Source: an uncultured Bacilli bacterium
GTDB taxonomy: Bacteria > Bacillota_I > Bacilli_A > RFN20 > CAG-826
Reading direction: 5' to 3'
Length of the DNA stretch: 41,154 nt
Assembly (NCBI GenBank): GCA_944350425.1
Contig: CALVOX010000001.1
Coordinates: 1-41,154, forward strand
Of this stretch, positions 1-41,154 are shown piece by piece. The position numbers and the translations under genes are program-made. Below the pieces are notes generated by a model. It was not told the DNA's origin. It saw only the letters and a program-made list of their open reading frames with translations, and searched no databases. Numbering within the stretch: the stretch's first letter is position 1; each line of letters opens with the position of its first letter.

Positions 1-4
1 TAAC

Positions 5-64
5 ATAAAAACCCCCTTTGTTACACATTACATAATAATCACATTTTGTGCAACTTTTGGGGGT
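5..64 (-). terminator. Probable intrinsic terminator of tRNA-Gly
   Basis: Read on the minus strand, ACCCCC (64-59) pairs with GGGGGT (16-11). An inner stem TTGCACA/TGTGTAA (53-47 with 27-21) extends it. A T-rich run follows at 11-7. It lies just downstream of the tRNA gene. The loop is long and the stem has internal mismatches, so its efficiency is uncertain. Confidence 0.55.
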
Positions 65-78
65 AATTTCACTTTATT

Positions 79-152
79 TGGAGCGCCATACGGGAATCGA
101 ACCCGCATAACTAGCTTGGGAAGCTAGTGTTCTACCACTGAACTAATGACGC
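79..152 (-). tRNA. tRNA-Gly, anticodon CCC
   Basis: The minus strand folds as a complete cloverleaf. The 7-bp acceptor stem is GCGTCAT/ATGGCGC and the D stem is GTTC/GAAC. The anticodon stem CTAGC/GCTAG carries loop TTCCCAA, giving anticodon CCC, which reads GGG. The variable loop is short and the T arm is GCGGG-TTCGATT-CCCGT. Discriminator T is normal for bacterial tRNA-Gly, and CCA is encoded in the DNA (79-81). A G-U pair in the acceptor stem is tolerable. Confidence 0.95.
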
Positions 153-184
153 ACTTAAATAATTATACTTAATAAAACATCAAA

Positions 185-1027
185 TTAATATATTGAAATC
201 ATAAATTTATGAACATTAGTATAAGAAGAATAAATGTAGATAATATCATCTTTTAATTTTAAATTTTTGTTATCTTTTATTAAATCAATTAATTTAAGTC
301 TAAATATCGATAAGGCTTTTAAAAAAGAAATATTATTAACTTCATATATTAAATAAGAAGATTTCTTTAAAGTTGAGATATTTTTTTCATCATATTTTCT
401 TGATATTTCTAAAGCAAATCTTGCTTTAGAAATAAAATGTTCTTTATCTATAATAAGTTCTTTAGGATTTAATTTATTAATTATTAAAGAACTATCAACT
501 ATTAAATTTGATAGAGAAAATATGATGAAAGGAAAAGAAGAAGTTAACATATAATCTTTATTTAAAGCATGAACATATATTTCTTTAAATAAGGAATCAA
601 AGTTATCGGTTTTTATTATATTTCTTTCTTCATAATAATATATTTTATCTTCATTAATACTAGATTTATAAAACTTATTAATACTTGGTAAAGATGATAA
701 TCTTGATAAAATTAAAGTAGTATCATCAATATCTTTTTTTCTTTTATTTAATAAAGTAATAACTTCATCTAAAGAAGTTTTAGTAATAGTTTTATCAAAA
801 TAAGATTTAATAGTTAAAATATCAACACCAGCATTTAAAAATATTTCTATTTCATGAAGTTTAATAAATACATCGCTTTGATAATATCGATAAGAAGTAT
901 CTTTATCGACATAATAAGGAAGTAATAATCCTAGTTTTTCGTATTCTAAAAGTTTACTTCTTTTAATATTAAAAGTAGAAGTAACTTCATTTAATGAATA
1001 GACTTTTTCTTCCTTATAAAACTTCAT
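185..1027 (-). CDS. MerR-family transcriptional regulator with unknown C-terminal domain
   Basis: A 280-residue protein. Residues about 10-80 show the MerR winged-helix pattern: SLNEVTSTFNIKRSKLLEYE (helix-turn-helix), then GLL.P.......YRYY (wing), then a LHEIEIFLNAG helix. MerR proteins bind DNA as dimers and respond through the C-terminal part. Here that part (about 100-280) is long, Lys/Ile/Ser-rich and has no family I recognise, so the effector is unknown. It starts 1 base after the stop of the upstream methylase gene, so the two are almost certainly co-transcribed. Only a weak GG-containing sequence precedes the ATG. MerR assignment is good; target and signal are unknown. Confidence 0.75.
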   Translation of the reverse strand: MKFYKEEKVYSLNEVTSTFNIKRSKLLEYEKLGLLLPYYVDKDTSYRYYQSDVFIKLHEIEIFLNAGVDILTIKSYFDKTITKTSLDEVITLLNKRKKDIDDTTLILSRLSSLPSINKFYKSSINEDKIYYYEERNIIKTDNFDSLFKEIYVHALNKDYMLTSSFPFIIFSLSNLIVDSSLIINKLNPKELIIDKEHFISKARFALEISRKYDEKNISTLKKSSYLIYEVNNISFLKALSIFRLKLIDLIKDNKNLKLKDDIIYIYSSYTNVHKFMISIY

Positions 1028-1028
1028 T

Positions 1029-1760
1029 TTATTTATTACCTACTTGTTTATTAAATTCATATAAAGCAATAGTAGCAGCATTAGTGATATTTAAAGAATC
1101 AATTTTAGTTGAATGTTCAATTTTAATTGGAGTTTCTTTTAAATATTTATCATCTAATCCATGAGCTTCATTACCAAAAGCTAGAGTAGAATAAGTATTT
1201 TTATCAAATCTAAAATCTTGTAAAAGGTTAGATGTTTGTAACATAAAAGAATATATCTTATGGTTAGAATATTCTTTCTTATACTCTTCTAAAGAATCAA
1301 ATAAAGCAATATTAACACTAAATATTGAACCCATAGAAGCTCTTATTGTTTTAATATCAAATATATCTACACTTGGTTTAATTATTGCAATATTACGTAC
1401 ATTAAAGCCTAAAGATGAACGAATAATTGTACCTAAATTACCAGTATTTGAAGGATTATCTAATAAAAGATGATGAGATGAGTTATCTAATTTCATCTCA
1501 TACTTTTTAAATATTCCAATGACATATACATTTTCTTTATCACTTAATTTAGAAAATATTTTATCATCATTCTCTATGATCTTAGTTTCTTCTTTTTTAA
1601 GTAAATCAAAGATACTTTTTCTAATCTCTTTATTAGAAAAAGAAGAATGAATATAAACATTAATAATTTGATCTTTTTTAAATTTAATTAATTCTATTGT
1701 AGGAAATGCTCCTAAAGTATAAGAATATGAGAAATCTTTTTTATATTTTTGAATTTTCAT
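1029..1760 (-). CDS. SpoU/TrmH-family RNA 2'-O-methyltransferase
   Basis: A 243-residue SPOUT-class enzyme that would transfer methyl from S-adenosylmethionine to a ribose 2'-OH of rRNA or tRNA. All three SpoU motifs are visible in the C-terminal two thirds: motif 1 NPSNTGNLGTIIRSS (about 102-116, with the key Asn and Arg), motif 2 LAFGNEAHGL (about 193-202), and motif 3 DSLNITNAATIALYEF (about 221-236). The N-terminal 80 residues fit a small substrate-binding domain as in RlmB/TrmH-like proteins, but the exact target nucleotide cannot be assigned. It is first gene of a two-gene unit with the MerR regulator. No Shine-Dalgarno sequence precedes the ATG. Confidence 0.85.
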   Translation of the reverse strand: MKIQKYKKDFSYSYTLGAFPTIELIKFKKDQIINVYIHSSFSNKEIRKSIFDLLKKEETKIIENDDKIFSKLSDKENVYVIGIFKKYEMKLDNSSHHLLLDNPSNTGNLGTIIRSSLGFNVRNIAIIKPSVDIFDIKTIRASMGSIFSVNIALFDSLEEYKKEYSNHKIYSFMLQTSNLLQDFRFDKNTYSTLAFGNEAHGLDDKYLKETPIKIEHSTKIDSLNITNAATIALYEFNKQVGNK

Positions 1761-1979
1761 TACTTAATTTTAATTCAAAAAGTATATTTATTAAAAGAAA
1801 AATTTATAATAAATATAGTAACTTTATTGTCTAAATAAATTCTATTTTAATTTGAATAAATATTAATTTTATTTAATAAATATTTAGTTAAATTATCAAA
1901 AAAATAAGGAAAAATTTAGGGAATATTTTTTGTAGATTTTTGATGTTTTTAATTGACTTAAATGTTATTATTATTAAGT

Positions 1980-3395
1980 ATGAATAATTATGATGTAATT
2001 ATAGTTGGAGCAGGCCCTTGTGGGATTTATGCTTCTTATGAACTTGTTAAACTTAGCCCTAATTTAAAAGTACTTTTACTTGATAAAGGTAATGATATTT
2101 ATTCACGTCATTGCCCTATTTTAGAAGGAAAACTTAAAACATGTCCTACAACAAATAATGGTTTAAATTCATGTTTTCCTGCTTGTTCTATGACTCATGG
2201 TTTTGGTGGTTGTGGAGCATATTCTGATGGTAAATTTAATATTACTTCTGAATTTGGTGGATGGATGGATGAGTATCTTGATAAAGATACAATTCTTAAT
2301 TTAATTAATTATGTTGATGAAATTAATTTAGCTCATGGAGCACCAAAAGACATTACTGATCCAAATACTAAAGAAGTACTTGATATTGAAAGAAGAGGTC
2401 TTGCGGTTGGACTTAAACTTTTAAGAAGTAGAGTAAGACATTTAGGCACTGAAATTAATTTAAAATTACTTCAATCAATCTTTGAAGAGCTTAAAGGTAA
2501 AATCACTATGAAATTTAGAACTGAGATTAGTGATATTAAAGTTAATGATAATAAGATTGAAGCAGTTATTGATAATAAAGGTAATGAATATTATTCAAAT
2601 CATATCATTTTAAATGTTGGAAGACCTGGTTCTAACTGGTTATCTCATATGCTTTCAAAACACGGAGTTAATGTTAGTTCAAACCGTGTTGATATTGGTG
2701 TTAGAGTCGAAACTAATGATGTTATCATGCAAGAAATAAATGAATACCTTTATGAAGGAAAATTTATTTATCGAACAAGTGTTGGGACTTCTTGCAGAAC
2801 TTTCTGTTCTAACCCTCATGGGCATGTTGTTGTTGAAAATAATGATGGAGTCATTGTCGCAAATGGCCATGCTTTTAGTGATCAAAAAGAAGGAAGTACT
2901 AATACTAACTTTGCTATTTTAGTTTCTCATAATTTTACTGAACCTTTTAAAAATGCTAATGAATATGCTTTAGATGTTGCTTCTTTAGCTAATAAATTAT
3001 CAAATGGTTCGGTCATTGTTCAAAGATATGGTGATATAGTTAAAGGAAGAAGATCTACTTATAAAAGAATAAATGATGGATTTGTTACCCCTACTTTAAA
3101 AGAAGCAGTCCCAGGAGATTTAGCTTTAGTTCTTCCTTATAAAACAATGCAATCAATTATTGAGATGCTTGAAGCTTTAGACCATGTTACTCCAGGTATT
3201 GCTTCTGGACATACTTTACTTTATGGCGTTGAAGCAAAATTTTATAGTGATAGAATAAGTTGTGATAATAATTTTGAAACTTCGATCAAAGGTTTATTTG
3301 TTGGCGGAGATGGAGCAGGAATTACAAGAGGCCTTGCTCAAGCTGGAGCAAATGGGGTTTATATTGCTCGCCATATTGTTGATGAATTAAAATAA
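1980..3395 (+). CDS. FAD-dependent dehydrogenase (COG2509-like)
   Basis: A flavoprotein of about 471 residues. The N-terminal Rossmann motif DVIIVGAGPCGIYASYEL binds the FAD ADP moiety. A Cys-rich stretch (CPILEGKLKTCP, then NSCFPACSMTHGFGGCG) follows, and the C-terminal GLFVGGDGAGITRGLAQAGA is the second FAD-contacting segment typical of this uncharacterised dehydrogenase family. Substrate is unknown. An ATG at 1962 is also in frame; I prefer 1980 because the Rossmann fold starts right after it. Neither has a Shine-Dalgarno. A promoter-like TTGATG-17-TGTTAT at 1940-1968 would place the transcript start only a few bases before 1980, which also favours 1980. It heads a co-directional cluster; cdaA follows after 24 bases. 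Confidence 0.8.
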   Translation: MNNYDVIIVGAGPCGIYASYELVKLSPNLKVLLLDKGNDIYSRHCPILEGKLKTCPTTNNGLNSCFPACSMTHGFGGCGAYSDGKFNITSEFGGWMDEYLDKDTILNLINYVDEINLAHGAPKDITDPNTKEVLDIERRGLAVGLKLLRSRVRHLGTEINLKLLQSIFEELKGKITMKFRTEISDIKVNDNKIEAVIDNKGNEYYSNHIILNVGRPGSNWLSHMLSKHGVNVSSNRVDIGVRVETNDVIMQEINEYLYEGKFIYRTSVGTSCRTFCSNPHGHVVVENNDGVIVANGHAFSDQKEGSTNTNFAILVSHNFTEPFKNANEYALDVASLANKLSNGSVIVQRYGDIVKGRRSTYKRINDGFVTPTLKEAVPGDLALVLPYKTMQSIIEMLEALDHVTPGIASGHTLLYGVEAKFYSDRISCDNNFETSIKGLFVGGDGAGITRGLAQAGANGVYIARHIVDELK

Positions 3396-3419
3396 TAATT
3401 ATAAAGAAAGGCTAATTTT

Positions 3420-4241
3420 ATGAACTTAATGTTATTAACGTTTAAAACGATCTTCGATGATTTTACAATCAATTCAATTTTAGATTGTATTTTTGTAGTT
3501 TTGACGTTAGTAGCCGTAAATTTTGTCATATTTTATTTTGTTAGAAGAAAAGCGGTTTCAATAATTTTAATTTCATCTTCTTTAGTCTATTTAGTTTCTT
3601 ATATTCTTTGTTTTGATGCATTAGAACTTTTCTCTTTACTTTTAATTTTCTTAACCTCAATTGTCGCTTTATTTATTAATATGGCGGAACTCAGAAAGTT
3701 TTTTGCAAACAAACAATCGAATCACAATAATAAAATTGCTAAGAAAAAAGAAGAAGCTTATAAGATTTTTGATCATGCTGAATTATATAAAACAATTAAT
3801 GAAACTATTTTATATTTATCAGAACACAAAATTGGAGCTTTGATTACTTTTGAAAGAAAAGATAAACTTAGCGATATTATTAAAAATGGAACTGAACTTA
3901 ATTGTCCAATTTCATTTGAACTTTTAATTACAATTTTTTATCCAGGTACTAGACTTCATGATGGTGCAGTAGTTATTAAAGATAACAACATTATTGCCGC
4001 AAGTGTTTACTATACTCCAACTACTAAACCATTAATTGGAAAATATGGTTCTCGTCATAGAGCAGCTATTGGAATTAGTGAAATTTGTGATGCAGTTACA
4101 GTGGTAGTTAGCGAAGAAACTGGAAGAATTTCAATTGCTTATAATGGTGAAATTGAATCTTACTTACCTGAAGATTTCTTAATTGCTTTTGAAAACGTTA
4201 TGTCACTTTCTTCAGTTACACAAGAAAACAATACTAAATAA
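3420..4241 (+). CDS. cdaA: Membrane diadenylate cyclase CdaA (DacA)
   Basis: A 273-residue enzyme that makes c-di-AMP from two ATP. Three hydrophobic segments (about 20-40, 46-65, 68-88) anchor it, followed by a charged linker and the DisA_N domain. The active-site motifs are intact: LHDGAVVI (DGA at 181-183) and SRHRAA (RHR at 212-214). Length matches CdaA of Bacillota. In Bacillus and relatives cdaA is followed by its regulator cdaR (YbbR repeats) and glmM. Here neither is present; an unrelated soluble protein follows after 5 bases. A weak AAAGG precedes the start, and Met4 is an alternative start. Confidence 0.93.
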   Translation: MNLMLLTFKTIFDDFTINSILDCIFVVLTLVAVNFVIFYFVRRKAVSIILISSSLVYLVSYILCFDALELFSLLLIFLTSIVALFINMAELRKFFANKQSNHNNKIAKKKEEAYKIFDHAELYKTINETILYLSEHKIGALITFERKDKLSDIIKNGTELNCPISFELLITIFYPGTRLHDGAVVIKDNNIIAASVYYTPTTKPLIGKYGSRHRAAIGISEICDAVTVVVSEETGRISIAYNGEIESYLPEDFLIAFENVMSLSSVTQENNTK

Positions 4242-4246
4242 AATAA

Positions 4247-4849
4247 ATGAATCAAGAAAAGAAAAAAATAGAAATATATTCTTATTTAATTAGAATTTTA
4301 GCTTTAACTCGAGTTTATTCTTTAACGGATAAAGAAAAAGATGATGTTATTAACGATATTGAAAAAGTAACAATGGAAGCTTTAAATTATTTTGAAAATG
4401 TTAATTTCAATCGTCCAAATTACTTTTTCAGAGATTATTATCCTTCACCTCAAATTAGAATTTTACTTTTATTAAAAAATGAAGATAAATATTTATTTAA
4501 GAAAGACGATAAATCTAATTTAGAAATATTAAATTTTCTTCTTCCTTTAGAAGAAGAAATTAGCGAAAGTATTAATAAATATTTATCCTCGTTATCTTTA
4601 GATTTAAAGTATGAAGATTTAGAATTTAAAGGGATGAAATTTAGAAAAGTCCTTGAAAAATCAAATGATTTTCCTTTAAATGAATATGTTATTATTTTTA
4701 AATCAGGTAAGAAATTATCTTCTTTAGATGAAAATAGATTGATATATGAAGATGTTAATTTAAATGAAGAAAAACTTAAAAATATTAAAAAAGAAGAATT
4801 AACTGAGTTTATTATTTTATCTAATAAAGATAAAATTAGTATAAATTAA
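4247..4849 (+). CDS. Unknown soluble protein co-encoded with cdaA
   Basis: A 200-residue protein I do not recognise. It has no signal peptide or membrane segment and is rich in Lys, Glu, Leu and Asn. A central motif FFRDYYPSPQIRILLLLKN (about 61-79) and an EYVIIFKSGKK strand are the most structured-looking parts; much of the rest looks helical. It begins 5 bases after the cdaA stop with no Shine-Dalgarno, implying translational coupling, and ends 12 bases before deoD. Its place is where cdaR normally sits, so a role linked to c-di-AMP is possible but only inferred from position. Confidence 0.7.
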   Translation: MNQEKKKIEIYSYLIRILALTRVYSLTDKEKDDVINDIEKVTMEALNYFENVNFNRPNYFFRDYYPSPQIRILLLLKNEDKYLFKKDDKSNLEILNFLLPLEEEISESINKYLSSLSLDLKYEDLEFKGMKFRKVLEKSNDFPLNEYVIIFKSGKKLSSLDENRLIYEDVNLNEEKLKNIKKEELTEFIILSNKDKISIN

Positions 4850-4861
4850 AAGGAGAAATTT

Positions 4862-5575
4862 ATGTCAACACACATTAAAGACACAGCCCATTTTGCAAAA
4901 ACAGTATTAATGCCAGGAGATCCTCTTAGAGCTAAACATATTGCTGAAACTTATTTACATGATTATGAAGAAGTTTCTAATGTTAGAGGAATTTTAGCTT
5001 ATACTGGAAAAACTAGTGAAGGTAAAGAAATTAGTGTTATGGCAAGTGGCATGGGAATTCCTTCAATTGGAATCTATTCTTATGAACTTTATACTTTTTA
5101 CGGCGTTGAAAATATTATTCGTATCGGAACTTGTGGATCATATCAAAGTGAATGCCATGTTGGCGATGTTATTTTAGCAACAAGTGCTTGCTCGAATTCA
5201 AATTATGCTTCTCAATTCGGTTTAAAAGGCGGACAAGTTTCACCTTGCAGTGATTTTAGTTTACTTTTAAAAGCTTACAATAATGCTAAAGCAATGGACT
5301 TAAATGTTCATGTTGGACCTATTTTTTCAAGCGATATTTTCTATGATGTTGACCCTGATTATTACAAAAAATATCAAGCTTTAGGTGTTTTAGGCGTCGA
5401 AATGGAATCTTATGGCTTATTTATTAATGCAATGAGACTTAAAAAGAAAGCTTTATGTATTCTTACTGTTAGCGATACTTTTGTTAATAAAGAAAAAGAA
5501 GCCGATTTAAGTCAAGAAGAAAGACAAACCAAACTTGATAAGATGTTTAAACTTGCTTTAACAATGGCTGAATAA
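4862..5575 (+). CDS. deoD: Purine nucleoside phosphorylase, DeoD type
   Basis: A 237-residue hexameric-type PNP that cleaves purine (deoxy)ribonucleosides with phosphate to the free base and (deoxy)ribose-1-phosphate. Family motifs are clear: MPGDPLRAKHIAETYL near the N terminus (phosphate-binding), IRIGTCGSYQ, VGVEMESYGLF-like sugar site (GVEMESYGLF, about 177-186) and LTVSDTF carrying the catalytic Asp of the SD motif. Length matches E. coli DeoD. A strong AAAGGAG lies before the ATG, in contrast to the two genes upstream. It sits in the middle of a mixed co-directional cluster and has no evident functional partner here. Confidence 0.94.
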   Translation: MSTHIKDTAHFAKTVLMPGDPLRAKHIAETYLHDYEEVSNVRGILAYTGKTSEGKEISVMASGMGIPSIGIYSYELYTFYGVENIIRIGTCGSYQSECHVGDVILATSACSNSNYASQFGLKGGQVSPCSDFSLLLKAYNNAKAMDLNVHVGPIFSSDIFYDVDPDYYKKYQALGVLGVEMESYGLFINAMRLKKKALCILTVSDTFVNKEKEADLSQEERQTKLDKMFKLALTMAE

Positions 5576-5592
5576 AGAGTAAAATATATTTC

Positions 5593-6270
5593 ATGATTTT
5601 AGTAGACGAAGTAAATAACAATACAAATCTAGTAATAACGATCGTAGTAGTAATTGGAATTATTTTATTAATAGTTCTAGTTTTAGGTTTAATTTTTTAT
5701 CCTATTATTAAAAGACAATATATGTACCGTAATTTTAGATTAGTTTACTATAAAAAAATTTATTCTATTGCTGAAAAAAATGATTATTTCTTAATTAACA
5801 ACTTGGTTTTAAAAAATAATAATATTGATGTATGTCAAATCGATCATATCTTATTTGCTAAAAAATATATCTATGTTATTAAAGATAGATTTTACAAAGG
5901 GGCAATAAGTGGTGAAAAAGACGATTCTATTTGGTTATATACAAATAGAGAAGGCAAAAAGAGTGAGATTCATAATCCTTTATTAAATAATTTAAAACGA
6001 ATTGAAAAACTTAGTGCAATAACCCAAATGGATAGTGAATTATTCATCTCAATTGTTGTTGTAAATAACGACTGTATTATTAAAAATCATAAGATGTTAA
6101 ATTCGAGAAAATCTTATATTGTTTCTTGCAGAAATTTATCTAAATTAATTTCATCTATAGAAAAGAAAGCGAAAGTTGATGACATAGATCAAGACTTACT
6201 TGAACATGCTGTTCAAGATATATATCGTTCATTTGGAGAAGGTAGAAAAGACATTGAAAGCGAAAATTAA
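5593..6270 (+). CDS. Membrane-anchored NERD-domain protein
   Basis: A 225-residue protein. One strong transmembrane helix (about 12-37) is followed by a cytosolic region resembling the NERD (nuclease-related) domain: QIDHILFAKKYIYVIKDRFY, then GAISG.....WLY, then NPLLNNLKRIEKL (about 82-140). NERD domains have a restriction-endonuclease-like fold, but their substrates are mostly unknown. The catalytic pattern here (D84 and the following strand residues) looks only partly conserved, so activity is uncertain. No clear ribosome binding site. Its 3' end overlaps the start of the next membrane protein, so the two are probably made together. Confidence 0.65.
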   Translation: MILVDEVNNNTNLVITIVVVIGIILLIVLVLGLIFYPIIKRQYMYRNFRLVYYKKIYSIAEKNDYFLINNLVLKNNNIDVCQIDHILFAKKYIYVIKDRFYKGAISGEKDDSIWLYTNREGKKSEIHNPLLNNLKRIEKLSAITQMDSELFISIVVVNNDCIIKNHKMLNSRKSYIVSCRNLSKLISSIEKKAKVDDIDQDLLEHAVQDIYRSFGEGRKDIESEN

Positions 6271-7417
6271 AGAGATTTATTCTAATTTTAAGGATAATTT
6301 CGATGTTACATTTAAATTTAGTGCTGTTTTACTAGCTATAACAATTTTTATATATCTAGTATTATTTTTGATGCTTGAGTTAATTCCATATTCATCAATG
6401 TGGGGATTTTTCTTAATTTTAATCATTATTTATCTTCTTATTAGATACATTTCACCATATATTTATTCTTATTTTGCTTGTAATGCTTCTTTATATAGTG
6501 TTGATAAAGATAAAGTTAATTTAGCAACTTTTATTGAAACAAGAAAAATAGGTAAATCTCCACATTTAAGAAATGCTCAAAGATTATTTAGGACATTATT
6601 ATTTTCGATTCTAATTTATATTGTTGTCGAAGCACTTATAATGCTAGGAATTTATATTGCTGCTTATTCTTTTAAAGGAAGTGAATTAAATATTTTATTT
6701 AATCAATTAAGTTTACTTTTAGAATCAGCAACAATAAATGAAAATACAATTAATCAAATTTACGATTTATTACTTGAGCATGAAGTTTTAATTCGTAATT
6801 TAAATTTAATTTCATCTTTCGTTTCAATTTCTTTTGCTTTTTATTATTTCTTGCATAATTTTATTCATAGTTTAGTTAATTACCATGTTATGGCTTCTAA
6901 TATTAAACTTCCAAATAACCAAGCGTTCTTTTATATAAATAAGGTTACTTTAAAAGACAAAAAACTTAATTATAATAAAAATTATTATAAGATTGTTTGG
7001 CCTTATTATCTTGGAATTTTTTTAGTTTTTAGCGGATCATATTTATTGATGTTTTTCTTTTTACCATCAATTTCATCGATTTTATGTTCTTTAACAGCAA
7101 TGGTAATAACAATTTTTATCTTTACACCATTTATTCCAGTTATTTTAAATTTTAATCTTTCAATTTCAAAAGATTATCTCTTTACATTCATTAAAAATAC
7201 CGAATCAATTCTTACTGATTCGTTAAAAAGTTTTTATTATGAAAAACAAATCTCAGACGAAACTTCAGATATTGCTCGTAGACAAATGGAATCATATAAA
7301 GCTTTTTTAGATAAAATAATTGAAGAAGAAAATAATAAAAAAGAAGTACAAAAAGATTTAGATAATACTAAAGATAATAAAAAAGATGGAGAAGAAGAAA
7401 ATAAAGATAAAAAATAA
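6254..7417 (+). CDS. Unknown multi-pass membrane protein with charged tail
   Basis: An integral membrane protein of about 387 residues with no family I recognise. Hydrophobic segments suggest roughly six transmembrane helices, in two early pairs and a later pair, separated by polar loops. The last 50 residues are Lys/Glu/Asp/Asn-rich and likely cytosolic and disordered or coiled. The frame is open from further upstream, but TTG at 6254 is the best start: it has GGAGAAGG about 11 bases before it, gives a sensible basic N terminus (KAKIKEIY), and overlaps the NERD gene by only 17 bases. Earlier TTG/ATG codons would mean a long overlap. Confidence 0.6.
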   Translation: MKAKIKEIYSNFKDNFDVTFKFSAVLLAITIFIYLVLFLMLELIPYSSMWGFFLILIIIYLLIRYISPYIYSYFACNASLYSVDKDKVNLATFIETRKIGKSPHLRNAQRLFRTLLFSILIYIVVEALIMLGIYIAAYSFKGSELNILFNQLSLLLESATINENTINQIYDLLLEHEVLIRNLNLISSFVSISFAFYYFLHNFIHSLVNYHVMASNIKLPNNQAFFYINKVTLKDKKLNYNKNYYKIVWPYYLGIFLVFSGSYLLMFFFLPSISSILCSLTAMVITIFIFTPFIPVILNFNLSISKDYLFTFIKNTESILTDSLKSFYYEKQISDETSDIARRQMESYKAFLDKIIEEENNKKEVQKDLDNTKDNKKDGEEENKDKK

Positions 7418-7435
7418 TGAATTAAAGAAGTAGAT

Positions 7436-7855
7436 ATGAGGAAATTATTTGCTGATATTTTAATTATTATTGGTACGATAGTTATAATTGTTCTAGGTTT
7501 TGTTGGAACAGGCGTTCTTTTATATATGCTTTTTACTCATCAATTAGGAGTTTTATTATATACTTCTTATCCTCAAGGATGGTTTGCTTTAATTTTAACT
7601 ATCGTTTCGATTTTAGGTGGGTTCTTTTATTCTTTATATACCTTAAGAACAATAAGTATTGGAAGGACTACTAAAAAGCCTCTCTTTTTATCTTTTTTAT
7701 ATTTATTTGTTGAAATAACAAGAATTGTTTATATTTCTTTAGAGATTAAAGACTTTGTTTACATGAAGTTTTTTATAGTTTTATATATTCTAGGGCTTGC
7801 TTTTTATGCTATTCAATTTATCGGATGTTTAATAAATTTCAAGAAAAGATATTAA
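7436..7855 (+). CDS. Unknown small membrane protein (about four helices)
   Basis: A 139-residue hydrophobic protein. Four membrane helices can be drawn (about 5-31, 48-70, 82-101, 109-131), with basic residues in the short loops (GRTTKKP, FKKRY at the end). I recognise no family. It starts 18 bases after the preceding membrane protein, with AAGAAG rather than a proper Shine-Dalgarno before ATG, and closes the cluster that began at the FAD dehydrogenase. No clear terminator follows. Co-transcription with the NERD and membrane genes suggests a shared envelope role, which is an inference only. Confidence 0.6.
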   Translation: MRKLFADILIIIGTIVIIVLGFVGTGVLLYMLFTHQLGVLLYTSYPQGWFALILTIVSILGGFFYSLYTLRTISIGRTTKKPLFLSFLYLFVEITRIVYISLEIKDFVYMKFFIVLYILGLAFYAIQFIGCLINFKKRY

Positions 7856-7943
7856 CTTTTTACTAAAAATAGAACTAAAAATTAAGTTTATTAAAATAGT
7901 TATATAAATTAGGTATCAAAATAACTAATTTGAATAAAAGTTA

Positions 7944-7972
7944 TTTACAATGCTTTCTAAAAAGAGTATTAT
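7944..7972 (+). promoter_or_regulatory. SigA-type promoter for rex-adhE
   Basis: TTTACA (7944-7949), a 17-base spacer, then TATTAT (7967-7972). This is a near-consensus housekeeping promoter. Transcription would start near 7979, about 24 bases before the rex ATG. I could not find a convincing Rex operator over it. An imperfect inverted repeat (ATAGTTAT ... ATAACTAA) lies further upstream. Confidence 0.7.
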
Positions 7973-8002
7973 ATTGAAGGTAAAAAAATACCGAATTAAA
8001 TT

Positions 8003-8635
8003 ATGACAAGAAGAAAAAGAGAACTATCAAACAATTTGATTAACCGTCTTCCTCAATATCTAACTTACTTAAAAGAGTTAGATAAGGATTCTTATGTCTC
8101 GGCTTTAGAAGTCGCTAATTCATTAAATTTGAACTTTGAATTAGTTAAAAAAGACTTTCAAAAAATTTCGAGCAAAAGAGGTGTTCCTAATAAAGGCAGA
8201 AGAGTTGATGATTTAATTAATGGTATTGAAAAATTACTCGGTTTTGATGAAAATCATCGAGCAATATTAGTTGGTGTTGGTCATTTAGGCAATGCTTTAC
8301 TAAATTATCAAGGATTTAAACAATATAATTTAGAAATAGTAGGCGCTTTTGATTACAATAAAGAACTAATAGGCAAAACAATAAATGGAATTAATATTTA
8401 TGACTTTGATGATATTAGTTCTATAAGAAGAAAACTTAACGCTACAATCGGTATTATTTGCGTTCCAGCTAGTGAAGCTGAAGGGGTTGCAATCCGTTTA
8501 GTAGCTTCTGGAATTGAAGCTATATGGAATTTTGCCCCAGTAAGATTGGATGTTAACGATGACGTGATTGTTTCAAACATGGATATGGCACAATCTCTAG
8601 CAAATCTTGCACATCGTTTATACATAAAAAAATAA
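8003..8635 (+). CDS. rex: Redox-sensing transcriptional repressor Rex
   Basis: A 210-residue repressor that senses the NADH/NAD+ ratio and represses fermentation genes when NADH is low. The N-terminal winged helix (about 8-75) contains SALEVANSLNLNFELVKKDF and the family signature KRGVPNKGRRVDDL. The Rossmann domain follows with ILVGVGHLGNAL (NAD-binding GxGxxG-like, about 88-99), GAFDYN and IICVPASEAE. The C-terminal IWNFAPVRLDV and helix match the domain-swap region of Rex dimers. The 24-base leader has no usable Shine-Dalgarno. adhE starts 15 bases downstream, a pairing expected for a Rex target. Confidence 0.93.
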   Translation: MTRRKRELSNNLINRLPQYLTYLKELDKDSYVSALEVANSLNLNFELVKKDFQKISSKRGVPNKGRRVDDLINGIEKLLGFDENHRAILVGVGHLGNALLNYQGFKQYNLEIVGAFDYNKELIGKTINGINIYDFDDISSIRRKLNATIGIICVPASEAEGVAIRLVASGIEAIWNFAPVRLDVNDDVIVSNMDMAQSLANLAHRLYIKK

Positions 8636-8650
8636 AAAGGAGAAATTTTG

Positions 8651-11266
8651 ATGGAAAAAGAATTAGATCCAAAAGCTGTCGAAGAAGTTAATGGCTTGGT
8701 CAAAAAAGGTTTAGTCGCTCTTGAAGAATTCCGTAAGTTAAATCAAGAACAAGTTGACTACATCGTTGCAAAAGTTTCAACTAAAGTCTTAGATCATCAT
8801 GAATACTTAGCAAGACTTGCTGTTGAAGAAACACATAGAGGTGTTTTCGAAGACAAATGTACTAAAAACCTCTTTGCTTGCGAATATGTTGTTAACGCAA
8901 TGAGACACTTAAAAACTTGTGGCATTATTAGTGATGATCCAGTCACTGGTATTACTGAAGTTGCTGACCCACTCGGTGTTATTGCTGGTGTTACTCCAGT
9001 TACAAACCCAACTTCAACAACAATTTTTAAATGTTTGATCGCTTTAAAAACAAGAAACCCAATTATTTTCGGTTTCCACCCAAATGCACAAAATTGTTCT
9101 GTTGAAACAGCAAAAATCATTGTTAAAGCAGCAGTAGAAGCTGGTGCTCCAAAAAACTGTGTTCAATGGATTGAACATCCATCCTTAGATGCAACAACCG
9201 CATTAATGAAACATGAAGGTATTGCTTGTATTTTAGCTACAGGCGGTAACTCAATGGTTCAAGCAGCTTATAGCTGTGGAAAACCTGCATTAGGCGTTGG
9301 TGCTGGTAACGTTCCTGCTTACGTTGAAAAAACTTGTAATGTTGCTCAAGCAGCTAACGATATCTTAATGTCAAAAGCATTCGATAATGGTATGGTTTGT
9401 GCTTCTGAACAAGCTGCTATTGTTGATAAAGAAATTTATGATGAATTCTTAAAAGACATTAAACAATATGGTGCTTATGTCTGTAATAAGAAAGAAAAAG
9501 AATTACTCGAAAAATATATGTTCAGACCTACAAAAGATGGTAAATCTACCGCTTTATTTGCAGGTTTAGTTGGCCACCCAGCTTGGGAAATTGCTCACGA
9601 AGCTGGATTTGAAGTACCAAAGAATACACCAATCTTAATTGCTGAATGTTCTAAAGTTGGCTATGAAGAACCATTAACAAGAGAAAAACTTTCACCAGTC
9701 TTAGCATTAATCAAAGCTAAAGACACTAAAAATGGTATGGATTTAGCAGAAGACATGGTTGAATTAAATGGTTTAGGTCACTCAGCATGTATTCACACAG
9801 CTAGAAAAGATTTAGTCGATGAATTCGGTTTAAGACTTGAAGCTTGTAGAATTATTTGGAACTCACCAACATCATTCGGTGGTATTGGTAATATTTATAA
9901 CTCATTCTTACCTTCTATGACACTTGGTTGTGGTTCATATGGTCATAACTCAGTTTCTGGTAACGTTAGTGCTATCAACTTAATTAACATTAAAAGAATT
10001 GGTAAGAGGAGAAATAATATGCAATGGTTTAAAGTTCCAAGCAAAATCTATTTTGAAAGAAATAGTATTCAATATTTAAAAGATTGTAAGAACGTTAACA
10101 AAGCATTTATCGTTACCGATAACTCCATGGTTGAACTCGGATTCTTACAAAAGATCTTAGATCAATTAAGTCAAAGAAGAAATAAAGTTGAAATTCAACT
10201 CTTTACAAGCGTTGAACCAGATCCAGATATTACAACAGTCAAAAAAGGTGCTGAAATGATGGCAGCATTTAATCCAGATACAATTATCGCTTTAGGTGGT
10301 GGTTCTCCAATGGATGCTGCTAAAGGTATGTGGATGTTCTATGAAAATCCAGAAGTCAACTTCGATGACTTAAAACAAAAATTCATGGATATTAGAAAAA
10401 GAGCATTCAAATATCCTGAACTTGGTAAAAAATCCAAATTAATTTGTATCCCAACAACATCTGGTACAGGTTCTGAAGTTACACCATTTGCTGTTATCTC
10501 AAATAGAGCTGAAGGTAGAAAATATCCATTAACAGACTACTCTTTAACTCCAACAATCGCTATTATCGATGCTGAATTTACAACAAATCTCCCTCCAAGA
10601 GTTACAGCAGATACAGGTTTAGACGTTTTAACTCACGCTCTTGAAGCATATGTTTCTATGCTTGCTAGCGATTATACAGACGCTTTATGTATTCAAGCTA
10701 TTCAGATGGTATTTGAATACTTACCAAGATGTGTCAAAAACGGCAAAAACGACCTTGAAGCTAGAGAAAAAATGCACAACGCTTCCACAATGGCAGGTAT
10801 GGCATTCGCTAACGCTTTCTTAGGTATGTGTCACTCAATGGCTCATAAAATTGGTGGTATGTTCCATGTTGTCCATGGTAGAGCAAATGCTATTTTACTC
10901 CCATATGTCATTAGATATAATGGACAAGTCCCACAAAAACTTGGCACATGGCCAAAATATAATGTCTATACTGCACATGAAAGATATGCAAAAATTGCTA
11001 GATTACTTGGCTTAAAAGCTTCAACAGTTGAAGAAGGTGTTAAATCTTTAGCTGATGCAGTCTACAATTTAGGTATTGAATGTGGCGAAGCTATGAATTT
11101 CAAAGCTGAAGGCATTGATGAAAAAACATGGATGGATAGTTGTGAAGAATTATCATATCTTGCTTTCGAAGATCAATGTACAGCAGTTAACCCAAGAATT
11201 CCTTTAGTCGCTGATATGACAGCAATCTTAAAAGATGCTTATAACGGCTACAAAGTAGAAAAATAG
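8651..11266 (+). CDS. adhE: Bifunctional aldehyde-alcohol dehydrogenase AdhE
   Basis: An 871-residue enzyme reducing acetyl-CoA to acetaldehyde and then ethanol with two NADH. The N-terminal CoA-acylating aldehyde dehydrogenase domain has its catalytic Cys in GMVCASEQ (about C250). A linker IGKRRNNMQWFKVP leads at about residue 457 to the iron-dependent alcohol dehydrogenase domain, with GGGSPMDAAKGMW (NAD site), GLDVLTHALEAYV and GMCHSMAHKIGGMFHVVHG carrying the Asp/His iron ligands. AdhE forms spirosome filaments in known cases. I chose ATG 8651, which has AAGGAG 8 bases upstream, over TTG 8648. It is co-transcribed with rex and closed by a strong terminator. A Shine-Dalgarno-like site lies inside the gene at the domain boundary. 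Confidence 0.97.
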   Translation: MEKELDPKAVEEVNGLVKKGLVALEEFRKLNQEQVDYIVAKVSTKVLDHHEYLARLAVEETHRGVFEDKCTKNLFACEYVVNAMRHLKTCGIISDDPVTGITEVADPLGVIAGVTPVTNPTSTTIFKCLIALKTRNPIIFGFHPNAQNCSVETAKIIVKAAVEAGAPKNCVQWIEHPSLDATTALMKHEGIACILATGGNSMVQAAYSCGKPALGVGAGNVPAYVEKTCNVAQAANDILMSKAFDNGMVCASEQAAIVDKEIYDEFLKDIKQYGAYVCNKKEKELLEKYMFRPTKDGKSTALFAGLVGHPAWEIAHEAGFEVPKNTPILIAECSKVGYEEPLTREKLSPVLALIKAKDTKNGMDLAEDMVELNGLGHSACIHTARKDLVDEFGLRLEACRIIWNSPTSFGGIGNIYNSFLPSMTLGCGSYGHNSVSGNVSAINLINIKRIGKRRNNMQWFKVPSKIYFERNSIQYLKDCKNVNKAFIVTDNSMVELGFLQKILDQLSQRRNKVEIQLFTSVEPDPDITTVKKGAEMMAAFNPDTIIALGGGSPMDAAKGMWMFYENPEVNFDDLKQKFMDIRKRAFKYPELGKKSKLICIPTTSGTGSEVTPFAVISNRAEGRKYPLTDYSLTPTIAIIDAEFTTNLPPRVTADTGLDVLTHALEAYVSMLASDYTDALCIQAIQMVFEYLPRCVKNGKNDLEAREKMHNASTMAGMAFANAFLGMCHSMAHKIGGMFHVVHGRANAILLPYVIRYNGQVPQKLGTWPKYNVYTAHERYAKIARLLGLKASTVEEGVKSLADAVYNLGIECGEAMNFKAEGIDEKTWMDSCEELSYLAFEDQCTAVNPRIPLVADMTAILKDAYNGYKVEK
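10007..10021 (+). promoter_or_regulatory. Internal Shine-Dalgarno plus ATG at the AdhE domain boundary
   Basis: AGGAG (10007-10011) stands 7 bases before an in-frame ATG (10019-10021), inside codons for KRRNNM. The spacing is ideal. Initiation here would yield only the alcohol dehydrogenase domain. The RR.NM residues are conserved in Firmicute AdhE linkers, so the site may simply follow from the coding sequence. Confidence 0.35.
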
Positions 11267-11282
11267 TTAACATATAATTATT

Positions 11283-11316
11283 AAAGGTCATCTAGAATTT
11301 CTAGATGACCTTTTAT
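11283..11316 (+). terminator. Intrinsic terminator of rex-adhE
   Basis: A perfect 14-bp stem (11283-11296 with 11300-11313, core GGTCATCTAGA/TCTAGATGACC) with a 3-base loop, ending in TTTT. It is nearly symmetrical, with an A run on the other side, so it may also act for the minus-strand gene that converges from the right. Confidence 0.93.
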
Positions 11317-11358
11317 TATTGTTAATTATTTTTAAATGATTATTGATTTAATTATTTT

Positions 11359-11718
11359 TTATCGATTAGGGAATAAACCACCAAGTTGACCATAAGCATT
11401 AGCAATTTGTACGTAAGAAGAGCAATATCTCCAAGAAATAATTGTAAGCATTAAGAATACAAATGCAATTACCCCATATAATAAATAATCTTTTAAAGTT
11501 GTACCTTCTTCCTTATTCAATAGCAAAAGAACAAGATAAAGTAGGGTAACAACTAAACCAAAAAGTGAAGCAAGTCCTGAGAAAGTAGACATTGTAATAA
11601 TTCCATTAATAGAATCAATGCCACTAATTACAAGAATGACAATAAATAAGCCACTTAAAAAGAGTAAACCTATTAAAATATAAAATAAAAGGTTTTTAAA
11701 AGAAGTATTATTTTTCAT
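11359..11718 (-). CDS. Unknown small membrane protein (three helices)
   Basis: A 119-residue hydrophobic protein with three or four membrane segments (about 10-32, 43-67, 79-99). A polar loop NKEEGTTLKD lies between the second and third, and the tail is Tyr/Gly-rich. No family recognised. A very good GGAGG stands 7 bases before the ATG, so translation should be efficient. It lies alone between the adhE terminator and the PHP phosphoesterase gene upstream (79-base gap), and probably has its own promoter. Confidence 0.65.
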   Translation of the reverse strand: MKNNTSFKNLLFYILIGLLFLSGLFIVILVISGIDSINGIITMSTFSGLASLFGLVVTLLYLVLLLLNKEEGTTLKDYLLYGVIAFVFLMLTIISWRYCSSYVQIANAYGQLGGLFPNR

Positions 11719-11797
11719 ATTTTTCCTCCATAATATGTTGTCTTTAAGACTTCTATAATTATATTAGCACAATTAAATTTAAATACTAGATGATTTA

Positions 11798-12601
11798 CTA
11801 AAAAACGAGCATATCTATGATGTCTTCTTCCGATATATTTGTTTCTTTTAAAAATCGTTCCAAGAACGAATAATCAATCTCACTAATTTCTTTAGAATTA
11901 TGCGAATCTATTCCAAAAATAAATTTATTTCCCATTTCTTTTGCTTTTTTGAAGAAATATGGCGAAGGATAGTGGAGACAACCCCTTGCTATTGCTCCAT
12001 CTTTATTTTTAAATTCACCATGAAGGTTAATTTCAAGTGGTAGATTATTTTTTAAAGCTTCGAGACAAATTTCATCCATTATTTTATCGACTTCTGGAGT
12101 AATTTCTGAAACGAAATTTATAAATATATCTGGATGACAAACATATTTAAAAAAACCAGATTTCATTCCTTTTATCAAATCGTTTTTATAATCGATAAAG
12201 CCTTGTAATTTATCTTTTTTATAATAATTAACAGGTTCATTTTCATCATTATATCTAAGATGTTGTCCTAAAATTAAATAGTCGATTTTATATTTGTTAA
12301 ATAATTCTTTATAGTATTCGATTTTATCTTCGTAATATTCACATTCTAGGCCTAAATGAATTGTTATGTTGTTAAAATACTTTTCTTTCAAGTTCCTAAC
12401 CGATTCTAAATAGTCTGGAAATTGACCAAATTCCATTCTCATTCTTTCGTGAGTTATTCCTTTAAAAGGTGCATGATCAGAAAAGCCTAGATCTTTTAAA
12501 CCACTTTTTATAGCTTCAATTACATAATTTTCATCAGGTTCCATTGAAGCGTGTCCGCATCTATATGTATGTGTATGATAATTTGCAATTAGTTTCTTCA
12601 T
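11798..12601 (-). CDS. PHP-domain phosphoesterase, histidinol-phosphatase (HisK/HisJ) type
   Basis: A 267-residue PHP-superfamily hydrolase. The metal-binding motifs appear in order: NYHTHTYRCGHA (about 7-18), LGFSDHAP (about 38-45), HLGLECEYY, ILGQHLR (about 110-116), VCHPDIFI, PLEINLHG and FGIDSHN. These match the trinuclear metal site of the histidinol-phosphate phosphatase PHP family. That enzyme dephosphorylates L-histidinol phosphate, but no other his gene is in view, so another phosphomonoester may be the substrate. Only a weak AGGT precedes the ATG. It is divergent from the hydrogenase-like gene, sharing a 109-base intergenic region. Confidence 0.85.
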   Translation of the reverse strand: MKKLIANYHTHTYRCGHASMEPDENYVIEAIKSGLKDLGFSDHAPFKGITHERMRMEFGQFPDYLESVRNLKEKYFNNITIHLGLECEYYEDKIEYYKELFNKYKIDYLILGQHLRYNDENEPVNYYKKDKLQGFIDYKNDLIKGMKSGFFKYVCHPDIFINFVSEITPEVDKIMDEICLEALKNNLPLEINLHGEFKNKDGAIARGCLHYPSPYFFKKAKEMGNKFIFGIDSHNSKEISEIDYSFLERFLKETNISEEDIIDMLVF

Positions 12602-12638
12602 AAAATTTACCTAAATAAAAACTATAATTTATTTTAGA

Positions 12639-12657
12639 AATTATTGTTCAAATAATT
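12639..12657. repeat. Inverted repeat between PHP gene and hydrogenase-like gene
   Basis: AATTATT-GTTCA-AATAATT is a perfect 7-bp inverted repeat with a 5-base centre, placed midway in the divergent intergenic region. It could be a regulator-binding site; it does not match a full Rex consensus. AT-rich palindromes occur by chance, so confidence is low. Confidence 0.3.
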
Positions 12658-12710
12658 ATATATTTTATGTTAGTTTTTTGATAGAATTATTGACGTGAAA
12701 AGGAGAAAAT

Positions 12711-14144
12711 ATGGCTGTTTTTGAAACTAGAGTACAAGAACTTAAATATACTGTATTAAAAAACGTAATTCAATTTATAGATAATAATAAACGCACACCT
12801 GATTTTGAAGAAGTTTATAATTTATCAAATAAAATTATCCCAGGACCTAAAGCCTCTTTTAGATGTTGTATTTATAAAGAAAGAGCAATTGTACAAGAAC
12901 GTATTAAATATATTTTAAATTCTTCGTCAAAGGTCGATACCAATGTTATTAAAGTTATCGGTATTGCTTGTGATGAGTGTCCAATTGGTGGATATACTGT
13001 AACTGATCAATGTAGAGGATGTATTGCTCATAAATGTGAACAAGCATGTCCAAAAAAATGTATTTCATTCAAAGATGGATTAAAAGCAAGTATTGATAAA
13101 ACTAAATGTGTTAACTGTGGAATGTGTGCAAAAGCTTGTCCATATTCTGCTATTGAAAATAGAATTAGACCATGTGAAAGAGCATGTAAACAAAAAGCAA
13201 TTACACCTAATATTGGTGAAACAAATGAAGCAGTAATTAATGATGCAAAATGTATTCACTGTGGTGCTTGTGTATATACATGTCCTTTTGGAGCTATAGT
13301 TGATATTTCTTACATTAAAGAAATTTTAGAAATGTTAGATGAAGCTAAAGCAAATGGTAAAAATGTTTATGCCATTGTCGCTCCATCAATTGGCGGAAAT
13401 TTTGTTAACTTTAAAACTGGACAAGTTATTTCAGCAATTAAAAAACTTGGTTTCTATGAAGTTTATGAAGCCGCATTAGGCGCTGATATGGTTGCATTAG
13501 AAGAAAGTGGAGAACTTGAAGAAAGAGGAAAATTATTCTCATCTTGCTGCCCTGCTTATACTTTATATATTAGAAAATTCATGCCTGAATTAGCTCAATT
13601 TATTTCTGATTCACCATCTCCAATGGCTATGATTGGCAAATTTATTAAAGATAAAGATCCAAATTCAAAAGTAGTATTTATTGGACCTTGCACTGCAAAA
13701 AAATCAGAAATTAAACACCCAAGAGTTAAAGGAATCATTGATTCTGCTATGACTTTTGAAGAATTACAAGCATTTATTGATGCTAGAAATATTGATGTTG
13801 CTTCTTTAGAAGAGGTTGATTATAAGAAAGGTTCATCTTTTGGTAGAGGATTTGCTCAATGTGGCGGTCTTTCAGCTGCCGTTAAAGAAGCTTTAAAAGA
13901 AAAGAATTCTAACTTCGAAGTTAAAGGAACTAATGTCGATGGAATGGATAACATCAGAACTACTTTATTAAAGATAAAAAATGGTAGTTTAGATGTTAAC
14001 TTCTTAGAAGGTATGGCTTGTGAAGGCGGTTGTATTGGTGGACCATGTAACTTACAACATAACATCAAATCAAAATTAGCTGTCAGTCAATTCTCTAAAC
14101 AAGGTGATAATTCAATTAAAGGTAACGTTGATAACGTAAAATAA
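12711..14144 (+). CDS. [FeFe]-hydrogenase, group B-like
   Basis: A 477-residue iron-sulfur protein. A Cys-rich N-terminal part (about 87-117) precedes two ferredoxin-type [4Fe-4S] motifs: C133xxC136xxC139xxxC143 and C181xxC184xxC187xxxC191. The C-terminal two thirds is the H-cluster domain: FSSCCPAY (about 277-283), IGPCTAKKSE (about 325-334) and LEGMACEGGCIGGPC (about 432-446). All four H-cluster Cys ligands are present. The loop wording (PCTAKK, not MPC.AKK) resembles the group B monomeric [FeFe] hydrogenases. It would couple ferredoxin to H2, but group B activity is poorly characterised and the HydEFG maturases are not in this window. AAGGAG lies before the ATG. The ureohydrolase gene follows after 4 bases. 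Confidence 0.85.
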   Translation: MAVFETRVQELKYTVLKNVIQFIDNNKRTPDFEEVYNLSNKIIPGPKASFRCCIYKERAIVQERIKYILNSSSKVDTNVIKVIGIACDECPIGGYTVTDQCRGCIAHKCEQACPKKCISFKDGLKASIDKTKCVNCGMCAKACPYSAIENRIRPCERACKQKAITPNIGETNEAVINDAKCIHCGACVYTCPFGAIVDISYIKEILEMLDEAKANGKNVYAIVAPSIGGNFVNFKTGQVISAIKKLGFYEVYEAALGADMVALEESGELEERGKLFSSCCPAYTLYIRKFMPELAQFISDSPSPMAMIGKFIKDKDPNSKVVFIGPCTAKKSEIKHPRVKGIIDSAMTFEELQAFIDARNIDVASLEEVDYKKGSSFGRGFAQCGGLSAAVKEALKEKNSNFEVKGTNVDGMDNIRTTLLKIKNGSLDVNFLEGMACEGGCIGGPCNLQHNIKSKLAVSQFSKQGDNSIKGNVDNVK

Positions 14145-14148
14145 GAAT

Positions 14149-15045
14149 ATGGAGTTAAATGAATTTCGTGGTTTAATTACCACTAATAAAGATGAAGCAA
14201 ATGTTTTGTTATTAGGAGTTCCTTTTGATAATAATGCTTCAATAGGTAAAGGTGCTTCTTTAGCACCAGAAACCTTAAGAAAACTTTCTTATGAAATTCC
14301 ACCTCTTGATATGTATGGAAATATTCTTTCTAAAACAAAGATTTTTGATTTAGGAGATTATGATGCATCTAATTTTGAAGAACTTTCTAACAAAATCTAT
14401 CAAGATTTAGAATCAGTTAGTGATAAATTTCATATTGTTTTAGGTGGCGATCATTCAATTGCAATTGCAAGCGAAAAAGCTTTTTATAAAAAAGCAGTAG
14501 AAGAAGAAAAAGAACCAGTAATTATTCATATTGACGCTCATCCAGATATTTGTGATGAATATCATGGTTCTAAATATTCTCATGCTTGCCCAATTAAAAG
14601 AGCTCTCGATCTTGGCTTCAAAGATAGAAATATTACCTTAATCGGTGTTAGAGGATTTGAAGAACAAGAAATTGAAACTTTTAAAAAGCATCCAATGCTT
14701 GATGTTTACAAAGCGGTTGATGTAAATAAACTTGGTGTTGAACCATTGCTCTTGCTTTTAACCGCAAAATATTCTGATCCAAAATATAAAGTTTATATTT
14801 CTTACGATATTGATGCTAACGATCCTTCTTTTGCTCCAGGTACAGGAACACCAGAAGCATTTGGTTTAAAAAGTATTGATATATTGAATTTAATTATTGG
14901 ATTAATTTCTCATTTAAATGTAACAACAATGGATTTTGTTGAAATTGCCCCTCCATTAGATGTCAATAATATTACATCTTGGTTAGCACTTAAAACAATG
15001 TATGAAATTTTTCATACTCTCGAAGAAAAAATGGGTAGTAAATAA
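14149..15045 (+). CDS. Ureohydrolase (agmatinase/arginase family)
   Basis: A 298-residue binuclear manganese hydrolase. Metal ligands are visible in LGGDHSIAIA (about 98-107), IIHIDAHPDICDEYHG (about 125-140) and YISYDIDANDPSFAPGTGTP (about 220-239). SHACPIKRAL fits the agmatinase substrate loop better than arginase, so agmatine to putrescine plus urea is most likely, with formiminoglutamase or another guanidino substrate as alternatives. It starts 4 bases after the hydrogenase stop with no Shine-Dalgarno, so translation probably depends on coupling. No biochemical link between the two products is known to me. Confidence 0.85.
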   Translation: MELNEFRGLITTNKDEANVLLLGVPFDNNASIGKGASLAPETLRKLSYEIPPLDMYGNILSKTKIFDLGDYDASNFEELSNKIYQDLESVSDKFHIVLGGDHSIAIASEKAFYKKAVEEEKEPVIIHIDAHPDICDEYHGSKYSHACPIKRALDLGFKDRNITLIGVRGFEEQEIETFKKHPMLDVYKAVDVNKLGVEPLLLLLTAKYSDPKYKVYISYDIDANDPSFAPGTGTPEAFGLKSIDILNLIIGLISHLNVTTMDFVEIAPPLDVNNITSWLALKTMYEIFHTLEEKMGSK

Positions 15046-15122
15046 TTTTATTTAGATAGATTTATAAATAAAGTTATTCTAAAATATATTAAGAAATTAT
15101 AAGTTAAAGGAGAATTATAAAA

Positions 15123-15878
15123 ATGGCAAAGACTTATGAATTAGTTCTCATTAGACACGGAGAAAGTGAATGGAATAAATTAAATCTTTTCACTGGTTGG
15201 ACTGATGTTGAATTATCAGAAAAAGGTGTCGAAGAAGCAAAAAATGGTGGTAAACTTTTAAAAGAAGAAGGTTTTCACTTTGACGTTGCTTATACATCAT
15301 ATTTAAAAAGAGCTATTCACACTTTAAATCATGTTCTTGAAGAAATGGGTGAAGAATATATCCCAGTTTATAAAACTTGGAGATTAAACGAAAGACACTA
15401 TGGTGCTTTACAAGGATTAAATAAGAGCGAAACTGCTGAAAAATACGGTGAAGAACAAGTTAAAATCTGGAGAAGAAGTTATGATATTCAACCTCCAGCA
15501 TTAGAAGAAGGTGATGAAAGAAATCCTGCCAACCAAGCACAATATGCAGGTGTCGGCGTTCAAGATTTACCACTTACAGAATGCTTAAAAGATACAGTTG
15601 CTAGAGTTTTACCTTATTGGGAATGTGAAATTAAACCTACAATCGTTTCCGGTAAAAGAGTAATTATTGCTGCTCATGGAAATTCTCTTAGAGCTTTAGT
15701 TAAATATCTTGAAGGTATTTCTGATGATGATATCGTAGCCTTAAATATTCCTACTGGTGTCCCACTTGTTTATGAATTCGATGAACATTTCCATGTTTTA
15801 TCAAAGAGATATTTAGGCGACCAAGAAAAAATTAAAGCAGCAATGGATGCTGTTAAAAACCAAGGTAAAGCTAAATAG
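15123..15878 (+). CDS. gpmA: 2,3-bisphosphoglycerate-dependent phosphoglycerate mutase
   Basis: A 251-residue glycolytic enzyme interconverting 3- and 2-phosphoglycerate. [20 protein letters not shown] (about 9-28) holds the phosphorylated His12. [16 protein letters not shown] is the substrate loop and [18 protein letters not shown] holds the second catalytic His. Length and the C-terminal tail match dPGM rather than the cofactor-independent enzyme. A strong AAAGGAG stands 9 bases before the ATG. It is a single transcription unit: a possible weak promoter lies in the 77-base gap upstream, and a strong terminator lies just downstream. Confidence 0.96.
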
Positions 15879-15902
15879 TTTTTAATTAACCAATGTAACT
15901 TT

Positions 15903-15936
15903 AGATGCTTAAGTCATAACTTAAGCATCTTTTTTA
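15903..15936 (+). terminator. Intrinsic terminator of gpmA
   Basis: A perfect 12-bp stem AGATGCTTAAGT / ACTTAAGCATCT (15903-15914, 15919-15930) with loop CATA, then a T run to 15936. Confidence 0.94.
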
Positions 15937-16001
15937 ACTTACCACTTTAAATATTTCTAAATTAAAAATAAAATATAAATACACGCGAGGTAAAAATATT
16001 T

Positions 16002-16538
16002 ATGGAATTTGTGTTTTCATCTTTTGATATACTTGCAGTTATTGTTTTAATCATCTTTTTTGTTGGTGGATTAATTTCAGGATTTTATAGCAAATTTTCT
16101 AGATTTGTAGCAGTAGTTGGAGCAATTACAATAACTTATTTTCTTGCAGGAACTATTGCTGGAGCAATATGTAACATTGAATCAGTTAATGAATGGATAA
16201 ATAGTTTTGAAATGGGCGGAATTATTATCCTTGTTTCAACTTATTTGGTCTTATTCTTAGTTTTCTTGGTTCTTTTAATGCTCTTTTTAAAACCTATTGA
16301 AAAGCTTCTTACTGGTGGACCGATTAGACAAACAATAAATAAAATTTTAGGTGGAGTAATTGGTCTAGCTACTGGTTTCTTTGTTTGTTCGTTATATTTA
16401 CTTTTAACATATTTTATTGCTAAAAATAATGTTGATGTTAATTCATGGTTCCAAAGCGAACTTGGTTATGAATCAGGTGTAATGACTTTATCAAGATTTA
16501 TTCTTGATTTTGCAATGAGAGCGGTAGGTATTAATTAG
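16002..16538 (+). CDS. CvpA-family membrane protein
   Basis: A 178-residue protein with four predicted membrane helices (about 8-28, 34-56, 70-96, 114-140). The N terminus FDILAVIVLIIFFVGGLISG and the central KPIEKLLTGG....TINKILGGVIGLATG match the CvpA (colicin V production) family. Those proteins are linked in other bacteria to envelope integrity, but their molecular role is not settled. GAGG is about 12 bases before the ATG, a little far. Monocistronic, with terminators on both sides. Confidence 0.75.
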   Translation: MEFVFSSFDILAVIVLIIFFVGGLISGFYSKFSRFVAVVGAITITYFLAGTIAGAICNIESVNEWINSFEMGGIIILVSTYLVLFLVFLVLLMLFLKPIEKLLTGGPIRQTINKILGGVIGLATGFFVCSLYLLLTYFIAKNNVDVNSWFQSELGYESGVMTLSRFILDFAMRAVGIN

Positions 16539-16570
16539 TATTCTATTTTTTTCATAGATACTTCCTTAGT

Positions 16571-16603
16571 AAAAAGTCACTATCTCGATGATAGTGACTT
16601 TTT
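16571..16603. terminator. Bidirectional intrinsic terminator
   Basis: AAAAAGTCACTATC / GATAGTGACTTTTT form a perfect 14-bp stem (16571-16584, 16590-16603) around loop TCGAT. A runs and T runs at the ends let it serve both cvpA and the converging thrS operon. Confidence 0.93.
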
Positions 16604-16610
16604 ATATTAT

Positions 16611-17096
16611 TTAATCATTAGAAGTAGTAATATCACCTTCACTAAATTTAATTATTTTACTTATATCATTAGGATTAAGCTTTACTTGTTTACCTACTTC
16701 ACCAGCACTAATATAAACATAATCATTTTTTAGAAAAGATGAATCAACTGTTATATCAATATTAGGTTTAAGTTGTCCAATCATTGAACATCCCCCATGA
16801 ACATAACCAGTTATTGGCTTCATTTCTTTTTCATGTGCCATATCAATAGATTTTTCGTTTTTTAATTTAGCACACTTTTTTAGGTCTAAAGTTTTATTAA
16901 CTGGTAAAACAAAGACATAATGTTTTTTGTTTTTCGAAATGGTTAATAATGTTTTATAAACCTTATTCGGATCTTCGTGAAGAATGGAACAAATTTCTTC
17001 TCCGCTTAGTCTTTGATTAGGTTCATAAGTAAAAAGTTCATAATTAATTTTGTGAAAATCTAATATTTTAGTTACTTTTGTTGTTTCTTTTTTCAT
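16611..17096 (-). CDS. ybaK: YbaK/EbsC-type aminoacyl-tRNA deacylase
   Basis: A 161-residue protein of the YbaK/ProX editing family, which hydrolyses mischarged Cys-tRNA(Pro) in characterised members. Supporting motifs are KVYKTLLTI (about 45-53, with the conserved Lys), YVFVLPVNKTLDLKKCAKL, and GYVHGGCSMIGQ (about 97-108, equivalent to the G-x-x-x-GCSP-G loop), then the C-terminal ISAGEVGKQVKLNP. Length matches YbaK. It begins 4 bases after the thrS stop with no Shine-Dalgarno, so it is the last gene of the thrS unit. Pairing an editing factor with a synthetase makes functional sense, though its tRNA target here is assumed. Confidence 0.87.
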   Translation of the reverse strand: MKKETTKVTKILDFHKINYELFTYEPNQRLSGEEICSILHEDPNKVYKTLLTISKNKKHYVFVLPVNKTLDLKKCAKLKNEKSIDMAHEKEMKPITGYVHGGCSMIGQLKPNIDITVDSSFLKNDYVYISAGEVGKQVKLNPNDISKIIKFSEGDITTSND

Positions 17097-17100
17097 TTAA

Positions 17101-19029
17101 TTAGATAGATTTTGGATCAACAAGAAATTTCTTTTCTTTAACATCATCACTTGCCATCTTAATAAATTCGTCTAAAGAAATTGTGATTTGTTCTTCAGTA
17201 CCATATTTACGATAAGTTACTAAATTTCCTTCTTTTTCTTTATCGCCAATAACTAAGGTGTATGGAGTCTTTTTAAGAATAGAGTTTCTCATACGATATC
17301 CAAGTTTTTCTTCGCTTGAATCAAGAGTTACTCTAAAGCCAGCTTTAATTAATTCGTCTTTAATTTTCTCGGCATGTTCAAGGTGGAATTTATTATTAAC
17401 TGGTAAGACATTAATTTGAACAGGAGCAATCCACATTGGGAAAGCACCACCAAAGTGTTCGATAATAATTCCAATAAATCTTTCAAAAGAACCTAAAATT
17501 GCTCTATGTAACATAACAGGTCTTTCTTTTTCGCCATTAGCATTAATATAAGAACAATTGAATCTTTCTGGTAAGTTCATATCAAGTTGAATTGTGCCAC
17601 ATTGCCAAATTCTACCCATACAATCTTTAAGTTTGAAGTCAAGTTTTGGACCATAGAAAGCACCATCACCTGGATTAATCTTTAACTCTTTGCCTGTAGC
17701 TATACAAGCATCATGTAAGATTTTTTCGCTTTCTGCCCATACTTCATCATCACCGATATAGTCTGAATCAGGCTTTGTTGATAAGACGATAGTATAATCT
17801 AAGCCGAAAGTAGAATAAATTTCGTCATAAAGTTTTAATAAGTTTTCAATTTCACTTTGAAGTTGATCTCTACGGCAGAAGATGTGAGCATCATCTTGAG
17901 TAAAGCATCTTACTCTAAATAATCCATTTAAAGCACCGCTAGCTTCATGTCTATGAACTAAGCCTAGTTCGCCAAGTCTAAGTGGTAAATCTTTATATGA
18001 ATGAAGTTCAGAGTTATAAACAACTAATGCACCTGGACAATTCATTGGTTTAATTGCAAAGTCTCTATCGTCGATTTTTGTAGTGTACATATTTTGCTTA
18101 TAGTGATCCCAGTGGCCTGAAGTTTCCCATAATTCTTTAGAAAGAATAATAGGAGTTTTAATTAACTTATAACCATGAGCATCGTGAATTTGATACCACC
18201 AGTTTTCAATTTGTCTTCTAAGCATTAAACCATTTGGTAAGAAGAATGGGAATCCTGGACCATAATCAGAAATCATGAATAAGCCAAGTTCTTTTCCAAG
18301 TTTACGATGATCTCTTTTCTTAGCTTCTTCTTTAAGATGTTCTCTATGTTCAAGATCTTCTTGAGAGAAACAAGAAACACCATAAATTCTTGTTAATTGT
18401 TTATTTTTAGAATCACCTCTCCAATAAGCTCCAGCTATAGTTTCGAGTTTAAAGTGTTTGATGAAACCGGTTGAAGGAACGTGAGGTCCATGACATAAGT
18501 CAACAAAATCACCTTGTGAATAAGTAGAAATAATTTCATTTTCAGGTAATTCGTTGATTAATTCTAATTTATATTCGTTATCTTGAAATATTTCTAATGC
18601 TTCATTTTTAGAAATGTTTTTTCTAACAATATATTCGTTTTTCTTAGAAAGTTTTTTCATTTCAGCTTCAATTTTTGCTAAATCTTCTTCCTTTAAGACG
18701 TAACTACCAAAATCAATATCATAGTAGAAACCATCTTCAATAGAAGGGCCAATGCCAAATTTTGCATCTTTAAAAAGGTGTTTGACTGCTTCAGCAAGTA
18801 AGTGAGCTGTTGAATGGTTTAATAAAGAAAAGGCTTCAGCACTAGAAGAAGTGATAATTTCGAAATCGCCATGTTCTTTAATTGGTGCATATAAATCATA
18901 AAGATTTCCATTAAGTTTATAAGCTAAAGCATTTTTAGCTAAAGAAGTAGAAATCTTTGATGCAACATCGTGGCCATTTTCATTTTCATTAATTTCAATT
19001 TGTTTGCCATCAAGTAATTTAAGTAGCAT
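17101..19029 (-). CDS. thrS: Threonyl-tRNA synthetase
   Basis: A 642-residue class II synthetase of full length. Domains in order: TGS (about 1-62); N2 editing domain with NHSTAHLLAEAVKHLF (H72xxxH76) and DLCHGPHVPSTG (C179, H180, H183) for hydrolysing Ser-tRNA(Thr); catalytic core with motif 2 (HRHEASGALNGLFRVRCFTQ, about 365-384) and motif 3 (GSFERFIGIIIEHFGG); and an anticodon-binding domain from about 540. Cys/His zinc ligands are present (KPMNCPG). AAAGGAG stands 7 bases before the ATG. Its leader is a Thr T-box, so expression rises when tRNA(Thr) is uncharged. Confidence 0.98.
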   Translation of the reverse strand: MLLKLLDGKQIEINENENGHDVASKISTSLAKNALAYKLNGNLYDLYAPIKEHGDFEIITSSSAEAFSLLNHSTAHLLAEAVKHLFKDAKFGIGPSIEDGFYYDIDFGSYVLKEEDLAKIEAEMKKLSKKNEYIVRKNISKNEALEIFQDNEYKLELINELPENEIISTYSQGDFVDLCHGPHVPSTGFIKHFKLETIAGAYWRGDSKNKQLTRIYGVSCFSQEDLEHREHLKEEAKKRDHRKLGKELGLFMISDYGPGFPFFLPNGLMLRRQIENWWYQIHDAHGYKLIKTPIILSKELWETSGHWDHYKQNMYTTKIDDRDFAIKPMNCPGALVVYNSELHSYKDLPLRLGELGLVHRHEASGALNGLFRVRCFTQDDAHIFCRRDQLQSEIENLLKLYDEIYSTFGLDYTIVLSTKPDSDYIGDDEVWAESEKILHDACIATGKELKINPGDGAFYGPKLDFKLKDCMGRIWQCGTIQLDMNLPERFNCSYINANGEKERPVMLHRAILGSFERFIGIIIEHFGGAFPMWIAPVQINVLPVNNKFHLEHAEKIKDELIKAGFRVTLDSSEEKLGYRMRNSILKKTPYTLVIGDKEKEGNLVTYRKYGTEEQITISLDEFIKMASDDVKEKKFLVDPKSI

Positions 19030-19053
19030 AATATATCTCCTTTTTGTTTTCTA

Positions 19054-19288
19054 AGAAAAAGTCCTTAGAAAACATAGTTTCTAAGGACGAATTTTTATTC
19101 GCGGTACCACCTTAGTTATAAATAATAAATATTTATCACTTAATTGGACTTTTATATCGTCAAAAGTTAAACGTTAAGTTTCCTTAAATGCTCAGAAGTG
19201 GTACTTATTATTTCTTTTAATATAGAATCTCAGCTAATTTCTATACTCTCTTGTAAAAGTTTAATAATAAACATGTCTTCATCAACGC
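19054..19288 (-). promoter_or_regulatory. T-box riboswitch controlling thrS (specifier ACC, Thr)
   Basis: On the minus strand a leader of about 235 bases carries the T-box consensus GGTGGTACCGCG (19101-19112). Its TGGT can pair with the ACCA end of tRNA(Thr). A Stem I-like region holds GATGAAGA and, in an AAGTACCACTT context, a candidate specifier codon ACC (19200-19202), followed by A as usual. The terminator GTCCTTAGAAA/TTTCTAAGGAC plus a T run is at 19054-19090, competing with the antiterminator that contains the T-box. The exact 5' end is inferred from the promoter. Confidence 0.93.
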
Positions 19289-19294
19289 ACGTGA

Positions 19295-19324
19295 ATAATA
19301 TAATACTTTTTATTTAAAAATCAA
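19295..19324 (-). promoter_or_regulatory. Promoter of thrS T-box leader
   Basis: On the minus strand TTGATT (19324-19319), 18-base spacer, TATTAT (19300-19295); a TATATT gives a 16-base spacing alternative. It begins 9 bases after the pyk stop. No separate pyk terminator is visible, so pyk transcripts may also run into the T-box. Confidence 0.6.
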
Positions 19325-19332
19325 CTATTTTA

Positions 19333-20796
19333 TTATAAAACATCTCTATCTTCAGGAATTTGAATAATTCTCATGAAGTTAGTTCTTCCAGCACCAGTTG
19401 GAGTACCACCAGAAATAAGGATGAAGTCACCAGGTTTTAAGCCAAATTCTTTAGCTTTAACAATAGCGATAACTTCCATATCTTCAATTAATTCTGGCAT
19501 TTTCTTTGATTTAATGAGTTTAGAATAAACACCCCAATAAATTGCGTTTTGTCTAACAGTAACAAGTCTATTAGAAATGGAAAGAATTGGACAGCATGGT
19601 CTAGCTTTTGAAATTCTTCTTGAAGATCTACCAGTTTCAGTGAAAGAAACAATTAATTTAGCATCGATAAGTTTTGCTGTATTTGCAATAGCATTAGCGA
19701 TAGCATCGTTGTTATCTTTATTAGAAGTATCGTAAGCTTCTTTAGCCATTGTTTCATAATCTAATTCTTTTTCCATCGTTCTAGAAATCTTAGTTTGCAT
19801 TAAGACAGATTCTGCAGGATATTCACCATTTGCAGATTCGCCAGAAAGCATAACGCAGTCTGTAGATTCTAAAACAGCAGTAGAGACGTCACCAACTTCA
19901 GCTCTTGTTGGAATAGGAGAATGAATCATTGAGTCTAACATTTGAGTTGCAGTAATAACTGGTTTACCTTTTTCTCTACATTTTTTAATTAAATCTCTTT
20001 GAACAATTGGGACTTCCTCTTCAGGAATTTCAAGACCAAGATCACCACGAGCAACCATGATACCATCACTAGCATCAATAATTTCATCAAGGCAATTCAT
20101 TGATTGTGAATTTTCAATTTTGGAAATAACTTTAATTTCTGGATGGCCATGAGCTGCTAAAACGTTTCTAATATCGTAAACATCTTGAGCATTTCTAACG
20201 AAAGAAGCAGAGATAAAGTCAACGCCAGTTTCACAGCCCCAAATAAGGTCTTGTTCATCTTTTTCAGAAATAAATTTCATTGCAAGTCTAGCACCTGGAC
20301 AGTTTACACCTCTACGGCTTTTAATAGAGTGAGTATTTAAAGCTTCAGTAATAATTTCATGGTGTTCTTTATCTTTTCCAGTAACGAGTAAATCAAGTTT
20401 ACCATCATCTAATTTAATGTGGTTTCCTGGTTCAACATCATCAAAAAGTGCAGGATAGTTAACACTAATTTTTTTAGGAGTACCAAGTACTGGTTCCATA
20501 GAAACTCTAACTTCACTACCTTTTTCAATGGTGATTAAATCGTTTTCAACTTCACCAGCTCTAATTTCAGGTCCTTTAGTATCGAGCATTGTAGGAATAT
20601 AAATACCTTCTTCTTCCTCGATTTTTCTTAAAGTAATTACTTTTGCACCGTGTTCTTCATAATCGCCATGAGAGAAGTTCATTCTCATACAGTTCATACC
20701 GTTTTCAATGAGTTTTCTCATCATTTTTTCATCTTGAGAAGATGGGCCAATAGTACAAACAATCTTAGTTTTTTTGGTGTGATTTTCTTTTAACAT
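19333..20796 (-). CDS. pyk: Pyruvate kinase
   Basis: A 487-residue enzyme converting PEP and ADP to pyruvate and ATP. Recognisable segments: TKIVCTIGPSSQDEKMMRKL, MRMNFSHGDYEEH (Arg/Asn/Ser/His of the active site), MLDTKGPEIRAG, KIENSQSMNCLDEI, DGIMVARGDLGLEIP (metal/PEP site) and PVITATQMLDSM. The length fits the short PykF form, without the extra C-terminal PEP-utiliser domain found in Bacillus Pyk. AGGAG precedes the ATG. It starts 16 bases after pfkA, giving the classical pfkA-pyk operon. Confidence 0.97.
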   Translation of the reverse strand: MLKENHTKKTKIVCTIGPSSQDEKMMRKLIENGMNCMRMNFSHGDYEEHGAKVITLRKIEEEEGIYIPTMLDTKGPEIRAGEVENDLITIEKGSEVRVSMEPVLGTPKKISVNYPALFDDVEPGNHIKLDDGKLDLLVTGKDKEHHEIITEALNTHSIKSRRGVNCPGARLAMKFISEKDEQDLIWGCETGVDFISASFVRNAQDVYDIRNVLAAHGHPEIKVISKIENSQSMNCLDEIIDASDGIMVARGDLGLEIPEEEVPIVQRDLIKKCREKGKPVITATQMLDSMIHSPIPTRAEVGDVSTAVLESTDCVMLSGESANGEYPAESVLMQTKISRTMEKELDYETMAKEAYDTSNKDNNDAIANAIANTAKLIDAKLIVSFTETGRSSRRISKARPCCPILSISNRLVTVRQNAIYWGVYSKLIKSKKMPELIEDMEVIAIVKAKEFGLKPGDFILISGGTPTGAGRTNFMRIIQIPEDRDVL

Positions 20797-20812
20797 ATAA
20801 ACTCCTATTCAC

Positions 20813-21775
20813 TTACTTAATTAATTCATGTAATTGATATAAATCTCTATGCTCATCTCTTGGAAGTTTTAAAGCATCGTATATATCAACATATCTTAAT
20901 TTATTTTCATGGATTCCGACACAGACTCCACCAATACCTTTATCAAGTAATTCAACAGCATAAGCACCCATTTTAACAGCGTTAACTCTTTCCATTGCTG
21001 TTGGTTTTCCACCTCTTTGAATATGCCCTAAGACTGTAAGTCTAGTTTCCCAAGAAGTTTTGGAATTTAATTCTTTTTCGAGTTCTTTAGTATCGAGTAA
21101 TTTTTCAGCAACTAATATAATGTAACTTTCTTTACCATTTCTTTTAGCTTCTTCCATACGATCAAATAAAGCATTTTTATCGTCTAATGGATGGTCACAA
21201 GTAAATACTTCATCAGCATTAGTAGCAATAGCAGCAAAAGAAGTAAGGTCTGGACATTTATTACCCATAATTTCAACAACAGCGCATCTATTATGAGAAG
21301 TCATTGTATCTCTAATTTGGTCTATTGCATTAACAACAGTATTTAAAGCTGTATCAAAACCGATTGTATAATCACTTGAAGCAATATCGTTATCGATTGT
21401 TCCAGGTAAACCAATACAGTTAATACCCATTTCGGTAAGTCTTTTTGCGCCCATATAAGAACCATCGCCACCAATAACAATTAGAGCTTCGATTCCTTCT
21501 TCTTTCATATTTTTAACGGCAACTTTTCTTACCTCTTCCTCTTTAAATTCAGGAAGTCTAGCAGTTTTAATAGCAGTACCACCAGATGTTAATTTATCTT
21601 CAATAAAATGTTTATCAACTTTTTTAAAGTTTTTTTCAATTAAACCTTTATAGCCGTCGTAAACTACATACATATCTTTGTTAAGAGCTATGCCAGCTTT
21701 AATTGCACCTATAACAGTAGCGTTCATACCAGGAGCATCACCGCCACTTGTTAATATACCAATTTTCTTTAACAT
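20813..21775 (-). CDS. pfkA: ATP-dependent 6-phosphofructokinase
   Basis: A 320-residue PFK that commits fructose-6-phosphate to glycolysis. ILTSGGDAPGMNA (ATP loop), VIGGDGSYMGAKRL (the GGDGS motif with Gly at the position typical of ATP, not pyrophosphate, enzymes), GLPGTIDNDIASSDYTIGFD (catalytic TIDND) and VEIMGNKCPDLTSFAA are all intact, as is LGHIQRGGKPTAMER. Bacterial PfkA enzymes are allosteric to PEP/ADP. AGGAG lies before the ATG and a TATAAT box upstream. It heads the pfkA-pyk operon and is divergent from dnaB. Confidence 0.98.
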   Translation of the reverse strand: MLKKIGILTSGGDAPGMNATVIGAIKAGIALNKDMYVVYDGYKGLIEKNFKKVDKHFIEDKLTSGGTAIKTARLPEFKEEEVRKVAVKNMKEEGIEALIVIGGDGSYMGAKRLTEMGINCIGLPGTIDNDIASSDYTIGFDTALNTVVNAIDQIRDTMTSHNRCAVVEIMGNKCPDLTSFAAIATNADEVFTCDHPLDDKNALFDRMEEAKRNGKESYIILVAEKLLDTKELEKELNSKTSWETRLTVLGHIQRGGKPTAMERVNAVKMGAYAVELLDKGIGGVCVGIHENKLRYVDIYDALKLPRDEHRDLYQLHELIK

Positions 21776-21801
21776 ATTTTTCTCCTATAATTTCATTTAA
21801 T

Positions 21802-21807
21802 ATTATA
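21802..21807 (-). promoter_or_regulatory. Probable -10 box of pfkA-pyk
   Basis: TATAAT on the minus strand, about 27 bases before the pfkA ATG and with AGGAG between. No strong -35 is found at 16-18 bases; TTTAAT at 18 bases is the best match. Confidence 0.5.
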
Positions 21808-21914
21808 GACTAAATTTAATCAATAATTAAACAAAATTTATATAAAAGTAATAGAAAAATTGATTTAAAAAGAATAACAATTATTTACTATATTTTTACT
21901 AAATTTTAACTAAA

Positions 21915-21932
21915 AAGATATTTAGATATCTT
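21915..21932. repeat. 18-bp palindrome upstream of dnaB
   Basis: AAGATAT-TTAG-ATATCTT is a perfect 7-bp inverted repeat around 4 bases, ending 26 bases before the dnaB -10 box. Just after it, TTCTTATG occurs twice, 20 bases apart (21931, 21951). Position suggests an operator; no protein is implied by the sequence itself. Confidence 0.35.
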
Positions 21933-21956
21933 CTTATGAAATTAAAGTAATTCTTA

Positions 21957-21964
21957 TGTATAAT
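21957..21964 (+). promoter_or_regulatory. -10 region of dnaB-dnaI promoter
   Basis: TG followed directly by TATAAT (21959-21964). No good -35 is seen at 16-18 bases. Transcription would begin near 21971, only about 5 bases before the dnaB ATG, so the mRNA would be nearly leaderless. That fits the absence of a Shine-Dalgarno. Confidence 0.55.
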
Positions 21965-21975
21965 TAAAAACTAAT

Positions 21976-23298
21976 ATGAGTGAAATTAAGATTAATATCT
22001 ACCAAGACGAAGATAATGTTGAACATTATCAAGATTATTTAAATGACTATTATTTACCAATTATTAAAGGTAGAGCAATTCTTTTATATACCTTACTTAA
22101 AAATAGTGTTAATAAGAAAATAAGTGAATCAAATATACTCAGTTTATTATCTTTTTCTAAAGGAGAATACATCGAATCACGTAAGACTTTAGAAGCTTTA
22201 AATTTAATTGAAACTTATAAACATATTGAAAATGATTCTTCTTATATTATTTTAGTTAAACCTGTTTTAACACCAGAGAAATTCTTTAATAAAAAACATC
22301 TTAGAATTTTACTTTTAAATGCCTTTAATAATGATGAAGAAAAATTAAAAAAAGTCGAAGAAAAATATGCTTTAAAATATTCTTTAGTTAACTATGAAAA
22401 TATCTCTTCATCTTTATTAGATGTTTTTGAAATTAAACAAAATAATTCATCTTTAGATTCAAAAACTAACTATATTTTTAAATCTAAAAATGAAAGTGTT
22501 AGTGTTTCATCTAATTTTTCATATTCGATATTCTTAAAGAAACTTAAAAAGATTAGTCAAATTAATGCTAAGATGATTAACGATAATGAAGAAAAGAGAA
22601 TTCAAGAACTAGCAAGTATTTATTCAATCAATGAGGAAGAAATGGCTAGATATATCAATACTTTTTACGATGTTAATACTAAAGAGAATCATATTAATTT
22701 TAAAAAGTTAGAAGATGAAATAATGAAGAATCAAATGTTTAATACATTTGCAAAAAATGATTTAAATTCCAAGAAAATTCGTTTTGAAGATCGTAAACGT
22801 AATAATGATACTTTAATTTCATACTATAAGTCTTTATCTCCTCTTGAATTTTTAAGAGAGACATTAAATGGTAAAGAACCATCTAAATTTGAAAAAAATA
22901 TTATTCAAACATTAATTAGTGAATATAACTTATCAAGCGATATGATTAATTGTCTTTTAGATTATTCATTAAATAAAGATAATAATCATTTATATAAAAA
23001 TAATGTTATTACATATTTAGGACCTATTTTAAGAAATGATGTCCATGATGTTTATGAAATGATAGATTATTTATATAACGAAGATAGTTATAGTAAGAAA
23101 GAAAAAAGATTTAATGCAACAAAAAATGATTCAAAGTTATTTGATGAAAATTTAATTAAGAATAGTAATAAAGATATTGTTAAGATTAATTTTGAAAAAG
23201 AAGAAGATAGTAATATAAGTAATAAAAATAATAATAATTGCGATAACTCAAATGATTTAAATCTTTTTGATTTTGATGATGATAATTTAGATTTATAA
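21976..23298 (+). CDS. dnaB: DnaB-like primosomal/replication initiation protein (DnaD/DnaB_2 family)
   Basis: A 440-residue protein that I assign to the Bacillus-type DnaB (helicase co-loader), not the replicative helicase. A winged-helix region spans about 25-100. A second helical segment (about 185-260) and the DnaB_2 module, recognised by SYYKSLSPLEFLRETLNGKE and the following helices to about 365, follow. The C-terminal tail is Asn/Asp-rich and acidic, ending FDFDDDNLDL. Sequence divergence is high, so much rests on this module and on dnaI lying 10 bases downstream, the same order as in Bacillus. No Shine-Dalgarno. In Bacillus the protein helps DnaI load the helicase at oriC and at stalled forks. 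Confidence 0.8.
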   Translation: MSEIKINIYQDEDNVEHYQDYLNDYYLPIIKGRAILLYTLLKNSVNKKISESNILSLLSFSKGEYIESRKTLEALNLIETYKHIENDSSYIILVKPVLTPEKFFNKKHLRILLLNAFNNDEEKLKKVEEKYALKYSLVNYENISSSLLDVFEIKQNNSSLDSKTNYIFKSKNESVSVSSNFSYSIFLKKLKKISQINAKMINDNEEKRIQELASIYSINEEEMARYINTFYDVNTKENHINFKKLEDEIMKNQMFNTFAKNDLNSKKIRFEDRKRNNDTLISYYKSLSPLEFLRETLNGKEPSKFEKNIIQTLISEYNLSSDMINCLLDYSLNKDNNHLYKNNVITYLGPILRNDVHDVYEMIDYLYNEDSYSKKEKRFNATKNDSKLFDENLIKNSNKDIVKINFEKEEDSNISNKNNNNCDNSNDLNLFDFDDDNLDL

Positions 23299-23308
23299 TT
23301 AAATATAT

Positions 23309-24211
23309 ATGGAAAAAATAGATCAATTTAAAAGTAAATTAGATATCGATATTTCTTCATATAGAGAAAAACTATATGAAGAAATAAGTAATGATAAAGA
23401 ATTTTATAATTCATTAATTAATGATGATAAATTTAATGATGAAGAAATTAAAACTCATATTGCGAAGTTTTATAAAGAATATCTTGGTTATTTAACTAAT
23501 AAGAAACTAAAAAGATATGAAGATTGTTTATCTAATAATGAATTTTATCGTTATAAGTTAATTAAAAATGAAAATAATGTTATTGAAGAAACATATAAAG
23601 AATATGATGCATATCATAAATTTATGGAATATAAGAAGAAGTTTTTATTGATTGATTTTAATATTAATGAATTTTATAACCTTTCTTTTAAAGATATACC
23701 TCGCGAAGAACCTAAAAAATCTATTATTAATGAATTAAATAAAGGAAAGAAGTTTTTCTTTATTTATGGCGGACATGAAACTTACAAATCTTATTTATCA
23801 ATTGCAATTACTAATGCATTAGCAAAGAAAAACTATTCATCAAATATTGTATATTTATCATGTCCTAAAAGATTTAAAGAACTAAGTGATTTATTCTTTT
23901 TAAAAGATAAATCTTCTTTTGATGAAGCATTAAACAAGATCGCTAATGCTAATACTCTTGTTTTAGATTCTTTAGGTGAAGAATATATTAACGATATTAC
24001 TCGTGATTTAATCTTAATTCCAATCTTAAAAGAAAGAAGTAAATCAAAAAATAATAAGTTTACAATTATTAATTCTTTATATTCTTTAGAAGATCTTCGT
24101 AATGTTTATGCAATAAGATCGAAAAACTATTATATTTCTAATGAGATTACTAACTTAATTAAATCTTCAATAACTTTAGAATATAATAGTGGAAAATTAC
24201 CATTAAAATAA
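23309..24211 (+). CDS. dnaI: DnaI-like helicase loader with degenerate P-loop
   Basis: A 300-residue AAA+ protein matching DnaI in length, order and C-terminal pattern. A helical N-terminal domain (1-110) would bind the helicase, but the Cys/His zinc ligands of Bacillus DnaI are missing. The ATPase part has IYGGHETYKSYLSIAITNAL (152-171). Against the usual G-x-x-G-x-G-K-[ST], the glycines at positions 157 and 159 are Glu and Tyr, while G154, K160 and S161 remain. Walker B reads LVLDSLGEE (217-225, D220 and E225 kept, second Asp replaced by Ser). Sensor-like N255 is present. It may bind ATP differently or not hydrolyse it. No Shine-Dalgarno; its stop is 1 base from the converging mutM/coaE stop. 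Confidence 0.8.
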   Translation: MEKIDQFKSKLDIDISSYREKLYEEISNDKEFYNSLINDDKFNDEEIKTHIAKFYKEYLGYLTNKKLKRYEDCLSNNEFYRYKLIKNENNVIEETYKEYDAYHKFMEYKKKFLLIDFNINEFYNLSFKDIPREEPKKSIINELNKGKKFFFIYGGHETYKSYLSIAITNALAKKNYSSNIVYLSCPKRFKELSDLFFLKDKSSFDEALNKIANANTLVLDSLGEEYINDITRDLILIPILKERSKSKNNKFTIINSLYSLEDLRNVYAIRSKNYYISNEITNLIKSSITLEYNSGKLPLK

Positions 24212-24212
24212 T

Positions 24213-25595
24213 CTATTTATTTAATATTTCATCTACTTTTTTGAATAATTCTTCCTTTGAAGAATTATTTTTAATTATATAAACTTTATCTAAATTTAAA
24301 TCGCTATAATCATTATTTATTTTTAAAGAAGTAGTTACATTATCCCCTCTACTTTTTAAATGTTCGATTTGTTTAGATTCATCAATATCTAGAACAAATA
24401 TTTTTTTAAACATATATTGATAGTGTGCTTTAAAAAGAAGCGGAACTTCAATTACAACATCATCATTTTCTTCAATAATTTTAATTAATCTATTTTCAAG
24501 TACTGGATATAAAATATCTTCGATTTTTTCTTTAACTTGAGGATCATTTATCATTTTTAGTTTGATTTTATTACGATCTTCTTTTTTATCGATATTAAAG
24601 ATAAAACCGACTATTTTACATATTTTTTTATTTATAACTGGATCATGATAAATTTCTTTAATTAACTCATCACTTGAGATAGTTAAATAATTTAAATCTT
24701 TAAAATGATTTAATAAAGTGGATTTTCCGCTACCTATTTTTCCAGTTATTCCAATGGCTTTTTCAATAGGCTTATAAATTTGACAGTTAGGACAAAAAGT
24801 AGTGCCTCTACCATTTAAAAATATTTTATGAAATTTAGTCCCACAATTATGACAAATCTTACCTTCTTTTCCATAACAAAGTAATTCTTCTTGGAATTTT
24901 CCATCGATTCCATTTGAAGAAAATGAATGAACTGAAGAACCACCTAAAGTAATTGCTTTATCTAATATTTTCTTAGCATTATTAAAAATATTAATAAAAT
25001 CATTATTTGTTAAATCTTTACCTTTTGTTAAAGGATGAATTTTTGATAAATAGAGTGTTTCATCTGCATAAATATTTCCAATTCCACATAAAATTGATTG
25101 GTCAGTAATTAAATTTTTAATAGGTTTATTTTTTCTTAATTTTTTAAAAAGTTCTTGATAATCGCTTTCTTTAATTTTATTAGCTTCAATCCCTAATTTT
25201 TTAATCATTGGAAGGTCATGAATTTCATTTTTAGTTGTTAGATACATTAAACCAAATTTACGTGTATCGTTAAAACATAGAGAAGTTTTATCGCTAAAAT
25301 AAAAAGCTAAAGTAGTAGAAGAAATTCGAATGTTTTCGCTTGTTTTATGATAAGCAAATTTCCCTTCCATTCTTAAATGAGTTATTAAAATAAAATCATC
25401 GCTTAAATCAAAGAAGAGATATTTTCCATATCTTTGAATACCTAATATCTTTTTATTTATAATATCTTTTTTAAAATCATCGATATTTGATTGAATTAAT
25501 CGATCGTAAAAAATATCGACATCAATAATAACTTTATCCTTAACTAGTGGTATTAAAGTATTTTTAACAGTTTCAACTTCAGGTAATTCAGGCAT
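24213..25595 (-). CDS. mutM-coaE: Fusion: formamidopyrimidine-DNA glycosylase + dephospho-CoA kinase
   Basis: One 460-residue open frame with two enzymes. Residues 1-275 are MutM/Fpg, which removes 8-oxoguanine and Fapy lesions: MPELPEVETV (Pro2/Glu3 catalysis), RYGKYL (Lys58), H2TH motif GIGNIYADETL (171-181), and a zinc finger C248xxC251...C268xxC271. After a linker of about eight residues, 280-460 is CoaE, which phosphorylates dephospho-CoA: P-loop GITGKIGSGKST (282-293), ISSDELIKEIY, VIEVPLLFK and HLKSRGDNVT. The CoaE half is about 180 residues, slightly short near the C terminus. The order mutM then coaE matches the separate genes of Bacillus. It follows polA with a 2-base gap and no Shine-Dalgarno. 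Confidence 0.92.
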   Translation of the reverse strand: MPELPEVETVKNTLIPLVKDKVIIDVDIFYDRLIQSNIDDFKKDIINKKILGIQRYGKYLFFDLSDDFILITHLRMEGKFAYHKTSENIRISSTTLAFYFSDKTSLCFNDTRKFGLMYLTTKNEIHDLPMIKKLGIEANKIKESDYQELFKKLRKNKPIKNLITDQSILCGIGNIYADETLYLSKIHPLTKGKDLTNNDFINIFNNAKKILDKAITLGGSSVHSFSSNGIDGKFQEELLCYGKEGKICHNCGTKFHKIFLNGRGTTFCPNCQIYKPIEKAIGITGKIGSGKSTLLNHFKDLNYLTISSDELIKEIYHDPVINKKICKIVGFIFNIDKKEDRNKIKLKMINDPQVKEKIEDILYPVLENRLIKIIEENDDVVIEVPLLFKAHYQYMFKKIFVLDIDESKQIEHLKSRGDNVTTSLKINNDYSDLNLDKVYIIKNNSSKEELFKKVDEILNK

Positions 25596-25597
25596 AA

Positions 25598-28267
25598 TTA
25601 TTTACAGTCGTACCAATTTTTGGCCGCTCCTCCTTCAGCAAGTAATTTAGTTTTAAGTTTAACAGAGTTTTCCATTACATCTTTTACTAAAGCTTGAACT
25701 TCATTAAGCTCATCATCATTAACTTTTAAAATAATTTCATCATGAATTTGGTTAATAATTCGAGCTTTATATCCTTTTTCAGTTAATTTTTTATCAACTT
25801 CGATCATTGCAATTTTAATTAAATCAGCAGCACTACCTTGAATAGGAGCATTCATAGCTGCTCTTTTTTCAAACTCTCTTTCTTGATAAGATTCTGAGTT
25901 AAAATTAGATAAATATCGGCGACGGTTAAACATTGTTTTGGAATAACCTTTTTCCTTTGCTTCATCGATTAATGAATTTAAATATTCTTTAATTTCAGGG
26001 AATTCGTTATAAAAAGAAGTAATTATTTCTTTAGCTTCGCTTACGCTACATCCAAGTTGTTCAGATAATCCCCAATCAGAAATTCCATAAACGATACCGA
26101 AATTAACAGTTTTGGCTTTTCTTCTTTCTTCACTTGTTGGTTCTTGACTTAGATGGAATATTTTTTTAGCAGTAGCACTATGAATATCTTCACCACTATT
26201 AAATACATCAATCATCGTTTTAGAGTTTGCAAGATGAGCTAAAATACGTAATTCAATTTGAGAATAATCTAAAGATAATAAATTTAAAGATTTATCATCA
26301 TAAAAGAAAGCTTTTCTTATAGCTTTAGAATCATCATCTCTAATCGATAAGTTTTGTAAATTTGGATCAGAACAAGATAATCTACCAGTAGAAGTTAATG
26401 CTTGATTAAATGTGGCATGTATTAAGCCATTTTTATCAATAAATGGAATAAATCCTTCGACATAAGTATTTAAAAGCTTAGAATATTTACGATATTCAAG
26501 AATTAAAGGAATAAGTGGGGATTTATCTTTAACTTTAGTTAATATTTCAACACTCGTTGAACGAGATTTATTTGGTGAAATAAGTTTAAGTTCATCATAT
26601 AAAATTGAAGCTAGTTGTTTTGGAGAATTAATATTAAATTTTTTACCAACTAATTGATAGATATTTTCTTCTAATGAAGTTAATTTAGATTTATATTCAC
26701 TTTTAAAAGTTTCTAAGTATTTCTTATTTAGTGGGAAACCTTCTATTTCCATTCTTCCAAGAACTAAAGATAAGGGTTGTTCAATATCAAAAAGAAGATT
26801 AAGTTCATCACTTTCTTTTAATCTAGTAGTAATTTCATTATATAGATTTAAAGAATAATAACTTTCACAAACTTTAAGTGGATCTTCTTTTGAATAGTTA
26901 TCATCAAATAAAGATAAACTTTCTTTTTCATCGTTATTTTTTAAAGCAAAAGAAATATCGATATTAAAATAAGATAAGATATTTTCTAAAGAAGAAGTAG
27001 CAAGAGTTACATTAACTAAATATGAACCTAACATTAAATCAAAGGCTAAACCTTTAACTACAATATTATATTTATATAAAGAAACATATAACTTTTTGAA
27101 ATCAAAACAATATTTCTTTATCTTTTCATCTTCTAATAAAGAAACTAAATCTTTATCTTTAAGAAAATTATCAAAAGATAATACAAAGTTATTATTTAAT
27201 AATGTTAAATATATTCTTTTAATATCAGCATAATGATAATTATTTTCACTTAATAGAATAGAAATACCTAAAGAATCTATTTTATTAAGTGAAATATTTA
27301 AAATAGAAACTATCTCTTTTAAAGAACTTACTTCTTTATATTCAAGTTTACTTTTTAAACTATCACTCGATGAATTTATTCTTCTAAAGTTAGCGGGAAG
27401 TTTAGAAAGTAGTGATTTTAAATTATATTTATTAATGAATGAATTAACTTGATTATAATCATATCCTTTATAGAGTAAATCTTCTTTAGTAAGTGGTAAG
27501 TTATCATCTACTTTAATAGTTGTTAAAGATAAACAAAGTCTTCCATTATCTTGATAAGTAACAATGTTTTGCCCTACTTTTTTATTTAGATCAGCATTTT
27601 TAACAATATTTTCAAAATCATGATATTTAATAATTAAATCTTTAGCAGTTTTATCTCCGATTCCTGGTATTCCTTTTAAGTTATCAGAATCATCCCCTCT
27701 AAGAGCCTTATAATCAATAATATGAATTGGATCAAATCCCCATTCTTCTTTAAAAGAAGTAGGAGTCATTTCTTTTATATCTTTTAATCCTTTCTTAATT
27801 AGATTAATCGTAATATTTTCATCAATTAGTTGTAAATAATCTTTATCAGAAGTATAAATAATGACCTTATAGTTTTCTTTTTCCATTTTTTTAGCGATAT
27901 TTCCAGCAATATCATCGGCTTCTAAACCTTCTTGCTCATAAAAAGGAATATTTAAAGATGAAAGAAGTTCTCTTAAAATAGGAAGTTGAACTTTTAATTC
28001 TTCTTCGATTGGTTTTCGATTTGCTTTATATTCTTTATATTCTTTTTTACGAAAATTTTCTTTTCCACTATCTAAAGCTACAAAAATCGAATCATCTTTA
28101 TTTAATTTTTTTAAGATTGAAACTAACATATTTGAAAAAGCGTATATTGCATTTGTTGGTATACCTTCTTCATTACGCATTAATTTTTCTTTATCGATAA
28201 GATAAGTAGCATAAAATGCTCTAAAAAGCATTGAATATCCATCTAAAATTACTATTTTATTGCTCAT
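25598..28267 (-). CDS. polA: DNA polymerase I
   Basis: An 889-residue family A polymerase for Okazaki fragment processing and repair. The 5'-3' exonuclease (about 1-290) has ILDGYSMLFRAFYA, VALDSGKENFR, EGLEADDIAG, YTSDKDYLQL and LKGIPGIGDKTAKDL. The middle domain (about 310-470) lacks the DxE and other metal ligands, so 3'-5' proofreading is probably absent, as in Bacillus PolA. The polymerase domain is intact: motif A LDYSQIELRILAHLA, motif B RRKAKTVNFGIVYG, and motif C QIHDEIILKV. Its start overlaps the dnaE end by 11 bases with no Shine-Dalgarno, implying coupled translation. Confidence 0.97.
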   Translation of the reverse strand: MSNKIVILDGYSMLFRAFYATYLIDKEKLMRNEEGIPTNAIYAFSNMLVSILKKLNKDDSIFVALDSGKENFRKKEYKEYKANRKPIEEELKVQLPILRELLSSLNIPFYEQEGLEADDIAGNIAKKMEKENYKVIIYTSDKDYLQLIDENITINLIKKGLKDIKEMTPTSFKEEWGFDPIHIIDYKALRGDDSDNLKGIPGIGDKTAKDLIIKYHDFENIVKNADLNKKVGQNIVTYQDNGRLCLSLTTIKVDDNLPLTKEDLLYKGYDYNQVNSFINKYNLKSLLSKLPANFRRINSSSDSLKSKLEYKEVSSLKEIVSILNISLNKIDSLGISILLSENNYHYADIKRIYLTLLNNNFVLSFDNFLKDKDLVSLLEDEKIKKYCFDFKKLYVSLYKYNIVVKGLAFDLMLGSYLVNVTLATSSLENILSYFNIDISFALKNNDEKESLSLFDDNYSKEDPLKVCESYYSLNLYNEITTRLKESDELNLLFDIEQPLSLVLGRMEIEGFPLNKKYLETFKSEYKSKLTSLEENIYQLVGKKFNINSPKQLASILYDELKLISPNKSRSTSVEILTKVKDKSPLIPLILEYRKYSKLLNTYVEGFIPFIDKNGLIHATFNQALTSTGRLSCSDPNLQNLSIRDDDSKAIRKAFFYDDKSLNLLSLDYSQIELRILAHLANSKTMIDVFNSGEDIHSATAKKIFHLSQEPTSEERRKAKTVNFGIVYGISDWGLSEQLGCSVSEAKEIITSFYNEFPEIKEYLNSLIDEAKEKGYSKTMFNRRRYLSNFNSESYQEREFEKRAAMNAPIQGSAADLIKIAMIEVDKKLTEKGYKARIINQIHDEIILKVNDDELNEVQALVKDVMENSVKLKTKLLAEGGAAKNWYDCK

Positions 28268-31200
28268 TTAATTTTACTTCCTTCATATTTTCAACAATAA
28301 AAGATATTTTATCATTTCTAACTTCTTTTTTACCTTTTAATAATAAAATATTATTTACTTTAATTAAATCACTATGTTCATCAAAGATAGATGAAAAAAT
28401 AGTAGTATCAATTTCGTTATCATTATCTCCAATTAAAGCAAAAGCCATAACTTTTCCTTTATCTTTTCCGTTTTTAATATTAATTGTTTTAACACTTTTT
28501 ACTGTACCTAAAATGTAAGAAGTAACGTTAGTTTTTAATAAAGAAATTGGTGTAATTACACTTTTTACTTTCGGTGAAAGATTAACGTAATTTAATAAAG
28601 AATCAGAAATTAGCATTCCTAAAGCTTCGTATTCAAAGTTAATTCTTTCAAGCTTATCATCTTTGACATCTGTATCAAATTTAAAAGAAGAAAAACTTGA
28701 ATCGCCACTTATAATGTCATAAGCTGATTTTCCACCTAAAGAAACAATGTCCATCGCATCAGGTATTTGCATTTTAAGCTGTTTTCTATTTGGATTAAAT
28801 GTATCAAAACACCCAGCATTAATTAAGGTTGAAAGTTGTTTATCATTTAATTTATTTTCAAAGTTAACTGACCTAAATATAAAATCTTGATAAGAAGTAT
28901 AAGGTCCTCTTTCTTCTCTTTCTTTAACAATATTATAAGCAAGTTTACTAGGAATACCTTTAACTTTCGAAATAGGGAATATTAGGCTATTTTTAGTAGG
29001 AACAAAGTATAAATTTGTTAGATTAATATTAGGAAGTTCTATCGAAACATGTTCTTTTTTTATCTCACTAATATAGTTATTTATCTTATCTTCATCTTGA
29101 TTTGAAGTTAAAATTGAAGCATAAAATTCTGTAGGATAAGTCGCTTTTAAATAAGCCATTCGACAAGTAATAACTGCATAAGAAATAGCATGAGATAGGT
29201 TAAAACCATAACTAGCAAATTTTAAAATATGATTAAAAATTTCGATTGCTTCTTTTTCATTGTGTTTATTTTTTAAAGCACCTTTAATGAACTTATCTTT
29301 CATTTCTAAAATATCAGAATAATGTTTTTTTGCGATTGCTCTTCTAAAAGTATCGGCTTCAGCAAAAGTGAAAGAAGAATATTTTTGAGCAATTCTCATA
29401 ATTTGTTCTTGATAAATTATGATTCCATAAGTTGATTTTAAAATTGGTTCTAAATCTTTAGAAGGATAAGTAACTTTTTCTTTTTTGTTTTTTCTTTTTA
29501 CATAAGTTGGAATAAATTCAATTGGACCTGGTCTAGCTAAAGAAATTGCATCAGCAACTTCTTTAAAATTATCTGGTTTTATATCTAAAAGAGCTCTTTT
29601 AACAGCATTTTTATCTGCTTGAAATAACCCCATTAAGTTTCCTTCTTTTAATAAATTAAATATTTTTGGATCTGAAATAGGGATATCTTCAAATTTTAAT
29701 GAAATATCATAATTATTTTTAACTAAAGTAAGGGTATTATGAATGATTGTAAGATTTGATAAGCCTAAAATATCAAATTTTAAAAAGCCTTGTTCTTCTA
29801 AATAATCTTTTTCAAATTGACTTATTATTTCTTTTTGAGAGATATAATTTATTGGCATTACTTCAAAAATATTTTCATTAGTTAAAATAATTCCAGCAGC
29901 ATGTTGACCTCTTTGACGTGGTAAACCTTCGATTAATTTCGCATTTTTATATATTGTTTCATAATCTTTACTACTTTGAACCATATTTTTAAAAGCTGGA
30001 ATCCTTTTATAAGCATCTTCTAAAGAATAATCCGGAGAACCATCTAAATTTTTAAATCCCCCTGGTATTTTTTTATTTAATGGATCAATAAAACTAGTAT
30101 TAAAACCTAAAACTCTAGCAACATCTCTTAAAGCATTTTTTGCTTTAATATTTTGAATAGCTAAAACTTTAGAAACGTGGTTTATTCCATATTTTATTTC
30201 TAAATATGAAATAACTTCATCCCTTCTAACATCTTGGAAATCAACATCAATATCAGGCATTGATTTTCTTTCAGGATTTAAAAATCTTTCAAAAAGAAGT
30301 CCATATTTTAATGGATCAATTTCAGTAATTCCTAAAAGATAAGAAATAAGAGAACCAGCCGCTGAACCTCTTCCTGGACCTACTAAAATATTATTCTCTT
30401 TAGCAAAGTTAATATAATCTTGAACAATTAAAAAGTAGTTAGAATACCCCATCTTTTTAATTGTTAAATATTCATAATTTAATCGATTTCGATAATTTTC
30501 ATTCTTCGATAAATCTATTTTTCTTTTATTTAACCCTTCATATATCTTCTTAATTAAAAGTTCATCGCTATTCTCGTTACTATTAATATAATTAGAATAA
30601 GAAAGAAGATGGGCTCTAACTTTTTTAAAAGTGAAGTTAATTTTTAAAACAAGGTCATTTAAATTAACTAAATCATCTTCTTTAAAGAAATATTTTATTT
30701 CATCATCACTTGGCAAAGGAAAAGAATCTATTTCTAAATTTTCAATTTCAGAAATAGAAGTAGTCATATTTTTTTCAATATATTCAAGTATTTTTAAAGT
30801 TATTCCTTCATCTTTATTAATATTTCTAATTAAAGGAAAAGGAATAGTTTTTATATTAAAAGAACTAACAAAATCTTTAATTAAATTATTTCTACTATAC
30901 GTAAAATCATCTTTTGTATTTAATCCGATATATAAATCATCTTGATATATATCTTTTAAAGGTAAAATGAACTCTTTAATTATTTTTTCACTAACTTCAT
31001 TAAATATTTTAGAAGAAGTAGAAATAACAATTACTACATTATCTTTTAAAACATCTTTTAACGATATTAAATCGATTTTCGATTCATTTATATCGTCATT
31101 TAAAGATGTTTGAAAAGTAATTAATTTATTTTTATAGTTAGTTAAATATATTAATGCTTTATATCCTTCTTCATTTTTAGCATAAAAAGAAACATTTAAG

Positions 31201-31424
31201 TTATTTTTAACATCTAAAGTTAAACCAAAAATAGGCTTAATACCTTCTTTTAAACATAAACTATTAAATTTAGGGAATACATAAAGATTATCAATATCAC
31301 TTATTCCTAAATATTGATAGTTTCTTTTTTTAGCTTCTTTAACTAAATCCTCGATTTTAATCGAGGATTTAAAGAAAGAATAGCCACTAAATATATGTAA
31401 AGGGAAGAAAGTATTATTACTCAT
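28257..31424 (-). CDS. dnaE: DNA polymerase III alpha subunit DnaE
   Basis: A 1055-residue family C polymerase. The N-terminal PHP domain (1-70) is degenerate: the HxH and DHxN metal motifs read PLHIFSGYS and ISDIDNLY, so PHP nuclease activity is unlikely. The palm has VGPGRGSAAGSLISYLLG (348-365) and SMPDIDVDFQD (388-398, catalytic D391/D393), with a third Asp in FLKFDILGLSNL. The helix-hairpin-helix and an OB-fold (about 970-1045, YILGTVKSVK) follow. The short form without an exonuclease insertion fits a Firmicute DnaE working beside PolC, which would be elsewhere. It starts 13 bases after nrnA without a Shine-Dalgarno and overlaps polA. Confidence 0.96.
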   Translation of the reverse strand: MSNNTFFPLHIFSGYSFFKSSIKIEDLVKEAKKRNYQYLGISDIDNLYVFPKFNSLCLKEGIKPIFGLTLDVKNNLNVSFYAKNEEGYKALIYLTNYKNKLITFQTSLNDDINESKIDLISLKDVLKDNVVIVISTSSKIFNEVSEKIIKEFILPLKDIYQDDLYIGLNTKDDFTYSRNNLIKDFVSSFNIKTIPFPLIRNINKDEGITLKILEYIEKNMTTSISEIENLEIDSFPLPSDDEIKYFFKEDDLVNLNDLVLKINFTFKKVRAHLLSYSNYINSNENSDELLIKKIYEGLNKRKIDLSKNENYRNRLNYEYLTIKKMGYSNYFLIVQDYINFAKENNILVGPGRGSAAGSLISYLLGITEIDPLKYGLLFERFLNPERKSMPDIDVDFQDVRRDEVISYLEIKYGINHVSKVLAIQNIKAKNALRDVARVLGFNTSFIDPLNKKIPGGFKNLDGSPDYSLEDAYKRIPAFKNMVQSSKDYETIYKNAKLIEGLPRQRGQHAAGIILTNENIFEVMPINYISQKEIISQFEKDYLEEQGFLKFDILGLSNLTIIHNTLTLVKNNYDISLKFEDIPISDPKIFNLLKEGNLMGLFQADKNAVKRALLDIKPDNFKEVADAISLARPGPIEFIPTYVKRKNKKEKVTYPSKDLEPILKSTYGIIIYQEQIMRIAQKYSSFTFAEADTFRRAIAKKHYSDILEMKDKFIKGALKNKHNEKEAIEIFNHILKFASYGFNLSHAISYAVITCRMAYLKATYPTEFYASILTSNQDEDKINNYISEIKKEHVSIELPNINLTNLYFVPTKNSLIFPISKVKGIPSKLAYNIVKEREERGPYTSYQDFIFRSVNFENKLNDKQLSTLINAGCFDTFNPNRKQLKMQIPDAMDIVSLGGKSAYDIISGDSSFSSFKFDTDVKDDKLERINFEYEALGMLISDSLLNYVNLSPKVKSVITPISLLKTNVTSYILGTVKSVKTINIKNGKDKGKVMAFALIGDNDNEIDTTIFSSIFDEHSDLIKVNNILLLKGKKEVRNDKISFIVENMKEVKLNEQ

Positions 31425-31437
31425 TTAGATTTAAGTA

Positions 31438-32445
31438 TTATTTAGAATTTAATATAGTTTCATCACAATCTTGAATAAATTTATCTAAATCATCTAATGT
31501 ATCAATTTGAGCACCAGAAGCTGAAATATGTCCGCCACCTTTATATTTTCTAGCAATCTTACTTACATCATAATATCTTGATCTAAGAGATATTCTAAAA
31601 CATGGTTCAGTTGTGTCTTCTGTAATTGAACACCAAATATTAACTCCTTTAATTGCAGAGAATAAATTAACATGTTCTTTACCTTGTTCTGAACTTAATC
31701 CAAGTTCTTTTAAATCGCTATCTTCTAAGACATAATAAGCAGTTCCAGCTTTAGAAATTTTATAGTTATTCAAAATAAATTTTTGGAACTCTAAATCTGA
31801 AATTCCTTTTTCATACATCTTTTCATAAATAGGAACAATATTTATTCCTTTAGAAAGTAAATAAGATGAGATTTCAAAAGTATGTCTAGAAGTAGAGCCA
31901 AATAAGAATCTACCAGAATCACCAACTATACCAATATAAAGATAGTGAGCAGCATCTTCTTTTAATTTATAGTCATATTTATTTTCTAAATAACAAATAA
32001 ATGATGTTACAAGTTCAGCTGCAGCAGCTAAAGAAGTATCGGTAACATCGATTGTAAAATTAGTATCTGTAATAGGGTGATGGTCAAGCTTAACTAATTC
32101 TTTTGCTCTTTTAAATCTAGGATCAGCAATTCTTTTTTCATCCCCAACATCAACAATAATTCCTAAGAAATCATCATTAAACCATGAATCATTAAGTTTA
32201 TCAGTTTCAGGGAATAATCCATTAGGAGTAAAAGTAACATGATTATCGCCTAATACTTTAAATTCTTTATTAGGAAAATTTTCTTTTAAAAAATAATATA
32301 AACCAAATTGTGAACCTAAAGCATCAAAATCAGGCATGATATGTCTAAAAATAGCGATTCTATCGTAACTTTTAATCTTATCTAATATTTGATCAAATTG
32401 TTCTTTATATTTCTCGTATTGAGCAGTAATTATTTCGTTTTCCAT
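31438..32445 (-). CDS. nrnA: NrnA-like DHH/DHHA1 phosphoesterase (nanoRNase / pAp phosphatase)
   Basis: A 335-residue manganese-dependent phosphoesterase. DHH motifs: FRHIMPDFDALGSQFGL (about 33-49), IVDVGDEKR, VKLDHHPI (about 117-124) and GIVGDSGRF. The DHHA1 half ends with KGGGHISASGAQ. In Bacillus NrnA degrades short RNA oligomers and dephosphorylates 3'-phosphoadenosine 5'-phosphate; a c-di-AMP-derived pApA role (GdpP-like) is possible, but there is no membrane/PAS/GGDEF part. AAAGGA lies before the ATG. It is first in the nrnA-dnaE-polA-mutM/coaE unit, and nrnA near dnaE also occurs in Bacillus. Confidence 0.9.
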   Translation of the reverse strand: MENEIITAQYEKYKEQFDQILDKIKSYDRIAIFRHIMPDFDALGSQFGLYYFLKENFPNKEFKVLGDNHVTFTPNGLFPETDKLNDSWFNDDFLGIIVDVGDEKRIADPRFKRAKELVKLDHHPITDTNFTIDVTDTSLAAAAELVTSFICYLENKYDYKLKEDAAHYLYIGIVGDSGRFLFGSTSRHTFEISSYLLSKGINIVPIYEKMYEKGISDLEFQKFILNNYKISKAGTAYYVLEDSDLKELGLSSEQGKEHVNLFSAIKGVNIWCSITEDTTEPCFRISLRSRYYDVSKIARKYKGGGHISASGAQIDTLDDLDKFIQDCDETILNSK

Positions 32446-32501
32446 TTCGTTTTCCTTTCTTAATTTAGTTTTATTATTCTACTAAAAATATCTTTAATAT
32501 T

Positions 32502-32849
32502 CTATTTAAATTCTTCTAAAATGTTTTTAAGAATCTCTTCATAAGGACCTGTTCTTAAAATGGAGAACTTATAGTTTTTATCATTCATAATTTTTACGGC
32601 TTCATCACGAGTTATTTCTTCCATTTCTTCCATAATGTCAGTATTACCAGTTCTATATGGTGCTTCTTCACCTGGATCATAACCAATAATATGATCATCT
32701 ACTATATGTAATCTATCTTGTACCCAAGTTTTAAGTAAAGAATCGTATAAGTAATGATCTTCAAAAAGCTCTCCAGTCTCACTTTTTGCAAGAGATGGTC
32801 CATGATAATATCCTGGTACCCATGATACCGAAATATAATAATATTTCAT
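32502..32849 (-). CDS. Hypothetical protein, orphan
   Basis: A 115-residue soluble protein I do not recognise. It begins MKYYYISVSWVPGYYHGPSL, has a Tyr/Gly-rich first half, an acidic stretch DIMEEMEEITRDEAVKIMND, and a helical C terminus. A perfect AAGGAGG stands 7 bases before the ATG, the strongest ribosome site in the window. Its promoter region (32863-32924) is one copy of a 62-bp repeat whose other copy precedes another small minus-strand ORF at 34 kb. It ends 56 bases before the nrnA start and could read into it, since no terminator is visible. Confidence 0.65.
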   Translation of the reverse strand: MKYYYISVSWVPGYYHGPSLAKSETGELFEDHYLYDSLLKTWVQDRLHIVDDHIIGYDPGEEAPYRTGNTDIMEEMEEITRDEAVKIMNDKNYKFSILRTGPYEEILKNILEEFK

Positions 32850-32862
32850 ATATTTTTCCTCC

Positions 32863-32924
32863 TTATTTATTACATCTATATTGTAGTAAATAAGATAAAT
32901 TTTGTGGTAAAACGCAAATTGACA
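32863..32924 (-). repeat. 62-bp promoter-like repeat, copy A
   Basis: Read on the minus strand it matches copy B (34152-34213) at 54 of 62 positions. The first 23 bases, including GCGTTTTACCACAA, differ at one position only. A -10-like TACAAT (TAGAAT in B) lies at bases 40-45 of the repeat. Each copy sits a few bases upstream of a minus-strand start codon. The first block looks like a protein-binding site, the second like a core promoter. Confidence 0.75.
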
Positions 32925-32962
32925 TTCATCAAAAGGGTAAGTTATATATAATTTTAAAATAG

Positions 32963-33166
32963 AATTTACTATTTAAATCTAAAATTTGTATTTTATGCAG
33001 TGGCGAAGCAAAGGTGGGTTTGTTATCAAATAGGAATTATTCTTTTAATCTTGAAAAGGATGGCGTATATTATATATCAAAAACAAGTTTGATTAATGAT
33101 GTGTTATATCTTTCCTATAAAGATTATTTAAAATTTATTGAAACAGGAGGTTTATTATATGAATAA
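32963..33166 (+). pseudogene. Probable remnant ORF, 3' end of a lost gene
   Basis: A 67-codon open frame with no ATG; GTG at 33014 is the only plausible start and has no ribosome site. The translation reads like real protein (segments SNRNYSFNLEKDGVYYISK and LSYKDYLKFIETGG). Its stop codon overlaps the lipoprotein start as ATGAATAA, and the lipoprotein's AGGAGG lies inside it. This arrangement is typical of two genes that once formed an operon. The upstream part appears to have been lost at or near repeat copy A. Function unknown. Confidence 0.4.
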
Positions 33167-33647
33167 ACTAGTTAAAACTCTTTCCTTATTAATATTACCT
33201 TTTACATTAGTATCTTGTAGTTCAAAGTTAACTAATTTTGAAGATAAAGATAAATGGGGACCTTTAAATGAAGAACAAGTAGTTACTTTTAAAAAAGATT
33301 GTGCATCTTTATTTGGTACTGATGAAGATATTAATGGAGTAATTATTAATGAATATTTTGGTACTTTTGATGATATGAGTTTCTATTTTGTTAGTTCGTC
33401 TATACATAAAGATGGAATAGATATGGGATCAATGTTTGGCAAATTTGGTGATTATGTCTGGAAATTTACTAGATATGGTGATTACTTTGTTTATAGTGAT
33501 GAAGGAACTTATCGAATGTTTGATGCTCATAACGAAGGAATTGTAAGTGATGAAACTTTAAAGAAAGTAAATGACTCTTTATTAGATATGGACCCTGAAT
33601 TAAAAGAATATGCCGATTTCGTTTCAGGTTTATATCCTGATAACTAG
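33159..33647 (+). CDS. Putative lipoprotein of unknown function
   Basis: A 162-residue secreted lipoprotein. The N terminus is MNKLVKTLSLLILPFTLVSC, a basic start, a hydrophobic stretch and a lipobox LVSC with Cys20 as the lipidated residue. The mature part is acidic and aromatic-rich (DDMSFYFVSSSIHKDG, GDYVWKFTRYGDYFVYSD), suggesting a small beta-rich domain. No family recognised. A TTG at 33138 is also in frame, but ATG 33159 has AGGAGG 8 bases upstream and gives a correct signal peptide. A terminator follows directly. Confidence 0.8.
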   Translation: MNKLVKTLSLLILPFTLVSCSSKLTNFEDKDKWGPLNEEQVVTFKKDCASLFGTDEDINGVIINEYFGTFDDMSFYFVSSSIHKDGIDMGSMFGKFGDYVWKFTRYGDYFVYSDEGTYRMFDAHNEGIVSDETLKKVNDSLLDMDPELKEYADFVSGLYPDN

Positions 33648-33654
33648 ATATAGT

Positions 33655-33693
33655 AAAAACCTCCTAATATAATCAAGAAAAGGAGGTTTTTAT
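33655..33693 (+). terminator. Intrinsic terminator after lipoprotein gene
   Basis: AAAAACCTCCT (33655-33665) pairs with AGGAGGTTTTT (33681-33691); the 15-base loop is longer than usual. The symmetry means it may stop minus-strand transcripts too. Confidence 0.85.
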
Positions 33694-33931
33694 TATGCCT
33701 TTATTACATTATCTTTAACTAAGAAGTATTTTTACTTATTAAACATAAAAATCTATTAAGATAATCTTACTTCCTATTTGAGGAACAACTAAATCTAATC
33801 AATATGAATATTTTTAAGCTTCTTCTAAAAATTTTCATCTGGTTAAGTTTCAATATTCAACAATTATTCTTTTAAAACTTCTAATAATAAGTTAAGCAAA
33901 TTCAAGAAGAACTAGATAGAAAAGAATAGAA
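33694..33931. other. Gene-free, apparently decayed stretch
   Basis: No frame stays open here. On the minus strand, short coding-like fragments (LIIRSFKRIIVEY, then KFLEEA, then LDLVVPQIGSKIILIDFYV) follow one another in one frame, interrupted by several TGA and TAA stops. This suggests an eroded gene, but AT-rich noise can look alike. I see no RNA gene or clear hairpin in it. Confidence 0.3.
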
Positions 33932-34135
33932 TCAATTATTAGAATCTGATAAAGACTCCCAATATCTTAGAGCTGAAGCAAAATCATTAAAAGAAACTGC
34001 TTCATCTCTTGGATCAAGTGTCCAACCAGGTAAAGGTTTAGAAATTTCAGAAAATTTAGAACCGTCCCATTCACTCCAATCTCCATCTGCTCGTTTAATT
34101 AATCGACCTGTTGATGTAACTGTAAAAAATTCCAT
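33932..34135 (-). CDS. Small ORF of unknown function, TGA stop
   Basis: A 67-residue product starting MEFFTVTSTGRLIKRADGDW and ending in Ser/Asp/Asn. It is Trp-rich (four Trp) and acidic, unlike the Lys/Ile-rich proteins around it. No family recognised. An upstream TTG (34147) is in frame, but the ATG is preferred; neither has a Shine-Dalgarno. It ends in TGA, the only such stop among the plausible genes here. Its promoter region is repeat copy B, divergent from the XRE regulator gene. Composition and stop codon hint at a foreign origin. It may not be expressed. Confidence 0.45.
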   Translation of the reverse strand: MEFFTVTSTGRLIKRADGDWSEWDGSKFSEISKPLPGWTLDPRDEAVSFNDFASALRYWESLSDSNN

Positions 34136-34151
34136 AGAAAATACCAACTTA

Positions 34152-34213
34152 TTATTTTTTACACCTATATTCTAATAAAGAAAATAAATCTTGTGGTAAA
34201 ACGCTAATTGACA
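34152..34213 (-). repeat. 62-bp promoter-like repeat, copy B
   Basis: Partner of copy A at 32863-32924, in the same orientation and 1,289 bases away. It ends 16 bases before the XRE regulator ATG on the other strand, so it occupies the whole divergent promoter region of the small ORF and the regulator. TTGACA (34208-34213) on the plus strand is too near the XRE start codon to be its -35. Confidence 0.75.
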
Positions 34214-34228
34214 ATTTAAAATTAAGAT

Positions 34229-34618
34229 ATGGAAACAATAGAAGAATTTATTTTAAAACATAGTAAAAGCAAAGAGAAAAGAAGTGATTTTACATCATAT
34301 TTATATTATTTACTTGATAAATACGAAATAGATAATGTCACTTTCTATAAGAAAGCTGATATATCTAGACAAGTATATTCATCTCTTATTTCTAATAAAG
34401 TAAATCCATCATTAAATACCTTAATTAAGATTATCTTCGCTTTGAAATTAACAAACCATGAAGCAAAATATTTACTTAAAAAGGCAAATTATACTTTATC
34501 TTCTTCGTCGAATTATTCTTTAGTTATTCGTTACTATATTGAAAATAGAATATTTGATATAGATAAATTAAATGAATCGTTAATTAAGTATGGTTATGAA
34601 GATAGAATAATTAAATAA
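34229..34618 (+). CDS. XRE-like helix-turn-helix protein
   Basis: A 129-residue protein. Residues about 20-85 carry a Cro/CI-like HTH: LYYLLDKYEIDNVTFYKKAD, ISRQVYSSLISNKVNPS (recognition helix area) and LNTLIKIIFALKLTNHEAKY, then LLKKANYTLSSSSNYSLVIR and YYIENRIFDIDKLNESLIKYG. This layout matches a common Firmicute family of small HTH proteins often found in accessory loci, with unknown targets. No Shine-Dalgarno precedes the ATG. Repeat copy B fills its upstream region, so it may bind that repeat and regulate itself, the small ORF and the 32.8-kb gene; this is inference. Confidence 0.72.
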   Translation: METIEEFILKHSKSKEKRSDFTSYLYYLLDKYEIDNVTFYKKADISRQVYSSLISNKVNPSLNTLIKIIFALKLTNHEAKYLLKKANYTLSSSSNYSLVIRYYIENRIFDIDKLNESLIKYGYEDRIIK

Positions 34619-34631
34619 TAATTAATATATT

Positions 34632-34668
34632 AAAAGAGGAATAGTAAGTTACTATTCCTCTTTATTAT
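34632..34668. terminator. Bidirectional intrinsic terminator
   Basis: AAAGAGGAATAGT / ACTATTCCTCTTT form a perfect 13-bp stem (34633-34645, 34651-34663) with loop AAGTT, followed by TATTATT on plus and TTAATA on minus. It lies between the converging XRE and ackA genes. Confidence 0.9.
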
Positions 34669-34715
34669 TAACATATTAGTACTAATCTAGTAATAAATAA
34701 GTTAAGTAGTAGTTA

Positions 34716-35918
34716 TTATTCAATATTATTTTTCTTTAATGTTTTAATAGTTTCTCTAGCGATCATTAATTCTTCATCGGTAGGAATAACCATAACTTTA
34801 ACTTTAGATTCTTTAGTTGATAAAGTAGCGATAGTTCCACGTACTTTCATATTTAATTCTTCATCATAAACGATACCTAAAGCTTCTTTAATTCTCTCTA
34901 AGACATGTTTTCTCATAATACCAGCATTTTCACCAATACCAGCAGAGAAGATAATCATATCAACTCGACCTAATCTAACATAGTATTGACCAATAAAATC
35001 AGCAACTCTTCTAGCCCAAAGATTAACAGCTAATAAAGCATCTTTATCTCCAGCTTCAGCAGCATCTTCAACATCTCTACTATCATTAGAAATACCACTA
35101 ACTCCATATAAACCACTTTGTTTATTAAATTCTTGGAAGATAGTTTCATTATCTTTTCCACTCATCTTTAAAACTTGATAATAAACGCTTGGATCCATAT
35201 CACCAGTTCTAGTATTCATCATAATACCACCATCTGGAGTTAAACCCATTGAAGTAGCAACACATCTTCCATTATGAGTTGCAGTAATAGAAGCTCCACT
35301 TCCTAAATGGCAAATAATCATACGTTTATCATCACCATCAAGATAAGTTTCACCTAATTGGCAAAGATATTTATGAGATGTACCATGTGCTCCATATCTT
35401 CTAATCATATATTTTTCACTATATTCCTTTTTAATAGGATACATATAGTCTTCTGGAAGCATTGTTTGATGGAAAGCAGTATCAAATACAGCAACAGCAG
35501 GAGTATGAGGTAAAACTTTCTTAAATGCATCATAACCTACTAAATGTGACTTATTATGAAGTGGAGCAAGTGGAATAAGTGATTCGATTTTAGAATAGGT
35601 ATCATCATTAAATAGTGCACTATGTCTAAAATATGGTCCACCTTGAACAACTCTATGTCCGGTAGCTTTAATTTCATCATATGATGAAATTATTTTATGT
35701 TCAATTAAAGCATCCATAACTAATTGAACAGCAACACCATGATCTTGTACTTCTAAGATTTTAGTAACTTTTTCATCATCAATTTTAATTGTAAAGATTG
35801 CATCTTTATGACCAATTCTTTCAACAATACCCGAAGTAATTACTTTTTCTTCTGGCATCTCATATAATTTGAATTTTAAACTGCTTGAGCCACAGTTTAC
35901 AGCCATTACTTTTGCCAT
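34716..35918 (-). CDS. ackA: Acetate kinase
   Basis: A 400-residue enzyme making ATP and acetate from acetyl phosphate. Family signatures: MAVNCGSSSLKFKLYEMP (N-terminal ATP/acetyl-phosphate site), GHRVVQGGPYF (Arg of the active site), VFDTAFHQTMLP, RRYGAHGTSHKYL, IICHLGSGASITATHNG, DTSMGLTPDGG-like (ATSMGLTPDGGIMMNTRTGD) and IIFSAGIGENAG. Length matches the family. AAGGGG stands about 9 bases before the ATG. The partner pta is not in view. Its promoter overlaps a consensus cre site. Confidence 0.98.
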   Translation of the reverse strand: MAKVMAVNCGSSSLKFKLYEMPEEKVITSGIVERIGHKDAIFTIKIDDEKVTKILEVQDHGVAVQLVMDALIEHKIISSYDEIKATGHRVVQGGPYFRHSALFNDDTYSKIESLIPLAPLHNKSHLVGYDAFKKVLPHTPAVAVFDTAFHQTMLPEDYMYPIKKEYSEKYMIRRYGAHGTSHKYLCQLGETYLDGDDKRMIICHLGSGASITATHNGRCVATSMGLTPDGGIMMNTRTGDMDPSVYYQVLKMSGKDNETIFQEFNKQSGLYGVSGISNDSRDVEDAAEAGDKDALLAVNLWARRVADFIGQYYVRLGRVDMIIFSAGIGENAGIMRKHVLERIKEALGIVYDEELNMKVRGTIATLSTKESKVKVMVIPTDEELMIARETIKTLKKNNIE

Positions 35919-35951
35919 AAATATTATTTCCCCTTTTCTATTAACTTTATA

Positions 35952-35980
35952 ACTATATTAAATTAATACATTTTTTGTAA
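35952..35980 (-). promoter_or_regulatory. Promoter of ackA
   Basis: On the minus strand TTACAA (35980-35975), 17-base spacer, TATAGT (35957-35952). The -35 lies within the cre palindrome. The start would be near 35945, about 27 bases before the ATG. Confidence 0.65.
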
Positions 35981-35989
35981 CCGCTTACA
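35976..35989. promoter_or_regulatory. cre (catabolite-responsive element), CcpA site
   Basis: TGTAACCGCTTACA matches the degenerate cre consensus TGWNANCGNTNWCA at every defined position; the outer T/A pair extends the symmetry to 16 bases. Because it covers the ackA -35 box, CcpA binding would be expected to repress. In Bacillus subtilis the ackA cre lies upstream of the promoter and activates. It could also affect the plus-strand unit starting at 36194. Confidence 0.8.
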
Positions 35990-36193
35990 ATTATAATGAA
36001 AAACTCTTTCAATTAGTAGTCTAAATTCAAAAATTTTGTAATATCTCACATTAACTTAATATAATCTTTATGTTTGAAATAACTTAATTATCTTTATAAA
36101 ATTAACTCATAAAGAATTTAATCATTTACGCAATAATATTGATTAATTACTTATAATTTAAAAATAATTATATTTAATAAAGGTTAACTAAAC

Positions 36194-37585
36194 ATGTATT
36201 TACTTCAATCTCGTTACAAAATAGAGAATAAATCTCTTCGTTATTATGGTTTAAGAAATAAAGATAATATGTTTAAAAATGTTATTAAACTTAATAACAA
36301 ACAATTTTGTATTATTAAATCTTTGCCAAAAGAGTTAACTAATAAAGAATTAAAAGTATTAGGAAAGAAATTAGTTGATATAGCAGTAGTTAAAGAAGAA
36401 GACTATAAAAAAGTACCAACATCATTAAAAGAAGCTCATTTTTGTAAAAATTGTTGTGCAAATGATTTTATTATTCCTGGTTTAGAATTTGATGAAAACG
36501 GTTTATGCCCAATGTGTCAAAGTAAAGATGATACAAAATGGATGAAAGCAGTTGTTCCGATTTTAAATGATATTCCTAAATCTAAAAAATCAAGATTTGA
36601 TATTGCTTTATTTTATACTGGTGGGAAAGATTCAACTTTCTTACTTTATTATTTATCTAAGATTAAAAACTTAAGAGTTTTAGCTTTAACTTGGGAAATC
36701 CCATATATGTCTTTATCGGCTAAATTATCAATTGAAGGAGCAAAAAAGAGTTTTGATAAAGTCGAATTTATTTCCCGAAAAGTTGATAACGAATCACTTA
36801 AAAAGATCTATTCAAAGTTATATAAAATAAGTGGAAATACATGTGCTTGTCCTTCTTTAGCTTATGTTTTATTTTATGAAATATTAGTTTATGAAAAGAT
36901 TCCTTATTTTGTTGCAGGTAATGAACCAGTTCAAATGAAAGGACTATATTATAATCATATGGCTCCTAAAATTGCTTATAAGTTTGGAAATAATACTTTT
37001 TTCAATGTATTAATATCTCTTGGAAGAATCTTAACTTTACATCCACCTTTAAGAAAAGGTCAAATTCAAACTTTATTAACGATGAAGCAACTCGCTTATG
37101 GTGATAATGTTTTTAAAAAACTAGCTGGATATCAAAATGATTTAGTATCTAATGTTTGTAAAGCTATAAAAGAAGTCCCATCTATTTTAAAACCTTTAAA
37201 AAGAGCAATTAGAAGAAGTTCTTGGAGTGGAAATATACCTTCTTTTATCCAAGTAGATTTAAATGATGTTTCTAAAGGGAATTACGATTGGCGTAAAGTT
37301 AAAGATATTTTAGCTAAAGAATGTGGTTATGTTGCTCCTAGCAATATAAATAAAGGGTTACATACTTCTTGTCAAATTGAAAAATGTAAAGAATATAGTC
37401 AGTTTATTCGTTTTTATAAGATGGAATCAACAATGATACCTTTTTCCTCTCTAGAAATATCTTTAGCAAGTAGAGATGGTAATATAACTAGAGAAGAAGG
37501 TATAAAAGAAATTGAAGAGAGTTTAGGTTTTTCATTAAAAGAGGTTGATGAATGCAAGATAATGAAAGATTATTTTCAAAAATAA
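36194..37585 (+). CDS. PP-loop ATP pyrophosphatase, N-acetyl sugar amidotransferase (WbpG)-like
   Basis: A 463-residue protein. An N-terminal extension (1-80) of unknown fold precedes a four-Cys unit C84xxC87...C105xxC108 with the wording GLEFDENGLCPMC, then the PP-loop YTGGKDSTFLLYYLSK (141-156), which adenylates a carbonyl or thiocarbonyl oxygen. Further Cys lie at 217/219 (NTCACPS) and 377/393/398. The C-terminal SLASRDGNITREEGIKEIEE recalls WbpG-type amidotransferases, which normally work with HisH/HisF-like partners. None is here. Instead the next gene overlaps by 34 bases and encodes a ferredoxin-type electron carrier. That suggests an Fe-S-dependent thiolation or amidation. AAAGG lies about 11 bases before the ATG. 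Substrate unknown. Confidence 0.7.
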   Translation: MYLLQSRYKIENKSLRYYGLRNKDNMFKNVIKLNNKQFCIIKSLPKELTNKELKVLGKKLVDIAVVKEEDYKKVPTSLKEAHFCKNCCANDFIIPGLEFDENGLCPMCQSKDDTKWMKAVVPILNDIPKSKKSRFDIALFYTGGKDSTFLLYYLSKIKNLRVLALTWEIPYMSLSAKLSIEGAKKSFDKVEFISRKVDNESLKKIYSKLYKISGNTCACPSLAYVLFYEILVYEKIPYFVAGNEPVQMKGLYYNHMAPKIAYKFGNNTFFNVLISLGRILTLHPPLRKGQIQTLLTMKQLAYGDNVFKKLAGYQNDLVSNVCKAIKEVPSILKPLKRAIRRSSWSGNIPSFIQVDLNDVSKGNYDWRKVKDILAKECGYVAPSNINKGLHTSCQIEKCKEYSQFIRFYKMESTMIPFSSLEISLASRDGNITREEGIKEIEESLGFSLKEVDECKIMKDYFQK

Positions 37586-38268
37586 ATATTGTAACTTATC
37601 TTACTTATACTTTTAATTCTTTTAAAGTTGCTAAATTTTGTAGTAATTATTTAAATTATGAACTAATCGATGTTCATAATTTAGATTTAACTAAACCTAT
37701 AAACAATATAATCTTAGTATTTCCAATCCATAGTGAAGATGCACCTAATATTATTAAAGAAGTAGTAAGTAAAATTAATTCAAAAAGAATGATTATTATT
37801 GCTACATTTGGAAGAATTAATCATGGTAATGTTATTTATCGACTTAAATATAAATTTAATTTACCTTTAGTTGGAGCATCTTATTTTCCTACTAAGCATT
37901 CTTATTCAAAAGAGGATCAGTTTATACCTAAGTATGAATTACTTATTCCTCTTTTAAATAAGATAAATAGCGATAAATATATTGATATACCTAAAGAGAA
38001 ATCGACCTTAGGTTATAATATCTTTCCAAAGTTAAGAGCTAGATTAGGTATAAAAATAATTAAAAAAGATAAATGTAATAATTGTAATATTTGCGGTGAT
38101 AATTGTTTTAATAAAGCGATTAATAAAGGAATTATTAATAAAAATTGTATCCATTGTTTAAGATGTATTAGCCTTTGTCCATCAAATAATTTAGATTATA
38201 AAATGAATATTGTTTTAAGATTATATTTAAGAAAACAAAGAAAAAATAAACCCTTTATTTATCTATAA
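37552..38268 (+). CDS. Flavodoxin-like/2x[4Fe-4S] ferredoxin protein (EFR1-like)
   Basis: A 238-residue protein with a flavodoxin-like domain (about 10-140) and a C-terminal dicluster ferredoxin: C175xxC178xxC181xxxC185 and C199xxC202xxC205xxxC209. This matches the EFR1-type ferredoxin layout. The loop that binds FMN phosphate, usually SGTGNS, reads TYTFNS (about 18-23), so the two glycines are lost and FMN may not be bound. The last 25 residues are basic (LRLYLRKQRKNKP) and could touch RNA, acidic protein or membrane. GAGG lies 7 bases before the ATG. The 34-base overlap with the PP-loop gene implies the two are co-produced, probably as partners. Confidence 0.75.
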   Translation: MQDNERLFSKINIVTYLTYTFNSFKVAKFCSNYLNYELIDVHNLDLTKPINNIILVFPIHSEDAPNIIKEVVSKINSKRMIIIATFGRINHGNVIYRLKYKFNLPLVGASYFPTKHSYSKEDQFIPKYELLIPLLNKINSDKYIDIPKEKSTLGYNIFPKLRARLGIKIIKKDKCNNCNICGDNCFNKAINKGIINKNCIHCLRCISLCPSNNLDYKMNIVLRLYLRKQRKNKPFIYL

Positions 38269-38320
38269 AAACTTAACGAAATATATCTAAATTTACTATT
38301 AAAAAGATATATAGTTGTTG

Positions 38321-38326
38321 TATAAT
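38321..38326 (+). promoter_or_regulatory. Probable -10 box for glgB
   Basis: TATAAT, preceded by TTGTTG, 42 bases before the glgB ATG; no strong -35 at 16-18 bases. AAAGGAG at 38350-38356 follows. Confidence 0.45.
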
Positions 38327-38367
38327 AATTCCATAAAATTTAAATCTTAAAGGAGTTACATACTTTT

Positions 38368-40281
38368 ATGGCTTATGGATTACTTTATGACTTTTTAAAT
38401 GGTCAAACAATCGAAGCATATAATTATTTCGGAGCTCATTTTACAAAAGGTGAGATTGAAGAAGAAGTTGATTTTCCATTAAAAAAAGACCCTAATAAAT
38501 ATAAGAAAATTACCCACAAACGTTTAATTGATGGAGTTATGTTTAGACTTTATGCTCCTATGGCAAGTGATGTTTCGGTTATTGGTGATTTTAATGATTG
38601 GAACCCTTATATTCATAAGATGAAAAAAGTCGATGAATCTGGAGTTTTTGAATTATTTATTCCAGGATTACATAATTATTCTTCCTATAAATTCCATTTT
38701 AAAGATGCGAATGGAAATTACGTTGATAAAGCTGATCCATATGCATTCTTTAGCGAATATCGACCAGGAACTTGTTCGAGACTTTTTAATATCGAAGGTT
38801 TTATTTGGCATGATAGACCATATTTAAAAACAAGAGATAGAAACTTTGATCGACCAATGGCAATTTATGAAATGCATTTAGGTTCATGGAAAGGAAAGGT
38901 TGATGGAAGGAATCTTTCTTATGAAGAAATTGCCGATTATTTAATTCCGTATTTAAAAGATTTAGGTTATACCCATATTGAAATAATGCCAATTGTTCAA
39001 TATCCTTTCGATGGTTCTTGGGGATATCAAGCAACTGGTTTTTATAGCGTTGATTCTCGTTATGGTAATCCATTCCAACTTATGTCATTTGTTGATAGAA
39101 TGCACCAAGCAGGAATCGGAGTTATTTTAGACTTTGCTCCAGTTCATTTTGCAACCGATACTTGGGCTTTATCAATGTTTGATGGTACTCCAATGTATGA
39201 ATATGATAATGAGCATATGTATTCACCTTGGGGTAGTAAACAATTTGATTTAGGAAAAGACCCAGTTAGATCTTTCCTAATGTCTGCTATGAATTACTTT
39301 ATTACTTATTTCCATATGGATGGAATAAGATGTGATGCCGTTTCTAATATTGTTTATTGGGATGGAAATAAGAATAATGGCGAAAATACTGGAGCTACTG
39401 AATTTATTAAAAGATTAAATGGCAAGATTCATATTGCTCATGATTCAGTAATGATGATTGCTGAAGATTCAACTGATTTCCAAGGAGTTACTAAACCTTT
39501 AGAATATGGTGGTCTTGGTTTTGATTATAAATGGGATTTAGGTTGGATGAATGATACTTTAAAATATTATCATCTAGACCCAGTTTATAAAAAATATGAA
39601 CATAATAAGTTAACTTTCTCAATGGCTTATTTCTTTAGTGAAAACTTCCTTTTACCTTTATCTCATGATGAAGTAGTACATGGAAAAGGAACTATATTAA
39701 ATAAGATGTGGGGAGATTATTACAATAAATTTGCCCTTGTAAGAAATTTATATGTTTATCAATATGCTCATCCTGGTAAAAAACTTTCCTTCATGGGAAA
39801 TGAACTTGCTTCTTGGGATGAATGGAATGAAAATAAATCAATTCCTTGGGAACTTAAAAAGTTCCCAAAACATGATTCTATTTATCATTTAATTAAAGAT
39901 TTAAATAGAATTTATAAAGATGAAGCTGCAATGCACTTTGAAGAATATAATCCAGTTCATTTTAACTGGCTTATGGTTGATAATTCAAACGATAGCGTCT
40001 TTGCTTTTGAAAGAAGAGTATCTGATTCTCATTTAGTATTTATTTTCAATATGACTCCTAATTATTATGAATATTATTCAATTGGAGCAACAAGAGAAGG
40101 AACTTATGAAGAAATATTAAATACTGATCGAGATATTTATGGTGGCAGCAACGCTTATAATGGTTTAAATATTAAAACAGAAGTTTATGGTCCTGAAAAT
40201 AAACCATATAAGTTAGTTGTTAAATTAGCAGCCTTTAGTGCGATTATTTTAAGATATATTGATAAAAAAGATGAAGAATAA
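38368..40281 (+). CDS. glgB: 1,4-alpha-glucan branching enzyme
   Basis: A 637-residue GH13 enzyme that creates alpha-1,6 branches in glycogen. A CBM48 domain (about 50-140: MFRLYAPMASDVSVIGDFND) precedes the barrel with YEMHLGSWKG, GYTHIEIMPIVQYPFDGSWG, MDGIRCDAVSN (nucleophile Asp, about 321), MMIAEDSTDF (acid/base Glu, about 368) and LPLSHDEVVHGKG (His-Asp, about 431). The C-terminal beta domain ends near 637. All catalytic residues are present. AAAGGAG is 11-12 bases before the ATG, a little far. glgP follows 116 bases downstream; the synthase and pyrophosphorylase genes are not in the window. Confidence 0.96.
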   Translation: MAYGLLYDFLNGQTIEAYNYFGAHFTKGEIEEEVDFPLKKDPNKYKKITHKRLIDGVMFRLYAPMASDVSVIGDFNDWNPYIHKMKKVDESGVFELFIPGLHNYSSYKFHFKDANGNYVDKADPYAFFSEYRPGTCSRLFNIEGFIWHDRPYLKTRDRNFDRPMAIYEMHLGSWKGKVDGRNLSYEEIADYLIPYLKDLGYTHIEIMPIVQYPFDGSWGYQATGFYSVDSRYGNPFQLMSFVDRMHQAGIGVILDFAPVHFATDTWALSMFDGTPMYEYDNEHMYSPWGSKQFDLGKDPVRSFLMSAMNYFITYFHMDGIRCDAVSNIVYWDGNKNNGENTGATEFIKRLNGKIHIAHDSVMMIAEDSTDFQGVTKPLEYGGLGFDYKWDLGWMNDTLKYYHLDPVYKKYEHNKLTFSMAYFFSENFLLPLSHDEVVHGKGTILNKMWGDYYNKFALVRNLYVYQYAHPGKKLSFMGNELASWDEWNENKSIPWELKKFPKHDSIYHLIKDLNRIYKDEAAMHFEEYNPVHFNWLMVDNSNDSVFAFERRVSDSHLVFIFNMTPNYYEYYSIGATREGTYEEILNTDRDIYGGSNAYNGLNIKTEVYGPENKPYKLVVKLAAFSAIILRYIDKKDEE

Positions 40282-40291
40282 AATTTTGTTA

Positions 40292-40312
40292 ATTATTTGC
40301 TAAGCAAATAAT
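40292..40312. repeat. 21-bp palindrome between glgB and glgP
   Basis: ATTATTTGCT-A-AGCAAATAAT is a perfect 10-bp inverted repeat with a single central base, starting 11 bases after the glgB stop. As RNA it makes an 8-bp AT-rich hairpin followed by GAATTTTT, so it may be a weak terminator that attenuates glgP. As DNA it could bind a dimeric regulator. TTTGCTAA recurs once near 40360-40367. Confidence 0.4.
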
Positions 40313-40397
40313 GAATTTTTAAAGGACTTAAAAACATATAGATTTATATTTTAAAATTTGCTAAATTAGTAAGGTTATTTTAATAAGGAGAAAAATA

Positions 40398-41154
40398 ATG
40401 ACTTTTTCGAGTGTTGAACAATTCAAAAAAGATTATACTGAACGTATTATCGCTAAGTATGGTAAAACACCTTTAGAAGCTCATATTAGCGAACAATACG
40501 ATATATTAGGTGAACTTGTAAGAGAATATGCTGGTGTAAACTGGAGAAATACAAGACAAATAGTAAGCAAAAATAAAGGCAAACAATTAATTTATTTCTC
40601 AATGGAATTTTTAATTGGCCGTCTTTTAACTAATAATATGATGAACCTTGGTGTATTTGATGTTGCAAAACAAGGTTTAAATGAATTAGGTATAGATATT
40701 GGAAGATTAGAAGATGAAGAAGCTGATGCTGGTTTAGGAAATGGTGGTTTAGGTAGACTTGCTGCTTGTTTCTTAGATTCAATTGCATCTTTAGGCTATC
40801 CTGGTAGTGGTAACTGTATCCGTTATGAATATGGTTTCTTTAAACAAAAAATCATTAATGAAAAACAAGTAGAACTTCCAGATCAATGGTTATCCAACGG
40901 TTTTGTTTGGGAAGTCAGAAAACCTAAACATTCATGTGAAGTTTCTTTCTATGGAAATGCTGAAACTTATCTTAAAAGTGATGGAAGCTATGCTATAAGA
41001 ACTGCTAATGCTATTAAAGTAAAAGCTTGCCCATATGATATTTATATTCCTGGATATAAAAATGGAGTAGCAAATACTCTTAGACTTTGGGAAGCTCAAC
41101 CAAGTGAAGATAATATTCCAAATAACCAATCTTTTGATGAATATTTAGATACTT
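40398..41154 (+). CDS. glgP: Glycogen/starch phosphorylase, 5' part (runs off the window)
   Basis: The first 252 codons of a GT35 phosphorylase that releases glucose-1-phosphate from alpha-1,4-glucan. It starts MTFSSVEQFKKDYTERI. The family segments YFSMEFLIGRLLTNN and DAGLGNGGLGRLAACFLDSI are clear, then IRYEYGFFKQ and LPDQWLSNGFVWEVRKP. The pyridoxal-phosphate Lys lies beyond the end. AAGGAG is 7 bases before the ATG. Together with glgB it forms a glycogen turnover pair. Confidence 0.96.
   Translation, partial: MTFSSVEQFKKDYTERIIAKYGKTPLEAHISEQYDILGELVREYAGVNWRNTRQIVSKNKGKQLIYFSMEFLIGRLLTNNMMNLGVFDVAKQGLNELGIDIGRLEDEEADAGLGNGGLGRLAACFLDSIASLGYPGSGNCIRYEYGFFKQKIINEKQVELPDQWLSNGFVWEVRKPKHSCEVSFYGNAETYLKSDGSYAIRTANAIKVKACPYDIYIPGYKNGVANTLRLWEAQPSEDNIPNNQSFDEYLDT

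Follow-up and report, generated by a model that had tools for sequence, protein, structure and literature searches.

A PP-loop protein related to N-acetyl sugar amidotransferases and its dedicated flavodoxin-ferredoxin partner in gut anaerobes

Two groups of PP-loop enzymes are relevant to the protein considered here. The N-acetyl sugar amidotransferases (NASATs; TIGR03573, with WbuX, WbpG and PseA) possess a tetracysteine preceding the PP-loop, which in the solved structure 8WEX (LpNASAT) binds zinc (PMC10607449). The iron-sulfur-dependent thiolases, comprising TtcA, TtuA, NcsA/Ctu1 and LarE proteins of the CXXC-C type, adenylate their substrate and pass on sulfide from the open iron of a [4Fe-4S] cluster (PMC7138817, PMC10067955), whose ligands in NcsA are Cys142, Cys145 and Cys233 (PMC10067955). 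For LarE-Tm from Thermotoga it was noted that generating a [4Fe-5S] cluster from persulfide would presumably need an additional reductant (PMC9283937). A third described family, the EFR1 ferredoxins (NF038196), combines a flavodoxin-fold N-terminus with a 2[4Fe-4S] C-terminus. Here we analyse two overlapping genes, P1 and P2, from the genome of an uncultured Bacilli bacterium, which encode relatives of these systems; the window is the whole 41,154-nucleotide stretch of contig CALVOX010000001.1. No paper describing the pair was found in the open-access literature, in keeping with the original prediction, which knew of no such pair, and the pair thus appears to be undescribed so far.

Gene layout and families of P1 and P2

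The features of the locus are collected in Table 1. The overlap of the two genes, which the ORF coordinates give at exactly the predicted length, implies translational coupling, and many other P1/P2 loci likewise show an overlap of 34 or 4 bases. The genome (1.15 Mb, 17 contigs) has Bacilli metagenome-assembled genomes (MAGs) as its closest relatives. Judged by sequence, the divergent upstream neighbour of the pair looks like an acetate kinase gene and the downstream neighbour like a glycogen branching enzyme gene. Further upstream (33138-33647) lies a small lipoprotein-like ORF of 169 aa, read from a TTG start and containing an LVSCSS lipobox.

Table 1. Features of the P1/P2 locus (positions in the window)
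Feature	Position	Strand	Remarks
P1	36194..37585	+	463 aa, PP-loop ATP-pyrophosphatase-like; divergent branch of the NASAT (WbuX/WbpG/PseA) superfamily
P1 N-terminal domain, ~75 residues	36194..36418	+	beta hairpin, helices 35-42 and 50-56; from the model
Tetracysteine C84-x2-C87 / C105-x2-C108	36443..36517	+	predicted zinc site as in LpNASAT; 99/99 rows
PP-loop FYTGGKDS, residues 140-147	36611..36634	+	from the homologue alignment
C217-A-C219	36842..36850	+	candidate Fe-S ligands, placed where TtcA/NcsA have CxxC; 99/99 rows, 23-residue spacing
C393 and C398 (HTSCxIExC)	37370..37387	+	candidate third and fourth ligands; invariant in 99/99 rows
P1/P2 gene overlap, 34 bases	37552..37585	+	from the ORF coordinates
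P2	37552..38268	+	238 aa, EFR1-like flavodoxin-ferredoxin
P2 2[4Fe-4S] motifs: C175, C178, C181, C185; C199, C202, C205, C209	38074..38178	+	all eight invariant; Fer4 Pfam match

A Pfam search assigned P1 to no family. Among the NCBIfam models, the one that fits P1 best is TIGR03573 (WbuX, N-acetyl sugar amidotransferase; E 4e-19), which aligns to residues 82-249 only and scores 69.2 bits, far below the curated cut-off of 203.2 bits; P1 proteins of other genomes score 45-73 bits. TIGR00269, taken as the model for the Fe-S PP-loop thiolases, was not among the family matches of P1 up to an E-value of 1. According to the AlphaFold2 model (pLDDT 89), P1 is predicted to adopt the same fold as LpNASAT (8WEX; Z 19.0, rmsd 4.3 over 300 residues), including a related C-terminal region, whereas other PP-loop enzymes, among them the [4Fe-4S] enzymes NcsA (6scy) and LarE (8cnz, 8cp4) as well as TtuA, match at Z-scores of only about 10-11. 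P1 therefore belongs to the NASAT superfamily, in which it forms a divergent branch. The PP-loop seen in the original prediction is invariant from T142 to S147 across the homologue alignment. P1 differs from the NASATs in its additional N-terminal domain, for which Pfam returned only chance matches at E-values up to 10, and from the [4Fe-4S] thiolases in a helical insertion of about 90 residues. Since a separate TtcA-type protein is encoded in the same genome, P1 is not the TtcA of this organism. That TtcA-type PP-loop protein (C1:195642-196811; L143:982-2154) is 390 aa long, whereas most relatives have 250-290 aa; the difference lies in about 120 additional residues at its C-terminus. Some relatives (L186-L189, L191) have long forms too.

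P2 consists of a flavodoxin-fold N-terminal domain followed by an eight-cysteine 2[4Fe-4S] ferredoxin domain, and its model (pLDDT 88) matches flavodoxin folds in the PDB. Domain matches, invariant cysteines and model thus bear out the earlier view of the second gene as a flavodoxin-like, dicluster ferredoxin protein. All 17 P2 members tested match the EFR1 model (best E-value 5.8e-24), while P2 of the window reaches 54.9 bits and stays under the curated cut-off of 75 bits. Unlike EFR1 ferredoxins at large, P2 forms a subgroup of its own, found only together with P1.

Exclusive pairing of P1 and P2

Among GTDB genomes, 181 stretches with P1 homologues were found, and 80 of them were retained for analysis. 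These 80 loci belong to MAGs of Clostridia and Bacilli, plus Paludibacteraceae in three cases, and in every one of them the ferredoxin gene lies directly downstream of P1, mostly overlapping it. Additional Bacilli loci show the two genes codirectional in three cases, the window included, and convergent, tail to tail, in seven. Taken together, the ferredoxin gene adjoins P1 in 90 of 90 distinct intact loci (83 downstream and codirectional, 7 convergent), nearly all of them from MAGs. None of these loci carries the PP-loop gene without its ferredoxin gene, and the dedicated electron carrier postulated originally is in line with this result. Co-occurrence gives the same picture: P1 and P2 are present in the same three of 59 relatives and absent together from the others. 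Among 395 genomes of the class, about 20 contain P1 homologues, full or decayed, the weaker matches being NASAT-type proteins. In the same set, sixteen P2 matches of 257-328 bits all lie beside P1 and one more match runs into a contig end, while P2-like proteins away from P1 all score below 100 bits with a profile that, being built from P1-paired members, leans towards these; no orphan of the P2 subgroup was seen among the 395 genomes. The pairing of P1 and P2 is thus exclusive and dedicated.

On the P1 tree, the convergent gene order needs at most two changes. The Bacteroidota rows stand in two places among Firmicutes, a placement that would fit transfer, MAG contamination being another possibility. 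Two decayed copies were seen: one P1 breaks off at residue 83, and 90 bases further downstream an IstA-like transposase ORF begins (L051:5759-6010); the other is frame-disrupted and its ferredoxin gene is broken too (L050:5888-7651). Overall, many gut anaerobes carry the pair, the hosts being uncultured members of the Bacilli and Clostridia as well as a few Bacteroidota.

The P1/P2 loci contain no third conserved neighbour, be it a HisH/HisF-like gene or a glutaminase candidate, and no recurring glycan cluster, which agrees with the absence of HisH/HisF-like ammonia partners stated in the original prediction. The commonest other neighbour family, a MATE-looking transporter, occurs at 10 of about 100 loci, duplicates included. 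No small ORF, for example one for a precursor peptide, recurs widely next to the module; an Rfam search for riboswitches and other RNAs returned only tRNAs, PADLOC gave only a weak match of the P2 ferredoxin region to BrxP, and plasmid and phage collections contained no match to the module. As the surroundings change from locus to locus and the module stands by itself in them, its substrate should be a common one, for instance a nucleoside of tRNA, a cofactor or some central metabolite.

Cysteines and candidate metal sites of P1

Eight cysteines of P1 (C84, C87, C105, C108, C217, C219, C393 and C398) are invariant in all 99 rows of the homologue alignment, some of which stem from overlapping loci of one genome; C377 is kept in 83 of the 99. 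Both the C84xxC87/C105xxC108 unit and the extra cysteines near residues 217-219 and 377-398 had been noticed before, and the former unit or C217/C219 had been put forward as a possible metal site facing the PP-loop. C84, C87, C105 and C108 are the ordinary NASAT tetracysteine, which binds zinc in 8WEX, and probably not the redox site; zinc sites are likewise found in TtuA and NcsA. C217 and C219, by contrast, are candidate ligands at the position used by TtcA and NcsA.

As the profile-profile alignment of P1 with TtcA covered the PP-loop region only, the comparison with the thiolases was based on motif spacing. As in these enzymes, a cysteine pair follows strand 3 of P1 and a further cysteine comes later. 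The distance from the second cysteine (C219) to the glycine ending the next strand (strand 4) is 23 residues in 97 of 97 P1 proteins. The same distance is found in all 11 TtcA-type proteins in which the motif could be measured, between C145 of NcsA and its strand-4 glycine according to the alignment, and in 8 of 8 proteins of a second, NASAT-like set from the class, which carries a CxxC motif plus a later HFDC. Compared to the ligand pattern of the thiolases, C219 thus sits at the exact spacing, C217 is shifted by one residue (CxC in place of CxxC), and C393 comes in the right order; in addition, P1 has the extra C398, the residue five positions after C393 being a cysteine in every sequence measured. 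We infer from this pattern that P1 probably binds a [4Fe-4S] cluster where the thiolases do, with C217, C219, C393 and perhaps C398 as ligands, facing the PP-loop.

C217, C219, C393 and C398 are not general to NASATs. Four of five genuine WbuX-type proteins above the TIGR03573 cut-off (L155-L158) lack equivalents of them. The fifth, which from reading its sequence we take to be PseA-like (L159; G325:C140), shows CxxCxCxC at the C217/C219 position and a later cysteine. Unlike P1 with its constant partner gene and its lack of a glycan cluster, the NASATs of this class that were examined are accompanied by no travelling ferredoxin gene, and the substrate of the PseA-like proteins is, by annotation, a sugar.

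Proposed reaction and competing explanations

The pair probably puts sulfur, or a similar group, on a target molecule. With a confidence slightly short of even, we propose that P1 and P2 form one two-component enzyme in which P1 adenylates the substrate and transfers sulfur from its [4Fe-4S] cluster while P2 supplies electrons. Hereby, P1, equipped with the zinc tetracysteine and the putative cluster facing the PP-loop, would bind ATP and adenylate a substrate oxygen of the carbonyl or amide type. Cluster-bound sulfide would then attack the adenylate to yield the thio-product and AMP, as has been proposed for TtcA, TtuA, NcsA and [4Fe-4S] LarE. P2 would deliver electrons to P1 via FMN and its two [4Fe-4S] clusters, most likely so that persulfide sulfur is converted to sulfide on the cluster and the cluster is restored at each turnover. 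FMN binding, electron path and sulfur chemistry of the pair are conjectured from its domains and from the thiolases. By analogy, a dedicated flavodoxin-ferredoxin could fill the reductant role called for in the case of LarE-Tm, and SufS, a possible sulfur source, is encoded in the genome.

Several observations speak against thiolation. The first two ligand positions of P1 form a CxC instead of a CxxC motif; the invariant C398 could complete the ligation of the cluster, leaving no open iron for sulfide; the TtcA profile comparison extends over the PP-loop region alone; and the PseA-like NASAT also has cysteines at the C217/C219 position although its family makes amidines and not thio-products. 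Furthermore, to our knowledge, the known Fe-S thiolases function without a dedicated ferredoxin. Since both the fourth cysteine and the parallel to PseA can be read either way, the data do not distinguish thiolation from amidation or substrate reduction.

For amidation, P1 would act like WbpG or PseA, adenylating an amide carbonyl and adding ammonia to form an amidine, with cluster and ferredoxin in a structural, regulatory or redox-sensing role. The closest solved structure (8WEX), the only good family match (TIGR03573) and the PseA-like protein, which lies above the family cut-off and has cysteines at the same position, are all in favour of it. However, the score and the alignable region of P1 fall well short of that family (69 against 203 bits), no glutaminase candidate or glycan gene cluster recurs beside the pair, and every P1 copy comes with an electron carrier that amidation does not need; we consider this explanation unlikely. 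We judge it equally unlikely that P1 is a reductive enzyme in which an ATP-activated carbonyl or sulfo group is reduced by electrons from P2 via a four-cysteine cluster, following a logic similar to PAPS reductases and without sulfur insertion. While C217, C219, C393 and C398 could ligate a cluster fully, as would suit electron transfer, and P2 is a dedicated low-potential carrier, sequence and fold place P1 near NASATs and thiolases and not near PAPS reductases, and we know of no precedent in its branch. Improbable is a zinc-only P1 whose extra cysteines form a persulfide relay as in MnmA or ThiI and are reduced again by P2: the shift to CxC would suit such a relay, and Lactiplantibacillus LarE and MnmA-type enzymes use cysteine chemistry without a cluster (PMC9283937, PMC10067955), yet the cysteines of P1 stand where TtcA and NcsA bind their cluster, and the invariance extends to C393 and C398. 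Finally, the idea that a general ferredoxin gene sits beside P1 by chance or through mere operon packing, for which the abundance of ferredoxin genes in anaerobes could be adduced, is refuted by the 90 of 90 loci, the two geometries and the co-occurrence in 59 and 395 genomes.

Returning to the two-component enzyme, we consider it possible, albeit with still less confidence than the thiolation scheme itself, that P1 and P2 represent a new PP-loop class with its own carrier, by which gut anaerobes modify a widespread substrate in a ferredoxin-driven, Fe-S-dependent way; the class would yield an undescribed thio- or reduced product and would have spread horizontally. If true, this would be an Fe-S enzyme of the PP-loop type that has an obligate flavodoxin-ferredoxin donor of its own. 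It would also be relevant to a question still open for TtuA/LarE-type enzymes, namely how sulfane sulfur is converted into sulfide on the cluster. The two genes moreover provide a searchable marker for a modification in animal gut anaerobes.

Two further observations concern NASAT-like proteins outside the pair. The cysteines of the PseA-like protein L159 at the TtcA/NcsA ligand position suggest that some sugar amidotransferases, PseA-like ones in particular, may hold an overlooked metal site. In addition, what looks like an uncharacterised biosynthetic cluster recurs in several Bacilli genomes: NASAT-like genes with a TtcA-like CxxC..C set (L134, L136-L139, L141 and L142) are accompanied there by an acyl-AMP-ligase-like gene and by genes for a membrane protein, a HAD-type protein of ~480 aa and a large protein of ~780-940 aa.
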